Shown: positions 1 to 64,000 of the stretch, one piece after another
How the letters are laid out: each line of letters starts with the position of its first letter
How positions within the stretch are numbered: the stretch's first letter is position 1
Notes under the pieces: model-generated
What the model was told of the DNA's origin: nothing
Seen by the model: the letters and a program-made list of their open reading frames with translations, nothing else
Databases searched by the model: none
Program-made: the position numbers and the translations under genes
Source of the DNA: Cellulomonas cellasea
GTDB taxonomy: Bacteria; Actinomycetota; Actinomycetes; Actinomycetales; Cellulomonadaceae
Length of the DNA: 64,000 bases
Assembly (NCBI RefSeq): GCF_030372105.1
Contig: NZ_JAUDBQ010000014.1
Span: 1 to 64,000, forward strand
Reading direction: 5' to 3'

Positions 1-675
1 GCGAACCTGGTGCCGGTGGTGCCCGATCGGGATCCGCGGGCGCTGGACGCGTTCGCCGCGCTGGGCCGCACGCAGGGCCGGCGCGCGTCGTCCATCGTGG
101 GCGAGGCGTCGGTGGTGCTCGGCCTGTGGGAGCGGTTGGCCGAGTCGTGGCCCCGCGCGCGCGAGGTGCGCGCCGACCAGCCGTCGTTCGTGATCGACCG
201 CGACCCGGACGTGCCGGCCGACCCGCAGGTGCGGCGCACGACTCCCGCGGACTACGAGGTGGTGCTCCCGGCGTGCGTGCGCATGTTCGTGGAGGAGGTC
301 GGGTACTCGCCGGTCTCCGGCAGCGGAGTGGGCCCGTATGAGACGCGCGTGCGCACCCTGATCGCCGAGGGGTGGTCGTTCGCCCGGTTCGAGCCCGGGC
401 AGGGGCCGGCGGGGAGCCCGGGGAGCGTGGTGTTCAAGGCGGAGCTGGGCGCCGTCGCCGGGGGAGTGGCGCAGGTGCAGGGCGTGTGGGTGACGCCGGG
501 GCGCCGCGGCGAGGGGCTGTCGAAGGCGGGGATGGCGGCAGTGGTGGAGGCGGCCCGCCGGGACGTCGCCCCGATCGTGTCCCTGTACGCGAACCACTAC
601 AACGAGCGCGCGCTCGCCGCCTACCGGGCGGTCGGATTCGAGCAGGTCGGCACCTACGCCACGGTGTTGTTCTAG
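1..675 (+). CDS. DUF4081 / GNAT-family N-acetyltransferase, 5' end cut by window
   Basis: The reading frame is open from base 1, so the N-terminus lies outside the window and 224 residues remain. The first part, up to about residue 75, resembles the DUF4081 domain that precedes the acetyltransferase fold in an actinobacterial family. The C-terminal half is a GNAT domain: a beta strand with VWVTPGRRGEGLSKAG gives the acetyl-CoA pyrophosphate loop, and NERALAAYRAVGFEQVG is the usual closing motif. Family members are commonly near 280 residues, which fits a loss of about 50-60 residues. The substrate is unknown. It converges on the DNA glycosylase gene, with only five bases between the stops. 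Confidence 0.8.
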   Translation, partial: ANLVPVVPDRDPRALDAFAALGRTQGRRASSIVGEASVVLGLWERLAESWPRAREVRADQPSFVIDRDPDVPADPQVRRTTPADYEVVLPACVRMFVEEVGYSPVSGSGVGPYETRVRTLIAEGWSFARFEPGQGPAGSPGSVVFKAELGAVAGGVAQVQGVWVTPGRRGEGLSKAGMAAVVEAARRDVAPIVSLYANHYNERALAAYRAVGFEQVGTYATVLF

Positions 676-680
676 GGCGC

Positions 681-1571
681 TCAGCGCAGCAGCCGCGACA
701 TCCGGCGGTCCGCGAGCACCTGCCCGCCCGTCTGGCACGTCGGGCAATACTGCAGCGACGAGTCGGCGAACGACACCTCCCGCACCGTGTCGCCGCACGG
801 CACGCCGTCGGCGCCCGGGCACGGCTGCCCAGTGCGGCCGTGCACGCGCATCCCGCGCCGCTTGGCGTCCTTGAGCTCGGCGGCGGGTTGCCCGGTCGCG
901 GCGGCGACCGCCTCGGTGAGCACGTCCACCACCGCGCGGTGCAGCGCCGCCGTGCGCTCCGCGTCAAAGGACCGCGTCGGGGCGAACGGGCTGGTCCGGG
1001 CCGCGTGCAGGATCTCGTCGGAGTAGGCGTTGCCGATGCCGGCGATCGTGCCCTGATCCCGCAGCAGGCCCTTGACCCGCTGGTTGCGCGCCGCGAGCAG
1101 CTCGCCGAGGCGCTCGGCGGTGAACTCCGGCGACAGTGGCTCCACGCCGAGCGTCGCGATCGCCCGCACCTGGGCCGGGTCGTCCACGATGTGCGCCGCG
1201 AGCCGTTTGCGGGTCCCCGCCTCGGTGAGGTCGAAGCCCGAGCCGTCGTCCAGCCGCACCCGCAGCGCGATGGGGGAGCGCCCCGGGCGGATGACCGTGC
1301 CGGGAACCCGCTCATGCCAACGCAGCCAGCCCGCCCTCGCGAGGTGCACGACGAGGTGCAGCGGGCCGGCGCCCTCGTCGGCGAGCACCAGGTCGAGCCA
1401 CTTGCCGTGCCTCGCCACATCCACGACGCGCTGTCCGACCAGCGCGTCGGGCCCGGGGGAGAAGGTCTTCAGGGCGCTGATCGCGCCGACCTCGACGCCG
1501 GTGACCGTGCGGCCGCCGGCCCGCGCGCGCAGGAAGTCCGCCAGCGCGTCGACCTCGGGCAGCTCGGGCAT
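681..1571 (-). CDS. Fpg/Nei-family DNA glycosylase
   Basis: Base-excision repair enzyme that removes oxidised bases and cuts the backbone. The 296-residue protein starts with MPELPEVD, the hallmark Fpg N-terminus in which Pro2 is the Schiff-base nucleophile and Glu3 the catalytic acid. A helix-two-turn-helix segment lies around residues 170-200 (KGLLRDQGTIAGIGNAYSDE). The C-terminus carries four cysteines (PCPG, VPCG, YCPTC) of a zinc finger. The start is fixed by this N-terminus, since Pro2 must follow the initiator Met. It is divergent from proS with 93 bases between. Whether it prefers 8-oxoG (MutM) or pyrimidine lesions (Nei) cannot be told here; a second family member lies at 34987-35802. 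Confidence 0.9.
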   Translation of the reverse strand: MPELPEVDALADFLRARAGGRTVTGVEVGAISALKTFSPGPDALVGQRVVDVARHGKWLDLVLADEGAGPLHLVVHLARAGWLRWHERVPGTVIRPGRSPIALRVRLDDGSGFDLTEAGTRKRLAAHIVDDPAQVRAIATLGVEPLSPEFTAERLGELLAARNQRVKGLLRDQGTIAGIGNAYSDEILHAARTSPFAPTRSFDAERTAALHRAVVDVLTEAVAAATGQPAAELKDAKRRGMRVHGRTGQPCPGADGVPCGDTVREVSFADSSLQYCPTCQTGGQVLADRRMSRLLR

Positions 1572-1664
1572 GGGCCCATCGTCGCGCCCGGCGCTCACAT
1601 TCCGCACGGGCTGCGGGGCAGTGGGCCGCGCAGGGCGCCCATGTCGCGGCACTAGGCTCAGCGC

Positions 1665-3470
1665 ATGCTGCTTCGCCTCTCCACGCTCTTCGTCCGCACC
1701 CTGCGCGAGGACCCGGCCGACGCCGAGGTCGCGAGCCACCGGCTCCTCGTCCGCGCCGGCTACATCCGCCGCGCCGCCCCCGGCATCTACACGTGGCTGC
1801 CGCTCGGCCTGCGCGTGCTGGCGAAGGTGGAGCAGGTGGTCCGCGAGGAGATGGACGCCGCCGGCGCGCAGGAGGTCCACTTCCCGGCGCTGCTGCCCAA
1901 GGAGCCCTACGAGGCCACCGGCCGCTGGGCCGAGTACGGCCCCAACATCTTCCGGCTCAAGGACCGCAAGGGCGGGGACTACCTGCTGGCGCCCACGCAC
2001 GAGGAGATGTTCACGCTCCTGGTGAAGGACCTGTACTCGTCGTACAAGGACCTGCCGCTCGCGCTCTACCAGATCCAGACGAAGTACCGCGACGAGGCGC
2101 GCCCCCGCGCCGGGCTGATCCGCGGGCGCGAGTTCATCATGAAGGACGCCTACTCCTTCGACGTCGACGACGCCGGCCTGGAGGCCTCCTACCAGCGCCA
2201 GCGCGACGCCTACCAGCGCATCTTCAACCGACTGGGCCTGGAGCACGTCATCGTCGCCGCGACGTCCGGGGCGATGGGCGGCTCGCGCAGCGAGGAGTTC
2301 CTGCACCCGACGGCCATCGGCGAGGACACGTTCGTGCGCTCGCCCGGCGGCTACGCGGCCAACGTCGAGGCCGTCACGACTGTGGTCCCCGAGGCGATCC
2401 CGTACGACGGCGCCCCCGCCGCGCACGTCGAGGACACGCCCGACACCCCCACCATCGACACCCTCGTCGCCCTGGCCAATGAGCGCTTCCCGCGCGCCGA
2501 GGGCGAGTGGACGGCCGCCGACACCCTCAAGAACGTGGTGCTCGCGCTCGTGCAGCCCACCGGCGAGCGCGAGCTCGTGGTGATCGGCCTCCCCGGCGAC
2601 CGCGAGGTCGACCTCAAGCGCCTCGAGGCCGCCGTGGCCCCCGCCGAGGTGGAGCCCGCGACCGACGCCGACTTCGCCGCCCACCCCGAGCTGGTCAAGG
2701 GGTACATCGGGCCGTCGGTGCTCGGCCCCAACGCCGGCGTCGACGAGGACGGCCGCTCGCTGGGCGTCCGCTACCTGCTCGACCCGCGCGTCGTGTCCGG
2801 CACCCGGTGGATCACCGGCGCGAACGAGCCGGGCCGCCATGTCTTCGACCTCGTCGCCGGCCGGGACTTCACCGCTGACGGCACAGTCGAGGCCGCTGAG
2901 GTCCGCGCGGGCGACCCCGCCCCCGACGGCTCCGGCCCGCTCGAGCTGGCGCGCGGCATCGAGATCGGCCACATCTTCGCCCTCGGCCGCAAGTACGCGC
3001 AGGCGCTCGGCCTGACGGTGCTCGACCAGAACGGCAAGGCGCAGGTCGTCACGATGGGCTCCTACGGCATCGGCGTCACGCGCGTCCTGGCGGCCCTCGC
3101 CGAGGCCAACCACGACGACAAGGGCCTGGCCTGGCCCGCCGGAGTCGCCCCCGCGCACGTGCACGTCGTCGCCACCGGCAAGGACGCCGCCGTCTTCGCG
3201 GCCGCTGAGGAGCTCGCGTCGACCCTGTCCGCGCGCGGCGTCGAGGTCATCTACGACGACCGTCCGAAGGTGTCGCCTGGCGTCAAGTTCGCCGACGCCG
3301 AGCTCTTCGGGGTGCCGTTGGTCGTGGTGGTGGGCCGCGGCCTCGCCGAGGGCGTGGTCGAGGTGCGACCGCGCGTCGCGGGCCCCGACGGCCCCGCCGC
3401 CGAGCAGGTGCCCGTCGAGCAGGCGGCCGACCGCGTCGTCGAGCTGGTGGACGGCCTGCTCGGCCGCTGA
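1665..3470 (+). CDS. proS: Prolyl-tRNA synthetase
   Basis: Charges tRNA-Pro with proline in the cytoplasm. The 601-residue protein shows the class II motifs: motif 1 around [13 protein letters not shown] (residue 32 on), motif 2 around [16 protein letters not shown] (about 140), and motif 3 with [14 protein letters not shown] (about 465). A YbaK-like editing insertion that clears mischarged alanine spans about residues 240-370 ([11 protein letters not shown] and on). The anticodon-binding domain follows. Length and insertion show the bacterial long form. ATG at 1665 gives the expected [15 protein letters not shown] start. It stands alone, facing a DUF4439 lipoprotein gene, with a strong hairpin between the two stops. 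Confidence 0.97.
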
Positions 3471-3488
3471 CAGGCCCCGCGTCGCGGC

Positions 3489-3532
3489 GCTGAGGCGCCC
3501 GCCCGCCCGACTGGGCCGGCGGGCGCCTCAGC
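3489..3532. terminator. Bidirectional hairpin terminator between proS and DUF4439 gene
   Basis: Perfect 15-bp inverted repeat, GCTGAGGCGCCCGCC at 3489-3503 with its complement at 3518-3532. An inner GCCC/GGGC stem extends it, leaving a four-base loop. It lies between two convergent stops (3470 and 3553), so it can end transcripts from both sides. There is no T-run, as is usual in very GC-rich genomes. Confidence 0.7.
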
Positions 3533-3552
3533 AGCCCTCAGTGCCTCAGCCC

Positions 3553-4581
3553 TCAGCCGAGGGCGACCTGCGCGGCCTGCTCGGGCAGTCCCGGGAACGC
3601 CGTCGGCTCGGCGCCCCAGACGGCGGCGTCCGACGTGGCCTGCCGCAGCGCGTCCACGGCTGACGTGCGCGTGCCGGTGGCCGCCTCCGCCGCGAGGTTC
3701 GCGTACCCGGCCGCCAGGGACATCTCGATCGAACGGGCCAGCTCCACCGCGACGGCAGGGTCGTCGAGCCCTGTGGGCAGCGCGTACGCGAGGCGGCGCG
3801 GATCCGAGCCCGAGGAGACGAGGCCGGAGGTGTCGGCCCACACCTGGGCCCGCGCACGGTGCTGGGCCGCCCTGGCCTGAGCCTCGGCGCGCTGGCCGTC
3901 GGCGAGCTTCGCCGCGATCACCTCGAACGCGTACCCGGCCTCGTCCTCAGCGAGCACGAGCGCCGACAGGACTGTGAGATCCACGGCCCCGGGGGCCGGC
4001 GCCGGGTCGAAAGCAGGTGTGACACCGGCGGGGGCCTCGACGCCCAGCGCCCCCGCGAGGCGGACGGCGAGCTCCGCGCGGGCGGTCGACACCGACGCGA
4101 GCAGGCGCGCGAGCCCGCCCGAGGCGGCGCTGTTCGCGTCGGCGCGGGCTGTGAGTGTTGTCACAGCGAGCAGTGCGAGCACGTCGCCCGGCAGGACGAT
4201 GGGCGGCGCCGAGGACGCCGTCTCCGGCAGCGCCCCGTCGGTCTCCAGGCCTGAGTCGTACACCCCGCCGAGCTGCTCGCTGTGCAGGTCGGAGAACTCC
4301 GCGACGGACCCGAGCGCCTGCGCGACCGCGTCGTCGTCGGCGGCGGGGCTGAGGGCGGCGACGCGCGCGTGCTCGGCGAGCATCGCGGCGTCCTCCACCG
4401 TCCGGCTGCGCGTCAGCTCGGCGGCGTCGGGCTGGGGCGCCTGCGGGGCAGGCGACTCGAGCCGCAGGTCGCACCCCGTCAACAGCAGCGCCGCCGCCAG
4501 CACGGCGACGACGAGCCGTCGCGCGCCGGGCAGGCGGCTCGCTGCGGGGCGCGCGGTCGGGGTGTGGCGGGTCGCGGTCAT
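3553..4581 (-). CDS. DUF4439 ferritin-like-domain lipoprotein
   Basis: A 342-residue exported lipoprotein of unknown role. The start at 4581 gives a basic N-terminus, a hydrophobic stretch (RRLVVAVLAAALLLTGC) and a lipobox with the acylated cysteine at residue 37. The rest is alanine-rich and helical. Residues from about 200 to the end (AVDLTVLSALVLAEDEAGYAFEV, AQHRARAQ) match what I know as DUF4439, a four-helix ferritin-like fold found in actinobacteria. A longer frame reaches 4662, but its extra residues are arginine-rich and would bury the signal peptide. It is divergent from rimP. Annotation beyond the domain name is not possible from sequence alone. Confidence 0.75.
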   Translation of the reverse strand: MTATRHTPTARPAASRLPGARRLVVAVLAAALLLTGCDLRLESPAPQAPQPDAAELTRSRTVEDAAMLAEHARVAALSPAADDDAVAQALGSVAEFSDLHSEQLGGVYDSGLETDGALPETASSAPPIVLPGDVLALLAVTTLTARADANSAASGGLARLLASVSTARAELAVRLAGALGVEAPAGVTPAFDPAPAPGAVDLTVLSALVLAEDEAGYAFEVIAAKLADGQRAEAQARAAQHRARAQVWADTSGLVSSGSDPRRLAYALPTGLDDPAVAVELARSIEMSLAAGYANLAAEAATGTRTSAVDALRQATSDAAVWGAEPTAFPGLPEQAAQVALG

Positions 4582-4709
4582 CGCGGTGATCCTGCCATGT
4601 CGGTGGCGCCGTCCGGCAGGCGTGCGCGGACTCGTTACGCTGGACCCCTCACAACAACACAAGGGTCGACACCACGCAGGTGACCCGCTGGAGCCGACAG
4701 GAGGCGATC

Positions 4710-5291
4710 ATGCCCGCGCCAGCAACAGCGCAACGGGTCCGGGACGTCGTGGAGCCACTCGTGAGCGCCGCAGGCCTCGTGATCGAGGAGATCGAGGTGG
4801 TCCGCGCCGGCAAGGCGTCGGTCGTCCGGATCCTGGTGGACCTCGAGGAGGACGCCGAGGGCGGACTCGACCTCGAGGACGTCGCCGAGGTCTCGCAGGC
4901 GATCTCCGACGCGCTGGACGCCGCCGCCGTCGTGGGCGGCGAGCACACGCTGGAGGTGTCGAGCCCGGGGGTGGGGCGCGCGCTCACCGAGCGCCGCCAC
5001 TTCACCCGCGCCCGCGGCCGGATGATGACTCTCACCCGCACCGACGGCTCGACGCTGCGCGGCCGGCTCGACGACGTGGACCGCACGGCGCCGGACGCCG
5101 CCGAGTTGGTCCTCATCCCCGAGACGCCGGGGCTGAAGGGGCGACCGCCCAAGGTGGGGGCCCCGGTCCGTGTGCCGCTCGCAGCGGTGCGCGAGGGCCG
5201 GGTCGAAGTGGAGATGGGACGGCTCGCCGAGGTGTCCGACGACGAGGACGACGACGCGCAGGACGCGACGTCGGCAGGACAGGAGAGCTGA
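4710..5291 (+). CDS. rimP: Ribosome maturation factor RimP
   Basis: Needed for assembly of the 30S subunit. The 193-residue protein has the RimP N-terminal domain ([21 protein letters not shown]) and the diagnostic [16 protein letters not shown] segment near residue 90, then the SH3-like C-terminal domain. The tail is acidic (EDDDAQD) and variable in the family. ATG at 4710 is preceded by AGGAGG at 4699-4704. A possible start 30 bases upstream lacks such a site. It is the first gene of the rimP-nusA-ylxR-infB block, and nusA starts one base after its stop, so translation is probably coupled. Confidence 0.93.
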
Positions 5292-5292
5292 C

Positions 5293-6366
5293 GTGGACAT
5301 CGACATGCATGCGCTGAGGATGCTGGAGCGCGAACGCGACATCAGCCTGGGGGTGCTGGTCTCGGCGATCGAGCAGGCATTGCTCTCCGCCTACCACCGC
5401 ACGCCCGGCGCACAGGCCGTCGCCCGGGTCGAGCTCGACCAGGCGACCGGGCACGTGACCGTGTGGGCGCGCGAGGAGATCACGCCGAAGGCGCCCGAGG
5501 GCGACGTCGAGGGCGAGGCGCCGCCGCAGGCGGTGGTGCTGGGGCCCGAGTTCGACGACACCCCTGCCGGGTTCGGGCGGATCGCCACGGCGACGGCGCG
5601 CCAGGTCATCGTGCAGCGGCTGCGGGACGCCGAGGACGACCAGGTCCTCGGCGCGTTCCGCGGCAAGGAGGGCGAGGTGCTCGGCGGCGTCATCCAGCAG
5701 GGCCGGGACCCGCGCGTGGTGCTCGTGGAGGTGCGTGGCACGGAGGCTGTGCTGCCCGCCCACGAGCAGGTCCCCACCGAGCAGTACGTGCATGGCGAGC
5801 GGTTGCGGGCGTTGGTGCTCGATGTCTCCCGCGGCGCGAAGGGCCCGCAGATCACGCTCTCGCGGACCCACCCGAACCTGGTCCGCCAGCTCTTCGCGCT
5901 GGAGGTCCCCGAGGTGGCCGACGGCTCGGTGGAGATCATGGCCATCGCCCGCGAGGCGGGCCACCGCACCAAGATGGCGGTGCGGACCCGGGTGCAGGGG
6001 CTCAACGCGAAGGGCGCCTGCATCGGCCCGATGGGCGCGCGGGTGCGCGCTGTCATGTCCGAGCTGCACGGCGAGAAGATCGACATCGTCGACTACTCCG
6101 ACGACCCGGCTGAGATGGTCGCGCACGCGCTCTCGCCCGCTCGTGTGCTCTCCGTCACTGTGGTCGACCCGGAGGCCCGCGCGGCCCGGGTGATCGTGCC
6201 CGACTACCAGCTGTCGCTGGCGATCGGCAAGGAGGGCCAGAACGCGCGGCTCGCGGCCAAGCTGACGGGTTGGCGCATCGACATCCGCTCCGACGCCGCC
6301 GAGGCCGCGGCCTCGGATCAGGACGACGCGACGGGGCAGGGCGCCGGCTCCGGTCACGGCCGGTGA
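5293..6366 (+). CDS. nusA: Transcription termination/antitermination factor NusA
   Basis: Binds RNA polymerase and nascent RNA to control pausing, termination and antitermination. The 357-residue product holds the N-terminal polymerase-binding domain ([19 protein letters not shown]), an S1 domain (about 125-200, [17 protein letters not shown]), and two KH domains, the second with the [20 protein letters not shown] signature near 310. It lacks the C-terminal acidic repeats of E. coli NusA, as in other actinobacteria. The GTG at 5293 is preferred because AGGAGAG lies five bases upstream; ATG at 5305 is an alternative. The GTGA at its end overlaps a possible early start of ylxR. Confidence 0.95.
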
Positions 6367-6458
6367 CACGGCGCGGTAGACTCTCCGAGGCTGGGCCGGA
6401 CGCCCGGCTCTCCTCCTCGAGCCAGCCGAGCTCCGCCACGTCGAGTGGCGAGGGCCCG

Positions 6459-6749
6459 GTGCGCACGTGTGTGGGGTGCCGGTCGGCCGACCTGAGGTCG
6501 GTCCTGTTGAGGACGGTCGTCCACACGGACGGCGCGGGGAATCCTGTGCTGGTCGTCGACGTCGACCGGCGTCTTCCGGGCCGGGGGGCGTGGCTGCACC
6601 CCGATCCTCGTTGTCTCGAGCTCGCCGAACGCCGCCGTGCGTTCCCGCGGGCCCTGCGTGTCGCAGGGCCGCTGGACGTCCGGCCGGTGCAGGCGCACCT
6701 CGAGGCCGCAAGGCATCACCAGCTCCCGGGTCCGAGCCCGGAAGCGTAG
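6459..6749 (+). CDS. ylxR: YlxR-family RNA-binding protein (DUF448)
   Basis: Small basic protein usually encoded between nusA and infB. The signature GPVRTCVGCR is present at the N-terminus, followed by GRGAWLHPDPRCLELAERRRAF, the conserved second half of the fold. The chosen GTG at 6459 makes 96 residues and has GAGG a few bases upstream. The same frame is open back to a GTG at 6363 that overlaps the nusA stop (GTGA), which would add 32 poorly conserved residues; the choice is not certain. In some bacteria YlxR binds RNase P RNA and affects transcription; that role here is inference from the family. Confidence 0.85.
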   Translation: MRTCVGCRSADLRSVLLRTVVHTDGAGNPVLVVDVDRRLPGRGAWLHPDPRCLELAERRRAFPRALRVAGPLDVRPVQAHLEAARHHQLPGPSPEA

Positions 6750-6759
6750 AACCGTCGAC

Positions 6760-6798
6760 ATGGGAAGCGGGTTTGAGAAGCCGATGGCTGCCCGATGA
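6760..6798 (+). CDS. Leader mini-ORF 1 (12 residues)
   Basis: ATG at 6760, ten bases after the ylxR stop, encodes MGSGFEKPMAAR. An in-frame ATG at 6784 would give only MAAR. The stop TGA (6796-6798) overlaps the next ATG at 6795. There is no clear ribosome binding site, so entry by ribosomes finishing ylxR is likely. Confidence 0.4.
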   Translation: MGSGFEKPMAAR

Positions 6799-6812
6799 GC
6801 ACGCACCGATGA
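6795..6812 (+). CDS. Leader mini-ORF 2 (MSTHR)
   Basis: ATG AGC ACG CAC CGA TGA. The start overlaps the stop of mini-ORF 1 and the stop overlaps the start of mini-ORF 3 (ATGA at both junctions). First unit of a 14-base tandem repeat. Confidence 0.4.
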   Translation: MSTHR

Positions 6813-6826
6813 GTACCCAGCGATGA
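6809..6826 (+). CDS. Leader mini-ORF 3 (MSTQR)
   Basis: ATG AGT ACC CAG CGA TGA. Serine and threonine are kept relative to mini-ORF 2 with different codons (AGT/AGC, ACC/ACG), a small hint that the peptide matters. ATGA overlaps on both sides. Confidence 0.4.
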   Translation: MSTQR

Positions 6827-6840
6827 GTACCCAGCACTAA
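6823..6840 (+). CDS. Leader mini-ORF 4 (MSTQH)
   Basis: ATG AGT ACC CAG CAC TAA. Last unit of the chain; it ends on TAA just four bases before the 5' arm of hairpin A, so a ribosome stopping here would cover that arm. The infB start lies 43 bases further on. Confidence 0.4.
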
Positions 6841-6883
6841 CGACGGTCCGACCCTGTCTTGGGCGGACCGAGACAGGAGAGAT

Positions 6884-9775
6884 GTGGCCAAGGTCCGCGT
6901 CTACGAGCTCGCCAAAGAGCTCGGAGTGGAAAGCAAGACCATCATGACCAAGCTGGGCGAGCTCGGAGAGTTCGTCCGCTCGGCGTCCTCGACGATCGAG
7001 CCCCCGGTCGTGCGCAAGCTGCGCGACCTCTACCCCGTGGGGGAGTCGGCTCCCGCGCCGAAGGCGCCTCGTCCGGCTGCTCCGGCTCCGGCCGCCCCGC
7101 CGGCCGCACAGGCCTCGACGCCCGCGCCGGCTGCTCCGGCGCCGTCCGCTCCCGCGCCCGCCCCGGCTGCTCCGGCTCCCGCCCCGGCGGCTGCCAAGCC
7201 TGCCGCGGCTCCGGCTCCGGCTCCGGCTCCCGCTCCGGCCCCGGCTCCGGCTCCGGCTCCGGCTGAGCGTCCGGCGGCGGCTGCCGCCCCGGCACGCCCG
7301 CAGGCGGCGCCCGGCGCCCGTCCCGGCCCGCGTCCGGCTCCTGCCGCGCCGGCCCGCTCCGGCGGCCCGCGTCCCGGCAACAACCCGTTCGCGCCCTCGC
7401 AGGGCATGCCCCGCGGCGGCCAGGACCGTCAGGGTGGCGGCGGCCAGGGCGGTCCCCGTCCCGGCGGCCCGCGTCCGGGCAACAACCCGTTCGCGCCCTC
7501 GCAGGGCATGCCGCGTCCGGGCGAGCGTCGCAACGACAACGCCGCCCCCGCGGCCTCCGGCGCGCCGTCCAGCACGGGCGAGCGCTCCGGCGGTCCCCGT
7601 CCCGGTGGCCCGCGCCCGAACCCCGGCATGATGCCGGGCCGCAGCTCGAGCGGCGTCGGCCGCCCGGGTGAGCGTCCGAGCCCCGGTGGCCGCCCTGGTG
7701 GCGGTCGTCCCGGCGGTGGCGGCGGCTTCGCCGGTCGTCCCGGTGGCCCTGGTGGCCCCGGCGGCGCGCCCGGTGGCGGCGGCGGCTTCGCTGGCCGTCC
7801 CGGCGGCGGTGGCCGTCCGGGTGGCGCCGGTCGTGGCAGCACGCAGGGCGCCTTCGGCCGCGCTGGAGGGCGCCCCGTCCGCGGGCGCAAGTCGAAGCGG
7901 GCGAAGCGTCAAGAGTTCGAGCAGATGCAGGCCCCCTCGCTGGGTGGCGTGCAGGTTCCGCGCGGCAACGGCAAGACGGTCGTCCGCCTGCGCCACGGCT
8001 CGTCGCTGAACGACTTCGCCGACAAGATCGACGCGAACCCCGCCAGCCTGGTCACGGTGCTGTTCCACCTCGGTGAGATGGCGACCGCGACCCAGTCGCT
8101 GGACGAGGACACGTTCGGCACGCTGGCCCAGGAGCTCGGCTACGTCATCGAGATGGTCTCGGCCGAGGAGGAGGACCGCGAGCTGCTCGGGGCCTTCGAC
8201 ATCGACCTGGACGCCGAGCTGGCCGAGGAGGGCGACGACGAGCTGCGTCCGCGCCCGCCGGTGGTCACCGTCATGGGCCACGTCGACCACGGCAAGACCA
8301 AGCTCCTCGACGCGATCCGTCGCACGGACGTCGTCGCCGGTGAGGCGGGTGGCATCACCCAGCACATCGGCGCCTACCAGGTGCGCGCCGAGCACGAGGG
8401 CGTCGACCGCGCCATCACGTTCATCGACACCCCGGGCCACGAGGCGTTCACCGCCATGCGTGCCCGTGGCGCGCAGGTCACCGACATCGCGATCCTCGTG
8501 GTCGCGGCCGATGACGGCGTGATGCCGCAGACCATCGAGGCGCTCAACCACGCCCAGGCGGCCGGTGTGCCGATCGTCGTGGCCGTGAACAAGGTGGACA
8601 AGGAGGCGGCCAACCCCGCCAAGATCCGCCAGCAGCTCACCGAGTACAACCTCGTGGCCGAGGAGTACGGCGGCGACACGATGTTCGTCGACGTCTCCGC
8701 GAAGCAGAACCTGGGCATCGACCAGCTGCTGGAGGCCGTGCTGCTCACGGCGGACGCCTCGCTCGACCTGCGGGCCAACCCCGACAAGGACGCGCGTGGC
8801 GTGGCCATCGAGGCGAACCTGGACAAGGGCCGCGGCGCCGTCGCGACAGTCCTGGTCCAGTCCGGCACGCTGCACGTCGGCGACGCGATCGTCGCCGGCA
8901 CGGCGCACGGCCGCGTCCGGGCGATGTTCGACGAGCACGGCAACGCGCTGACCGAGGCGGGGCCGGCACGTCCGGTCATGGTCCTCGGCCTCGCGTCGGT
9001 GCCGAGCGCCGGCGACACGTTCCTGGTGGCCCCTGACGAGCGCACCGCCCGTCAGATCGCCGAGAAGCGCGAGTCGGCCGAGCGTGCCGCCCTCCTGGCC
9101 AAGCGTCGCAAGCGCATCAGCCTCGAGGACTTCACGCAGGCGCTGCAGCAGGGCAAGGTCGAGACCCTCAACCTGGTCCTCAAGGGCGACGTCTCCGGCG
9201 CCGTCGAGGCGCTCGAGGACGCGCTGCTCAAGATCGACGTGGGCGAGGGCGTGGACCTGCGGGTCATCCACCGCGGCGTCGGCGCGATCACCCAGAACGA
9301 CGTCAACCTCGCGACCGTGGACAACGCGGTCATCGTCGGGTTCAACGTCAAGTTCGGGGAGCGTGTCGAGGAGCTCGCCGAGCGCGAGGGTGTGGACGTC
9401 CGGTTCTACTCGGTCATCTACCAGGCGATCGACGACGTCGAGGCGGCCCTCAAGGGCCTGCTCAAGCCGGAGTACGAGGAGGCGCAGCTCGGCACCGCGG
9501 AGGTGCGCGAGGTGTTCCGCTCCTCGAAGTTCGGCAACATCGCCGGTTCGCTGGTCCGCTCCGGGGAGATCCGGCGCAACACCAAGGCCCGCGTGCTGCG
9601 CAACGGCAAGGTCGTGGGGGACAACCTCACGGTCGAGTCGCTCAAGCGGTTCCGTGACGACGCGACAGAGGTCCGCGAGGGTTACGAGTGCGGTATCGGG
9701 CTCGGCTCCTTCAACGACATCGAGATCGGCGACGTCATCGAGACGTGGGAGATGCGCGAGAAGCCTCGCAAGTAG
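6884..9775 (+). CDS. infB: Translation initiation factor IF-2
   Basis: GTPase that brings initiator tRNA to the 30S subunit and joins the subunits. The GTG start at 6884 follows AGGAGAG and gives [17 protein letters not shown], the standard N-terminus. The 963 residues begin with an IF2-N helix domain (1-50), an Ala/Pro-rich stretch (55-130), and a Gly/Pro/Arg-rich linker (130-335) containing a duplicated block. The G domain has GHVDHGKT near 464, DTPGHEAF near 512 and NKVDK near 568. Domains II, III and the C-terminal C1/C2 domains complete it. The long low-complexity linker is typical of actinobacterial IF2. The unusual leader is described separately. Confidence 0.97.
7376..7512 (+). repeat. 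Intragenic direct repeat in the IF2 linker
   Basis: An identical 35-base block occurs at 7376-7410 and 7478-7512, 102 bases (34 codons) apart, encoding [12 protein letters not shown] twice. Being in frame, it looks like an internal duplication within the disordered linker. Confidence 0.85.
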
Positions 9776-9786
9776 CTGACAGCGGT

Positions 9787-9820
9787 CAGGTGGCCCGTGC
9801 CCTCGGGTGCGGGCCACCTG
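9787..9820 (+). terminator. Hairpin between infB and rbfA
   Basis: An 11-bp inverted repeat, CAGGTGGCCCG at 9787-9797 with CGGGCCACCTG at 9810-9820, and a 12-base loop, starting 11 bases after the infB stop. There is no T-run. It may lower read-through into rbfA or protect the 3' end of the infB message. Confidence 0.5.
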
Positions 9821-9869
9821 GCGTCTGCGGACAACGTGCCCTCGTGGAGGGCGAGAAGGGCTGGGCATC

Positions 9870-10322
9870 ATGGCTGACCATGGCCGCGCGAGGAAGCTCG
9901 CGGAACGGATCCAGCAGATCGTCGCGCAGATGCTCGACACGCGGGTCAAGGACCCGCGGCTGGGATTCGTCACCATCACGGACGTCCGGGTGACGGGCGA
10001 CCTGCAGAGCGCGAGCGTGTTCTACACGGTCTACGGCGACGACGAGGCGCGTGCCGGCACGGCCGCGGCGCTCGAGAGCGCCAAGGGGCTCATCCGCTCC
10101 GAGGTGGGCAAGCAGACGGGCATCCGGCTGACGCCGACGCTCGAGTTCCACCTGGACGCCGTCCCTGAGACGGCGGCGCACCTGGACGCCGCGCTGCACG
10201 AGGCGGCGCGCCGGGACGCCGAGGTCGCGGCGCTGGCCGCGGCCGCGCAGTACGCCGGCGACGCGGACCCGTACCGCAAGCCGGTCGAGGACGACTCCGA
10301 GGACGAGGACTCGCAGGGCTGA
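9870..10322 (+). CDS. rbfA: Ribosome-binding factor RbfA
   Basis: KH-fold protein for late 30S assembly and cold adaptation. The 150-residue product begins MADHGRARKLAERIQQIVAQ and contains the family core DPRLGFVTITDVRVTGDLQSASVFYTV. The tail is acidic and variable. ATG at 9870 matches the conserved N-terminus; an ORF running from 9807 adds only arginine-rich sequence. It follows infB after a hairpin. In most actinobacteria truB comes next; here an exporter and its regulator intervene. Confidence 0.94.
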   Translation: MADHGRARKLAERIQQIVAQMLDTRVKDPRLGFVTITDVRVTGDLQSASVFYTVYGDDEARAGTAAALESAKGLIRSEVGKQTGIRLTPTLEFHLDAVPETAAHLDAALHEAARRDAEVAALAAAAQYAGDADPYRKPVEDDSEDEDSQG

Positions 10323-10358
10323 CCTGCGGCTCATCCCGCACGAGGCTCATCCTGAAGG

Positions 10359-10401
10359 GGCTCAGGCCCGGCGCGCCCCATCGGCGCGCCGGGCCTGAGC
10401 C
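10359..10401. terminator. Strong 19-bp hairpin terminator after rbfA
   Basis: Perfect 19-bp inverted repeat, GGCTCAGGCCCGGCGCGCC at 10359-10377 with its complement at 10383-10401, and a five-base loop. It lies between the convergent stops of rbfA and the MFS gene and should end both transcripts. Confidence 0.8.
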
Positions 10402-10464
10402 GTCTCGTGGGGCCTGAGCCGTCTCGTGGGGCCTGTGCTATCTCGTGGGGCCTGTGCTCAGGCC
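10392..10464. repeat. 19-base tandem repeats copied from the terminator arm
   Basis: GGCCTGAGCCGTCTCGTGG occurs at 10392-10410 and 10411-10429. A variant, GGCCTGTGCTATCTCGTGG, follows at 10430-10448, and a partial fourth copy starts at 10449. The first ten bases of the first unit are the outer part of the terminator's right arm. The last partial unit forms its own hairpin (GGCCTG-TGCT-CAGGCC, 10449-10464) over the MFS stop codon. Confidence 0.85.
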
Positions 10465-11942
10465 GTCGTGCGGCTCAGTCGGCGCGCGTCGGAGACGTCC
10501 TCGGTGGCGGTGGCGGTGGCGTGTCGCCCGGTGCGCCCCGGCATCAGCAGCGAGGCGGCAGCCCCGAGTCCGACGACTGCCGCCCCGGTGAGCACGGCGG
10601 GCCGCAGGCCTGTCGCGAAGTCGTCGGGCGTGAGCTGGCCGCCTTGCCCCTCGAACACCGCGACGAGCACTGCCACGCCGAGGGCGACGCCGATCTCCCG
10701 CAGGGTCGAGTTGGTCGAGCTGGCGATGCCGTGGTCGTCCTGGTCGAGATCGGCGAGCACGGCTGTGGCGCTGGGGGCGAAGGTCAGGCCCATGCCGACT
10801 CCCGCGAGCACCAGCCCGGGGACCAGCGCGGAGTAGGACGTCGTGCTCGGCGCGGCGACGGCGAGCATCACCAAGCCGGCGGTCTGCAGTGTGAGCCCGG
10901 CGGTGAGCAGCGGGCGCACGCCGACCCGTGGCGCGAGCAGGCCCGCGACCGGCGCGACGAGCATCGGCGCCGCGGTCCACGGCAGGGTGCGCAGCCCCGC
11001 CTCGAGCGGGCTGTAGCCGAGGGCCACTTGCAGGTACTGGGCGAGCAGGAAGACCGAGCCGAAGATCCCGAGTGAGAACGCGAAGCCCGTGATATTCGCG
11101 ATCGTGAAGCTGCGGGCGCGGAACAGCCGCAGTGGCACGAGCGGGTGGGGCGCCCGCTGCGCGTGTCGCACGAAGGCGCCGATCAGGAGCGCGCCGCCCG
11201 CGAGCGGGAGGATGACGCGCGGCGACGTCCACCCGTCGTCGTTGCCGCGCACGACTGCCCACACGATGGCGAGCACGCCCACTGCGAGGAGGGCGAGGCC
11301 GGCCAGGTCGAGTGGTTGGCGGCGACCCCGGGACTCGGGCAGTGTGCGGAGCACGAGCGGGATGGCGATGACGGCGACGGGCACATTGATCCAGAAGATC
11401 GCGTGCCAGGAGATCCCCTCGACGACGGCGCCTCCGATCACGGGGCCGAGTGCGACGCCGAGCCCGGCGACACCGCCCCAGATGCCGATCGCCATGGCCC
11501 GGCGCGCGGCGGGGACGGCGCCGGCGAGCAGGGTGAGCGACAGCGGCATGATCGCCGCGGCCCCGACCCCCTGCACGGCACGGGCTGCGATGAGGGCCTC
11601 GGCGGTGCTGGCGAGCGCGGAGGCGATGGACGCGACGGCGAACAGCGCGATCCCGGCGAGGAACACCCGGCGGCGCCCCCAGCGGTCGCCGAGCATGGCG
11701 GCGGTGACCATGAGGGTCGCGAAGGTGAGGGTGTAGGCGTTCACCATCCACTGCAGCTGCTCGATGCTCGCGTCGAGCTCGTCCTGGAGCACAGGCAGTG
11801 CGGTGGTCATCACGAGGTTGTCGAGCGTGGCGAGGAACATCGGCACGGAGGCCGCGACCACGGCCAGCGCGACGGGCGCCACCCGTCGTGCTGGCGCCGC
11901 CGGCGATGGGCCGGACGTGTCCGATCGGGGTGCGATGGCCAT
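10458..11942 (-). CDS. MFS drug exporter, DHA2 (14-helix) family
   Basis: Proton-driven membrane exporter, 494 residues. The N-terminal half shows the DHA2 signatures: LATLDNLVMTTALPVLQDEL in the first helix (motif D1), GDRWGRRRVFLAGI after helix 2 (motif A) and LGPVIGGAVVEGISWHAIFW in helix 5 (motif C). Length and hydrophobic pattern fit 14 transmembrane segments. Substrate unknown; relatives include EmrB and QacA and many carry drugs or dyes. It is divergent from a TetR gene, and the shared 71 bases hold repeated GATAA motifs, so substrate-induced derepression is likely. The pair interrupts the usual rbfA-truB order. Confidence 0.88.
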   Translation of the reverse strand: MAIAPRSDTSGPSPAAPARRVAPVALAVVAASVPMFLATLDNLVMTTALPVLQDELDASIEQLQWMVNAYTLTFATLMVTAAMLGDRWGRRRVFLAGIALFAVASIASALASTAEALIAARAVQGVGAAAIMPLSLTLLAGAVPAARRAMAIGIWGGVAGLGVALGPVIGGAVVEGISWHAIFWINVPVAVIAIPLVLRTLPESRGRRQPLDLAGLALLAVGVLAIVWAVVRGNDDGWTSPRVILPLAGGALLIGAFVRHAQRAPHPLVPLRLFRARSFTIANITGFAFSLGIFGSVFLLAQYLQVALGYSPLEAGLRTLPWTAAPMLVAPVAGLLAPRVGVRPLLTAGLTLQTAGLVMLAVAAPSTTSYSALVPGLVLAGVGMGLTFAPSATAVLADLDQDDHGIASSTNSTLREIGVALGVAVLVAVFEGQGGQLTPDDFATGLRPAVLTGAAVVGLGAAASLLMPGRTGRHATATATEDVSDARRLSRTTA

Positions 11943-11959
11943 GTGGACTCCCGGTAAGC

Positions 11960-12008
11960 ATCGGATGATAACTTGGACTTCGAACGCTAATTATCGACTG
12001 ATAACCTG
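11960..12008. promoter_or_regulatory. Putative TetR operators between MFS and tetR genes
   Basis: Two direct repeats, ATCGGATGATAACTTG at 11960-11975 and ATCGACTGATAACCTG at 11993-12008, match at 13 of 16 positions and are 33 bases apart (about three helix turns). The second includes part of a short palindrome TTATC-GACT-GATAA at 11991-12004. The stretch is AT-rich for this genome and lies in the divergent promoter region. Confidence 0.5.
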
Positions 12009-12013
12009 TCAAC

Positions 12014-12592
12014 ATGGATCTCAAGCAGCGGATGACGGCCGAGGAGCGCCGCGAGCAGATCCTCGACGCGGCCCTCGCGGTGTTCGCCGAGGGCGGGTAC
12101 GCGGGCACCACCACCGACCAGGTCGCGCGCGCGGCGGGCGTCTCCCAGCCCTACGTCGTCCGGGTCTTCGGCACCAAGCAGCAGCTCTTCCGGGAGCTGT
12201 ACACCCAAGCCGTCCACCGTGTCGTGGAGACCCTCGCCGCCGTGCGGCCGGGCCCCGACGCGAAGGTCGAGATGGGGGAGGCGTACGTCGCCCTCCTGGC
12301 CGACCGGAACCTGCTCCGGGTGGTCATGCACGGATTCGCGTCTCCTGACCCCGAGGTCGGGCGGCTGGCCCGCGGCACGCTCGGGGCCGTGTTCCGCCTG
12401 TTCCGCGAGCGCACAGGCGCCGACGAGCACGCCGCCGAGAGCTTCGTCGCGCAGGGCTTGCTCATCAACGTGCTCCTCATGACCTCAGTCCCCGACCATC
12501 TCGGCGAGGACGCCGCCGTCGACGCGCTGGCCGCCTGCGTGCTCGACCCCCGCATGACCCACGACCCCGCACGCGACAGGACCGCACAGTGA
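12014..12592 (+). CDS. TetR/AcrR-family transcriptional regulator
   Basis: A 192-residue repressor-type protein. The N-terminal helix-turn-helix spans about residues 12-58 (REQILDAALAVFAEGGYAGT, TTDQVARAAGVSQPYVVRVF). The remainder is the helical ligand-binding and dimerisation domain, which varies between family members. It probably represses the divergent MFS exporter gene. Its stop overlaps the truB start as GTGA, so truB could be translated by ribosomes coming from this gene, an odd link between an efflux regulator and a tRNA-modification enzyme. Confidence 0.88.
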   Translation: MDLKQRMTAEERREQILDAALAVFAEGGYAGTTTDQVARAAGVSQPYVVRVFGTKQQLFRELYTQAVHRVVETLAAVRPGPDAKVEMGEAYVALLADRNLLRVVMHGFASPDPEVGRLARGTLGAVFRLFRERTGADEHAAESFVAQGLLINVLLMTSVPDHLGEDAAVDALAACVLDPRMTHDPARDRTAQ

Positions 12593-13539
12593 CCCGCACG
12601 GACCCCGCCCACCGCCCGCCCCGCCGGCCCACCGCCCCCGACGGCCTCGTGGTGGTCGACAAGCCCGCCGGCTGGACCAGCCACGACGTCGTCGCGCGGA
12701 TGCGCCGGATCGCCGGCACCCGCAAGGTCGGCCACGCCGGCACGCTCGACCCGATGGCCACGGGCGTCCTGGTGCTCGGCGTCGGCAAGGCGACGCGGCT
12801 GCTGACCTACGTGGTCGGGGCCGACAAGGAGTACACCGGGACGATCCGGCTCGGCGTGCGGACCACCACCGACGACGCCGAGGGCGAGCTCGTCACAGCC
12901 GTCGACGCCGGCTCCGTGGCGCTGGACGCCGTCGCGGCGGGCATCGCCGCGCTCACCGGCGACATCCAGCAGGTGCCGAGCTCGGTCAGCGCGATCAAGG
13001 TCGACGGCCAGCGGGCGTATGCCCGGGTGCGCGCGGGGGAGCAGGTCGAGCTCGCCGCGCGCCCGGTGGCCATCAGCCGCTTCTCGCTCGACGCGACCCG
13101 CGACGTGCCCGCCACGGACGACATGCCCGCGGCGCTCGACCTGGACGTGACGGTGGTGTGCTCGTCGGGGACGTACATCCGGGCGTTGGCCCGCGACCTG
13201 GGGGAGGCCCTCGGCGTGGGCGGGCACCTCACGGCGCTGCGCCGCACGCGCGTCGGCGGCTACCCGTTGGCCCTCGCCCGTTCGCTCGACGACCTCGAGG
13301 AGTGGCCCGCGGACGTCCCCCTCGACGTGCTGCCCCTCGCCGACGCCGCGCGGGCGATCTTCCCGGTGCGGGACCTGACTCCCGCGGAGACGACCGCGCT
13401 GTCGTACGGCAAGCGGATCGAGGCGGCGCCCGCCCCCGACGAGCCGGTGGCGGGGATCTCCCCGGACGGCGAGCTCGTCGCGCTGCTGGAGTCCCGCGGC
13501 GCGCACGCCTGGCCGGTGCTGGTGTTCGCGCCGGCCTGA
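12589..13539 (+). CDS. truB: tRNA pseudouridine-55 synthase
   Basis: Converts U55 of the T-loop of tRNAs to pseudouridine. The 316-residue product contains DKPAGWTSHDVV, the catalytic block GHAGTLDPMATGVLV with the nucleophilic Asp near residue 54, and the later conserved motifs SSVSAIKVDGQRAYARVR and SSGTYIRALARDLG. The C-terminal region is the actinobacterial extension. The GTG at 12589 overlaps the upstream TetR stop (GTGA). The next genes on the strand are ribF and rpsO, the usual order, with a reverse-strand NUDIX gene in between. Confidence 0.94.
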   Translation: MTRTDPAHRPPRRPTAPDGLVVVDKPAGWTSHDVVARMRRIAGTRKVGHAGTLDPMATGVLVLGVGKATRLLTYVVGADKEYTGTIRLGVRTTTDDAEGELVTAVDAGSVALDAVAAGIAALTGDIQQVPSSVSAIKVDGQRAYARVRAGEQVELAARPVAISRFSLDATRDVPATDDMPAALDLDVTVVCSSGTYIRALARDLGEALGVGGHLTALRRTRVGGYPLALARSLDDLEEWPADVPLDVLPLADAARAIFPVRDLTPAETTALSYGKRIEAAPAPDEPVAGISPDGELVALLESRGAHAWPVLVFAPA

Positions 13540-13541
13540 CA

Positions 13542-13557
13542 GCAGTCAGCCGACTGC
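13542..13557. terminator. Small hairpin between truB and the NUDIX gene
   Basis: Six-bp stem GCAGTC-AGCC-GACTGC just after the truB stop and before the convergent NUDIX stop. Short and without a T-run, so only a weak candidate. Confidence 0.3.
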
Positions 13558-13560
13558 GGC

Positions 13561-14103
13561 CTAGGCGCCGTCGGGCTGCCGCTCGAGCAGGAACGCGAGC
13601 ACGGCCGTCAGCGACAGCCCGTCGCCGATGCCGCCGCCGAGCGCGAGCCGCCGGGCCTCCGCGAGGGGCACCCACTCGACCCGCTCCGACTCGGAGGGGT
13701 CGGACGGCGGCCCCTCATGCGTGGCCCCGTCGGCGGTGAACAGGTGGAACACCTGGTCGCTGAGCCCATTCGTGGGGTGGTAGTCCAGCAGCGGCGTCAC
13801 AGGGCCCGGCCGCCAGCCGGTCTCCTCGAGGACCTCGCGCGCCGCGGCCTGCGCGGGGGACTCCCCGGCGTCGACCCGACCCGCCGGGATCTCCCACCCC
13901 CAGGTGTCGGTGATGAACCGGTGCCGCCACAACATCAGCAGCCCACGGGCGGGATCGTGCACGAGCGTGCCCGCGGCGTGCGCGGGCATGCGGACCACGT
14001 GGTGCTCGATCCGGCCGTGGCCGGGGACGTCGACGTCCACCAGCGCCAGGCGCACCCAGGGGCTGTCGTAGAGGGTCCGCTCACCGTGGGTCTGCCATCG
14101 CAT
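13561..14103 (-). CDS. NUDIX hydrolase (ADP-ribose pyrophosphatase-like)
   Basis: A 180-residue pyrophosphohydrolase. The NUDIX box GX5EX7REUXEEXGU is complete at residues 75-97 (G75, E81, R89-E90, E93-E94, G96). Upstream, WRHRFITDTWGWEIPAGR resembles ADP-ribose/ADP-sugar pyrophosphatases, where the tryptophans help hold the substrate. The exact substrate is not determined. It lies on the reverse strand between truB and ribF, which are neighbours on the forward strand in most relatives, so it looks like an insertion. The ATG at 14103 gives MRWQTHGERTLYDSPWV, a natural start for this family. Confidence 0.85.
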   Translation of the reverse strand: MRWQTHGERTLYDSPWVRLALVDVDVPGHGRIEHHVVRMPAHAAGTLVHDPARGLLMLWRHRFITDTWGWEIPAGRVDAGESPAQAAAREVLEETGWRPGPVTPLLDYHPTNGLSDQVFHLFTADGATHEGPPSDPSESERVEWVPLAEARRLALGGGIGDGLSLTAVLAFLLERQPDGA

Positions 14104-14251
14104 CCCCCGACCCTACGGGCCGCGCCAGCCCTCCGACCCCTTGGCGGGCCGTCCGCGGAGCAGCCCTGTGCGCGGCGCGTCCCCGTGGCCGTGGCAGGCT
14201 TTGTCCTGCCGGGCGCGGAGTGTCGCGCCCCATGAGCCGCGAGGAGAGCAC

Positions 14252-15277
14252 GTGCACCGCTGGACCGAACTCGCCGACGTGCCCGCGGGCTTCGGCCCCT
14301 CGGTCGTGACGATCGGCAACTTCGACGGCGTGCACCGCGGCCATGTCGGCGTCCTGACCAGGATGGTCGCGGACGCCCGGGCCGCGCAGGCCCAGGCCGT
14401 GGCCGTGACGTTCTCCCCGCATCCCCAGCAGGTGCACCGCCCCGACCAGGCGCCCCCGCTGCTGACGGGCGACGTGGACCGCATGGAGCTGCTGGCCGAG
14501 ACCGGGCTCGACGCCGTGCTGATGCTCGAGTACACGCTGGACTTCGCCCGCCAGTCGCCCGCCGAGTTCGTCGAGCGCTACCTGGTGGGCGCCCTGGGCG
14601 CGCGCACCGTCGTGGTGGGCCGCGATGTCAGGTTCGGGTGGGGCAACGAGGGCGACCTGTCGACGATGGTCGAGCTGGGCGAGCGGTTCGGTTTCGACGT
14701 CGAGGTCATCGAGGACGTCGCCCCGGGCCACGACGGCGCGACGCCCGCAGACGAGCCGGGGGAGGGGCGCCTCGCCGACCCGCTGCGGCGGCGTTGGTCC
14801 TCCACGTGGGTGCGCGAGCTGCTCGCCGAGGGGGATGTGCGCCAGGCGGCACGCGTGCTGGGCCGCCCGCACCGGATCCGCGGCGTCGTGGTGCACGGTG
14901 ACGCGCGCGGCCGCGAGCTCGGGTTCCCCACCGCGAACCTGGCCCCTGAGGCGACCGGCATGGTGCCCGCCGACGGGGTGTACGCCGGGTGGCTGCGCCG
15001 CACGGACCGGCCGGCCGGCTCGGTGGACAGCGTGCTGCCGGCGGCGATCTCCATCGGCACGAACCCCACCTTCGAAGGGCTGCGCCGGCGCCGGGTGGAG
15101 GCCTACGTGCTGGACCGCACGGACCTCGACCTGTACGGCGAGGAGGTCGTGCTCGAGCTCGTCGTGCGCCTGCGGCCCACCCTGCGCTTCGAGTCCGTCG
15201 ACGCGTTGGTGGACCAGATGCGCCTGGACGTCGAGCGGGTGCGCGAGGAGCTGGCGGGCGCGGCGTCCTCGGCCTGA
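14252..15277 (+). CDS. ribF: Bifunctional riboflavin kinase / FMN adenylyltransferase
   Basis: Makes FMN and FAD from riboflavin. The 341-residue protein has the nucleotidyl-transferase motif [10 protein letters not shown] at residues 22-31 and [10 protein letters not shown] near 190. The C-terminal kinase domain contains [11 protein letters not shown] (about 222) and the TNPTF loop. GTG at 14252 follows GAGGAGAG at 14241-14248 and gives [15 protein letters not shown]; an ORF extending to 14141 carries no conserved sequence. It belongs to the truB-ribF-rpsO-pnp neighbourhood. Confidence 0.94.
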
Positions 15278-15426
15278 GCGGCGGCCCGAGCGGCGCCGTG
15301 CGCGTCCGGGCGCCACTCGGCGCGGCTCACCTGGTAACATCGCAGGGCCGTCAGAACGGCCGCGGAACGAGAGCGCCCGGGTGGACATGCCCCGGAGCAC
15401 CGCGCAACGAGTACATCTGGAGAACC

Positions 15427-15696
15427 GTGCCCCTCGACAGTGCCACCAAGCAGTCCATCATGACCGAGTACGCCACCCACGAGGGTGACACCGGCTCCCC
15501 CGAGGTCCAGATCGCGATGCTCACGCAGCGCATCAAGGACCTCACCGAGCACCTCAAGGAGCACAAGCACGACCACCACAGCCGGCGTGGCCTGCTGCTG
15601 CTGGTCGGCCAGCGTCGTCGCCTCCTCGGGTACCTGCAGAAGGTCGACATCAACCGCTACCGCAGCCTGATCGAGCGGCTCGGCCTGCGCCGCTGA
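15427..15696 (+). CDS. rpsO: Small ribosomal subunit protein uS15
   Basis: Primary 16S rRNA binding protein of the 30S subunit. The 89 residues match the family over their full length: [22 protein letters not shown], the [21 protein letters not shown] helix that contacts rRNA, and the closing [13 protein letters not shown]. The start is the GTG at 15427 ([10 protein letters not shown]). A perfect 15-bp hairpin begins seven bases after the stop, then the pnp leader. The rpsO-pnp order is widely conserved. Confidence 0.97.
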
Positions 15697-15703
15697 CGCT
15701 CAT

Positions 15704-15737
15704 GACCAGCCCGGACCCAGGAGGGTCCGGGCTGGTC
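15704..15737 (+). terminator. Hairpin terminator after rpsO
   Basis: Perfect 15-bp inverted repeat, GACCAGCCCGGACCC at 15704-15718 with GGGTCCGGGCTGGTC at 15723-15737 and a four-base loop. It starts seven bases after the rpsO stop. It may end or attenuate transcription before pnp. Confidence 0.75.
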
Positions 15738-15738
15738 C

Positions 15739-15767
15739 CGCGTCGGGGCCGGTAGCGCCCCGACGCG
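15739..15767 (+). promoter_or_regulatory. Second hairpin in the pnp leader
   Basis: Perfect 11-bp stem, CGCGTCGGGGC at 15739-15749 with GCCCCGACGCG at 15757-15767, one base after the rpsO hairpin. Stacked hairpins in front of pnp recall the RNase-processed, self-regulated pnp leader of E. coli. The regulatory role is inference. Confidence 0.45.
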
Positions 15768-15900
15768 CAGCACGTGACACCCACTGCGCCGCCCGGCTCG
15801 TCCGGTCCTCGGTAGTGGCGTCCGGAGGAGTCCTCCAGGCGTCTCGATCGAAGACCGCCGTTGCCCCGGCAGGCGCTCGTTCGAGAGAAGGAGGGCACCC

Positions 15901-18132
15901 ATGGAGGGTCCCGAGATCCAGTTCGCCGAGGCAGTGATCGACAACGGTCGCTTCGGCACCCGCACCATCCGCTTCGAGACCGGCCGCATCGCGCGCCAGG
16001 CGGCCGGCGCGGCCGTCGCATACCTCGACGGCGAGACCACGCTCCTGTCGGCCACGACGGCCGGCAAGCACCCGAAGGAGCAGTTCGACTTCTTCCCCCT
16101 GACGATCGACGTCGAGGAGCGGCAGTACGCCGCCGGCAAGATCCCCGGCTCGTTCTTCCGCCGTGAGGGCCGTCCCTCGACCGAGGCGATCCTCGCGTGC
16201 CGCCTGGTCGACCGCCCGCTGCGCCCCCTGTTCGTCAAGGGCCTGCGCAACGAGGTCCAGGTCGTCGTGACGGTGCTGTCGATCCACCCGGACGACGCGT
16301 ACGACGTGCTCGCGATCAACGCGGCCTCGATGTCGACGCAGATCTCGGGCCTGCCGTTCTCCGGCCCGGTGGGCGCGGTCCGCATCGCGCTCGTCGACGG
16401 CCAGTGGGTCGCGTTCCCGCGCTACTCCGAGCGCGCGCGCGCCACGTTCGACATGGTCGTCGCGGGCCGTGTCGTCGGTGACGACGTCGCGATCGCGATG
16501 ATCGAGGCCGAGGCGCCCGAGAACTCCTGGAACATCATCAAGAACGAGGGCGGCATCGCCCCGACCGAAGAGGTCGTCGCCGCGGGCCTGGAGTCCGCGA
16601 AGCCGTTCATCAAGGTGCTCGTCGAGGCGCAGCTCGCGCTCGCCTCGAAGGCCGCCAAGGAGACCCAGGTCTTCCCCGTCTTCCCCGAGTACCTCCCGGA
16701 CGCCTACGACGCCGTCGCGGCGATCGCCGAGGCCCCGCTGGGCCAGGCGCTGACCATCGCGGACAAGCAGGACCGCGAGGAGCGCCTCGACCAGGTCAAG
16801 GCCGACTCCATCGAGCGCCTGGCGGGCGAGTTCGCCGGCCGCGAGAAGGAGCTGTCCGCGGCGATCCGCGCGATCACCAAGAAGCTCATCCGCCAGCGCA
16901 TCCTCACCGACGGCTTCCGTATCGACGGCCGTGGCCTGCGCGACATCCGCACGCTCTCGGCCGAGGTCGAGGTGCTGCCCCGCGTGCACGGCTCGGCGAT
17001 CTTCGAGCGCGGCGAGACGCAGATCCTCGGCGTCACGACGCTCAACATGCTCCGCATGGAGCAGCAGCTCGACACGCTCTCCCCGGAGACGCGCAAGCGC
17101 TACATGCACAACTACAACTTCCCGCCCTACTCGACGGGTGAGACGGGCCGCGTCGGCTCGCCGAAGCGTCGCGAGATCGGCCACGGCGCCCTCGCCGAGC
17201 GCGCGATCATGCCCGTCCTGCCGAGCCGCGAGGAGTTCCCCTACGCGATCCGCCAGGTCTCCGAGGCGCTGAGCTCGAACGGCTCGACGTCCATGGGCTC
17301 GGTCTGCGCCTCGACGCTGTCGCTGCTCAACGCCGGCGTGCCGCTGCGCGCGCCCGTCGCGGGCATCGCGATGGGCCTCGTCTCCGACACCGTCGACGGT
17401 GAGACCCGCTACGCGGCGCTCACCGACATCCTCGGCGCCGAGGACGCGTTCGGCGACATGGACTTCAAGGTCGCCGGCACGCGCGAGTTCGTCACCGCGA
17501 TCCAGCTCGACACCAAGCTCGACGGCATCCCCGCCTCGGTGCTCGGCGACGCGCTGACGCAGGCGAAGGAGGCCCGCCTGGCCATCCTCGACGTCCTCAA
17601 CGAGGCGATCGACGTCCCCGACGAGATGTCGCCGTTCGCCCCGCGCGTCATCGCGGTGCAGGTCCCGGTCGACAAGATCGGCGAGGTCATCGGGCCGAAG
17701 GGCAAGATGATCAACCAGATCCAGGCTGAGACCGGCGCCGACATCTCCATCGAGGACGACGGCACGGTCTACATCGGCGCCACCGACGGTCCGTCGGCGG
17801 AGGCCGCGCGGGCGGCGATCAACGCGATCGCCAACCCGCACATGCCGGAGATCGGCGAGCGCTTCGTGGGCACCGTGGTCAAGACCACGACCTTCGGCGC
17901 GTTCATCTCGCTCTCGCCGGGCAAGGACGGGCTGCTGCACATCTCGCAGATCCGCAAGCTCGTCGGCGGCAAGCGCGTCGAGAACGTCGAGGACGTCCTC
18001 AGCGTGGGCCAGAAGGTCCAGGTGGAGATCGGCGAGATCGACCCGCGCGGCAAGCTGTCGCTGCACGCGGTGATCGACGAGCCCGCCGAGGGCTCCGAGG
18101 ACGCGGCCGACTCCAGCGCAGCCGACGCCTGA
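15901..18132 (+). CDS. pnp: Polyribonucleotide nucleotidyltransferase (PNPase)
   Basis: Phosphate-dependent 3'-5' exoribonuclease of mRNA decay. In streptomycetes the same enzyme was first described as a guanosine pentaphosphate synthetase. The 743 residues carry two RNase PH domains (the second from about 330, with [14 protein letters not shown] and [16 protein letters not shown]), a KH domain near 587-640 ([18 protein letters not shown]) and an S1 domain near 650-715 ([20 protein letters not shown]). The tail is acidic. ATG at 15901 lies a few bases after an AAGGAGGG site. The next gene, an M16 peptidase, starts one base after the stop, an arrangement common in actinobacteria and firmicutes. 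Confidence 0.97.
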
Positions 18133-18133
18133 C

Positions 18134-19462
18134 GTGCCTCTGGACCTCCCGCTCGTCGGCCCGGGTGAGCCGGGCAGCGAGCTGACCGCTGGGCAGGACG
18201 GCGGCGCACACGTGCGTCGTTCCGTCCTGCCCGGCGGGGTCCGCGTGCTCACCGAGCACATGCCGGGCCTGCGCTCGGCGACGGTGGGCGCCTGGGTCGG
18301 GGTGGGCTCGCGCGATGAGCGCGACGGCCACCACGGCTCGACCCACTTCCTCGAGCACCTGCTCTTCAAGGGCACGGCGCGGCGGTCCGCGATGGACATC
18401 GCCGAGGCCTTCGACGAGGTCGGCGGCGAGGCGAACGCGGCCACCGGCAAGGAGCACACCTGCTACTACGCGCGGGTGCTCGACTCCGACCTGCCGATGG
18501 CGGTCGACGTCATCGCGGACATGGTCACCTCGGCCCGCCTGGACACGGGCGAGCTCGAGACCGAGCGCGGGGTCATCCTCGAAGAGCTCGCGATGAACGA
18601 CGACGACCCGAGCGACGTGGTGCACGAGTTGTTCGCCACTGCCGTGCTCGGGTCCCACCCGCTCGGCCGCCCCATCGGCGGCACGCCCGACACGATCCGC
18701 GCGGTGCCGCGGAGCGCGGTCTGGGAGCACTACCAGGAGCACTACCGCTCCTCCACCCTCGTGGTGACCGCCGCGGGGGGCGTCGACCACGACGCGCTGT
18801 GCGCGCAGGTCGCCAAGGCCCTGGCCGACGGCGGCTGGGACCTCACGACTCCGCGCCCCGTGGGTCGCCGCGACGCCAACGCGCCGCAGGACGGCGTGCC
18901 CGACATCGGCGCTGAGACGACTGTGCACCGGGCCACCGAGCAGGCCAACGTCATCATCGGCGGCACTGGCCTGACCGCCACCGACCCGCGCCGCTTCACG
19001 CTCTCCGTGCTGAACGCGGTGCTGGGCGGCGGCATGTCCTCGCGGCTCTTCCAGGAGATCCGGGAGAAGCGCGGACTGGCCTACTCGACGTACTCCTTCG
19101 CCTCGGGCCACGCGGACACCGGGATCTTCGGGTTGTACGCCGGCTGCGCCCCGGCGAAGGTGGACCAGGTCGTCGAGCTGCTGGTCTCCGAGTGGGAGCA
19201 CCTCGCCGACAGCGGGATCACCCAGGCCGAGCTGGCGCGCTCGGTGGGGCAGCTCTCCGGCAGCCTCGTGCTCGGCATGGAGGACACGGGCTCGCGGATG
19301 AGCCGGCTCGGCAAGTCCGAGCTGGTGCACGGCGAGCTGCTCTCGCTCGACGAGACGCTCGACCGCATCCGCGCGGTGACGGCCGCCGACGTGCAGGAGC
19401 TCGCCGCGGAGCTGGCCGCGCGGCCTCGTTCGATGGTGCGGATCGGCCCGTTCCGCTCCTGA
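18134..19462 (+). CDS. M16-family zinc metallopeptidase (processing-peptidase-like)
   Basis: A 442-residue peptidase of the insulinase/pitrilysin clan. The inverted zinc motif HxxEH is seen as HFLEHLLFKGT at about residues 72-76, and the third zinc ligand lies in the ETERGVILEELAMNDDDP block near 150. The C-terminal half is the usual inactive repeat of the fold (LFQEIREKRGLAYSTYSFAS). It resembles bacterial homologs of the mitochondrial processing peptidase; the natural substrate is unknown. The GTG start sits one base after the pnp stop, so the two are co-transcribed and probably coupled. No signal peptide is seen, so it should be cytoplasmic. Confidence 0.9.
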   Translation: MPLDLPLVGPGEPGSELTAGQDGGAHVRRSVLPGGVRVLTEHMPGLRSATVGAWVGVGSRDERDGHHGSTHFLEHLLFKGTARRSAMDIAEAFDEVGGEANAATGKEHTCYYARVLDSDLPMAVDVIADMVTSARLDTGELETERGVILEELAMNDDDPSDVVHELFATAVLGSHPLGRPIGGTPDTIRAVPRSAVWEHYQEHYRSSTLVVTAAGGVDHDALCAQVAKALADGGWDLTTPRPVGRRDANAPQDGVPDIGAETTVHRATEQANVIIGGTGLTATDPRRFTLSVLNAVLGGGMSSRLFQEIREKRGLAYSTYSFASGHADTGIFGLYAGCAPAKVDQVVELLVSEWEHLADSGITQAELARSVGQLSGSLVLGMEDTGSRMSRLGKSELVHGELLSLDETLDRIRAVTAADVQELAAELAARPRSMVRIGPFRS

Positions 19463-19510
19463 GGCTCGCCGCCCGCCCCGCGCGGGCGTCCTGAGCGCGA
19501 TGATGGGCGT

Positions 19511-21619
<2,109 letters not shown>

Positions 21620-21627
21620 GCCCGGCG

Positions 21628-22194
21628 TCAGATCGTCGCGCCCCACAGGTGCTCGGTGACGGTGCGGGTCTCGCCGTCGGGTCCGATCCCGGTGGCGAGC
21701 TCGCGCACGGCCTCCTCGGGGCCGAAGCCCGCTGAGGAGAGGAACTGCGCGCGGCCCGCGTCGCCGTCGAGCACCCAGGTGCGGGCGTAGGCGGCGCCGT
21801 CCTCCCGCAGCATGTCCACGGCGGCGGCGAGGAGGCGCGAGCCGTGCCCTGAGCGCTGGGCGACGGGCGCCACCTCCAGCGAGAGGATCTCCCCGCCTGG
21901 CGCGGCGAGCGGCGTCTCCTCGGGCGCGGGCAGCGGCGCGACGGCGGTGAAGCCGACGACGTCGGGGCCCTCGCAGGCGACGAGCACCCGGTATCCGGGG
22001 CCTGGGGGAGCGGTGATCGCCTGGGCCCAGCGCTCGGCGATGGCGCTGCCGTCGAGGCCCGCCAGCACCTCGTGGCCGACCTCCGGGGTGTGCGCTGACC
22101 GCCACGCGGCGAGCTGGATGTCGGTGATCGCGAGCTCGTCGCCGGGCACTGCGGGGCGCACCGAGACGTCCGCCTGCTCGCTGAACAGCGCCAT
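21628..22194 (-). CDS. GNAT-family N-acetyltransferase
   Basis: A 188-residue acetyltransferase. The acetyl-CoA-binding motif A is ILSLEVAPVAQRSGHGSRLLAAAVDMLRE (about 103-131), with the Q/R-x-x-G-x-G/S core as RSGHGSR. Motif B follows (ARTWVLDGDAGRAQFLSSAGFGPEE). The N-terminal VRPAVPGDELAITDIQLAAW is the usual GNAT opening strand-helix. The acceptor substrate is unknown. ATG at 22194 overlaps the stop of a possible very short upstream ORF as TGATG. Confidence 0.85.
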   Translation of the reverse strand: MALFSEQADVSVRPAVPGDELAITDIQLAAWRSAHTPEVGHEVLAGLDGSAIAERWAQAITAPPGPGYRVLVACEGPDVVGFTAVAPLPAPEETPLAAPGGEILSLEVAPVAQRSGHGSRLLAAAVDMLREDGAAYARTWVLDGDAGRAQFLSSAGFGPEEAVRELATGIGPDGETRTVTEHLWGATI

Positions 22195-22271
22195 CAGAGC
22201 ACCTCCGCCTCGGGCGCCGTGGCCAGGAGGGCGTCGTCGCCGGTCAGGGACTTCTGGGTGCGCGTGGCCAA
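22194..22271 (-). CDS. Possible short ORF upstream of the GNAT gene
   Basis: A 25-codon frame beginning with TTG encodes LATRTQKSLTGDDALLATAP and five more residues, and its TGA overlaps the GNAT ATG (TGATG). In-frame extension to another TTG at 22322 is possible. It could be a translational coupler, a real micropeptide, or chance. No homology is recognised. Confidence 0.2.
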   Translation of the reverse strand: MATRTQKSLTGDDALLATAPEAEVL

Positions 22272-22302
22272 CGGTGTCTCCGGGGGTGGGGTGCTGCCGA
22301 CA

Positions 22303-22332
22303 GGGCCCGCCGAGAGTATCAACAGCGGGCCC
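22303..22332 (-). terminator. Possible hairpin after azlD
   Basis: Eight-bp stem, GGGCCCGC at 22303-22310 with GCGGGCCC at 22325-22332 and a 14-base AT-richer loop. It lies between the azlD stop and the GNAT gene and could end the azlCD transcript. Confidence 0.4.
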
Positions 22333-22368
22333 GCCGGCCCCCGTCGAGCGACGCGGCCGGGTGACGGG

Positions 22369-22692
22369 TCATGGCATCCCGAGCGCCCGCAGCACCGCGG
22401 CGACGAGCGCGGCGGCGGCCACGACCACGATGAACGGCGCCCGCAGCGCCAGGGCGAGTGCGGCGACGGCGAGCGCGGGCAGGCGGGCGTCCACCGTCAG
22501 CCCCGGGCCCGCGCCGAAGGCCTGCACCCCGACGAGGGCGGCGAGCAACGCCACGGTGACCAGCGACGAGACGCGCGCGACCCGCGGCTCGGCGAGCCAG
22601 TGCTCGGGGACGAGGTGGCCCACGAGCTTGATCGCGAAGCAGACGGCCCCGGCGGACAGCACCGCGAGCCAGGTCAGCGTGTGCTCGCTCAT
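22369..22692 (-). CDS. azlD: AzlD-type branched-chain amino acid exporter small subunit
   Basis: A 107-residue membrane protein, almost entirely hydrophobic with about four transmembrane helices (LTWLAVLSAGAVCFAIKLVG and on). Size and position next to azlC identify it as the AzlD subunit. AzlCD exporters such as BrnFE of Corynebacterium move branched-chain amino acids or methionine out of the cell. ATG at 22692 overlaps the azlC stop by four bases, so the two subunits are translationally coupled. The actual substrate here is inferred from the family only. Confidence 0.88.
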   Translation of the reverse strand: MSEHTLTWLAVLSAGAVCFAIKLVGHLVPEHWLAEPRVARVSSLVTVALLAALVGVQAFGAGPGLTVDARLPALAVAALALALRAPFIVVVAAAALVAAVLRALGMP

Positions 22693-23399
22693 GGCGCCTC
22701 CTGCGCGTCGGGCTGCTGTGGGCCCCTCCGCCATCCGACGACGACAGCCACGAGGGCGGCCGCCAGCACGGGCAGGCCCGAGGGGACCAGGGGGGTGAAC
22801 GCCAGGGCGACGCCCATCCCCAGCGCCGCCACGACGCGTGCGGCGCGGTCGGCGAGCCGTGGCCACAGCAGTGCGAGGAACGCCGCGGCCGCCGCCGCGT
22901 CCAGGCCGTAGCGCCGCGGGTCGCCCAGCGCGTCGCCGAGCAGGGCGCCGGCGAAGGTGAACACGTTCCAGAGCCCGAAGATGCCCACGCCCGTCCACCA
23001 GAACCCGGCGCGCGCCGCCTCCGGGGTGGGCTGCGCCGTCGAGACGGCTGTCGACTCGTCGATGGTCACCTGCGCGGCGAGTGCCCGCCGCCAGCCGCGC
23101 GCGCCAGTGAACGGCGCGACGAGCGGGCCGTAGAGCCCGTTGCGCGCGCCCAGCAGGCTCGCCGCGGCGACGGCGGCCGCGGCGGTGCCCCCGGCGCCGA
23201 TCACGCCGATGAACGCGAACTGGGACCCGCCAGAGAACATCAGGAGGCTGAGCGCCATGGTCTGCGGCAGGTCGAGGCCGGCGGCGACGGACAGCGCGCC
23301 GAAGGAGACGGCGTACAGGCCCGTCGCGAGGGCCACGGACAGCGACTGCTGCACCGCGGCGCGGCGCGCGCTCGCCTGCTCGCCGGGAGCCAGGTCCAC
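22689..23399 (-). CDS. azlC: AzlC-type branched-chain amino acid exporter large subunit
   Basis: A 236-residue membrane protein of the AzlC family. The conserved segments are LYAVSFGALSVAAGLDLPQTMALSLLMFSGGSQFAF near the N-terminus and the middle loop QVTIDESTAV. About seven hydrophobic helices are visible. It works with AzlD as a two-part exporter. The start is a GTG at 23399. An aldehyde dehydrogenase gene ends five bases upstream, so the three genes may be one transcript. Confidence 0.9.
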   Translation of the reverse strand: MDLAPGEQASARRAAVQQSLSVALATGLYAVSFGALSVAAGLDLPQTMALSLLMFSGGSQFAFIGVIGAGGTAAAAVAAASLLGARNGLYGPLVAPFTGARGWRRALAAQVTIDESTAVSTAQPTPEAARAGFWWTGVGIFGLWNVFTFAGALLGDALGDPRRYGLDAAAAAAFLALLWPRLADRAARVVAALGMGVALAFTPLVPSGLPVLAAALVAVVVGWRRGPQQPDAQEAP

Positions 23400-23403
23400 G
23401 CGG

Positions 23404-24879
23404 TCAGAGGGCGACGTAGCGGCGCTCGAGGTACTCCTCGATGCCGGCCTCGCCGCCCTCGCGCCCCAGCCCGGAGCTCTTGACCCCGCCGAACGGCGCG
23501 CTCGCGTCGGAGACCATCCCGCGGTTCACCCCGAGCATCCCGGCCTCCACCCGCTCGGCGAGCCGCATCACGCGGCCCACATCCCGGGTGTACGCGTAAG
23601 CGACCAGCCCGAACTCGGTGCTGTTCGCGAGCTCGAGGGCCTCGCGCTCGTCGCCGAACGTCACGATGGGGGCGACCGGGCCGAACGTCTCCTCACGGAC
23701 GGCCCGGGCGTCCCGCGAGACGCCCGTCAGCACCGTCGGGTGGAAGAAGTGCCCGGCGCGCTGTGCGCGCTCGCCGCCGACGAGGACCTTCGCCCCGCCG
23801 TCCACGGCGTCGGCCACGACGTCCTCGACGTGGTCGACCGCCGCCGCCTCGATGAGCGGGCCGACGGTGGTCGCGGCGTCGGCCCCGTGCCCGACCACGA
23901 GCTTGCGGAACGCCGCGGCGAGCCCGCGGGCGAACTCCTGGGCCACTGACTCGTGCACCAGGAAGCGGTTCGCGGCGACGCACGTCTGGCCCGCGTTGCG
24001 CATCTTCGCCGCGACGGCGCCCTCCACGGCCGCGGGGATGTCCGCGTCCTCGAAGACCAGGAACGGCGCGTTGCCGCCCAGCTCCATCGACGTCCGCAGC
24101 ACGTTCTGCGCGGCGGCGCGCAGCAGCACCCGTCCCACCTCGGTCGAGCCGGTGAAGGAGAGCTTGCGCAGCCGCGGGTCGGCGATCACGGGCGCTGTCA
24201 GCTCGCTCGACGACGAGGTGGGCACGACGTTGATCACACCCGTCGGCAGGTCGCGGGCCTCGAGCTCGGCGCGCACGATCTCGGCGAAGTAGGACGTCGT
24301 CAGCGGCGTGAGCTGCGCGGGCTTGACCACCACGGGGCAGCCGGCGGCCAGGGCAGGGGCGATCTTGCGGGTGATCATCGCGAGCGGGAAGTTCCACGGG
24401 GTGATGAGCAGCGCCGGGCCGACCGGCCGGCTCAGGACCAATTGGTGGTGGGTGCCCGCGGGCGCCCGGCGGGCCAGGCCATCGAGGCGCACTGCCTGCT
24501 CGGAGTACCAGCGGACGTAATCCGCGGCGTAGGCGACCTCGGCGCGCGACTCGGCCAGGGGCTTGCCGCCCTCGGCGGTGATCAGGGCCGCGATGTCCTC
24601 GGTGCGCGCCACGACCGTCTCGAACACGGCGCGCAGCAGCTCGGCGCGGGCGCGCGGCGCGGTCTCGGCCCATTCCGCGGCGGAGTCGGCCGCGGCGCCG
24701 AGCGCCTCCAGCCCGTCGGCGGGACTGCCGTCGGCGACGTCGAAGAGAACCTCGGCGGTGGCGGGGTCCTCGACGGCGAATGTGCGGCCCGTCGAGGACG
24801 AGCGGCGCCACGCGCCACCGATGAGCAGTCCGGTCGGCACGTGGGCGGCGACCGTGGGCGGCAGGTGAGGCGTGGACAT
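23404..24879 (-). CDS. gabD: NAD(P)-dependent aldehyde dehydrogenase, succinate-semialdehyde type
   Basis: A 491-residue aldehyde dehydrogenase. The catalytic glutamate lies in MELGGNAPF and the catalytic cysteine in NAGQTCVAANRF, with the cofactor loop FTGSTEVGRVLL before them. ITPWNFPLAMITRKIAPALAAGCPVVVKPA is the conserved Rossmann entry. The pattern FGGVKSSGLGREGGEAGIEEYLE at the end fits succinate-semialdehyde dehydrogenases of the GabD type, though related semialdehyde dehydrogenases look alike. The ATG at 24879 gives MSTPHLPPTV; the frame runs on to 25020 with arginine-rich sequence of no likeness. It is divergent from thyA. Confidence 0.82.
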   Translation of the reverse strand: MSTPHLPPTVAAHVPTGLLIGGAWRRSSSTGRTFAVEDPATAEVLFDVADGSPADGLEALGAAADSAAEWAETAPRARAELLRAVFETVVARTEDIAALITAEGGKPLAESRAEVAYAADYVRWYSEQAVRLDGLARRAPAGTHHQLVLSRPVGPALLITPWNFPLAMITRKIAPALAAGCPVVVKPAQLTPLTTSYFAEIVRAELEARDLPTGVINVVPTSSSSELTAPVIADPRLRKLSFTGSTEVGRVLLRAAAQNVLRTSMELGGNAPFLVFEDADIPAAVEGAVAAKMRNAGQTCVAANRFLVHESVAQEFARGLAAAFRKLVVGHGADAATTVGPLIEAAAVDHVEDVVADAVDGGAKVLVGGERAQRAGHFFHPTVLTGVSRDARAVREETFGPVAPIVTFGDEREALELANSTEFGLVAYAYTRDVGRVMRLAERVEAGMLGVNRGMVSDASAPFGGVKSSGLGREGGEAGIEEYLERRYVAL

Positions 24880-24998
24880 GCGCCCAGTGTGGCGCGCTGG
24901 TCCCCGACGTGCACAGGGTGCGCGGCAGCCGGACCGCATCCGGGGCCCGCGGGGAGAACTGGGCCCAGGCTCACGGCATCGACGCCTAGCATGACGCC

Positions 24999-25817
24999 AT
25001 GACGTCAGCGGTCGCCTCACCTGTGCCCACCCCGTTCGAAGACCTGCTGCGCCTGGTGCTCGAGACCGGGACCCCCAAGTCGGACCGCACCGGCACCGGC
25101 ACCCGCAGCGTCTTCGGCCACCAGATGCGCTTCGACCTGTCCCAGGGCTTCCCGCTGGTCACGACCAAGCGCGTCCACCTGAAGTCGATCGCGTATGAGC
25201 TGCTGTGGTTCCTGCGCGGCGACTCGAACGTGGGCTGGCTGCAGGAGAACGGCGTGCGCATCTGGGACGAGTGGGCTGACGAGGACGGCGAGCTCGGCCC
25301 GGTGTACGGCGTCCAGTGGCGCTCATGGCCGACGCCCGATGGCGGCCACATCGACCAGATCACGCGCGTGGTCGAGGACCTGCGCCGCGACCCGGACTCG
25401 CGCCGGCACATCGTCTCGGCGTGGAACGTCGCGGAGATCCCGTCGATGGCCCTCGCCCCGTGCCACGCGTTCTTCCAGTTCTACGTCGCCGACGGGCGGC
25501 TGTCGTGCCAGCTCTACCAGCGCAGCGCGGACCTGTTCCTGGGCGTGCCGTTCAACATCGCGTCCTACGCGCTGCTCACGCACATGGTCGCGCAGCAGGC
25601 GGGCCTGGAGGTCGGGGACTTCATCTGGACCGGTGGCGACTGTCACATCTACGACAATCACGTGGAGCAGGTGCGCGAGCAGCTCACCCGCGAGCCGTAC
25701 CCCTACCCGACGCTGCGACTGCGCAAGGCGCCGTCGATCCTCGAGTACACGTATGAGGACATCGAGGTGGTGGGCTACCAGCACCACCCCACCATCAAGG
25801 CCCCGATCGCGGTCTGA
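24999..25817 (+). CDS. thyA: Thymidylate synthase (ThyA type)
   Basis: Methylates dUMP to dTMP using methylene-tetrahydrofolate. The 272-residue protein has the full ThyA signature: [20 protein letters not shown], the catalytic cysteine in [12 protein letters not shown], and the substrate-binding [20 protein letters not shown] at 24999 gives an N-terminus about ten residues longer than E. coli ThyA. folA starts five bases after its stop, the standard pairing, because the reaction oxidises the folate that FolA then reduces again. Confidence 0.97.
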
Positions 25818-25821
25818 GCCG

Positions 25822-26328
25822 ATGAGCCTCGCACTGGTCTGGGCCCAGTCGCCCACGCGCGTCATCGGCCGTGACGGCGCCCTGCCGTGGCGGGTGCCGG
25901 AGGACATGGCCCGGTTCCGGGCCCTCACCTCGGGCAGCCCGGTGCTCATGGGGCGCGCCACCTGGGAGTCGCTACCCGCACGGTTCCGGCCGCTGCCGGG
26001 CCGCGAGAACCTGGTGCTGACCCGCAGCCCCGGGTACGAGGCCGAGGGCGCCACGGTGGTGGCCTCCCTCGCGTCCGCCCTGGACCGGCTGGCTTGGCGC
26101 GACGCGTGGGTGATCGGCGGCGGGACGGTGTACTCGGCCGCGATCGAGCACGCGGACCGGCTCGAGGTCACCGAGGTGGACGTGGACGTCGAGGGGGACG
26201 CGTTCGCCCCGCTGATCGATTCCGCGGTGTGGTCCGTGCGGGCCAGCGACCCGCCCGAGGGCTGGCACACGTCGAGCGTCGAGGGCGTGCGGTACCGCTT
26301 CGTCACCTACGAGCGCGCCACCCCGTAG
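25822..26328 (+). CDS. folA: Dihydrofolate reductase
   Basis: Reduces dihydrofolate to tetrahydrofolate with NADPH. The 168 residues contain the substrate loop VIGRDGALPWRVPEDMARFR and the cofactor motifs GRATWESLP and WVIGGGTVYSAAIEHADRL. The start at 25822 gives MSLALVWAQSPTRVIG, the expected opening strand. It is translated right after thyA (four bases between stop and start), so the folate-recycling pair is one transcript. dapA follows after 83 bases containing only short, weak inverted repeats. Confidence 0.95.
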   Translation: MSLALVWAQSPTRVIGRDGALPWRVPEDMARFRALTSGSPVLMGRATWESLPARFRPLPGRENLVLTRSPGYEAEGATVVASLASALDRLAWRDAWVIGGGTVYSAAIEHADRLEVTEVDVDVEGDAFAPLIDSAVWSVRASDPPEGWHTSSVEGVRYRFVTYERATP

Positions 26329-26411
26329 CCCCGCGGACGACGTCCCACCCGCCGTCTCACCCCTGGCGGGCGCGTGCGCGCCGCGTGGGCGAGGGGCGGT
26401 ACTTTGGGCAC

Positions 26412-27332
26412 ATGCCTCACCTCAGGACACCCGCGCGCCCCTTCGGCGCGGTGCTCACCGCGATGGTCACGCCGATGACGGCCGACGGCGCCCTGGACCT
26501 CGACGCCGCGGCCCGACTGGCCACCGCGCTGGTCGACGAGGGCGGCCATGACGGCCTGGTGCTCAACGGCACCACCGGCGAGGCCCCCGCCACGCACGCC
26601 CCCGAGAAGGCCGACCTCATCGCCGCGGTGGTCGAGGCCGTGGGCGACCGCGCCGTGGTCGTCGCCGGCGCCGGGTCCAACGACACCCTGCACGCCGTGC
26701 GGATGGCCGAGCAGGCGGCGGAGGCCGGGGCGCATGGACTGCTCGTCGTGGCCCCGTACTACTCCCGTCCCTCCCAGGAGGGCGTCTACCAGCACGTCCG
26801 CATGATCGCGGACTCCACCGAGCTCCCCGTGATGCTCTACGACGTGCCCGGCCGCACCGGTGTGCGGTTCGCGCAGCCGACGCTGGACCGGCTGGCCGCG
26901 CATGAGCGCGTCGTCGCGATCAAGGACGCCACCGGCGACCTGTATGCCGCCGCCACGGCGAGCGAGCGCACCGGCCTGGCCTGGTACTGCGGCGACGACG
27001 CGGTGTACCTGGCGATGCTCGCCCACGGGGCCGCCGGCACCGTCTCCGTGGTCGGGCACGTCGCGGGCCATCAGCTCGCGGAGGTCACCGAGGCCTTCGA
27101 CGCGGGGGACATGGCGCGCGCCCTGCGGGTCTTCCGGTCGATCGCCCCGGCCATCGACGCGCTGAACGGCGCCGGATTCCAGGCCGCCGCCGCGAAGGCG
27201 GCAGTCGAGGCGCTGGGCCTCACCCCGAACCGACACATGCGGCTGCCCAACGTGGCTGCCTCCGACGAGGACGCGGCAGCGGTGCGCGCAGGGCTGCGCG
27301 CGGCGGGCCTGCTGGACGTCGTCCGGAGCTGA
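26412..27332 (+). CDS. dapA: 4-hydroxy-tetrahydrodipicolinate synthase
   Basis: Condenses pyruvate with aspartate semialdehyde at the start of the lysine/diaminopimelate branch. The 306-residue TIM-barrel has GTTGEAPATHAPEK (the usual GTTGE motif), the Tyr in MLYDVPGRTG, and the Schiff-base lysine in VAIKDATGD. ATG at 26412 gives MPHLRTPARPFGAVLTAMVTP. RNase J follows 12 bases after the stop; the dapA-rnj pairing is common in actinobacteria. Confidence 0.95.
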   Translation: MPHLRTPARPFGAVLTAMVTPMTADGALDLDAAARLATALVDEGGHDGLVLNGTTGEAPATHAPEKADLIAAVVEAVGDRAVVVAGAGSNDTLHAVRMAEQAAEAGAHGLLVVAPYYSRPSQEGVYQHVRMIADSTELPVMLYDVPGRTGVRFAQPTLDRLAAHERVVAIKDATGDLYAAATASERTGLAWYCGDDAVYLAMLAHGAAGTVSVVGHVAGHQLAEVTEAFDAGDMARALRVFRSIAPAIDALNGAGFQAAAAKAAVEALGLTPNRHMRLPNVAASDEDAAAVRAGLRAAGLLDVVRS

Positions 27333-27344
27333 CCAGGAGGGCCT

Positions 27345-29030
27345 GTGAGCCACCCCCATCCCGACCTGAGCCTCCCGCCCGAGCTGCCGAGCGGCGCGCT
27401 GCGCATCGTGGCGCTGGGCGGCCTCGGTGAGATCGGCCGGAACATGGCGGTCTTCGAGTATGAGGGCCGCCTGCTCGTCGTCGACTGCGGCGTGCTGTTC
27501 CCCGAGGACCACCAGCCGGGCGTCGACCTGATCCTCCCGGACTTCGACTACATCCGGGACCGCCTGGACGACATCGAGGCCATCGTCCTCACGCACGGCC
27601 ACGAGGACCACATCGGCGCGGTGCCGTACCTGCTGCGCCTGCGCCGGGACATCCCGCTGGTGGGCTCGCAGCTCACCCTCGCGTTCGTCGAGGCGAAGCT
27701 CAAGGAGCACAAGATCGCCCCGCTGACCCTCGCGGTCCGGGAGGGGCAGGTCGAGCAGCTCGGCCCGTTCGAGTGCGAGTTCGTCGCGGTGAACCACTCG
27801 ATCCCCGATGCCCTGGCCGTCGCGATCCACACCGGCGCGGGCACCGTGCTGCACACCGGCGACTTCAAGATGGACCAGCTCCCGCTCGACGGGCGCATCA
27901 CCGACCTGCGGGCGTTCGCGCGGCTCGGCGAGCGGGGCGTCGACCTGTTCATGGTCGACTCCACGAACGCCGAGGTGCAGGGCTTCGTGACGCCCGAGCG
28001 GGAGATCGGCCCGGTGCTCGACGCGGTCTTCGCCTCGTCCACGCAGCGCATCGTCGTGGCCTCGTTCGCCTCGCATGTGCACCGCGTGCAGCAGGTCCTC
28101 GACGCCGCCGTCGCCCATGGCCGCAAGGTCGCGCTCGTCGGGCGCTCGATGGTGCGGAACATGACTATCGCCGCCGAGCTCGGCTACCTGCACGTGCCCG
28201 AGGGCGTGCTCGTCGACCAGAAGAAGCTCGACACCGTGCCGGACGAGGAGCTGGTGCTGATGTGCACCGGCTCCCAGGGCGAGCCGATGGCCGCGCTGTC
28301 CCGGATCGCCACCAACGACCACAAGGTGAGCGTGGGCCCCGGGGACACCGTGATCCTCGCCTCGTCGCTCATCCCCGGCAACGAGAACGCGGTGTTCCGT
28401 GTGATCAACGGCCTGACCCGGCTGGGCGCCCGCGTGGTGCACTCGGGCAACGCGAAGGTCCATGTGTCGGGCCACGCCAGCGCCGGCGAGCTCCTGTACT
28501 GCTACAACATCCTGCGGCCCAAGAACGTCATGCCGGTGCACGGCGAGGCGCGGCACCTGGTCGCCAACGCGGCGCTGGCCGTCAAGTCGGGCGTCCCCGC
28601 CGACCGCGTGGTGCTCGCCGAGGACGGTGTGGTGGTCGACCTCGTCGACGGGCGCGCGAGCGTCGTGGGCGCTGTGCCGTGCGGCTACGTGTACGTGGAC
28701 GGGTCGAGCGTGGGGGAGATCACCGACGCCGAGCTCAAGGACCGCCGAATCCTCGGCGACGAGGGCTTCATCTCGATCTTCGTGGTGGTGAGCTCCGCCG
28801 ACGGCAAGGTGCTCGTCGGCCCGCAGATCCACGCGCGGGGCTTCGCGGAGGACGACGCCGTGTTCGACGACATCCTCCCGGACATCGTGGCAGCCCTCGA
28901 GGAGGCCGCGCAGCGGGGCGGCTCGGACACGCACCAGATGCAGCAGGTGGTGCGCCGCATCGTGGGGCGCTGGGTCTCGAACCGGCTGCGCAGGCGGCCG
29001 ATGATCATCCCGGTCGTGGTGGAGGCCTGA
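27345..29030 (+). CDS. rnj: Ribonuclease J
   Basis: Endo- and 5'-3' exoribonuclease of mRNA maturation and decay. The 561 residues start with a metallo-beta-lactamase domain carrying HGHEDHIG near residues 84-91 (zinc site), then the beta-CASP domain (TGSQGEPMAALSRIA, HVSGHASAGEL), and a C-terminal domain. GTG at 27345 lies behind AGGAGGG. Its partners PNPase and RNase Y are also in this window. Confidence 0.95.
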   Translation: MSHPHPDLSLPPELPSGALRIVALGGLGEIGRNMAVFEYEGRLLVVDCGVLFPEDHQPGVDLILPDFDYIRDRLDDIEAIVLTHGHEDHIGAVPYLLRLRRDIPLVGSQLTLAFVEAKLKEHKIAPLTLAVREGQVEQLGPFECEFVAVNHSIPDALAVAIHTGAGTVLHTGDFKMDQLPLDGRITDLRAFARLGERGVDLFMVDSTNAEVQGFVTPEREIGPVLDAVFASSTQRIVVASFASHVHRVQQVLDAAVAHGRKVALVGRSMVRNMTIAAELGYLHVPEGVLVDQKKLDTVPDEELVLMCTGSQGEPMAALSRIATNDHKVSVGPGDTVILASSLIPGNENAVFRVINGLTRLGARVVHSGNAKVHVSGHASAGELLYCYNILRPKNVMPVHGEARHLVANAALAVKSGVPADRVVLAEDGVVVDLVDGRASVVGAVPCGYVYVDGSSVGEITDAELKDRRILGDEGFISIFVVVSSADGKVLVGPQIHARGFAEDDAVFDDILPDIVAALEEAAQRGGSDTHQMQQVVRRIVGRWVSNRLRRRPMIIPVVVEA

Positions 29031-29057
29031 CCTGGGACTTGCCCGTCCCCTCCCGAT

Positions 29058-29096
29058 GGGCGCCGCCGACACGCAGCCTGCTGCGGCGCGGCGCCC
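29058..29096 (+). terminator. Hairpin between rnj and ftsK
   Basis: Nine-bp stem, GGGCGCCGC at 29058-29066 with GCGGCGCCC at 29088-29096. The 21-base loop contains a smaller GCAG/CTGC stem. It lies in the 90-base gap after rnj. A plausible terminator without a T-run. Confidence 0.45.
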
Positions 29097-29120
29097 CACC
29101 GCGCGACTAACGTGAGGACC

Positions 29121-31832
29121 ATGGCGACCCGTACGTCCTCACCCACACCGCGAGGCCGCGGGTCCGGCTCGTCGACCGCGCAACGATCCGGCGGCCGGCC
29201 GGCGGCTGCCCGTGGAGGCTCGAACCGGCCCTCCGGACGCGCCGCCGCCCCGCCCCCGCAGCGTCCCGCGCTGCCGTTGCGCATCGTCAAAGGCGCGTGG
29301 ATGGGCGTCGCGCACCTGATCGGCGGCAGCGCCCGCCGGATGGGCCGCGGAGCCCGGGACCTCGACCCGGCGCACCGCCGCGACGGCCTCGCGTTCACGC
29401 TGCTGGGCCTGTCGATCGTCATCGCGGCGCGCGAGTGGTGGGACTTGTCCGGGACCGCTGGCGACGTGGTGCACAACGTCGTCGCCGGCACCTTCGGCCG
29501 GGTCGGCGTCGCCGTCCCGGTGGTGCTGCTGGCCATCTCGATCCGGCTCATGCGCCACCCTGACCGGGGGCAGGCGAACTCGCGGATCGGCATCGGGCTC
29601 GCGGCGATCACCCTGGCCGTGTGCGGGCTCGTGCACCTGTCGGCGGACCTGCCCGCGCCCAGTGGCGGCTACGCGGCGCTGCGCGAGGCTGGCGGCATCG
29701 TCGGCTACCTCGTGGGCACGCCGTTGGTCAGCTTGCTGACGGCCTACGTCACGGTCCCGCTGCTCGGGCTGCTCGCCTTCTTCGGGCTGCTGGTCGTCAC
29801 GGCCACCCCGGTGCACATGATCATCCCGCGGCTGCGCGCGCTGTACGAGCGCCTCACCGGCGGCCGCCACGGCGAGGAGGACGTGGAGGACGACGACGCG
29901 CCGCTCGTCATCAACGCGGGCCACACCGCGCTGCCCGATCCGGAGCCCGAGCCCGCCAAGACGCGCAGGCTGCTGGGACGGGGCCGCAAGGAGCGTGCCG
30001 CGGCCGCCGCGGAGGCCGAGCGCGAGCGGCTCGACGGCTACGTGGGCGACGAGGCGTTCGAGCGCGCGGCGATCGTCGCCGCCCGCGGCGAGGACCTCCC
30101 CGAGGCGGAGGACGAGGCCGCCGCCGAGCCCGATTCCGTGGCCACCACCGTCATGGACAGGACCCCCGAGCAGACGCCAGCGGCGCCGCGCTCGAAGCCG
30201 CTCGCCGCGCCGCCCACCGCCGGCGTGCCGCGCGGGGAGCAGCCGATGCTCGAGGGCGACGTGCTGTACCTGCTGCCGGCCGAGGACGTCCTGGCCAAGG
30301 GCCCGCCGCACAAGGTCCGCTCGGCCGCCAACGACCGCGTCGTGGAGGCGCTGACCACAGTCCTCAACCAGTTCGAGATCGACGCGCAGGTCACCGGGTT
30401 CACTCGTGGGCCGACGGTGACGCGGTACGAGGTCGAGCTGGGCCCGGCCGTCAAGGTCGAGCGGGTCACGGCGCTGTCCAAGAACATCGCCTACGCCGTG
30501 GCCAGCGCTGACGTGCGCATCCTCTCGCCGATCCCCGGCAAGTCCGCGATCGGCATCGAGATCCCCAACACGGACCGCGAGACGGTGTCGCTGGGGGATG
30601 TGCTCCGCTCCAGCGCGGCCCGCCGCTCCGAGCACCCGATGGTCATCGGCGTCGGCAAGGACGTCGAGGGCGGCTACGTCACGGCCAACCTCGCCAAGAT
30701 GCCGCACCTGCTCGTGGCCGGCGCCACCGGCGCGGGCAAGTCGAGCTTCGTGAACTCGATGATCGTCTCGGTGCTGATGCGCGCGACCCCCAACGAGGTG
30801 CGCATGGTGCTGGTCGACCCCAAGCGGGTCGAGCTCACCGTCTACGAGGGCATCCCGCACCTCATCACCCCCATCATCACCAACCCGAAGAAGGCCGCCG
30901 AGGCCCTCGAGTGGGTGGTGCGGGAGATGGAGGCGCGCTACGACGACCTGGCGATGTTCGGGTACAAGCACATCGACGACTTCAACGCGGCGGTCCGCTC
31001 CGGCAAGGTCAAGCCGCTGCCGGGCTCCGAGCGCAAGATCGCGACGTACCCGTACCTGCTGGTGATCGTCGACGAGCTCGCCGACCTCATGATGGTGGCG
31101 CCGCGCGACGTCGAGGCCTCCATCCAGCGCATCACCCAGCTCGCCCGCGCCGCCGGCATCCACCTGGTGCTCGCCACGCAGCGGCCCAGCGTCGACGTGG
31201 TCACCGGGCTCATCAAGGCCAACGTGCCCTCACGGCTCGCGTTCGCCACGTCCTCGCTCACCGACTCGCGCGTCGTGCTCGACCAGCCCGGCGCCGAGAA
31301 GCTCATCGGGCAGGGTGACGCGCTCTTCCTGCCGATGGGCGCCGCCAAGCCGATGCGCACCCAGGGGGCCTGGGTCTCGGAGAGCGAGATCCACGCCGTC
31401 GTCGAGCACGTGAAGAAGCAGCTCAAGCCCAGCTACCGGCAGGACGTCGTCGTCTCGGCCGCCAAGAAGCAGGTGGACGAGGACATCGGCGACGACCTCG
31501 ACCTGCTGCTGCAGGCCGCCGAGCTCGTCATCACCTCGCAGTTCGGCTCGACGTCGATGCTGCAGCGCAAGCTGCGGGTCGGCTTCGCGAAGGCCGGTCG
31601 CCTCATGGACCTGCTGGAGTCCCGCGAGATCGTGGGGCCCTCCGAGGGGTCCAAGGCCCGCGAGGTGCTGGTGCAGCCCGACGACCTGCCCGGCACCCTG
31701 GCGATGCTGCGCGGCGTGCCGGAGCCCGAGGCGGGCGGGGACGACGGCGCCCTGCCCGGGGACCCGCCGGTGGCCACCGACTACTTCGACGGCGCCGACG
31801 AGGATGAGGAGTCCGGGCGCCGCGGGCGCTGA
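29121..31832 (+). CDS. ftsK: DNA translocase FtsK
   Basis: Septum-located, ATP-driven DNA pump that clears chromosome ends during division. The 903-residue protein has a basic, disordered N-terminus, about four membrane helices between residues 85 and 235, and an acidic linker. The alpha/beta motor follows: [13 protein letters not shown] (Walker A, about 533) and [13 protein letters not shown] (Walker B, about 646). A C-terminal winged-helix gamma domain (about 790-860) reads KOPS sequences. The start at ATG 29121 is preferred to GTG 29112, because GTGAGG of the latter serves as its ribosome binding site. It ends seven bases before the convergent CapA-like gene. Confidence 0.95.
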
Positions 31833-31839
31833 GCCGCGA

Positions 31840-33165
31840 TCACGCCACGTCGGTGCGGGCCACGACCAAGGGCTCCGGCCCGGTGGGGGTCGTCGGGCGG
31901 GTGCGCTCGACGGCCTCTGTGCCCGCCGCGGCGCGCACGCGCTCGGCCCGCGTGGCGACCTCGGCCGGGGTGAGGGCCTGCGTGCCGCCGGGGATGTCGA
32001 CGAGGGCGTGCAGGCGGTGCCCCGAGCGCCGGTCGACGGTGGTCGGGGTCCACTGGACGTCGGTGACCCGGGCGGGGCCGGCCTCGACGCCCTGGGCGGG
32101 AAAGGCGCCGGTGCTCGTGACCTGGGCGGTCAGCAGCAGGCCGGACTCCGTGCCGGCGACGCAGCATTCGGAGTCCTGGTTGGAGAGCAGGTTGCCGAGC
32201 CCGTAGGCGACCCACATCCCCAGGCCGCCCGGGCCGCCCTCGAGGCGCGCCACGGGCTGGGGCACATGCGCGTGGTGCCCGATCATGAGGTCCACCACGG
32301 CGGAGTCGGCGAGTGCCTGCGCCACCTCGGCCTGCCGGGCCGTGGGCTCGGTCACGTACTCCACACAGCAATGCACGCTCGCGACCACCAGGTCGGCGCC
32401 GGCGGCCCGCGCCGCCTCGGCCTGCGCCACCAGGCGGGCGGTGTCGAGCAGGTCGACCGACCACGGCTTGTCGGCGTCGACGGGCATGCCGTTGGTGCCG
32501 TAAGTCGCGGCGAGGTGCGCCACGGTGAGGCGCTGGCCTGCGCGCTCCAGGATGTAGAGCTGCGGCTGGCCTTGCTCCACGGCGCTGCGCGCGGTGCCCA
32601 CATGCCCCATGCCCGCGACGTCGAGGGCCTCGAGCGTCGCGGCGATCCCCGCGAACCCGCGGTCCGCCGAGTGGTTGGACGCCGTCGAGCAGCCGTCCCA
32701 GCCGGCGTCGGCGAGGCCCTGGGCGATCTCGACGGGGCTCCCGAACCTCGGGTAGCCGGACGGCTTCCCGTCGGCGGGGGCCACCGGCGTCTCCAGGTGG
32801 CACAGCGCCAGGTCCGCGCCCTGCACCCAGGCGTCGAATGGGCTCAGCAGGGGCGCGAAGTCGTAGCCGCCCGAGGTGGTGCGCGCCGAGGCGATCACCG
32901 GGAGGTGGGGGAGGACGTCGCCCGCCGCCACGATGGTGAAGACCGCGTCGGGGTCTGCCGTGGGAGTGGGGACGGGAGTGGGGGTGGCAGTGTCGAGGGC
33001 GGCGTCGACGATGGGCCGGATGACGCCCACCGGCGGCACGGGCACACCGGGGGACGCCAGGGCCACGGCCGCCAGGGTGAGGCTGAGGCCCGCCGCCACA
33101 AGTCCGACTCGGGTCCACTGTCGCGGCCCAGGGGGCGTCCGCGCATGTCGGGTCACGGGGCGCAC
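31840..33165 (-). CDS. CapA-family (poly-gamma-glutamate synthesis type) exported protein
   Basis: A 441-residue protein with an N-terminal membrane anchor (TRVGLVAAGLSLTLAAVALAS) and a threonine/proline linker. The PGA_cap domain has a calcineurin-like metal site: AAGDVLPHLPV, CHLETPV, SNHSADRG, and IGHHAHVPQPV. In Bacillus, CapA takes part in poly-gamma-glutamate export, but most actinobacterial members are lone proteins of unknown role. Six cysteines (CHLE, DGCSTA, HCCV, ECCV) in an exported domain suggest disulfides. GTG at 33165 is the first start; GTG at 33156 is an alternative. It converges on ftsK. Confidence 0.8.
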   Translation of the reverse strand: MRPVTRHARTPPGPRQWTRVGLVAAGLSLTLAAVALASPGVPVPPVGVIRPIVDAALDTATPTPVPTPTADPDAVFTIVAAGDVLPHLPVIASARTTSGGYDFAPLLSPFDAWVQGADLALCHLETPVAPADGKPSGYPRFGSPVEIAQGLADAGWDGCSTASNHSADRGFAGIAATLEALDVAGMGHVGTARSAVEQGQPQLYILERAGQRLTVAHLAATYGTNGMPVDADKPWSVDLLDTARLVAQAEAARAAGADLVVASVHCCVEYVTEPTARQAEVAQALADSAVVDLMIGHHAHVPQPVARLEGGPGGLGMWVAYGLGNLLSNQDSECCVAGTESGLLLTAQVTSTGAFPAQGVEAGPARVTDVQWTPTTVDRRSGHRLHALVDIPGGTQALTPAEVATRAERVRAAAGTEAVERTRPTTPTGPEPLVVARTDVA

Positions 33166-33236
33166 GCTACCGGCGCGCCTGGCCAGTTCACGGCAGGCGT
33201 GTCCGTGTTCCCAGTAGGGGCGTCTAGGCTGTCTGG

Positions 33237-33830
33237 GTGGTCGACGTCGTCCCCTCCCGTCTCAACATCGCGAATGCCCTGACCGTCCTGCGGATCGTGC
33301 TCGTGCCCTTCCTCGCCTGGTCTCTGCTGGCGGAGGGCGGGCACACGGTCCAGTGGCGGCTCGTCGCTGCCGCGATCTTCGTGGTGGCGGCCATCACCGA
33401 CCGGATCGATGGCGACATCGCGCGCCGCTCCGGCCTGGTCACCGACCTCGGCAAGCTGCTGGACCCCATCGCGGACAAGCTCCTGGTCGGCACGGCGCTG
33501 GTGCTCCTGTCCGTGCTGGCCGACCTGCCGTGGTGGGTGACGGCCATCGTGCTGGTCCGCGAGATCGGCATCACGATCATGCGGTTCTTCCTGCTGCGCT
33601 ACCTCGTCCTGCCCGCCTCGCGCGGCGGCAAGGTCAAGACCGTCCTGCAGTCGGTCGCGCTGGGGCTGTACCTGCTGCCGCTGGACCACCTGCCCGGGTT
33701 CGTGCACGTCATCGCCGCGGTGGTGATGGGCGCCGCGGTGCTCGTGACAGTGCTGACCGGCCTCGACTACGTGCGGACCGCGCTGCGCATCCGCGCCGCC
33801 GGCCGGCGCGCGCAGCTGCTCGTGCCATGA
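33237..33830 (+). CDS. pgsA: CDP-diacylglycerol-glycerol-3-phosphate phosphatidyltransferase
   Basis: Integral membrane enzyme making phosphatidylglycerol phosphate. The 197 residues contain the CDP-alcohol phosphotransferase motif D-x2-DG-x2-AR-x8-G-x3-D-x3-D as DRIDGDIARR...GKLLDPIADK at about 57-83. The first D, usually within DGLDG or DWLDG, is DRIDG here. About five hydrophobic helices follow. The GTG at 33237 is the chosen start. cinA begins 16 bases after the stop and clgR follows, the common pgsA-cinA-clgR order of actinobacteria. Confidence 0.92.
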   Translation: MVDVVPSRLNIANALTVLRIVLVPFLAWSLLAEGGHTVQWRLVAAAIFVVAAITDRIDGDIARRSGLVTDLGKLLDPIADKLLVGTALVLLSVLADLPWWVTAIVLVREIGITIMRFFLLRYLVLPASRGGKVKTVLQSVALGLYLLPLDHLPGFVHVIAAVVMGAAVLVTVLTGLDYVRTALRIRAAGRRAQLLVP

Positions 33831-33846
33831 CAGCCTCGGCGCTGGC

Positions 33847-34344
33847 GTGACAGGGCTGCCCGACGCGGACGCCCGCGCCGCGCGGCTGCTCCAGGCGCTC
33901 GAGCGCCGCGGATGGACCATCGCCGTCGCCGAGTCCTTGACCGGGGGGTTGGTCACCGCCGCCCTGGTGGACGTCCCCGGCGCCTCCCGGACCGTGCGGG
34001 GCGGCGTCGTCGCCTACGCCACCGACCTCAAGGCCTCCCTGCTCGACGTCGACGGCACGCTCCTCGACGAGCGCGGCGCCGTGGACCCTGACGTCGCCAC
34101 GGCGATGGCCGAGGGTGTGCGCAAGCGGCTCGGCGCGGACGTGGGCCTGGCGACCACCGGCGTCGCGGGCCCGGACCCGCAAGACGGCCGCGCGCCCGGG
34201 ACTGTGCACCTCGCGGTGGTGGGGCCCGGCCTCGCGCACACGGTGCGGATCGACGTCTCAGGGGCCTCCCGCGCCGAGGTGCGCGCCCGGGCGACCGCCG
34301 CGGTGATCGACCTGGCCCTGGCCCAGGTGGGCTCCGCCGGGTGA
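33847..34344 (+). CDS. cinA: CinA C-terminal domain protein (nicotinamide-nucleotide amidase type)
   Basis: A 165-residue stand-alone CinA domain. The family core is visible as [23 protein letters not shown] and the glycine-rich block [25 protein letters not shown]. In E. coli the same domain (PncC) removes the amide from nicotinamide mononucleotide to recycle NAD. The larger N-terminal MoCF-like domain of full CinA is absent. GTG at 33847 lies shortly after pgsA. Despite the competence-derived name, no competence role is implied. Confidence 0.9.
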
Positions 34345-34444
34345 AGGCGCCCCATCACCACCCTCGGGCGGGAACACCCTGGCGTCCGCGCGCGTTGGGA
34401 GAGACGTGATGATGAGTACACGACCGCCCGCACGCAGCGTCTCG

Positions 34445-34461
34445 GTCGCGCGCAACGCGAC
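34445..34461. promoter_or_regulatory. Palindrome in the clgR upstream region
   Basis: GTCGCG-CGCAA-CGCGAC is a perfect 6-bp inverted repeat about 145 bases before the clgR start. It also contains CGC-N5-GCG, the core I know for ClgR boxes, though the flanks do not match well. It may be an autoregulatory ClgR site; in DNA this GC-rich, chance is a real alternative. Confidence 0.35.
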
Positions 34462-34603
34462 GGCGCGTCAGGGCAGCGCAAGGTACGGTGGAAGTCTCCC
34501 CATTCGGGGACGGGCCGGCGCCTCGGCAGTCCGGGACACGTCAGTGGTTGCGGCGAAGGCCGCAGGCAAGGACGAGGAGCTCACAGGGAGAGGGGGGCGC
34601 CAG

Positions 34604-34945
34604 ATGGTTGTTCTACGTCGTGAGATCGGCGATGTCCTTCGGGACGCGCGGCAGCGCCAGGGGCGCACCCTGCGCGAGGTTTCCTCCGCCGCACGGGTGT
34701 CCCTCGGATACCTCAGCGAGGTGGAGCGCGGCCAGAAGGAGGCGTCGTCGGAGCTGCTCGGCAGCATCTGCGAGGCACTCGACGTGCCCATGTCGCTGGT
34801 GCTGCGCGAGGTCAGCGACCGCATCGCCATCGCCGAGGGCCTGCTGATCCCCGACACCGTTCCGGCGGAGTTCACCGACGTGGTCGGTGGGCACGCGGAC
34901 GGCAGTTGGGCACGCGCCCGCGCGGAGCTGGCGCCCATCGGCTGA
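34604..34945 (+). CDS. clgR: ClgR-type Xre-family transcriptional regulator
   Basis: Helix-turn-helix activator of the clp protease genes in actinobacteria, and of recA and other repair genes in Corynebacterium. The 113 residues show the ClgR signature from the start ([51 protein letters not shown]), with the HTH at about 19-45. The C-terminus matches other ClgR proteins in ending with a short alanine-rich tail, a possible ClpP recognition signal. ATG at 34604 follows GGGAGAGGGGGG. An in-frame extension upstream to 34406 has no likeness to the family. It converges on nei across a hairpin. Confidence 0.92.
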
Positions 34946-34965
34946 TCGGCCGACTAGTCAACGGG

Positions 34966-34998
34966 ACGCCGCGATGACCAACCTGGTTATCGCGGCGT
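34966..34998. terminator. Bidirectional hairpin between clgR and nei
   Basis: A 14-bp stem with one G-T pair, ACGCCGCGATGACC at 34966-34979 pairing with 34985-34998, and a five-base loop. TCTTGT follows on the forward strand. It overlaps the nei stop codon, so it can end transcripts of both convergent genes. Confidence 0.7.
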
Positions 34999-35802
34999 TC
35001 TTGTGCCCGGGTCAGGCTGGCAGCGCGGGCAGAAGAAGACGGGCCGGGTGAACGGCGCCGAGCCTGCCTCGCCCACCGCGATCGGGGCGCCGCAGCGGCG
35101 GCACGGCTGGCCGGCACGCCCATGCACCAGCGTCGTGGCCCCCCGCGCGCGCTCGCCGGTGCTGCCGGGCACGGCCGACGCGATCGAGCGCTGCATCAGC
35201 CGGCGGGCGACGCCGAGCACCCGGGCGGGGTCGTCGACCTGGCCCGCGGGAGTCCAGGGCCAGACGCCGAGCGTGAACAGGCTCTCCGCCAGGTAGATCG
35301 TCCCGATCCCCGCAGCCACCCGCTGGTCGAGCAGCACCTCGCAGACTGGCCGCTGGCCGTTGGCGGCCCATCGGCGCAGCGCCTCCGGCAGTCCGGCCTG
35401 CGGGAAGTCGTCGGCCAGCACGTCGGGGCCCAGGTGGCCGATCAGACTGTGCTCGTCGCGCGTGGGCACCACGTCGAGCATCCCCAGGTCCTTGCCCAGG
35501 GCCGTCCAGACCTCGTTGCCGAGGAGCGCGCGGACGTCCGCGCGCCGCCCGGAGGCCTCGCGAGACCCGGTGCGCTCGATCGACCAGCGGCCCTCCATGC
35601 GGAGGTGGGTGTGCAGCGTGCGGCCGTCGTCGAGCCGGGTGAGCAGGTGCTTGCCGTACGGGACGTTGGCCAGCACCGTGCGACCGGTCAGGTCGACCTC
35701 CGCGGCGGTGGGCCAGCGCAACTCGGCCCGGGTCAGCGGTCGCCCCGCGAGCGCCTGGTCGAGCCGCGCGGCGGTGCGGCGGACGATGTCGCCCTCAGGC
35801 AC
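34987..35802 (-). CDS. nei: Endonuclease VIII-like DNA glycosylase (Nei family)
   Basis: A 271-residue glycosylase/lyase for oxidised bases. The N-terminus MPEGDIVRRTAARLD has Pro2 and Glu3 and the MPEGD form typical of Nei rather than MPELP of Fpg. The H2TH region (VLLDQRVAAGIGTIYLAESL) and the four-cysteine zinc finger (PCRRCG, FFCPRC) are intact. The GTG at 35802 is required to place Pro2. It starts 18 bases after the end of lhr on the same strand, so the helicase and glycosylase form one transcript. Confidence 0.9.
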   Translation of the reverse strand: MPEGDIVRRTAARLDQALAGRPLTRAELRWPTAAEVDLTGRTVLANVPYGKHLLTRLDDGRTLHTHLRMEGRWSIERTGSREASGRRADVRALLGNEVWTALGKDLGMLDVVPTRDEHSLIGHLGPDVLADDFPQAGLPEALRRWAANGQRPVCEVLLDQRVAAGIGTIYLAESLFTLGVWPWTPAGQVDDPARVLGVARRLMQRSIASAVPGSTGERARGATTLVHGRAGQPCRRCGAPIAVGEAGSAPFTRPVFFCPRCQPDPGTRTPR

Positions 35803-35820
35803 GGCGTGCCCTCGGCGTCC

Positions 35821-38800
35821 TCACGCCTGCCCTCGCAGCCGTAGCCCTCGAGGCGTCGGCGCGAAGCCGGCGGCGACCAGCGCCCGCCCGACGGGCCCGT
35901 CGAGCGTGGCGGCGCTGAGCACCTCCGCGCCGTCGATGCGGGCGAGGGTCAGGCGTCCGAGTTGGCCGCGTCGCACCGCCTCGGCGAGGCGCCCGGCGGC
36001 GAGCTCGAGGGGCGCTGGGTCGTGGGTGAATGTCAGGACGGTGCGCCCGCCCCGCTCCACGTAGAGCACCAGGGCGCCGTCCACGAGCACCACGACGGCC
36101 CCCGCCTTCCGGCCCGGGCGGTGCCGTCCGCTGGTGGCCGCGGGCCCGTCCTCGTCGGGTGGCGGTGGCGGTGGCGGCCAGGCGAGCGCCGCGCCGTAGG
36201 GGTTGGCGGGGTCCGTGGCGGCCAGCACGACGACGTAGGGCGGCTCCTCGGCGCGGGCGCCCGGAGGGGGGCCGTCCGGCCCGTCGTCAGCCGCGCGCCT
36301 GGCCCGCTCGGCGGCGCGCTCCACGGCCCGCGCGTCCACCCGCAGGCGGTCGACGGCCCCCGGCAGCGCGAACTGTGAGCCGCCCAGATGCTCCACGAAG
36401 TACCCGCGCCGCACCTGCCCCGCCTGCTCCAGCGCGGACAGCACCCGGTACACACCGCCGAACTGCGCGGTGACGCCCTCGGCGGGGGCCACCGCGCGCG
36501 TCAGCACGCCGTGCCGGTCGAGGAGCTGCGCGGCCAGCGCATGCGCGCGCAGCGTGGGGTCGGCCTCGCGCGGCGGGAGCAGCGACCACCGGCCGCCGAC
36601 GTCCTGCCCGGGCGCCGCCTCCGGCGTGGGGCGGCCCAGGCCGTGCCGTAGCCCGAGGCGGGCGCCGGGCGCCATCGACCGTGCCCGGGCCGTGGAGCGC
36701 GGTGTGCGGTGCGCCGTCGACCCGGCGCCCAGCCGGGCTCGCAGCGGCGCATACCTGTCATTGGTGACGTGCCCGGCCCACACGAGGTCCCAGAGGGCGG
36801 CGAGGACCTCGCCCTGCGTCGGCGGGTCGGGGCGATCACCCGGCTCGTCGACCAGTCGTGCGACCTCCGCGGCATGCGCGACCTGCGCGAGCAGCCCGCC
36901 CAGGAAGTACGCGCCGCCACCCGACAACGCCGTCAGCACCGCGCGGTGCACCGGGGTGTCGAGATGCCCGCCGGGGGCGATCTCCGCCGGCGCGGGCAAG
37001 ATGAGGTCGGCCACGGCCGCCGGGTGCAGGCTGACCAGTCCGTCAGCCGAGCCGAGCTCGCCGTGCCCGGCCCACAGCACCTCGCCGGCGGCGGTGAGCT
37101 CGTCGAGCATCGCGGGCTGGTAGTCGCCGATCCGGGCGGGCAGCACGTGCGTCTCCAGGGCGGAGGCGGGCACTGTGGCGCCCGCGAGCTGCTCGATCAC
37201 GCGCACGAGCCCGTCCACCCCCCGCAGCCCGCCAGCGCGAGGCGACGTGGAGCCCACCGGCGCGGGCTCGATGCCCTGCCACCTCGGCAGGAAGACGCCC
37301 AGGGTCTGCGGGTCCACCGGCTCCACCTCGGAGCGCAGCGCGGCGAGCGACCGGCGCCGCAGCGTCCGCAGCACGTCGGCGTCGCAGAACTCGTCGCCGG
37401 CGCCCCCGAGCACGTCGGGCCGCAGGCGGCCCTGCACCAGCGCACCGGACCGCTCCAGGCGGCGCAGCACCTCCGTGACGACCGCGACGCCCAGGCCGAA
37501 CCGGTGTGCCACCTGGGTGGCGGGGAAGGGGCCGTGGGTGCGCGCGTGGCGGCGCACCAGGTCGCCCAGTGGGTCGGGCCGCACCTCGGTGAACGCCTCG
37601 GGGACGCCCACGGGCAGCGCCACCCCCAGCGCGTCGCGCAGGCGCCCGGCGTCCTCGATCGCCGCCCACTGCTCGGTGCGCTCGGCGGGCACCCCGCCCA
37701 GCCGCACGCGGATGACGCGTCGGGCGGACTCCAGCTCGGCCAGCCACTGGCCCACCTCGCCGCGGACGTCCTCGCGTGTGCGTGCCTCGAGCTCCGCGGC
37801 GGTCAGGGGCCCTTGTCGCCGCACCATGTCGGCCAGGTCCTCCAGGGACCGCGCCTGCCGGTCCGGGGCGAGGCCCGCCAACTCGGCCTCGGTCCGCTGG
37901 ACGGCCGCGGGGTCGAGCAGGTCCGCGAGCTGCGACTCGCCGCCGCCGCCCAGCAGCTCGGCCAGCAGCGTGGGGTCCAGGGTCAGCGCGGCGGCGCGGC
38001 GCTCGGCGAGGGGCGCGTCGCCGTCGTACAGGAACTGCGCCGTGTAGCCGAACAGCAGGGACTGCGCGTAGGGCGACGGCGTGGGCGTGGTGACCTCGAC
38101 GACGCGCAGCCGCCGCGCGGCGATGTCGCGCATCAGGTCGGTGAGCGCCTCGACGTCGAAGTCGTCCTGCAGGCACTCGCGGACGGCCTCCAGCAGGATC
38201 GGGAAGTCGGGGTACTGCGCGGCGACGCTCAGCAGCTGCGCCGCACGCTGCCGCTGCTGCCACAGCGGCTGCCTGCGGTCCGGGCGGCGGCGGGGGAGCA
38301 GCAGGGCGCGCGCCGCGGCCTCGCGGAACCGCGCGCCGAACATCGCCGATCCGCCCAACTCGGCCCGCACGGCCTGGGCCACGTCGTCGGGGTCGATGAG
38401 CAGGTCGGCGAGCTCGATGCTGGGGCCGGCCGCGTCGTCGGGCCAGCGCGCCCCCAGCCCGTCCGCGGCGGGGACGTCCGACGTCATCATGTCCGGCAGG
38501 CGCAGCACGATGCCGTCGTCGGAGTGCAGCGCGGCGACGTCGACGCCGAACCGCTCGCGCAGGCGCGCGCCGACCACCAACGCCCACGGGGCGTGCACCC
38601 GGGCGCCGTACGGCGAGTGCAGCACGATGCGCCAGTCGCCCAGCTCGTCGCGGAACCGCTCGACCACCAGCGTCGTGTCGGTGGGCGCCTCGCCCGTCGC
38701 CTCGCGCTGCTCGCGCACGTAGGCGAGCAGGTTGTCCGTGGCCCACGGGTCGAGCCCCGCGGCCTCGACGTGCGCGCGCGCGGCGTCGTCGGGCAGGGAC

Positions 38801-40851
38801 AGCAGCTCGCGGACCCACGCCCCCATCGCGCGGCCCAGCTCGGCGGGGCGCCCGATGGAGTCGCCCTTCCAGAACGGCAGGCGACCCGGGACGCCAGGCG
38901 CCGGGGTGACCAGCACGCGGTCCTGGGTGATGTCCTCGATGCGCCACGTGCTCGACCCGAGGGTGAAGGTGTCGCCGACGCGGGACTCGTAGACCATCTC
39001 CTCGTCGAGCTCGCCCACCCGCCGCCCGCCGCGCATCCGGCCCGCGGTGCGCTCCGCGTCGGCCGGCACGTCGCTGGTGGTGGCGCCGCTGGCCAGGAAC
39101 ACGCCGTACAGCCCGCGGTCGGGGATCGTGCCGCCGCTGGTCACCGCGAGCCGCAGTGCGCCGGGGCGGGCGGTGAGCAGGTCGCGGGCGCGGTCCCACA
39201 CGATCCGTGGGCGCAGCTCGGCGAACTCCTCGCTGGGGTAGCGCCCCGCGAGCATGTCGAGCACCGCGTGCAGCGTCGCGTCGCCCAGTCCCGCGAAGGG
39301 GGCCGAGCGGCGCACCACCGTCGCGAGGTCGGCCACCGTCCAGTCGTCCACGGCGACCATCGCGACGATCTGCTGCGCGAGCACGTCCAGCGGGTTGGCG
39401 GGCACCGACAGCGCCTCGAGCTCGCCGGTGCGCATCCGGGCGGCAGTCACCGCGGCTGGGACCAGCTCGCCCCGGAACGTCGGGAAGACGACACCGTGCG
39501 AGATGGCGCCCACCTGGTGCCCGGCGCGCCCCACACGCTGCAGCCCGCTCGCCACCGACGGCGGCGACCCGACCTGCACCACCAGGTCCACGGCGCCCAT
39601 GTCGATGCCCAGCTCGAGGGAGCTCGTGGCGACGACAGCGGGCAACCGCCCGGCCTTGAGCTCGGACTCGGTGCGGGTGCGCTCGGCCCGGCTCATCGAG
39701 CCGTGGTGCGCCCGCGCCAGGATGGTCGACGCGTCGCGGGTGTCGACGCCCACGGCCGTGCCCGACTGCCCCGGGGCCTCGGCGGGCCGCAGCTCTCCGG
39801 GATCGGCGGCGTCCTCGCCGTGGCGCTCGGCCCACACCTCGTTCATGCGGGCCGTGAGGCGCTCGGCCCCGCGCCGGGAGTTGGTGAACACCAGCGTGGA
39901 GCGGTGGTCGGCGACGAGGTCGACGACCCGCTCCTCGACATGCGGCCAGATCGACGGGCGCGGCGCGGACCCGGCGGCGGCCCCGGTCAGGTCCACTTCG
40001 CCGGGCGGCAGCGGCGGCAGCGGCGTGCCGTCGTCGGACACCGCGGTGCGGGCGGCGGAGCCCAGGTCGCCGAGGTCCGGCACCGGCACCACGACGTCCA
40101 CCTCGATCCGCTTCGTCGACGGCGGCTGCACCACGACCACGCGCCGCCCGCCCTCAGCCTGCGGGCGCGACCCGCCCAGGAAGCCCGCGACCGCGTCGAC
40201 CGGGCGCACCGTCGCGGAGAGGCCGACGCGCTGCGCCGGTCCGGGCCCGCCGGGGCGGTCCAGCAACGCGTCGAGCCGTTCGAGGGACACCGCGAGGTGC
40301 GTGCCGCGCTTGGTCCCCGCCACGGCGTGGATCTCGTCGAGGATGACCGTGCGCACCCCCGCGAGGCCCGCGCGCGCCGCCGAGGTGAGCACCAGGAACA
40401 GCGACTCGGGCGTGGTGATGAGGATGTCCGGGGGGCGCGTGGCGAACGCGCGGCGCTCCGACGGGGGAGTGTCACCCGTGCGGACCCCGACCGTGACCTC
40501 GGGCAGCTCCAGGCCGAGCCGGGTCGCCGTCTGCCGGATGCCGACCAGGGGCGAGCGCAGGTTGCGCTCGACGTCGGTGGCCAGCGCCTTCAGGGGAGAG
40601 ACGTAGAGCACGCGGCAGCGGCCGGCGGCCGGGACGTCCGCGGGGCTCGACGTCAGCAGATGGTCCAGCGACCACAGGAACGCCGCGAGCGTCTTGCCGG
40701 ATCCCGTCGGCGCGACGACGAGCGAGTGGTCGCCGGACGAGATCGCCTGCCAGGCGCCCGCCTGTGCGGCCGTCGGCTCGGCGAAGGCCCCCGTGAACCA
40801 GCCGCGGGTGGGCTCGGAGAAGCGCGCCAGCACCTCCGCAGGGTCGTCCAC
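35821..40851 (-). CDS. lhr: Lhr-type ATP-dependent DNA helicase
   Basis: Very large superfamily 2 helicase, 1676 residues, the long form seen in actinobacteria. Walker A is APTGSGKT at residues 47-54, the DEIH box follows in VILDEIHAVAGTKRGTHL, and the second RecA domain includes SLELGIDMGAVDLVVQVGSP and QRVGRAGHQ. The winged helix and Lhr-core domain come next, then about 800 residues of Lhr C-terminal domain. The mycobacterial enzyme moves 3'-5' on DNA and unwinds RNA:DNA hybrids, and is tied to repair. GTG at 40851 is chosen because VDDPAEVLARFSEPTRGWF begins the conserved region; the frame runs on to 40923. Long open frames on the opposite strand are shadows of its GC bias. Confidence 0.95.
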   Translation of the reverse strand: MDDPAEVLARFSEPTRGWFTGAFAEPTAAQAGAWQAISSGDHSLVVAPTGSGKTLAAFLWSLDHLLTSSPADVPAAGRCRVLYVSPLKALATDVERNLRSPLVGIRQTATRLGLELPEVTVGVRTGDTPPSERRAFATRPPDILITTPESLFLVLTSAARAGLAGVRTVILDEIHAVAGTKRGTHLAVSLERLDALLDRPGGPGPAQRVGLSATVRPVDAVAGFLGGSRPQAEGGRRVVVVQPPSTKRIEVDVVVPVPDLGDLGSAARTAVSDDGTPLPPLPPGEVDLTGAAAGSAPRPSIWPHVEERVVDLVADHRSTLVFTNSRRGAERLTARMNEVWAERHGEDAADPGELRPAEAPGQSGTAVGVDTRDASTILARAHHGSMSRAERTRTESELKAGRLPAVVATSSLELGIDMGAVDLVVQVGSPPSVASGLQRVGRAGHQVGAISHGVVFPTFRGELVPAAVTAARMRTGELEALSVPANPLDVLAQQIVAMVAVDDWTVADLATVVRRSAPFAGLGDATLHAVLDMLAGRYPSEEFAELRPRIVWDRARDLLTARPGALRLAVTSGGTIPDRGLYGVFLASGATTSDVPADAERTAGRMRGGRRVGELDEEMVYESRVGDTFTLGSSTWRIEDITQDRVLVTPAPGVPGRLPFWKGDSIGRPAELGRAMGAWVRELLSLPDDAARAHVEAAGLDPWATDNLLAYVREQREATGEAPTDTTLVVERFRDELGDWRIVLHSPYGARVHAPWALVVGARLRERFGVDVAALHSDDGIVLRLPDMMTSDVPAADGLGARWPDDAAGPSIELADLLIDPDDVAQAVRAELGGSAMFGARFREAAARALLLPRRRPDRRQPLWQQRQRAAQLLSVAAQYPDFPILLEAVRECLQDDFDVEALTDLMRDIAARRLRVVEVTTPTPSPYAQSLLFGYTAQFLYDGDAPLAERRAAALTLDPTLLAELLGGGGESQLADLLDPAAVQRTEAELAGLAPDRQARSLEDLADMVRRQGPLTAAELEARTREDVRGEVGQWLAELESARRVIRVRLGGVPAERTEQWAAIEDAGRLRDALGVALPVGVPEAFTEVRPDPLGDLVRRHARTHGPFPATQVAHRFGLGVAVVTEVLRRLERSGALVQGRLRPDVLGGAGDEFCDADVLRTLRRRSLAALRSEVEPVDPQTLGVFLPRWQGIEPAPVGSTSPRAGGLRGVDGLVRVIEQLAGATVPASALETHVLPARIGDYQPAMLDELTAAGEVLWAGHGELGSADGLVSLHPAAVADLILPAPAEIAPGGHLDTPVHRAVLTALSGGGAYFLGGLLAQVAHAAEVARLVDEPGDRPDPPTQGEVLAALWDLVWAGHVTNDRYAPLRARLGAGSTAHRTPRSTARARSMAPGARLGLRHGLGRPTPEAAPGQDVGGRWSLLPPREADPTLRAHALAAQLLDRHGVLTRAVAPAEGVTAQFGGVYRVLSALEQAGQVRRGYFVEHLGGSQFALPGAVDRLRVDARAVERAAERARRAADDGPDGPPPGARAEEPPYVVVLAATDPANPYGAALAWPPPPPPPDEDGPAATSGRHRPGRKAGAVVVLVDGALVLYVERGGRTVLTFTHDPAPLELAAGRLAEAVRRGQLGRLTLARIDGAEVLSAATLDGPVGRALVAAGFAPTPRGLRLRGQA

Positions 40852-40932
40852 GCGGCCATTGTCGCCCGTGCCGCCCACATGCGCCGACACCCCGCGGCGC
40901 GCAGGGACTCCGGGGGATGGCACCCTGGTGTC

Positions 40933-41166
40933 GTGCGCTTACGCGAGTTCTGGCTACTGGTCGACGAGGTGCTGGGCTCTGCCCACGGCCGGGCGCTCAC
41001 CCGCGACCTGGTCATCCCCGAGCTCGGCAACCTGACGCCCGTGCAGGCCCTCGAGGACGGGGTGGAGCCGCGCGACGTGTGGCATGCGCTGTGCGACGCG
41101 CTCGATGTGCCGGAGCCGCAGCGGTGGGGGTCCAACGCGCGGCAGGCCCCACCACGCCGCCGATGA
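40933..41166 (+). CDS. DUF3046 family protein
   Basis: A 77-residue actinobacterial protein of unknown function. It matches what I know of DUF3046 over nearly its full length: MRLREFWLLVDEVLGSAHGR, then DLVIPELGNLTPVQALEDG and VEPRDVWHALCDALDVPE. The GTG at 40933 encodes the first residue. In many actinobacteria this gene lies close to recA. Its TGA overlaps the ATG of the following phosphodiesterase gene (ATGA), so the two are translated together. It is divergent from lhr, with 81 bases between. Confidence 0.85.
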   Translation: MRLREFWLLVDEVLGSAHGRALTRDLVIPELGNLTPVQALEDGVEPRDVWHALCDALDVPEPQRWGSNARQAPPRRR

Positions 41167-43373
41167 GCAACCGGCCGACGGGGCCGGGGCGGCCGACGGT
41201 CCCTGACCGGTCGACGGGCGCCGCCCGCAGGTGGTCGCCGACGCTCGCGGACGCGGGCGACGCAGCCTTCGGGCTTGTCACCACCGCCGTGGGGCTGGGC
41301 ATCGCCATCGCCGTGGTGGACGGGGTCAGCGCCGACAACCCGTTCGCGGTGCTCCTCGTCGCCGCCGCGGTGGGAGTGGGCGACCTGCTCCTGCGTGCCC
41401 CGCTGCGGCTGTTCGCACGACTCGCGGGGGCCATGGGCGCGCTCGTGGCCGGGCTCGCGGCCCAGGTCGCCGTGCTGTGGCTCGCGCTCCGCTGGGCGCC
41501 GGGCATCGAGCTGGCCTCCGCCTGGTCGGTGGCGCCGGTGCTGCTCCTCACCGCGCTGGTGATGGCGGTGGGCCGGTGGCTCTGGGGTGTGAACGACAGC
41601 GAGTACGTGATCGCCGATGTGCTGCGCCGCGCCCGCGCGCAGGCCCGCCGCCGTGGCGCCGAGCCTGGGCCCGCCGACGAGCGGGAGCCCGGCCTGCTCA
41701 TCGTGCAGCTCGACGGCGTCGGCGCGGACGTGCTGCGCCAGGCCATCGAGAGCGGGCTGGCGCCGACGCTCGCCCGCTGGATCGACCACGGCAGCCACCA
41801 GTCGAGGCAGTGGTGGGCCCGCGTGCCGTCGACCACCCCCGCCAGCCAGGCCGGGCTGCTGCACGGCGACTCCAGCCAGGTGCCCGCCTTCCGCTGGTGG
41901 GACCGCGGGCTGGGCCGGATGGTCGTGACCAACCACCCCGCCGACGCGGGCCTCGTCGAGGAGCGCCTGGCCACCGGCAAGGGGCTCCTCGCGGGCGGCG
42001 GCGCGGCGATCTCCACGATGTTCTCCGGCGACGCGGCCTCCACCGAGCTCGTCATGAGCCGTGCCCGCACTGCCGGCCCCGACGGGCGAGGGGCGGGCCT
42101 CGGGCCCGGCGCGTCGTACCTGCTCTTCTTCGCCAGCCCGTTCGTGGCGGCGCGCGCCGTGGTGCTGAGCATCGGCGAGATGGTCAAGGAGCTCTACCAG
42201 GCGCGGCGGCAGAAGGTCCGCGGCGTCGAGCCCCGGGTGTCGCGCACCGGCTGGTACGTCGTGCTCCGCGGCATCTCGAATGTGCTGCTGCGCGACCTCA
42301 ACACGTCGTTGGTCGCCCAGCACCTGATGCGCGGCACCCCCACGGTGTTCGTGGACCTCGTCGACTACGACGAGATCGCCCACCACGCCGGTCCCACCCG
42401 GCCGGAGGCCATGCGCGCGCTCGAGGGCCTCGACCGGGTGCTCGGCGTGCTCGAGCGCGTGCTGCCCGTCGCGGGGCGCGACTACCGCGTGGTGGTGCTC
42501 TCCGACCACGGCCAGTCGCTGGGCGCCACATTCGAGCAGGTCACCGGGAGCAGCCTGCTCGACACCGTCCGGGCGCTCATGGACGAGCCCGGCGCGACGG
42601 CCGTGCAGGCGGCCACCGGCGAGGCGTGGGGCCCGGTGAACACGCTGCTCACGTCGATGTTCGGGCGGACGGCCAGCGGCTCCACCGTGGTGCTGGGGCC
42701 GGATGCGGACGGCCACGGCGGGCGGGGGGATGCGGGCCGGCATGCGGCCGACCGGCGCCACGCCGCGCACGACGGCAGTCCGCATGTCGCGGGCGCTGAG
42801 CCGTCAGCAGGGGCCTCGGCCCCCGACCAGGCCGACGTGGCCGTCGCGGCCTCGGGCAACCTCGGCCTCGTGTGGTTCCCGGGATCGCCCCGCCGGCTCG
42901 TGCTCGAGGAGGTGCAGGAGCGCTGGCCGGGCCTGGTGCCCGGCCTCGCGGCGAGCCCGGGCGTCGGCGCCGTGGTCGTCGACACGGCGACGCGCGGACT
43001 GGTCGCCGTCGGCCCGCGCGGCCTGGTGCTGCTCGAGCAGGACCAAGCCCCTGAGGGTGAGGACCCACTGGCGGCCATGGGCCCGCGGGCGCGCGCCGAC
43101 CTGGCCCGCGCCGGGCGGCTCGCCCACACCGGCGACCTGCTCCTCGTCTCCCGGGTGGAGCCCACCGGGCACGTGCACGCCTTCGAGGGCCTGGTCGGGT
43201 CGCATGGCGGGCTGGGCGGCGAGCAGAACGTGGCGGTGCTGGTGCACCCGACGGAGCTCGAGGTCGACGAGGACCTCGCCGAGGACGTGGGCGGCGTGCC
43301 CATGATCGTCGGCTCCGAGAACGTGCACGTCCAGCTGGTGCGCTGGGCCGAGCGGCTGGGACTACGGCCATGA
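41163..43373 (+). CDS. Membrane-anchored alkaline-phosphatase-superfamily phosphodiesterase
   Basis: A 736-residue protein. About four membrane helices lie between residues 35 and 140 (AFGLVTTAVGLGIAIAVVDG to VAPVLLLTALVMAVGRWLWG), resembling a phage-holin-type membrane domain. The catalytic part follows, with metal-binding and nucleophile motifs of type I phosphodiesterases/nucleotide pyrophosphatases: VQLDGVGADVL (about 182), STTPASQAGLLHG, VDLVDYDEIAHHAGP and VVLSDHGQSLG. A histidine-rich insertion (about 512-540, GHGGRGDAGRHAADRRHAAH) interrupts the domain. Substrate unknown; a phosphodiester in the envelope is a guess. Start and stop overlap its neighbours by four bases each. Confidence 0.78.
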   Translation: MSNRPTGPGRPTVPDRSTGAARRWSPTLADAGDAAFGLVTTAVGLGIAIAVVDGVSADNPFAVLLVAAAVGVGDLLLRAPLRLFARLAGAMGALVAGLAAQVAVLWLALRWAPGIELASAWSVAPVLLLTALVMAVGRWLWGVNDSEYVIADVLRRARAQARRRGAEPGPADEREPGLLIVQLDGVGADVLRQAIESGLAPTLARWIDHGSHQSRQWWARVPSTTPASQAGLLHGDSSQVPAFRWWDRGLGRMVVTNHPADAGLVEERLATGKGLLAGGGAAISTMFSGDAASTELVMSRARTAGPDGRGAGLGPGASYLLFFASPFVAARAVVLSIGEMVKELYQARRQKVRGVEPRVSRTGWYVVLRGISNVLLRDLNTSLVAQHLMRGTPTVFVDLVDYDEIAHHAGPTRPEAMRALEGLDRVLGVLERVLPVAGRDYRVVVLSDHGQSLGATFEQVTGSSLLDTVRALMDEPGATAVQAATGEAWGPVNTLLTSMFGRTASGSTVVLGPDADGHGGRGDAGRHAADRRHAAHDGSPHVAGAEPSAGASAPDQADVAVAASGNLGLVWFPGSPRRLVLEEVQERWPGLVPGLAASPGVGAVVVDTATRGLVAVGPRGLVLLEQDQAPEGEDPLAAMGPRARADLARAGRLAHTGDLLLVSRVEPTGHVHAFEGLVGSHGGLGGEQNVAVLVHPTELEVDEDLAEDVGGVPMIVGSENVHVQLVRWAERLGLRP

Positions 43374-44158
43374 GCCCGCGGGCCGGGCTGAGGGTCACGT
43401 GGCTCGGGCACGCCAGCGTCGTGCTCGACCTGGACGGCGCGCGGGTGCTCACCGACCCACTGCTGCGCCGTCACGCTGGCCTGCTGCGACGGCGTGGCGC
43501 CGCGCCGCCGCCCACGCGCTGGGAGGACCCGGACGCGGTGCTCGTCTCCCACCTGCACCACGACCACGCCGAGCTCGGCTCATTGCGGCTGCTGCGCGAC
43601 GCCCCGGTGCTCTCCGCGCCGGCGAACGCCGCCTGGCTGCGGCGCAAGGGCGTCCCGGGCGCTCGCGGGCTGCCCCCGGGGCGGTGGTGGGAGGCGCCTG
43701 GCTCCGACGTGCGGGTGCGCACGGCGCGGGCAGTGCACGGCGAGCGCCCGATGCCGCACCGGCCGAACGCGGCGACGGGCTTCCTGGTCTCCGGGCCGTC
43801 GGCCACCGTGTGGTTCGCGGGGGACACTGGCCCGTTCCCGGAGATGGCCGGCTTGGCCGCGGAGGCGGGCGCGCCGATCGACGTCGCCCTCGTCCCGGTG
43901 GGCGGCTGGGGGCCGCGCCTGTCCGGCGGGCACCTGGACCCGGTGGAGGCGGCGCGGGCGTGCGCGGTCGTCGGGGCGTCGTTCGCCGTGCCGATCCACT
44001 GGGGGACGCTGCACGCGCCCGCCGCGCGGGGCCTGCCCCCGGGGTGGATGGAGCGCGCGGGCCGGGCCTTCGCCGTGGCGGTCGAGCGATGGGCCCCGGA
44101 CTGCACCGCGCTGGTGCTGGAGCCCGGCCAGGTTGTGGACGTCCCGCCGCGCGGCTGA
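43370..44158 (+). CDS. Metallo-beta-lactamase-fold hydrolase (UlaG/NAPE-PLD-like)
   Basis: A 262-residue MBL-fold protein. The zinc motif HxHxDH is seen as SHLHHDHAELGSL near residue 60-70. Later ligands lie in VHGERPMPHRPN, FAGDTGPFPEM and VPIHWGTLH. The TWLGHASVVLDLDGARVLTDP opening matches the UlaG/NAPE-PLD-like group, whose members hydrolyse lactones or phosphodiesters. ATG at 43370 overlaps the phosphodiesterase stop (ATGA), which suggests a shared pathway, possibly membrane lipid or phosphodiester turnover. That last step is inference. Confidence 0.82.
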   Translation: MSPRAGLRVTWLGHASVVLDLDGARVLTDPLLRRHAGLLRRRGAAPPPTRWEDPDAVLVSHLHHDHAELGSLRLLRDAPVLSAPANAAWLRRKGVPGARGLPPGRWWEAPGSDVRVRTARAVHGERPMPHRPNAATGFLVSGPSATVWFAGDTGPFPEMAGLAAEAGAPIDVALVPVGGWGPRLSGGHLDPVEAARACAVVGASFAVPIHWGTLHAPAARGLPPGWMERAGRAFAVAVERWAPDCTALVLEPGQVVDVPPRG

Positions 44159-44187
44159 GCCCGGATCGACACGCCTGCGCGCGCGTC

Positions 44188-44215
44188 TTGTCTCGAACAG
44201 ATGTTCGGCTACGCT
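44188..44215 (+). promoter_or_regulatory. recA SOS promoter with LexA box
   Basis: TCGAAC-AGAT-GTTCGG at 44193-44208 fits the actinobacterial/Bacillus-type LexA box (TCGAAC-N4-GTTCGA) at all but the last base. It sits between a possible -35 TTGTCT (44188-44193) and -10 TACGCT (44210-44215), spaced 16 bases. LexA bound there would block polymerase, so recA should be DNA-damage induced. Confidence 0.75.
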
Positions 44216-44387
44216 GGCGTGGTGAGGTCAAGAGCGTCCTCAGGCACGATGGGCGGCCGCCCATCCCACAGCCTGTGGACAGCGCTCAGTCGCATGTCGG
44301 TGGTCGGGCATAGCGTCTCTCGCAGTCGACAGACCAGCCCCTATGACGAGCAGCGCGACGCTGCCTGAGACAACAAGGTGTGACGAA

Positions 44388-45428
44388 ATGGCAGCTCCCC
44401 AGGACCGCGCGAAGGCTCTCGAGGCCGCGCTCGGACAGATCGACCGGCAGTTCGGCAAGGGCTCGATCATGCGCCTTGGCGATGACGGCCGCGCTCCCGT
44501 CGAGGTGATCCCCACAGGGTCGATCGCCCTCGACATCGCGCTCGGCATCGGCGGCCTCCCGCGCGGCCGCGTGGTCGAGATCTACGGTCCCGAGTCCTCC
44601 GGCAAGACGACAGTGGCGCTGCACGCCGTGGCGAATGCCCAGCGCGCCGGCGGCATCGCGGCGTTCATCGACGCCGAGCACGCGCTGGACCCGGAGTACG
44701 CCAAGAAGCTCGGAGTCGACACTGACGCCCTGCTGGTCTCCCAGCCCGACACCGGCGAGCAGGCGCTCGAGATCATGGACATGCTGATCCGCTCCGGCGC
44801 GATCGACATCGTGGTCATCGACTCCGTCGCGGCGCTCGTGCCCAAGGCCGAGATCGAGGGCGAGATGGGGGACAGCCACGTCGGCCTCCAGGCCCGGCTC
44901 ATGTCCCAGGCGCTGCGCAAGATCACCGGCGCCCTGAACGCCTCCGGCACCACGGCGATCTTCATCAACCAGCTCCGCGAGAAGATCGGCGTGTTCTTCG
45001 GGTCTCCCGAGACCACCACCGGTGGCAAGGCGTTGAAGTTCTACGCCTCGGTGCGCCTCGACATCCGGCGCATCGAGACCCTCAAGGAGGGCACCGACGC
45101 GGTCGGCAACCGCACGCGCGTCAAGGTCGTCAAGAACAAGATGGCTCCGCCGTTCAAGCAGGCCGAGTTCGACATCATGTACGGCGTCGGCATCTCCCGT
45201 GAGGGCAGCCTGATCGACATGGGCGTCGAGCACGGCATCGTGCGCAAGTCCGGCTCCTGGTTCACCTATGAGGGCGACCAGCTCGGCCAGGGCAAGGAGA
45301 ACTCGCGGGCGTTCTTGCGGGACAACCCCGACCTGGCCCAGGAGATCGAGAAGAAGATCAAGGAGAAGCTGGGCATCGGGGCGGTCGTCGACGCGCCCGC
45401 CGAGCCCGGTGGCAAGCCCGGCTTCTGA
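44388..45428 (+). CDS. recA: Recombinase RecA
   Basis: Strand-exchange ATPase and LexA co-protease. The 346-residue protein begins [20 protein letters not shown]. Walker [10 protein letters not shown] lies near 67-75, Walker B in [20 protein letters not shown]-binding loop L1 in [20 protein letters not shown] and loop L2 in [20 protein letters not shown]. No intein is present. The ATG at 44388 follows AAGGTG; the frame is open upstream to 44343 without likeness. recX starts eight bases after the stop. A LexA box lies about 180 bases upstream. Confidence 0.98.
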
Positions 45429-45436
45429 GGTCGGAC

Positions 45437-46012
45437 ATGGCGGGACGACGACACCGTGGGGCGGGGGGCCAGGAGCCCCCCGCCTCGGGGTCTGCCTCTG
45501 AGGACGCCGAGCCCGATCACGAGCAAGTCGCGCGGGCGATCGCGTTGCGGCTGCTCACCCACTCGGCGCGCAGCAGGGCGCAGCTCGCCGAGGCGATGGC
45601 CGCGAAGGACGTGCCCGCCGAGGTCGCCGAGGCGGTGCTCGACAGGTTCACCGAGGTCGGGCTGATTGACGACGAGGAGTACGCGCGCATGCTCGTGCGG
45701 ACGCGCCACGCCGAACGGGGCTTGTCGCGGCGTGCGATCGGCGTCGAGCTCCGACGCCGCGGCATCGACGACGAGGTCGCGGCATCAGCCCTCGACGAGG
45801 TGGACGACGAGCAGGAGGCCCAGGCCGCGCGAGCACTCGTGCGGCGACGCCTCGCGTCGACGCGGGGGCTCGACCCCCAGGTCCGCGCTCGCCGGACCTT
45901 CGCCGCCCTCGGGCGCAAGGGGTACCCGCCTGGCCTGGTCAGCAGGCTCGTCCGCGAGGAGCTCGCCGCGGAGGGCGCCGACGTCGAGGACGACGATCTG
46001 CCCGCCGACTGA
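45437..46012 (+). CDS. recX: Regulatory protein RecX
   Basis: Binds RecA filaments and limits their activity. The 191 residues show three-helix RecX repeats: ALRLLTHSARSRAQLAEAMAAKDVP, then GLIDDEEYARMLVRTRHAERGLSRRAIGVELRRRGID, and a last repeat to the acidic C-terminus. The N-terminal 25 residues are a charged, variable extension. ATG at 45437 lies eight bases after recA, so the pair is co-transcribed and shares the SOS promoter. Confidence 0.92.
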   Translation: MAGRRHRGAGGQEPPASGSASEDAEPDHEQVARAIALRLLTHSARSRAQLAEAMAAKDVPAEVAEAVLDRFTEVGLIDDEEYARMLVRTRHAERGLSRRAIGVELRRRGIDDEVAASALDEVDDEQEAQAARALVRRRLASTRGLDPQVRARRTFAALGRKGYPPGLVSRLVREELAAEGADVEDDDLPAD

Positions 46013-46154
46013 CCGGCACGCTCGCACGGCGCCGGGCGCATATCGAGGAGTGGGCGACTGACCAGCAGCGTCGTCCCGTGGGGGACAATGGCTGCTGACT
46101 GGTCGACAACCACCGTGGATGCCGAGACCCGGCCACACAGTCCTGGAGGTGCCC

Positions 46155-47621
46155 GTGCCGTTCGGTGAGATCGGGATCGTCGTCGCGCTGCTCATCGTGT
46201 GCCTCGTCGCGCTCATGCTCGTCCTGATCGCGCGCCGGGAGGCGGCGGCACAGCGTGAGCAGGCCACGATCGACGTCGCCGAGATCAAGAACGAGGCACG
46301 CGCCCTGCTCGCCGACGCCGAGCGCCGCACCGCGCGCCTGAGCGAGCGCGAGGATGAGCTCGCCGCCGAGCGGCGCGCGCACAAGGAGCTCGAACGCGAG
46401 CTGCAGGCGCGGGCGTCGGAGGTCGCGGCCCTGCAGGAGCGCGCCGCGCTCGCCATGTCGGAGGCGGAGCAGCAGGCGCGGGAGCTGCTCGAGGCCTCAG
46501 CCGGGCTCACTACCGAGGAAGCGCGGGCCGAGCTCGTGCGCCGGACGGTGGACGCCGCCACCAACGAGGCCGCGGCGCAGGTCCGACGCGCCGAGGCGCA
46601 TGCCCGGCGCACCGCCGAGGCGAAGGCGAAGCGCATCGTCGCCACCGCGGTGCAGCGGGCGGCCGTGGCCACCAGCGCCCAGTCGTCGATCACCGTGCTG
46701 CGGCTCCCCTCCGAGGAGATGAAGGGCCGCATCATCGGCAAGGAGGGGCGCAACATCCGCACCTTCGAGGCGCTCACCGGCGTCAACGTCCTGATCGACG
46801 ACACCCCCGACTCGGTCGTCCTCTCCTGCTTCGACGCCGAGCGCCGGGAGATCGCGCAGGTGGCGCTCGAGTCCCTGATGGCCGACGGCCGGATCCACCC
46901 ACAGCGCATCGAGGCCGCCTACGCCGAGGCTGTCGCCTCCGCCGACGAGCGCACCCTCGCCGCAGGCCACGACGCCGCCGAGCGGGCGGGCGTGAGCGGG
47001 CTGCCCACTGAGCTCGTGAGCACCATGGGGCGGCTCCGGTTGCGGACGTCGTACGGGCAGAACGTGCTCGAGCACCTCGTCGAGAGCGCGCTCATCGCCG
47101 GCGCCATCGCCGCGGAGGTGGGCGCGGACATCGCCACCGCGCGCCGGGCGGCCTTCCTACACGACATCGGCAAGGCGCTCACCGCCGAGCAGTCCGGCGC
47201 CCACGCCGCGCTCGGCGCCGAGCTCGCGCGCCGGCACGGCGAGTCGCCCGCAGTCGTCAACGCCATCGCCGCCCACCACGACGACGTCCCCGTCGAGACC
47301 GTCGAGGGCGTGCTCGTGCAGGCAGCGGACGCCGCCTCCGCAGCACGCCCAGGCGCGCGGCGAGAGGAGCTCGACCAGTACGTCGAGCGCATGGACAAGC
47401 TCGAGCAACTCGTCACCGCGCACGCCGGCGTCCGGCGCGCACTCGCCATGTCCGCGGGCCGCGAGGTGCGCGTCGTCGTCGAGCCCTCCGAGGTCGACGA
47501 CTACGCCCTGCCGCAGCTCGCCGTCGCCATCGCCAAGCACATCGAGGCCGACCTGGCCTACCCCGGCGAGATCAAGGTGACAGTCGTCCGCGAGATCCGG
47601 GCCAGCGCCACCGCTGGTTGA
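46155..47621 (+). CDS. rny: Ribonuclease Y
   Basis: Membrane-anchored endoribonuclease that starts mRNA decay. The 488-residue protein has one N-terminal transmembrane helix (GIVVALLIVCLVALMLVLIA), a long charged coiled coil (about 30-170), a KH domain with MKGRIIGKEGRNIRTFEALTG near 188-208, and an HD domain with FLHDIGKALTAEQSG near 334. The GTG at 46155 is chosen because TGGAGG lies five bases upstream; the frame runs on to 46119. RNase Y is well known in firmicutes and occurs in some actinobacteria next to recA-recX. Confidence 0.93.
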   Translation: MPFGEIGIVVALLIVCLVALMLVLIARREAAAQREQATIDVAEIKNEARALLADAERRTARLSEREDELAAERRAHKELERELQARASEVAALQERAALAMSEAEQQARELLEASAGLTTEEARAELVRRTVDAATNEAAAQVRRAEAHARRTAEAKAKRIVATAVQRAAVATSAQSSITVLRLPSEEMKGRIIGKEGRNIRTFEALTGVNVLIDDTPDSVVLSCFDAERREIAQVALESLMADGRIHPQRIEAAYAEAVASADERTLAAGHDAAERAGVSGLPTELVSTMGRLRLRTSYGQNVLEHLVESALIAGAIAAEVGADIATARRAAFLHDIGKALTAEQSGAHAALGAELARRHGESPAVVNAIAAHHDDVPVETVEGVLVQAADAASAARPGARREELDQYVERMDKLEQLVTAHAGVRRALAMSAGREVRVVVEPSEVDDYALPQLAVAIAKHIEADLAYPGEIKVTVVREIRASATAG

Positions 47622-47677
47622 GTGGCGCGCTGGCAAACAGATGGCGCTCTGAGGCGCTGGCCGGTGAGGATCCTCCC

Positions 47678-48502
47678 GTGGACGATCCCCTGACGCCTGC
47701 CTCGCCGACGCCTCCACGCGGCGCCGTGGCTTACGACTTCCGCGGGCGCGTGTTCCTCGTGACGGGCGTGTCCCGTCGCCAGGGGATCGGCGCCGCCATC
47801 GCCCGCCAGCTCGCGGCAGCCGGCGCGGACCTGGTGCTCCACTCCTGGTCGCCGCACGACGGTGAACGCCCGGGACTCGCGGACCCCGACGGCGCCGCTG
47901 CCGTCGCCGCCGAGTGCGAACGCCTCGGTGCGAGAGTCACGCGGGTCTCGGCGGACTTCGCCGACCCGTCGGCGCCCTCCCAGGTGATGGCGGAAGCGGT
48001 GAGCGAGCACGGCCACGTGGATGGTGTGGTGGCCAACCACGCGCGCGACGGCGGTGGGACGCTCGAGGCTATCGACGCCGCCGAGCTCGACTTATGCTTC
48101 GCCGTCAACGCCCGCGCGACAGCGCTGCTTGTCAAGGAGTTCGCCGCACAGCACGACGGCAGGCCCGGCGGGCGGGTAGTGCTGTTCACCTCGGGGCAGC
48201 ATCACGGCGGGATGCCCGGCGAGCTCCCGTACGTCATCTCCAAGGGCGCAGTCCAGCAGATGACGGCAAGCCTGGCCGTCCACCTGGCACCGAGCGGCAT
48301 CACCGTCAACTGCGTCAACCCGGGGCCCACCGACACCGGCTGGGCGGACGCCGCCCAAGAGCGCTGGGTGCGGGAGCGAATGCCGCAGGGCCGATGGGGG
48401 ACTCCGGAGGATGCGGCGCGGCTCGTCACGTGGCTGCTGTCCGATGACGGGCAGTGGGTGTGCGGGCAGACCCTCGACTCCGAGGGCGGCTTCGGGCGCT
48501 GA
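47678..48502 (+). CDS. Short-chain dehydrogenase/reductase (3-oxoacyl reductase-like)
   Basis: A 274-residue classical SDR. The cofactor motif TGxSxxxGIG is seen as TGVSRRQGIGAAIA, VANHARDGGGT replaces the usual NNAG as NHAR, and the catalytic Tyr-x3-Lys is YVISKGAVQQM with the upstream Ser in LFTSGQHHGGM. The closing LSDDGQWVCGQTLDSEGGF fits FabG-like enzymes. The substrate is unknown. GTG at 47678 has GAGGA seven bases upstream; the frame extends to 47618. It is the first gene of an accessory stretch between rny and the glu transporter. Confidence 0.82.
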   Translation: MDDPLTPASPTPPRGAVAYDFRGRVFLVTGVSRRQGIGAAIARQLAAAGADLVLHSWSPHDGERPGLADPDGAAAVAAECERLGARVTRVSADFADPSAPSQVMAEAVSEHGHVDGVVANHARDGGGTLEAIDAAELDLCFAVNARATALLVKEFAAQHDGRPGGRVVLFTSGQHHGGMPGELPYVISKGAVQQMTASLAVHLAPSGITVNCVNPGPTDTGWADAAQERWVRERMPQGRWGTPEDAARLVTWLLSDDGQWVCGQTLDSEGGFGR

Positions 48503-48667
48503 CAGGGCGCGGGCGGACCGTCACTTCTCGCAGTGACTGAGTCACCGTTCACCCTAACGGCGGATGCGGCATTCCGGGCGTACACCTACTTTGCTCCCAG
48601 GTTCCACACAGCAACGCCTTAGGCCTTGCTCAGGCGCCGCGGGGGGTGACGTGGCTCTCCGCTCGAT

Positions 48668-48693
48668 GGTGAACGGCCCGTGAGTCGTTCACC
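48668..48693 (+). promoter_or_regulatory. Inverted repeat in the 5' leader of the LamG gene
   Basis: GGTGAAC at 48668-48674 pairs with GTTCACC at 48687-48693 across 12 bases, ending 20 bases before the start codon. Another palindrome, GTGAC-TGA-GTCAC, lies at 48533-48545. Either could be an operator or an RNA hairpin; no regulator is identified. Confidence 0.3.
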
Positions 48694-48713
48694 CGTACGG
48701 TCGGGAGCGTTCG

Positions 48714-50303
48714 ATGGTTCACCTCGGATCGGCAAAGCTCAGGCGAGTAGCCCTCACCGCGATCCTGGCCTTGGGGTGGGCCGCGGTCGCCCCCACCGCC
48801 TGGGCCTCGCCGGGGGCGACGGGGCGGCCGACAGGCGCAGGTACAGAGGCGTCCGCACGCGCGACCGTCGCCCATCAACCCAACCCACGCGCGCACTCGA
48901 AGCCCCACTGGGCACGGCACCGGCACCACCCGCGGCCGCCCGTGATCAACCGTGCCCCACTCGCCCCCACGAACGTGCAGTTCAGCAACCCGTACGCGCC
49001 GTGCGCCAGCGGCCCCGACCGCCCCGCCGTGCGCAGCGCCACACCGGCAGTCAACGCCGCCGTGAGTGATCCCGATGGTGGCCACGTCGCAGCTGACGTC
49101 ACCGTCTACGCCGTCGACACCGCAAGTTCAGTCCTCTGGCAGGGGACGACCACGGGCCAGTTCTCTGGCGCCTTGCACAGCTTGACCCTCGGTGGCCTCA
49201 GCGATGGTGGCTCGTATCGCATCGAGGTCAAGGGAGTCGACTCCTCGGGCCGGACGGGGCCGGCGGTCACCTGTGAGATCGACGTCGACCTGGTGTCGCC
49301 TGCCGCGCCCACAGTCATTCCCGTGACTGGGACGTCCCAGCCCGTGTACGCAGCGGACACAACGGCTGGCGGTGTGGGCCAGACCGGATCGTTCACCTTC
49401 GTGAATGGCGGCTCATCCGACGTCACGAGATACCGCTACTCGTTCAACGGCTCCGCTCTGGACCAGGTCGCAACACCAGAATCGCCCACCATCACCTTCA
49501 CCCCCACCTCTCCTGGCCCGCAGACCCTCGAGTACCAGGCCGTTGACCGGGCGGGATGGACGAGCGATGTGCAGGTGCACAGATTCAGGGTCGGGTTCCC
49601 GGCCACGATCGCCTGGAACCTGAACGAGGCTGCGGGTGAGACCGCCGCGAGCAGTGGCCCCGCCGGCGACGCGTACCCCCTGACGGTGAGCGCTTCGATA
49701 GCGCGCGGGAACGGTCCACTGGCTGACTTCGGCGTGGACAACAGTGACCTTGCGCTCGTCTTCGCCTCACCCGATGACACAGCGCGAACGACGGGGGCCG
49801 TGACCTCCACCAAGGCCAGCTTCTCCGTCTCCGCCGTCGTGAAGGCGGACACATCAACCGTCATGACCGCGGTGAGCCAGGACGGCTCCACGAGGAGTGG
49901 GTTCGAACTCGGCACGCGTCCCTGCGCAAGCGGTGACGCGGTGTGCTGGGCGTTCGCGATGCCCGAGTCAGACTCCGCGGACTCGGCAGTGTCCACAGTC
50001 GTCTCGCAGACCGTGGTGGAGCCGGGCAAGTGGGCCTTGCTCGCCGGAGTGCACGACTCGACCGCAGGAGCCCTCCGGCTCTGGGTGTGCACGATCGGCG
50101 AGGACGAGAATGACATGGTTCCGTACCGCTCGGCCGACGTCGCATTCAGCGCCGGGTGGGACGCCGCTGGGCCCCTGCGACTCGGGAGGGGTCAAGATGG
50201 CGGAGCGGCGATGTGGTCGGGCTCGATCAGCGACCTCAAGGTCGCGCACGGGGTCATCACCGACTCGGCGGTCAGGCGCGCCTGCAGCGCCGGAACGTCC
50301 TGA
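48714..50303 (+). CDS. Secreted LamG-domain protein
   Basis: A 529-residue exported protein. The signal peptide is MVHLGSAKLRRVALTAILAL and on, with probable cleavage after AWA (residue 31). A proline/histidine-rich linker (about 50-78) follows. Two fibronectin/Ig-like stretches come next (PLAPTNVQFSNPYAPC to about 200, then 210-300 with YRYSFNGS and LEYQAVDRAGWTSD). The C-terminal LamG/concanavalin-like domain spans about 300-525 (SFSVSAVVKADTSTVMTAVSQDG, WSGSISDLKVAHGVITD). In actinobacteria such modules often form the N-terminal part of large RHS or other polymorphic toxins; here the protein ends after LamG. It may be a truncated toxin carrier or a complete surface protein. Confidence 0.72.
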   Translation: MVHLGSAKLRRVALTAILALGWAAVAPTAWASPGATGRPTGAGTEASARATVAHQPNPRAHSKPHWARHRHHPRPPVINRAPLAPTNVQFSNPYAPCASGPDRPAVRSATPAVNAAVSDPDGGHVAADVTVYAVDTASSVLWQGTTTGQFSGALHSLTLGGLSDGGSYRIEVKGVDSSGRTGPAVTCEIDVDLVSPAAPTVIPVTGTSQPVYAADTTAGGVGQTGSFTFVNGGSSDVTRYRYSFNGSALDQVATPESPTITFTPTSPGPQTLEYQAVDRAGWTSDVQVHRFRVGFPATIAWNLNEAAGETAASSGPAGDAYPLTVSASIARGNGPLADFGVDNSDLALVFASPDDTARTTGAVTSTKASFSVSAVVKADTSTVMTAVSQDGSTRSGFELGTRPCASGDAVCWAFAMPESDSADSAVSTVVSQTVVEPGKWALLAGVHDSTAGALRLWVCTIGEDENDMVPYRSADVAFSAGWDAAGPLRLGRGQDGGAAMWSGSISDLKVAHGVITDSAVRRACSAGTS

Positions 50304-50645
50304 CGCCCACGTCGCGCATGGAATACGAGGTGGCCGATCTCGCTGCGCAGCATTCTCCCATCCACGGATCCAGTCCTCATGAACTAGAAGAGTCACTGCT
50401 CGAGAGTGTCCTGGTCCAGGAAGCCCTCCAGGGGATTCTGGATGACCTGGCCCGGGTAGAGGATCAGGAATGGGACTGCGATCGATCAGGACTGCTGCGC
50501 AACGAGAGGGAGCGGTCTGGGCTCGCCAATTCCCGTGACGCCCGCCCCGCTTTCACGGCCGGTTCCTCACGACTAGACAACCTGAGCTGGCAGCCAGGGT
50601 GCACGCGATTGGAATGGGAAGGTAATCATCACCAGGAAGCATCCG
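50304..50645 (+). other. Gap of lower GC between LamG gene and next ORF
   Basis: A 342-base stretch with visibly lower GC than its neighbours. A frame read from ATG 50320 gives MEYEVADLAAQHSPIHGSSP and further acidic sequence, but it runs past the next likely start and has no recognisable domain. It may be decayed coding sequence. No repeat, RNA gene or promoter is recognised. Confidence 0.4.
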
Positions 50646-51089
50646 GTGGGCTCGGCCGAGGGTATCGCCCGCCGGATTGTCGAGGAGATGGGTGATTTCC
50701 ATACGCCTCTTTCGGGGTTGACGCGGCTGGTGAAGAGATTCTCGGCGTTCGAGTTCGACGTGCCGGACCTCCCCGACGCGGACGGATATCTGTTTCAGTA
50801 TGGGAAGGTCAACTGGCTCCCCGAGCCTACGTTCGTCATGGGTGTCGTCCGGCAACTCGAGATCGTTGACGCTGCTGGCCAGCACGAGCGTTATGTTCAG
50901 GTGAATTTCGAGCTGAGATACCAGATGGATGCCAACCTCGATTCTGTGGGCAACTATTCAGAGTGGTGGTTCCCGGGGGACGTCGTATCGTTCGACAGTT
51001 GGCTGGGTACTGTGGATCGAGCTCAGATTGCTAGTCGTCTAGTTGGTCATAGCCCCCGAGATTTCATCGTCTTCCAAGACGTGACTTGA
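50646..51089 (+). CDS. Unknown small protein, possibly an orphan immunity protein
   Basis: A 147-residue acidic, tryptophan-containing cytoplasmic protein with no signal peptide. Visible features are FEFDVPDLPDADGYLFQYG, VNFELRYQMDANLDSVGNYS and a closing RDFIVFQDVT. I do not recognise the family. GTG at 50646 has AGGAA seven bases upstream; no other start codon lies between it and the in-frame stop at 50583. GC and codon use (GTT, ATT, TAT, CTA) are unlike the core genes. Size, charge and place after a LamG protein fit polymorphic-toxin immunity proteins; this is inference. Confidence 0.55.
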   Translation: MGSAEGIARRIVEEMGDFHTPLSGLTRLVKRFSAFEFDVPDLPDADGYLFQYGKVNWLPEPTFVMGVVRQLEIVDAAGQHERYVQVNFELRYQMDANLDSVGNYSEWWFPGDVVSFDSWLGTVDRAQIASRLVGHSPRDFIVFQDVT

Positions 51090-51470
51090 GGATGGAGGGT
51101 CGTCGACCCCTGCGCGGTGGTGAAACGATTGGTGCGCGGCGAATCACAATAGTGTCAAACGAGTGTTCTTTGCGTCGCCCGGGATGGAGTTGGCACTGAA
51201 CTATGGCGCACAGCCTTTCAGCGCCACTAGGGGGTGCGAGGTGTTCCAGGGGGGTCGATGCGTCGGGTGTGCCCAAAGCGGTCGGCAAGGTGCAAGCCGT
51301 GCGCCTGCGTTACGGTTGGCGGCCGTCGGCGCGCGGCCGGCGCCGACGCTGCGACCCGATCACAACCGCGAGGGCATCTGCGACTCGGGTGACTCCGCGC
51401 TGTTCCGTACGTCGTGGCTGCTCGTTGTGCACAGAGGGTTCGCAAGCGCTCCGATGCCACGCAGGTGAGG
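51090..51470. other. Apparent non-coding stretch in the accessory island
   Basis: About 380 bases after the 147-residue ORF without a convincing gene. Frames such as 51163-51468 (+) encode cysteine- and arginine-rich sequence of no recognised family. The stretch ends at the decayed permease fragment. No repeat or RNA gene is seen. Confidence 0.4.
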
Positions 51471-51585
51471 GGCCGGCGCGCTCGGGTTCGGCGCCTCAGC
51501 CTTCGTCCATCCGCTGGCCTGCCGCCCGATCCACAGCGTCAGCTTCGTGAGCGTGAAGTTGATGACGATGAAGATCAGGGTGCCA
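51471..51585 (-). pseudogene. Decayed duplicate of the 3' end of the glu permease gene
   Basis: On the reverse strand this reads LIFIVINFTLTKLTLWIGRQ followed by ASGWTKAEAPNPS. The intact permease at 52374-53237 ends ALIFIVINYALTKLAPWIGQ and then RLGRRTSGRTRAEAPS. At the DNA level 51489-51580 resembles 52398-52500, including GTTGATGACGATGAAGATCA in both. The upstream 750 bases of the gene are missing, so this is a gene remnant. Confidence 0.85.
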
Positions 51586-51602
51586 AAGAAGGGTCGTACA
51601 CC

Positions 51603-51767
51603 ATGATCCGAACCACCGTGAATGCTGCAGAACTGCCCGACAGCGCCCGCGTCACGTGCACTGACCTGATTGGCAGCGGTGTCGCTCTGAATGATGACGG
51701 GCTGAAGGCCTTGGGGCGGCCATTGATCATGACCAGCATGAGCACTGAGGTGAGTTGCGCACGATGA
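51603..51767 (+). CDS. Small unknown ORF, coupled to the next gene
   Basis: A 54-residue frame (MIRTTVNAAELPDSARVTCT, ending TSMSTEVSCAR) whose TGA overlaps the ATG of the next ORF (ATGA at 51764-51767). AAAGAAGGG lies about ten bases upstream. No family is recognised. It may be a complete small protein or the remaining C-terminal part of a larger one whose start was lost when the adjoining permease fragment was joined. Confidence 0.4.
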   Translation: MIRTTVNAAELPDSARVTCTDLIGSGVALNDDGLKALGRPLIMTSMSTEVSCAR

Positions 51768-52234
51768 GATATGTGATCGCCGCATCCACCGAGCCAATGG
51801 TGCAGGCATGCAGGGAGGCGCTGCGCGGATTGCCGGGAGTAGAGTTCCGGCTTGGGTCCGTGCCCGAGGCTGGAGCCGACTGCGTCGCTGCGATTGTGAG
51901 TTTCCCGCTTGCCCACGAGCGCTATGGCGGCGCCCCGCGAATCGGGGTTGCACAGGTTGTGGCAAATACGCGAGGCGATGGGGCGCCAGGGGTCATTCTG
52001 GCGACCCCGCCCCGACCTGCTCCAGTCTCGGCTGGAATCAGTGAGGACTTCGAGATCGAAGAGCATGTGGTCTATGTGCTCGAGTCGTGCGAGGCTGCGT
52101 TCCTGGGTTCATTCCCGCAGTGCGATGAACGGTCTTCAGTCCTGATCCATCTGGAGGCCGCGGGCATCGATCGGCGAGATCTATCAGCACCGCTCAAGGG
52201 TGTCTATCGATTCCTATCCCAGAGGAGCCCTTGA
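51764..52234 (+). CDS. Unknown 156-residue protein in the accessory island
   Basis: Cytoplasmic protein starting MRYVIAASTEPMVQACREAL. The central part (IGVAQVVANTRGDGAPGVILATPPRPAPVSAGISEDFE) weakly recalls macro-domain-type proteins, in which a middle strand and loop bind ADP-ribose, but the match is not strong enough to name it. The acidic C-terminal half (EEHVVYVLESCEAAFLGSFP) is helical. The start overlaps the preceding small ORF by four bases. GC is lower than the surroundings. Together with its neighbours it may belong to an immunity cluster. Confidence 0.5.
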   Translation: MRYVIAASTEPMVQACREALRGLPGVEFRLGSVPEAGADCVAAIVSFPLAHERYGGAPRIGVAQVVANTRGDGAPGVILATPPRPAPVSAGISEDFEIEEHVVYVLESCEAAFLGSFPQCDERSSVLIHLEAAGIDRRDLSAPLKGVYRFLSQRSP

Positions 52235-52479
52235 TCCAGGCAGCCGGACTTGACTCAGGGCCCGCGTGGCCGATCCAGGTCCTCGGGAACCTCGACCCCC
52301 ACATGCGTGTGCTGCTCACTGGCGAGCCCTGCCCTCGCCGGAAGGCCGAGGAAGCGCTCACCCCCTGGATCGATCACTTGGTCGCCGCGATCAGACTCGG
52401 CGCCTCGGCCCTAGTCCGCCCGCTGGTCCGCCGCCCCAGCCGCTGCCCGATCCACGGCGCCAGCTTGGTGAGCGCGTAG
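52231..52479 (+). CDS. Possible small ORF running into the glu permease gene
   Basis: A TTG at 52231 overlaps the preceding stop (TTGA) and opens an 82-codon frame, LIQAAGLDSGPAWPIQVLGN and on. The first 48 codons look like ordinary coding sequence. From 52374 on the frame is antisense to the permease 3' end, so its natural end has probably been lost or replaced at this junction. No homology is recognised. Confidence 0.25.
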   Translation: MIQAAGLDSGPAWPIQVLGNLDPHMRVLLTGEPCPRRKAEEALTPWIDHLVAAIRLGASALVRPLVRRPSRCPIHGASLVSA

Positions 52480-53237
52480 TTGATGACGATGAAGATCAGG
52501 GCGGCGACGGCCAGCGCCTGGAGGATGTTCCCGTTGGCGCTGCCGAGCTGCCGGGCCTCTTGGAGCAGTTCGCGGTAGGTGATGATGTAGCCGAGCGCTG
52601 TGTCTTTGAGGATGACGACGAGTTGGCTGACCAGCGCGGGGAGCATCGCGATGAGGGCCTGGGGGACCTCGACGGATCGCAGGGACTGTGAGCGGGTGAG
52701 CCCGACGGCGAGGGCGGCCTCGCGTTGGCCGCGGGGGAGTCCGAAGACGCCTGAGCGGACGAGCTCGGCGAAGACGGAGCCGTTGTAGAGGATCAGCGCG
52801 GCGACGACGGCGACGAGCGGGTATTCGCTGGGCTCGACCAGGTTGATCTGTGCGAGTCCGAGCCAGATGAAGATCATCAGGAGAAGCACCGGGACGGCGC
52901 GGAAGAACTCGACGACGATCCCGCTGATGCTGCGGATGACACGGGACTGCGCGAGCCGCCCGAGGCCGAACACCAGGCCGAACACCGCGGACCCGATGAT
53001 GGCGAGACCGGCGGCCTTGAGCGTGTTGACGAGGCCGGGGATCAGGAAGTTCTCCCACGCGCTCGCCGTCAGGAACGGCGTCCACAGTGAGGACGCGAGC
53101 TGACCCTTGGCGCCGAGCTTCGCGAGGACGAGCGCGGCGATTCCGGCCACGACGAGCGCGGACACGATGTTCAGCCACATCATGCGACGGCGGGTGCGGG
53201 GGCCGGGGGCGTCGAAGAGGACGTTCTGGGTGCTCAT
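52374..53237 (-). CDS. gluD: Polar amino acid ABC transporter permease (GluD-like)
   Basis: Inner-membrane subunit of a glutamate-type importer, 287 residues. About five transmembrane helices are visible. The cytoplasmic EAA loop that contacts the ATPase is EAALAVGLTRSQSLRSVEVPQAL. VEFFRAVPVLLLMIFIWLGL is the His/Glu-type permease signature. ATG at 53237 overlaps the end of the upstream permease gene by four bases. Its 3' end is repeated, in decayed form, about 0.9 kb downstream. Confidence 0.9.
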   Translation of the reverse strand: MSTQNVLFDAPGPRTRRRMMWLNIVSALVVAGIAALVLAKLGAKGQLASSLWTPFLTASAWENFLIPGLVNTLKAAGLAIIGSAVFGLVFGLGRLAQSRVIRSISGIVVEFFRAVPVLLLMIFIWLGLAQINLVEPSEYPLVAVVAALILYNGSVFAELVRSGVFGLPRGQREAALAVGLTRSQSLRSVEVPQALIAMLPALVSQLVVILKDTALGYIITYRELLQEARQLGSANGNILQALAVAALIFIVINYALTKLAPWIGQRLGRRTSGRTRAEAPSLIAATK

Positions 53238-53932
53238 CGGGTCACCGCCAGCCGCCGGGAGAGGGAGGTCGTGGCCAGTCCGATCGGGATGACGATGATG
53301 ACGAACCCCAGGGCGAAGGTGAAGAAGATCGCGAAGATGACATCGGGCCGGAACTCGATCATGGTCTTCATGAGCCCGGCGGCCTCGGCCACGGAGCCGG
53401 CGGCTGCGACGGTGGAGTTCTTCGCGAGGGCGATGAGGGTGTTGCCGAGCGGGGCGACGGCGCCCCGGAAGGCCTGCGGCAGGATGATCAGCCGCGCTGT
53501 CGGCAGGAAGCCGAGCCCGATGGCGCGCGCTGCCTCCGCCTGCCCGAGGGGCACGGTGTTGACCCCGGAGCGGAGCGCCTCGCACACGAACGCCGCGTGG
53601 TAGATGGCCAGCCCGAGCACCGCCAGCCGGAAGAAGTTCTCGTTGAAGTCGCTCGAGAGCACCACGTTGAGCTGGCCCCAGAGGCCGAGCACGCAGAACA
53701 CGATGATGATCGTCAGCGGCGTGTTGCGGAACACGTTCACGTACGTGGAGCCGGCCCAGCGCAGGCTCGGCAGGGGCGAGATGCGCATGACGGCGAGCAC
53801 CGTGCCGATCACCAGGGCGATGATCGCCGCGAAGAAGGTGAGTTTGATGTTGACCCAGAACGCCGCGGGGACGTTGTACTGGGAGAACAGGGAGAGGAAC
53901 TGGCTCAAGTAGTCGCCGTCCAGCGGTCTCAC
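53234..53932 (-). CDS. gluC: Polar amino acid ABC transporter permease (GluC-like)
   Basis: Second membrane subunit, 232 residues. Signature segments are YVNVFRNTPLTIIIVFCVLG and the EAA loop EAARAIGLGFLPTARLIILPQAF. Five to six hydrophobic helices are present. The GTG at 53932 is the only start near the family N-terminus, although the GGAGG in front of it is very close. It follows the substrate-binding gene across a 101-base gap with a strong hairpin and overlaps gluD by four bases. Confidence 0.88.
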   Translation of the reverse strand: MRPLDGDYLSQFLSLFSQYNVPAAFWVNIKLTFFAAIIALVIGTVLAVMRISPLPSLRWAGSTYVNVFRNTPLTIIIVFCVLGLWGQLNVVLSSDFNENFFRLAVLGLAIYHAAFVCEALRSGVNTVPLGQAEAARAIGLGFLPTARLIILPQAFRGAVAPLGNTLIALAKNSTVAAAGSVAEAAGLMKTMIEFRPDVIFAIFFTFALGFVIIVIPIGLATTSLSRRLAVTR

Positions 53933-53984
53933 CTCCTCGGGGGGTGGGGGTAGGCGGACTCAGTGCGGGAGCGTGCTGCGCTCG

Positions 53985-54017
53985 CGGTGGGGGCGGCCGG
54001 TGCGACCGCCCCCACCG
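53985..54017 (-). promoter_or_regulatory. Intercistronic hairpin between gluB and gluC
   Basis: A 12-bp stem, GGTGGGGGCGG at 53986-53996 with CCGCCCCCACC at 54006-54016 plus one more flanking pair, and a nine-base loop. Hairpins after binding-protein genes commonly protect that part of the message from 3' decay and reduce read-through, so the binding protein is made in excess over the permeases. That function is inferred. Confidence 0.6.
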
Positions 54018-54033
54018 TCGAGAGCGCGGGCGG

Positions 54034-54885
54034 TCAGGCGCAGGCCTGGACCTCCGGCGGGTTGAGCTCCTGGTTGGCCTTGTAGCCGGACTCGCCGACG
54101 TTCTTGTCGAGGAGCTCCTGCCAGGTGCCGTCCTCGATCATCGCGGTGATGGCGTCGTTGATCTGCTGGCAGGTGCTGTTGTCCTGGGGGAGGCCCACCC
54201 CGTAGTTCTCCTCGGAGAACGGGTTGCCGACCACCTTCACCTTGCCGACGTTGCTGGGCTGGGCGGCCAGGCCCGCCAGGATGATGTCGTCGGTCGTGAC
54301 CGCGTCAACCGAACCCGAGGTGAGCAGGGTGACGCACTCGGCATACCCCGGCTGCTCGACGAGGTTCACCGTGTTGGCGTGCTCGTCCTTGATGCGCTGC
54401 GCGGACGTCGAGCCGGTGACCGAGCAGAGGTTCTTGCCCTCGAGGTCCTCGGGCCCGCTGATCGAGTCGTCGTCCTGCGCGACGAGCAGGTCCTGCCCGG
54501 CGACGAAGTACGGCCCGGCGAACGCGACGGTCTCCTTGCGGGCGTCGGTGATCGAGTAGGTCGCGAAGATCATGTCGACCTGGCCGGTGGACAGCAGGTT
54601 CTCGCGCTGGGCCGAGGGCGCCTCCACCCAGGTGATCTGGTCCTCCGAGTAGCCGAGCGCCTCCGCGACGTTGCGGGCGACGTCGACGTCGAAGCCGGAG
54701 TACTCGCTGCCGTCCTTGAAGCCGAGCCCGGGCTGATCGTACTTGATGCCGATCCGGACAGTCCCGCCACCGCCGTCGGTCGCGGAGGCCGAGTCGCCCG
54801 AGTCGTCGTCGCTTCCGCCGCAGGCGGTGAGCAGGAGGGCGGTCGCGGCGATCGCCGCCACCCCCAGGGGTCGTCTGCGCATCAT
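54034..54885 (-). CDS. gluB: Amino acid ABC transporter substrate-binding lipoprotein (GluB-like)
   Basis: A 283-residue lipoprotein that captures the substrate outside the membrane. The signal ends in the lipobox LLLTACGG (Cys at about residue 22), then a Ser/Asp/Gly-rich tether. The SBP family 3 domain begins VRIGIKYDQPGLGFKDGSEY, with SGFDVDVARNVAEALGY and the DMIFATYSITDARKETVAF segment typical of glutamate/glutamine binders. ATG at 54885 or 54882 can start the protein. It is the second gene of the gluABCD operon. Confidence 0.92.
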   Translation of the reverse strand: MMRRRPLGVAAIAATALLLTACGGSDDDSGDSASATDGGGGTVRIGIKYDQPGLGFKDGSEYSGFDVDVARNVAEALGYSEDQITWVEAPSAQRENLLSTGQVDMIFATYSITDARKETVAFAGPYFVAGQDLLVAQDDDSISGPEDLEGKNLCSVTGSTSAQRIKDEHANTVNLVEQPGYAECVTLLTSGSVDAVTTDDIILAGLAAQPSNVGKVKVVGNPFSEENYGVGLPQDNSTCQQINDAITAMIEDGTWQELLDKNVGESGYKANQELNPPEVQACA

Positions 54886-54948
54886 TCGTTCCTCTCGTTG
54901 CGTGGCACCACGGGGTCGTGAGGGTCAAGTGCGGGCAGAGCCCGGGAT

Positions 54949-55758
54949 CTAGTGCGTGAGGATCTTCGACAGGAAGTCGCGGGCCCGGTCGGAGCGGGGC
55001 GACGTGAAGAACGTCTCGGGCGTCGCCTCCTCGACGATCTGCCCGCCGTCCATGAACACCACGCGGTGCGCCGCCTTGCGGGCGAAGCCCATCTCGTGGG
55101 TGACGACGATCATGGTCATGCCCTCGCGGGCCAGCGCCACCATGACGTCGAGGACCTCGTTGATCATCTCCGGGTCGAGGGCCGACGTCGGCTCGTCGAA
55201 GAGCATGACCTTCGGGTTCATCGCCAGCGCCCGGGCGATCGCGACGCGCTGCTGCTGTCCGCCGGAGAGCTGCGCGGGCAGCTTCTCGGCCTGGTCGGCC
55301 ACCCCGACCCGCTCGAGCAGCGCCATCGCCTGCTCGCGGGCCTGCGCGGGCTTCGTGCCCTTGGCCTTGATCGGGCCCAGGGTGACGTTCTCCAGCACCG
55401 TCTTGTGGGCGAACAGGTTGAAGGACTGGAACACCATGCCGACGTCGGCGCGCAGTCTCGCGAGCTCGCGTCCCTCGGCGGGCAACGGCGCCCCGTCGAT
55501 GGTGATCGTGCCGGAGTCGATCGTCTCGAGCCGGTTGATGGTGCGGCACAGCGTCGACTTCCCGCTGCCCGACGGCCCGATGACGACCACCACCTCGCCG
55601 CGGCTGACGGTCAGGTCGATGTCCTGGAGCACGTGCAAGTCGCCGAAGTGCTTGTCGACGCCCGTGAGCACCACGAGCGGGTCGCCGATGGGGCGCGACG
55701 GGTCAGCGGGGACGTCCGGGCTGTCCGGTAAGGCATCGACTGGGGTTTGCTCTGCCAT
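54949..55758 (-). CDS. gluA: Amino acid ABC transporter ATP-binding protein (GluA-like)
   Basis: Cytoplasmic ATPase, 269 residues. Walker A is GPSGSGKST, the Q-loop [20 protein letters not shown], the ABC signature [15 protein letters not shown], Walker [15 protein letters not shown] and the H-loop VVTHEMGFA. The motifs are those of the polar amino acid (GluA/GlnQ) family. A 25-residue acidic N-terminal extension precedes the domain. It is the first gene of the operon, so the promoter should lie in the 137 bases shared with the divergent miaB. Confidence 0.93.
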
Positions 55759-55895
55759 TCGTCGAACTTAGGGGGCATATGTTGCGAGTGCTACCGCTGT
55801 AGGTCACGTCCCGGCAACGTTCTGGACATCTGGCCCCCGGCGTGACGTCGCAGGTGGCGCGGTCGCCCCATGCTCGCGGCCTTACCCTGGAGGCG

Positions 55896-57479
55896 ATGTC
55901 CACGACCACGCCTTCTCGCACCGGCGCCCCCGACGCCGACGTGCGCCGCACGTACCTCGTCAAGACGCTCGGCTGCCAGATGAACGTCCACGACTCCGAG
56001 CACATGGCCGGCATGCTCGAGCAGGCCGGCTACGTCGCCGCGTCTCCGCAGGACGCCGCCGCCGAGGCCGCCGACATCATCGTCATCAACACCTGCGCGG
56101 TGCGCGAGAACGCGTCCGACAAGCTCTACGGCAACCTGGGGCGGCTCGCCGGGGCCAAGCGCTCGCGGCCGGGCATGCAGATCGCCGTGGGCGGCTGCCT
56201 CGCCCAGAAGGACCGCGCGGGCATCGTCGAGCGCGCGCCGTGGGTGGACGTGGTCTTCGGCACCCACAACCTCGACGCCCTGCCGGTGCTGTTGGAGCGG
56301 GCCCGGCACAACCAGCGCGCCGAGGTGGAGATCGCCGAGTCGCTGCAGGTCTTCCCCTCGACCCTGCCGACCCGGCGCGAGTCGGTGTACGCGGGCTGGG
56401 TGTCGATCAGCGTCGGCTGCAACAACACGTGCACGTTCTGCATCGTGCCGCACCTGCGCGGCAAGGAGCGTGACCGTCGCCCGGGGGAGATCCTCGCCGA
56501 GGTCGAGGCGCTCGTGGCGCAGGGCGCGATCGAGGTCACGCTGCTCGGCCAGAACGTGAACTCCTACGGTGTCGAGTTCGGCGACCGGGGCGCGTTCGCG
56601 AAGCTGCTGCGGGCTGCCGGCGCCATCGAGGGCCTGGAGCGGCTGCGTTTCACGTCCCCGCACCCGGCCGCGTTCACCGACGACGTGATCGCGGCGATGG
56701 CCGAGACCCCCACGGTGATGCCGCAGCTGCACATGCCGCTGCAGTCCGGCTCCGACCGGGTGCTGCGCGCCATGCGCCGCTCGTACCGCTCGGAGAAGTT
56801 CCTGGGCATCCTGGACCGTGTGCGGGCCGCGATGCCCGACGCGGCGATCACCACCGACATCATCGTGGGCTTCCCCGGCGAGACCGAGGAGGACTTCGCC
56901 GAGACGCTGCGCGTCGTCGAGGCGGCGCGGTTCTCCTCCGCCTTCACGTTCCAGTACTCCCCGCGCCCGGGGACCCCCGCCGCCGACCTGCCCGACCAGC
57001 TCCCCAAGGACGTCGTCCAGGAGCGCTACGAGCGCCTGGTCGCCCTGCAGGACCGCATCGCCCTCGAGGAGAGCCAGGCGCAGGTGGGGCGCACCGTCGA
57101 GGTGCTGGTGGCCGAGGGCGAGGGCCGCAAGGACGGGGCGACGCACCGCGTGACCGGGCGGGCGGCCGACAACCGCCTCGTGCACCTCGCGCTGCCGCAG
57201 GGCCTGGCCGCCGACGACGCGCCCCGGCCCGGCGACCTCGTGACTGTGACCGTGACGCGGGCCGCGCCGTACCACCTGGTCGCGGACTCCGCGCTGGACC
57301 CCGAGCCCCGCTTCGCGGTGCGCCGCACCCGCGCCGGCGACGCCTGGGCCGCGCGTGAGGCCGGGCAGGAGCCCGGCCACGACGGCGCCGGGGCGAGTGG
57401 GTGCGGCACGGGCGGATCCGGCCCCGCCGGCCCCGTGACGCTGGGCCTGCCGACGTTGGGCGTGCCGACGAGGGCCTGA
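55896..57479 (+). CDS. miaB: tRNA-2-methylthio-N6-dimethylallyladenosine synthase
   Basis: Radical-SAM enzyme that methylthiolates i6A37 of tRNAs reading UNN codons. The 527 residues start with the MTTase domain ([31 protein letters not shown]: the three cysteines of one Fe-S cluster). The radical-SAM core has CNNTCTFC near residue 176-183, and a TRAM domain (about 400-460) binds RNA. The C-terminal 60 residues are a variable Gly/Ala-rich extension. ATG at 55896 with CTGGAGGCG upstream is preferred to the frame opening at 55842. miaA, which makes its substrate, lies 3 kb downstream. Confidence 0.95.
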
Positions 57480-57526
57480 CGGCTCCCGGCAGCCCGGGCG
57501 CCCCGCCGCTCGGCGGAGGTCGCCGG

Positions 57527-58060
57527 TCAGTCGTTCGGCGTGCCGGGCGGTTGCGCGTCGTCGAGGGGGATCAGGGCGTCCAACGCCGAGAACATCTGCA
57601 CCCCGGTGCCGAGCCCGCACGCCACGAGCTGGGCGACCTGCAGATCCGTGGCGCCCTGCTCGAGGTCCGCGGAGACCTCGCTGTACAGCGCGAGCAGGCC
57701 GTCCTCCTCGCGGACGTACACCTTCGGCCAGATCCGCTCGCGATTCCAGTCGTTGATCGCCAGGGCGACGGCCCGCCGGCGCTCCAGGGGGAGCTGGCGC
57801 TGCCAACGCCCCCGCACCTGCAGGATCTCCTCGTGCTCGCCGAGCAGCAGGAACCAGAACCGGTTGCCGTCCCAGGTGCCCGTCAGGTCGCCGTCGTCGT
57901 CCACCAGGAACTGGTAGCCGCGCCCACGCAGGTAGTCGGCCACGCGCTCCCGGGTCAGCGGAGTGGGCGCCTCCTCGTCGGAGCGCGGGCTGTGGTGCTT
58001 GGCGGGGGAGCGCGCGCCCAGCACCCGCGAGATCCAGGCGCTCAGCGGGCGGGCGCTCAC
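57527..58060 (-). CDS. YbjN-domain protein, copy 1
   Basis: A 177-residue protein of the YbjN/type III secretion chaperone-like fold. The domain runs from about residue 35 to 165: LTRERVADYLRGRGYQFLVD, DGDLTGTWDGNRFWFLLLGE, EILQVRGRWQRQ, and INDWNRERIWPKVYVREEDG. No catalytic residues are expected; the family is often regulatory or chaperone-like, with no firm function in actinobacteria. Its start overlaps the stop of copy 2 by four bases (GTGA), so both are one transcript. It converges on miaB. Confidence 0.8.
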   Translation of the reverse strand: MSARPLSAWISRVLGARSPAKHHSPRSDEEAPTPLTRERVADYLRGRGYQFLVDDDGDLTGTWDGNRFWFLLLGEHEEILQVRGRWQRQLPLERRRAVALAINDWNRERIWPKVYVREEDGLLALYSEVSADLEQGATDLQVAQLVACGLGTGVQMFSALDALIPLDDAQPPGTPND

Positions 58061-58653
58061 GGGGCCACCCCCGCGGGGTCCGGGTACAACTCGTCGATCG
58101 CGTCGAAGAACATGCTGCCGGTGCTCAAGCCGCAGAACAGCAGCTGGTTGAGCTGCTCGTCGGTGACGCCGTGCTCCAGGTCGGTCGCGACCTCGGTGAT
58201 GACATGGACCATGCCGTTGTCACGCACCCGCACGTAGGCCTTGGGCCAGATGCGGTCGGCGTTCCACTCGTTGCACGCGTCCAGCACCTCCTCGAGGCGC
58301 TCGATCGCCACTTCGCGGTTCCACTGGCCGCGCACCTGCAGGATCTCCGACTCCTCGCCGAACAGGAAGAAGTAGAAGAGCCGTCCGCGCCACAGCCCGC
58401 CCAAGTCGCCGTCGCTGTCGACGAAGTAGCTGAAGTCGTTGCGGACGAACCACTGGGCGATGCGCTCGGTCGTCACTGGTGTGGGCGTGTCGACCACCTG
58501 TGCGCCCAGCTCGCGTGCGAGGAGGTCGGTCACCTGGTCGTGCAGTGCGGCGTGCTCGGCTATCTCGTCGGCGCCGCCATCGGGCTCGCGCCGGCCGTTC
58601 TCCGGCGGTAGCCCGAGCCACCGGCTGAGCCGACGGTCCCGGAAGAAACCCAT
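58057..58653 (-). CDS. YbjN-domain protein, copy 2
   Basis: A 198-residue paralog of the neighbour. An N-terminal extension (MGFFRDRRLSRWLGLPPENG) precedes the domain, in which TTERIAQWFVRNDFSYFVDS, DGDLGGLWRGRLFYFFLFGE, EILQVRGQWNRE and CNEWNADRIWPKAYVR line up with copy 1. The MGFF opening is shared with copy 3, which is divergent. Function unknown. Confidence 0.8.
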   Translation of the reverse strand: MGFFRDRRLSRWLGLPPENGRREPDGGADEIAEHAALHDQVTDLLARELGAQVVDTPTPVTTERIAQWFVRNDFSYFVDSDGDLGGLWRGRLFYFFLFGEESEILQVRGQWNREVAIERLEEVLDACNEWNADRIWPKAYVRVRDNGMVHVITEVATDLEHGVTDEQLNQLLFCGLSTGSMFFDAIDELYPDPAGVAP

Positions 58654-58805
58654 GGCGAAACCCTACCCGTGCTGGGAAGGGGTTCCGCCAACCCCCTGCG
58701 CGCGGCGCGCGCGGGACGTAGGGCATGACCACCGGCGCCGGTTCGGGCTACCCTCGGTCGGCAGCGCGCCCCCGCGCGATTTACGAGACACGAGGTCGTT
58801 TTGTC

Positions 58806-59312
58806 ATGGGTTTCTTCAGCAGGCCGGACGTGGATGCCACGGCATCCGGGCTCGAACCGTTGAGCCACCAGCGCATCATCGATCGGCTCGAGGCGAAGGG
58901 CTTCACCTACGGCGTCGACGACGACGGGGACATCGGCGGCCGGTGGGACGACCACGCGTTCTACTTCTTCCTGCTGGGCCGGGACTCCGAGTACCTGCAG
59001 GTGCGGGGCCGTTGGGCCCGTGACGTGGCGCCGAGCGAGATCGAGGCGCTCACCGCCGAGGTCAACGCCTGGAACCTCGACAAGCTGTGGCCCAAGGTCT
59101 ACGTCCGTGCGGAGGGCGACCGCATCGGCGTCTACTCCGAGCACACCGTCGACTACGAGCACGGCGTGAGCGACAGCCAGCTCGAGCTGCACATGGCCTG
59201 CGGCATCAGCACCGCGCTGCAGTTCTTCGCGCACCTCGACTCGCTCTACCCCGAGGCGGTGGCCGAGGCCCGCAAGCAGCTCGCAGGCCAGGGCTCCGCG
59301 CCGGCTTCCTGA
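58806..59312 (+). CDS. YbjN-domain protein, copy 3
   Basis: A 168-residue third paralog on the other strand, 152 bases from copy 2. It opens MGFFSRPDVD; LSHQRIIDRLEAKGFTYGVD, DGDIGGRWDDHAFYFFLLGR, EYLQVRGRWARD and VNAWNLDKLWPKVYVRAEGD give the same four blocks as the other two. ATG at 58806 is chosen because the MGFF start matches copy 2. The 24-90-base region before it should hold two divergent promoters. The protein has no signal peptide. Confidence 0.82.
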   Translation: MGFFSRPDVDATASGLEPLSHQRIIDRLEAKGFTYGVDDDGDIGGRWDDHAFYFFLLGRDSEYLQVRGRWARDVAPSEIEALTAEVNAWNLDKLWPKVYVRAEGDRIGVYSEHTVDYEHGVSDSQLELHMACGISTALQFFAHLDSLYPEAVAEARKQLAGQGSAPAS

Positions 59313-59474
59313 CGTCCTCATGCGGGCCGCAGGGCTGGCCAGCGCGGCGGTTCTGTTCTCCGGGGATGTGGCTCGACTGAGGCGGTCACGGCTCGCCGCC
59401 GACCGACGTGGAGGGCGTCACCTCGCTCGGCGGGCTCGTCCTGGCCACGGGGCGGGAGCGGCTACCGTCGGAGC

Positions 59475-60227
59475 ATGCTCGTCGCTGCCGCACTGGTCCC
59501 TGAGACCGCACTGCTCGTCCCTGGCGCCGCTGGCCGCGCTGACGTCCTGGGGAAGGTGCGGGAGGCCGCGCTGACCGCCGTCGCGCGCGTGCTCGACCAG
59601 GCGCCCGACACCGTCGTGGTGGTCGCCCCGGGCCCGATCGACCGCGTGCTCGGCGAGGGCGCACGCCCGAGCCTGGCCGCCGCGGGGATCCCCGACGACG
59701 CGCTCGGCTGGCGTCCCGCCCCGAGTGGCCCGGAGTCGGTGGCGGCCAATCCCGCCGCGAGCGTCGCGCTGCTGCTCCTGGCCGCGGCCGGGTGGCAGGG
59801 GCGCACGGTGACGGTCGAGGTGGGCGGTGCCTCGCCCGACCCCGAGCGGTTGCGCGCCCAAGGCGCCGCGCAGGCCGGGCCGGCGGAACCCGGCGCCCGG
59901 ATCGGGCTCCTCGTCGCGGGGTCGCTCAGCGCGCGGCACGGGCCGGATGCGCCGTTGGCCGAGGACCCGCAGGCGGTGACCGTCGACGCGGAGCTGCTGG
60001 AGGCGATCGCCGACGCCGGGCCGCACGCCCTCGCCCGGCTAGCGGGCCTGCCCGCAGACGTGGCCCAGCGGCTGGCGATCACGCTCTGGGGCCCGATGCA
60101 GGTGCTCCTCGGCGCCGTCGGCGAGGTGCCCGGGGCCCGCGTGGCCGCCGATGTCCTCGTTGCCGACGCGCCGCTCGGCGCCCAGTACGCCGTCGCCACG
60201 TGGCTCACCGGGCAGGCCGCCCGATGA
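59475..60227 (+). CDS. Class III extradiol dioxygenase-like protein
   Basis: A 250-residue protein encoded directly before miaA, as is common in actinobacteria. The N-terminus MLVAAALVPETALLVPGAAG resembles the catalytic-subunit-B-like fold of class III extradiol ring-cleavage dioxygenases (usually written as AALVPHPPLLVPG), but the histidine of that motif is replaced by glutamate. DTVVVVAPGPIDR, LVAGSLSARHGPDAP and ADAPLGAQYAVATW are other family segments. The substitution at a metal-binding position makes an ordinary dioxygenase reaction doubtful. Its stop overlaps the miaA ATG. Real function unknown. Confidence 0.72.
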   Translation: MLVAAALVPETALLVPGAAGRADVLGKVREAALTAVARVLDQAPDTVVVVAPGPIDRVLGEGARPSLAAAGIPDDALGWRPAPSGPESVAANPAASVALLLLAAAGWQGRTVTVEVGGASPDPERLRAQGAAQAGPAEPGARIGLLVAGSLSARHGPDAPLAEDPQAVTVDAELLEAIADAGPHALARLAGLPADVAQRLAITLWGPMQVLLGAVGEVPGARVAADVLVADAPLGAQYAVATWLTGQAAR

Positions 60228-61189
60228 CCGGCGCAGCGCTCGTCGTGGCGATCGTCGGGCCCACGGCCACGGGCAAGTCCGACCTCGGGCTGGCGCTCGC
60301 GGAGCGGCTCGACGGCGAGATCGTCAACACGGACTCGATGCAGTTCTACCGGGGCATGGACATCGGCACGGCCAAGCTCGCCCCGGCCGAGCGGCGGGGG
60401 ATCCCGCATCACCAGATCGACGTGCTGGACCCGCTCGACGACGCCTCGGTGGCCGACTACCAGCGTGACGCCCGCGCGGACCTGCAGGGCATCGCGGCGC
60501 GGGGCCGTCGGGCGGTGGCTGTGGGCGGGTCCGGGCTGTACGTGCGCGCCCTGCTCGACAACATGGACTTCCCGGGCACCGACCCCCTGGTGCGCGCCCG
60601 GCTCGAGGCGCGGGTCGAGGCCGAGGGGTCGCGCGCGCTGCACGCCGAGCTGGAGCGGCTCGACCCGGGCGCCGCCGCCGGCATCGGGCCGCGCAACGCC
60701 CGCCGGGTGGTCCGCGCCCTCGAGGTCATCGAGCTCACGGGCCGGCCCTACTCGTCGAGCCTCCCGCAGCATGTGTACGAGGTCCCCGCCGTGCAGATCG
60801 GGCTGGACTGCGACCGCGCGGTCCTCGACGCCCGGATCGAGTCCCGGGTGGACCACATGTGGGAGGCCGGGCTCGTGGGCGAGGTCGAGGCGCTCGCGGC
60901 CCACGGCCTCGGACGCACCGCCGCCCGCGCCGTCGGCTACGCGCAGGTCCTCGCGCTGCTGGCCGGGGAGCTCGACGAGGTCGAGGCCCGCTCGGCCATC
61001 GCGGCGGGCACCCGGCGGCTGGCCCGCAAGCAGATGGGCTGGTTCGGCCGCGACCCCCGGGTGCACTGGCTCGACGCGCAGGACCCGGACCTGGTCGAGC
61101 GTGCCCTGGAGCTGGTCGCCGCCGCCGACGAGGGCGGGCTGGCGCCGCCCACGGTGGACCCGGCGCCGCGCCGTAGTCTGGGCTCATGA
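60224..61189 (+). CDS. miaA: tRNA dimethylallyltransferase
   Basis: Adds the isopentenyl group to A37 of tRNAs reading UNN codons, the step before MiaB. The 321 residues have the P-loop GPTATGKSDLGLALA, the substrate motif NTDSMQFYRGMDIGTAK, PHHQIDVLDP, and VGGSGLYVRALLD. ATG at 60224 overlaps the previous stop (ATGA) and its own stop overlaps dapF in the same way, so three genes are chained. Confidence 0.95.
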   Translation: MTGAALVVAIVGPTATGKSDLGLALAERLDGEIVNTDSMQFYRGMDIGTAKLAPAERRGIPHHQIDVLDPLDDASVADYQRDARADLQGIAARGRRAVAVGGSGLYVRALLDNMDFPGTDPLVRARLEARVEAEGSRALHAELERLDPGAAAGIGPRNARRVVRALEVIELTGRPYSSSLPQHVYEVPAVQIGLDCDRAVLDARIESRVDHMWEAGLVGEVEALAAHGLGRTAARAVGYAQVLALLAGELDEVEARSAIAAGTRRLARKQMGWFGRDPRVHWLDAQDPDLVERALELVAAADEGGLAPPTVDPAPRRSLGS

Positions 61190-62160
61190 CCAGTCCGGCC
61201 ACCGACCTCGCCGCCACCGGCGCCGCGCACGCGACGCTCCCCGTCACCAAGGGCCACGGCACGCAGAACGACTTCGTGCTGCTCGACGACCGTGACGGGG
61301 CGATCGAGCTCACCGACTCGCTCGTGCGGGCGCTCGCGGACCGGCGGGCCGGGATCGGCGGCGACGGGGTGATCCGCCTCGTCGCGAGCGCGGCCCTGCC
61401 CGACGGCGCGGCCAGCCTCACCCAGGACCCGCGCGCGCTGTGGTTCATGGACTACCGCAACGCCGACGGCTCGATCGCGGAGATGTGCGGCAACGGGGTG
61501 CGCGTCTTCGCCGCGTACCTGGCGAGCCTGGGCCTGTGGGACCCCTCCGAGGGCGACCTGGTGATCGGGACCCGCGCCGGGGTGCGCCATGTGCGCCGTG
61601 AGCCGGCCCCCGGAGCCCCGGGCGGCGTCTGGTACGCGGTGGACATGGGCCCGTGGACGCTCCCGGGTGGCGCGGCCGCCCAGGCGGCCGGGTTCGACGC
61701 CGAGGTCGTCGTCTCCGGGCTGGAGGTCGACCGCCCGGCGCTGCGCGTCGACGTCGGCAACCCGCACACCGTCCTCGCGCTCGCGGGTGAGGGCGAGCTG
61801 GAGGCGGTCGACCTGACCCGGGCGCCGTCGGTGTCCCCGCATCCGCCGCAGGGCACCAACGTGGAGCTCGTGGTCCCGCTCGGCGAGAGCGCCGGCCCGG
61901 ACGGCACGCCCGTCGGGCGGGTGCGCATGCGCGTCCACGAGCGCGGCGTGGGGGAGACCCGCTCCTGCGGCACCGGGGCGTGCGCGGCGGCGCTGGCCGT
62001 GCGCACCTGGGCCGGCTCTGGGGCCCCGGACGTGTGGCTCGTCGACGTGCCGGGCGGCACGGTGCGGGTGCGCCTGCTCGACGGCGGGCACGTGGAGCTG
62101 GCGGGGCCGGCGGTGCTCGTCGCCCACGCCGACGTCGACCTGGCGGCGCTGGGCCTATGA
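61186..62160 (+). CDS. dapF: Diaminopimelate epimerase
   Basis: Converts LL- to meso-diaminopimelate, the cell-wall cross-linker and lysine precursor. The 324 residues hold both catalytic cysteines: EMCGNGVRVFA (about 103) and SCGTGACAAAL (about 264). KGHGTQNDFVLLDD and VDVGNPHTV are further family motifs. The N-terminus has a short extension before VTKGHGT. ATG at 61186 overlaps miaA, and its end overlaps the thioredoxin-like gene. Confidence 0.95.
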   Translation: MTSPATDLAATGAAHATLPVTKGHGTQNDFVLLDDRDGAIELTDSLVRALADRRAGIGGDGVIRLVASAALPDGAASLTQDPRALWFMDYRNADGSIAEMCGNGVRVFAAYLASLGLWDPSEGDLVIGTRAGVRHVRREPAPGAPGGVWYAVDMGPWTLPGGAAAQAAGFDAEVVVSGLEVDRPALRVDVGNPHTVLALAGEGELEAVDLTRAPSVSPHPPQGTNVELVVPLGESAGPDGTPVGRVRMRVHERGVGETRSCGTGACAAALAVRTWAGSGAPDVWLVDVPGGTVRVRLLDGGHVELAGPAVLVAHADVDLAALGL

Positions 62161-62510
62161 CGGCCGCGGGGCGGATGACCGCGCTGACGAGCGCGGAGCT
62201 CGGCCGGCCCCTCGGGCGGCGCGCGACGTTCGTGCAGATCTCCAGCGCGTTCTGCCTGCCGTGCCGGGCGACCCGCAGGGTGCTCGAGATTGTCGCCGGC
62301 GAGCAGGACGGCGTCGCCCACATCGAGCTGGACGTCGCCGACCACCTGGCCCTGGGCGAGCGGCTCGACGTGCGCTCCACCCCGACGGTCCTCGTGCTGG
62401 ACGCCGACGGGGTCGAGCGGGTGCGCGCGACGGGGGCCCCGACGCTCGCGCAGGCGCGCGCGGCCTTGGCCCGCGTGATCGGCAGCCTGGAGCGCCCGAG
62501 CTCAGCGTGA
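62157..62510 (+). CDS. Thioredoxin-like protein
   Basis: A 117-residue thioredoxin-fold protein with the redox pair CLPC in SSAFCLPCRATRRVLEIVAG and the cis-proline turn in VRSTPTVLVLDADG. The active site CLPC differs from the CGPC of true thioredoxins, so substrate and potential may differ. The cytoplasmic protein lacks a signal peptide. ATG at 62157 overlaps the dapF stop (ATGA). It ends nine bases into the convergent methyltransferase gene. Confidence 0.85.
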   Translation: MTAAGRMTALTSAELGRPLGRRATFVQISSAFCLPCRATRRVLEIVAGEQDGVAHIELDVADHLALGERLDVRSTPTVLVLDADGVERVRATGAPTLAQARAALARVIGSLERPSSA

Positions 62511-63116
62511 GGTGACGCGCAGCACCCGGAAGCCCTTGGCGCTCGCCACCCGCTCGACGTCGGCGGCGTCCCCGAGCTGCTCCGCGAGCCAGCGGTGCAG
62601 CGAGTCGGCCCCGAGGTTCTTGCCGACCACCAAATGCGCCTGGGCGCCGGGCGCCAGCCGTGGCATCCAGCGGAGCAGCAGCGCGTGCAGCGCGTCCTTG
62701 CCGACCCGGATCGGCGGGTTCGACCAGATCGCCGCGAAGGCCACGTCGTCGGGCACCTCGTCGGGGAGGACGGCGCGGACGTTCCCCAGCCCGAGCCGCT
62801 CCGCGTTGCGTCGCACCAGGTCCAGTGCCCGCTCGTTGACGTCCACAGCCCACACCTGGGCCTCGGGCGACTCCAGGGCCAGCGACAGCGCCACCGGGCC
62901 CCACCCCGACCCCAGGTCGAGCAGGTCGCCCGTGGCGGGGGCGGCGGGCACGGTGCGCAGCAGCACCTCGGTGCCGAGGTCGACGTGGTCGGGGGAGAAG
63001 ACGCCACCAGCGGTCTCCACCTCGACGTCGCGGCCGGCCAGGTGGACGGCGAGGGTGCGGCGCTCCTCGGACGAGGCCGGCTGGGCGGTGAAGTAGTGGT
63101 CGTTCGCTGTCACCAC
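62502..63116 (-). CDS. RsmC-like class I SAM-dependent methyltransferase
   Basis: A 204-residue methyltransferase. The SAM-binding motif is DLLDLGSGWGPVALSLAL near 65, and the catalytic motif SNPPIRVGKDALHAL near 131 is the N-P-P form of enzymes methylating exocyclic amines of bases. HYFTAQPASSEERRTLAV and GGVFSPDHVDLGTEVLL match the 16S rRNA G1207 methyltransferase (RsmC) C-terminal domain. It lacks the RsmC N-terminal pseudo-domain, as in other actinobacteria, so the target base is not certain. Two adjacent GTG codons (63116, 63113) could start it. Confidence 0.85.
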   Translation of the reverse strand: MVTANDHYFTAQPASSEERRTLAVHLAGRDVEVETAGGVFSPDHVDLGTEVLLRTVPAAPATGDLLDLGSGWGPVALSLALESPEAQVWAVDVNERALDLVRRNAERLGLGNVRAVLPDEVPDDVAFAAIWSNPPIRVGKDALHALLLRWMPRLAPGAQAHLVVGKNLGADSLHRWLAEQLGDAADVERVASAKGFRVLRVTSR

Positions 63117-63303
63117 CCGACCCTATCGGGGCGTGCTGGGCGCCGATGCGCGCAGATCGTCCGCCCATGGCCTTAGCCCGCAGCGAATAGCGTCGCGATC
63201 CCTCCCCGCGGCGTGTCACCCTGGACATGTCGCCGGATGAGCCGGCGGAGCGTCGGTCTCGCGGGGCTTCCCGCACCGACGCGGGCACGACGAGAGGCCA
63301 CGT

Positions 63304-64000
63304 GTGAACGACCCGCAGCACCCCATGACGCGCCAGGACGAGAACAACGAGGTGGTCCTGCCACGCAGCGCGCAAGAGGTGGCGGACGACGTCGTGGCCC
63401 GAGTCCTCGCCCGCGCCGGCACCGCCCGCCAGGACGGCGGCACCGTCCACTCGGCATATGACGGCGACCAGCTCGAGCTCGAGGAGCGCTCCTCGCTGCG
63501 CCGGGTCGCCGGGCTGTCCACCGAGCTCGAGGACGTCACCGAGGTCGAGTACCGGCAGTTGCGCCTGGAGCGCGTGGTGCTCGTCGGCATCTGGGGCGCG
63601 CCGTCCTCCGAGGAGGGCGCCACCACCGCCGAGGAGGCTGAGATCTCGCTGCGCGAGCTCGCGGCGCTCGCGGAGACCGCCGGGTCGGAGGTGCTCGACG
63701 GGCTCCTGCAGCGGCGCCGCAACCCGGATCCGGGCACGTTCCTCGGCTCGGGCAAGGCCGCCGAGCTCGCCACGATCGTCGCGGCCAGCGGGGCCGACAC
63801 AGTCATCGTCGACGCGGAGCTCGCCCCGTCGCAGCGCAGGGCGCTCGAGGACGTGGTCCGCGTCAAGGTGATCGACAGGACCGCGCTGATCCTCGACATC
63901 TTCGCCCAGCACGCCAAGTCCCGTGAGGGCAAGGCGCAGGTTGAGCTCGCGCAGCTCGAGTACCTGCTGCCGCGCCTGCGCGGGTGGGGCGAGTCCATGT
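63304..64000 (+). CDS. hflX: GTPase HflX, 3' end cut by window
   Basis: The first 232 codons of HflX, a ribosome-splitting, heat-related GTPase; the frame is still open at base 64000. The GTG at 63304 follows GAGAGG. A variable 60-residue N-terminus is followed by the HflX N-terminal domain: VVLVGIWGAPSSEE, SLRELAALAETAGSEVLDGL, RRRNPDPGTFLGSGKAAEL, VIVDAELAPSQRRALED and IDRTALILDIFAQHAKSREGKAQVELAQL. The GTPase domain lies beyond the window. In actinobacteria it is commonly near miaA-dapF, as here. Confidence 0.93.
   Translation, partial: MNDPQHPMTRQDENNEVVLPRSAQEVADDVVARVLARAGTARQDGGTVHSAYDGDQLELEERSSLRRVAGLSTELEDVTEVEYRQLRLERVVLVGIWGAPSSEEGATTAEEAEISLRELAALAETAGSEVLDGLLQRRRNPDPGTFLGSGKAAELATIVAASGADTVIVDAELAPSQRRALEDVVRVKVIDRTALILDIFAQHAKSREGKAQVELAQLEYLLPRLRGWGESM

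Follow-up and report, generated by a model that had tools for sequence, protein, structure and literature searches.

In Escherichia coli, the gene of initiation factor IF3 (infC) is autoregulated through a non-canonical start codon. Stop and start codons that share bases are known from ATGA/TGATG gene pairs, in which a restart by the terminating ribosome is presumed (PMC6728339, PMC10666635; these and the papers below are cited from excerpts). At a distance of about 22 nt in archaeal pairs, reinitiation had dropped to almost nothing, and at 38 nt in E. coli pairs it was reduced by at least 80% (PMC10666635). It has been reported for E. coli that reinitiation with a mutant initiator tRNA rose about 2.5-fold when IF2 was overproduced, and that a Shine-Dalgarno (SD) sequence also raised reinitiation; the authors suggested that the requirement for IF2 may be greater in reinitiation than in de novo initiation (PMC2268962). 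Termination-reinitiation with involvement of RNA structure is described for the ppe2 AUGA uORF and the metE uORF of M. tuberculosis (PMC11260477). In leader-peptide attenuators, such as the LEU element (PMC1262725) and the ilvB1 attenuator (PMC13236596), the ribosome on a leader ORF selects between exclusive pairings. For the control of infB itself, the gene of IF2, only a cold-stress study in E. coli was found in the open-licence PMC literature, as far as its excerpts go (PMC6511841), and no description of the infB leader analysed here was found in the open-licence PMC full texts.

In this study, we analysed a 64-kb window, the whole stretch of 64,000 nt from Cellulomonas cellasea, in which a chain of mini-ORFs lies between ylxR and infB (Table 1). 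The earlier note on this DNA had placed ATGA overlaps at 6795, 6809 and 6823 between the two genes, read units 2-4 as a 14-base tandem repeat and named IF2 as the product of the downstream gene. The overlaps are present in the sequence, a repeat scan returned units 2-4 as a 14-nt tandem repeat at 6793-6835 (3.1 copies, 89% matches), and the Pfam matches of the downstream gene are those of IF2, with Cellulomonas species as the closest named relatives of its N-terminus (96% identity). Units 2 and 3 differ by the two synonymous changes described and also by a non-synonymous one, CAC/CAG (H/Q), that had been overlooked. The first start had been put at ATG 6760, 10 nt past the ylxR stop; the first conserved start is instead at 6784, 34 nt past it. 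ATG 6760 is in frame with 6784, but most relatives printed have no ATG there, and it was rejected as part of the conserved element. When both strands were scanned, the pre-infB chain was the only chain of at least three ORFs of 3-8 codons in the window.

A consensus scan of 6250-7000 returned no terminator-like site with a hairpin and a T run; both an intrinsic terminator and a sigma-70 promoter in this interval were rejected on the basis of the consensus scan. A search of 4300-7400 against Rfam release 15 gave two matches up to E 5, far below the gathering score and outside the leader; a known Rfam element was rejected, since the leader has no match to a curated covariance model. Other repeats near infB are a 19-nt tandem repeat (GGGCCTGAGCCGTCTCGTG; 10391-10454, 3.4 copies, 93% matches), which follows the reading frame at 9807-10322 downstream of infB, and an array of CGGCTC hexamers (7206-7264, 9.8 copies, 92% matches), which encodes Pro-Ala repeats in the N-terminal region of IF2.

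Table 1. Features of the ylxR-infB region, in positions of the window.
Feature	Positions	Strand	Basis or remark
ylxR reading frame, gene upstream	6270..6749	+	Pfam YlxR, E 2e-18; 6270 is the frame limit, not an assigned start
P0 5' arm (ACCGTCG), partner 6841-6847	6751..6757	+	leader MFE; swap test
SD-like AAGCGGGT of mini-ORF 1, AAG(C/T)(A/G)GGT in many relatives	6765..6772	+	anti-SD duplex energy, modest effect
Mini-ORF 1 (MAAR, ATG GCT GCC CGA TGA), conserved first ORF	6784..6798	+	sequence and comparison with relatives
Mini-ORF 2 (MSTHR), start overlapping the ORF 1 stop	6795..6812	+	sequence and chain scans
Mini-ORF 3 (MSTQR), start overlapping the ORF 2 stop	6809..6826	+	sequence and chain scans
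Mini-ORF 4 (MSTQH), end of the putative relay, stop TAA 6838-6840	6823..6840	+	sequence and chain scans
P0 3' arm (CGACGGT), right behind the last stop, 6844-6847 common to P1	6841..6847	+	swap tests
P1 hairpin, CGGTCCG ... CGGACCG	6844..6870	+	stem searches, swap tests, covariation; -18.9 kcal/mol
P2 hairpin, CCTGTCTTGG / CCGAGACAGG, over part of the infB SD, exclusive with P1	6853..6877	+	swap test; -17.0 kcal/mol
infB Shine-Dalgarno AGGAG	6875..6879	+	sequence
infB (IF2), GTG start	6884..9775	+	Pfam IF2_N, GTP_EFTU, IF-2

Conservation of the chain and of its linked frames

The regions upstream of infB were collected from 80 named loci, from the loci of two genome searches and from 80 fetched regions. 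The 218 loci analysed yielded 187 class loci (IF2 score of at least 130, start codon found, at least 170 nt upstream), of which 121 were non-redundant. In a strict scan (ATG or GTG starts, at least 3 codons, end of the chain 28-70 nt before infB), a chain of at least three mini-ORFs was found in 117 of the 121 loci, and in 182 of 187 with redundancy. The chain comprised three ORFs in 96 loci, four in 20 and five in one; two loci had two ORFs and two had one. Chains of at least three appeared in 0.19% of 4840 strictly scanned dinucleotide shuffles of the 121 loci. A permissive scan, which counts the 2-codon TTG ORFs of Streptomyces that the strict scan excludes, found such chains in 118 of the 121 loci and in 2.9% of shuffles. 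Outside the class, two linked ORFs were found in 0 of 26 loci. Named genera in which the chain occurs include Cellulomonas, Oerskovia, Cellulosimicrobium, Sanguibacter, Promicromonospora, Arthrobacter and Streptomyces.

The loci that failed the strict scan were L071 (Sinomonas) and L123, with one ORF each, and L137 and L160, with two. In the L071 leader, a TAG breaks the chain after the second ORF, and the P1 hairpin described below is still long (11 bp) and intact. L123, inspected by eye, seems to retain one mini-ORF (MRKQ), between about 64 and 49 nt before infB; its ATG shares bases with a TGA, which may be the stop of the upstream frame.

A covariance model of the leader (118 positions, built from 44 sequences, whose source genomes match by construction) was then compared with genomes. 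A match at E<=0.1 was found in 189 of 197 class genomes, with 181 of the 197 below 1e-4 and no match in 8; among genomes with completeness of 90% or more and contamination of 5% or less, 170 of 173 matched. At the level of families, 39 of 41 were matched, one of them (f87) at 1.4e-4 only. In 8 of the 189 matching class genomes the match lies above E 1e-4; the best outside match (2.6e-4) is of similar strength or stronger, and these eight could be chance. Among the 150 matches listed, the 95 with an infB place at hand were compared with it, and in every case (95 of 95) the match ends at the start of infB. In a draw across the phylum, 26 class genomes matched at E 5.2e-6 or better, and 18 genomes outside the class matched weakly, at E 2.6e-4 to 0.0097. 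For three of the outside genomes (G200, G203, G215), the infB contig is known, and the matches are on other contigs. In some genomes the model also matched at another place, e.g., at E 0.0031 (G246) and 0.0066 (G107). The persistence of the ATGA chain in relatives, which the earlier note had proposed to check, was thus borne out in 117 of 121 class loci, with MST peptides in many lineages. The GATGAGTAC arrays before infB that it mentioned for other actinobacteria proved to be real, as they recur across the class. Comparison of these sequences supports well a conserved mini-ORF relay, as the chain appears to be, before infB across Actinomycetes.

We next considered which property of the chain is kept. 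In the permissive scan, 282 of 290 links were NTGA and 8 were 1-nt overlaps. The spacing of RTGA was 2 mod 3 in 227 of 260 intervals, while the absolute spacing varied (102 of 11 nt, 106 of 14, 9 of 17, 5 of 20, and others), which is what linked frames require. The mini-ORFs mostly have 4-6 codons, and the length of the unit shifts by whole codons, from MSTR in Streptomyces to MSTQR in Cellulomonas. The start of ORF2 is GTG in 12 of 117 loci, with the overlap kept. One family (L024, L025, L027) has METK or MEIK / VNGSK / MRPVR plus one further residue (e.g., MRPVRE) in place of the MST peptides, and its overlaps are kept as well. In one Arthrobacter and one Paenarthrobacter representative (L082, L117) the last ORF is 23-24 codons long and its stop has the same position before P1. 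A lengthened last ORF with the same stop was also seen by eye in L091, L098, L099, L110 and L168, which have Arthrobacter-type leaders. Since the linkage survives changes of unit, start codon and peptide, the peptides appear to be less important than the way in which stops and starts are linked and the place where the last stop lies. A conserved peptide function was rejected, because the peptides differ between families and the linkage stays. Codon tables and peptides showed no conserved run of one amino acid that could serve as a regulatory codon run; MSTQR, MSAR, VNGSK and VKSR vary.

The hexamer GATGAG is strongly conserved in many lineages, and GATGAG-like repeats can mark RNA-binding sites. 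The repeats could therefore be a binding site for a protein or the 30S subunit (e.g., IF2, NusA, YlxR or a 30S standby site), with the frames as a by-product. We consider this improbable, because the 2 mod 3 spacing is kept while the absolute spacing changes, the L024, L025 and L027 family retains a chain of units without the repeat, and the switch to GTG start codons leaves the linkage unbroken.

The anti-SD pairing of the starts was compared with shuffled sequences in 117 loci. The mean energy at the first start was -7.0 kcal/mol versus -6.3 in shuffles, a modest effect, and that at the infB start was -8.2 versus -7.0. Pairing was weaker than in shuffles at the second start (-2.8 versus -4.2 kcal/mol) and at the third (-2.1 versus -3.8), which could be due partly to conserved codons there. 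These results suggest that direct recruitment of ribosomes is plausible only at the first mini-ORF and at infB.

RNA pairings around the chain

The earlier account of the leader was right about the mini-ORF chain and missed the RNA pairings, which we designated P0, P1 and P2 (Table 1). Of the 121 class loci, 120 have a P1 stem that begins within the searched range of 0-7 nt past the last stop, 114 of them at 0-5 nt; the stem has at least 5 bp in 118 of the 120. Stems of at least 6 bp in the limited range occurred in 106 of 117 loci versus 16% of shuffles. Without a range limit, the best stem started 0-5 nt past the stop in 94 of 117 loci, and the rest were mostly at 8-13 nt, where P2 lies. The arms of P1 covary (GGTCCG/CGGACC, GGCCCG/CGGGCC, GAGGTCG/CGACCTC, GAGGCG/CGCCTC, GGTCCA/TGGACC). 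In a partner-swap test, matched arms gave -18.1 and swapped arms -14.4 (z -14.7, n=117); with 32 divergent loci z was -8.4, and scoring by contiguous stems gave z 8.4. The swap tests by duplex energy, and that of P0 by contiguous stems, used loci with a chain of three; all swap tests ignored phylogeny, so that their significance is overstated. On a MAFFT alignment, 14 doubly changed cells were counted for P1 versus 6.9+-2.1 in shuffles, a count that takes in rows of some families in which MAFFT misplaced P1; the number of pairs with double changes was unremarkable (3 versus 2.4).

The swap test also gave a signal for P0, with z -5.7 in 117 class loci (4.6 by contiguous stems) versus -1.9 to +2.0 in five controls. 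The signal sits between -35 and -20 relative to the first start (z -5.0, n=78), and z was -2.3 at n=32, the strictest filter, over a wider interval. In most of the Streptomyces loci printed (L066, L072-L079 and others), GGTACCTCGCGAGT is nearly invariant between about 35 and 22 nt upstream of the first mini-ORF, and it is able to form a bulged P0 with GCGA(A/C)GGTCC. For P2, which joins the loop of P1 to the SD stretch, the swap by duplex energy gave z -7.4 (n=117) and -3.1 at n=32. The signal was weaker by contiguous stems (8.87 versus 8.26+-0.26, n=118, z about 2.3), and loop-to-tail stems with a score of at least 13 were found in 31 of 118 loci, not all of them over the SD.

The predicted resting fold of the window leader combines P0 with P2, and P1 and P2 are nearly equal in energy. 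A pseudoknot with P1 and P2 together was rejected for the window lineage, because only about 2 nt would join the arms and the longer P2 overlaps P1; P1 and P2 were treated as exclusive for the same reasons. The predicted folding of the whole leader was moderately stronger than that of shuffles (z -1.4), and the difference was clearer for the stretch past the last stop (z -3.1). At the level of sequence, these results show a conserved chain with linked frames, a pattern of SD sequences, a covarying P1 and competing pairings.

A putative reinitiation relay and its alternatives

Quite possibly, although we hold it at somewhat less than even confidence, the ylxR-infB leader is a class-wide, cis-acting, IF2-dependent reinitiation relay that controls infB. 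From the arrangement of the leader we infer translation of the mini-ORFs, sensing of IF2 and a sign of control, as follows. A ribosome would load at mini-ORF 1 through the SD-like sequence and terminate after about 4 codons. ORFs 2, 3 (and 4) would be reached only by termination-reinitiation at the SD-less NTGA overlaps, and every restart would require initiator tRNA and IF2. The chance of reaching the last stop would then result from multiplying two or three restart probabilities, and it would drop steeply when IF2 is short. The array spans 46 nt with three ORFs (median), so that one ribosome could make all restarts. With the last stop just before P1, the arrival of a ribosome there, or its failure to arrive, would select P1, P0 or, in the window lineage, the SD-covering P2, and the choice of helix would set the ease of infB initiation. 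In the window, ample IF2 would place a ribosome at the last stop, where it would mask the 5' arm of P1 and P2 would cover the SD; with little IF2, the ribosome would be lost or held upstream, P1 would form and the SD would be freer.

IF2 sensitivity is expected of a chain of SD-less restarts because reinitiation depends on IF2 in E. coli, as far as the excerpts report (PMC2268962). For the same reason, and because starts 2 and 3 have no SD, the earlier suggestion of a leader that gauges the efficiency of initiation or reinitiation fits the sequence. We tentatively regard it as possible, with some doubt, that the leader is a new RNA sensor in which tandem stop/start overlaps meter initiation and a P0/P1(/P2) switch autoregulates IF2 across Actinomycetes. 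Our confidence in both the relay and the meter is reduced because the predicted sign of control hinges on the footprint that is assumed for the ribosome.

To predict this sign, the stretch covered by the ribosome was masked and the opening of the SD was compared between the last stop and the ORF2 stop at footprints of 6-14 nt. At 8-11 nt past the stop, opening cost +1.9 to +2.6 kcal/mol more at the last stop in 27 P2 loci (18-20 up, 1-2 down), a partly circular test as these loci were chosen because P2 was seen. The same loci showed no clear difference at 6-7 and 12-13 nt, and the difference was reversed at 14 nt (4 up, 18 down). In the window it was -2.7 kcal/mol at 6 nt, +2.9 at 9, +3.7 at 11 and -0.9 at 14. 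The other 90 loci, not chosen by P2, shifted by +0.2 to +0.5 kcal/mol, and the SD was accessible in every state in both Streptomyces loci that were printed (L015, L077). A universal read-out by SD sequestration was rejected, since the 90 loci barely shift and the SD is open in both Streptomyces loci. No SD difference was found over 117 loci between the ribosome-free leader and a ribosome held at ORF1 (p 0.93), so that P0 is not predicted to affect the SD overall. These results weakly favour negative feedback in a Cellulomonas-like window, with a predicted sign that changes with the footprint chosen. If arrival at the last stop favoured infB instead, the loop would be positive, which is less natural for homeostasis.

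As the SD is open in all states in lineages like Streptomyces, judged by the two loci printed, P1 must act otherwise there, perhaps by shortening the path from stop to start. The last mini-ORF neither overlaps infB nor lies within a few nt of its start; the last stop and the infB start are 43 nt apart in the linear sequence, and folding of P1 reduces this to 17 nt (medians, n=115). Given the distance limits in the excerpts of PMC10666635, direct reinitiation over 43 nt is doubtful if the distance is not shortened by P1.

This shortening also suits plain translational coupling with transcript protection and no sensing, in which the mini-ORFs would keep ribosomes on the long ylxR-infB gap, prevent Rho-dependent termination or RNA decay and bring ribosomes near infB, and P1 would merely shorten the path. 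The need of M. tuberculosis ppe2 expression for a single AUGA-overlap uORF, for which Rho was considered in the excerpts (PMC11260477), is a precedent of this kind. However, one longer ORF would serve equally, three or four SD-less restarts are a poor way to deliver ribosomes, and the competing P0, and P2, are left unexplained; we judge plain coupling rather unlikely. An attenuator-like leader with another input, namely initiator tRNA, formylation, IF3, ribosome recycling or initiation-blocking drugs, would differ from the IF2 relay in its input alone. Excerpts from work in E. coli describe reinitiation as dependent on the formylation of initiator tRNA and lowered by an excess of IF3 (PMC2268962), in line with such inputs. 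Yet infB is the controlled gene at all 95 compared places among the 150 matches listed, which makes IF2 the simplest quantity to be sensed, and we consider another input very improbable.

Comparison with known systems

If the relay works as proposed, it would be a ribosome-based gauge of initiation capacity in a class that includes Streptomyces, and it would offer a natural, tunable test bed for the limits of reinitiation in vivo. ORFs of 4-6 codons, below the usual annotation size, can belong to the best conserved elements in front of the gene of a translation factor. The parts are known, namely ATGA coupling, uORF control and leader attenuators; the chained restart relay, class-wide and tied to IF2, appears to be undescribed in the open-licence PMC literature.

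The 4-nt and 1-nt overlaps of the chain are the same as those of ATGA/TGATG gene pairs. However, such pairs, in the excerpts of PMC6728339 and PMC10666635, link protein genes, whereas here three or four micro-ORFs with no plausible protein are chained. Unlike the pairs, the infB chain has no inner SDs and ends at a conserved hairpin before the gene of a translation factor. The ppe2 and metE uORFs are likewise actinobacterial, but ppe2 has one overlapping uORF and the ppe2/metE system has B12 riboswitches (PMC11260477, excerpts); the infB leader has a chain, no known ligand and a last mini-ORF that does not overlap infB. In the leader-peptide attenuators, as is proposed here, the position of the ribosome selects exclusive pairings, and one of the pairings of the actinobacterial LEU element involves the SD (PMC1262725, excerpts). 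These attenuators, as excerpted, carry runs of codons for the regulating amino acid (PMC1262725, PMC13236596), in whose place the infB leader has the repeated stop/start overlap. The proposed initiation meter can be likened to the tandem His or Trp codons that meter charged tRNA in classical attenuators. As with infC, the gene of an initiation factor would be controlled via the step that its product affects; infC does so with one unusual start codon, whereas the infB leader would use a relay of ordinary starts.
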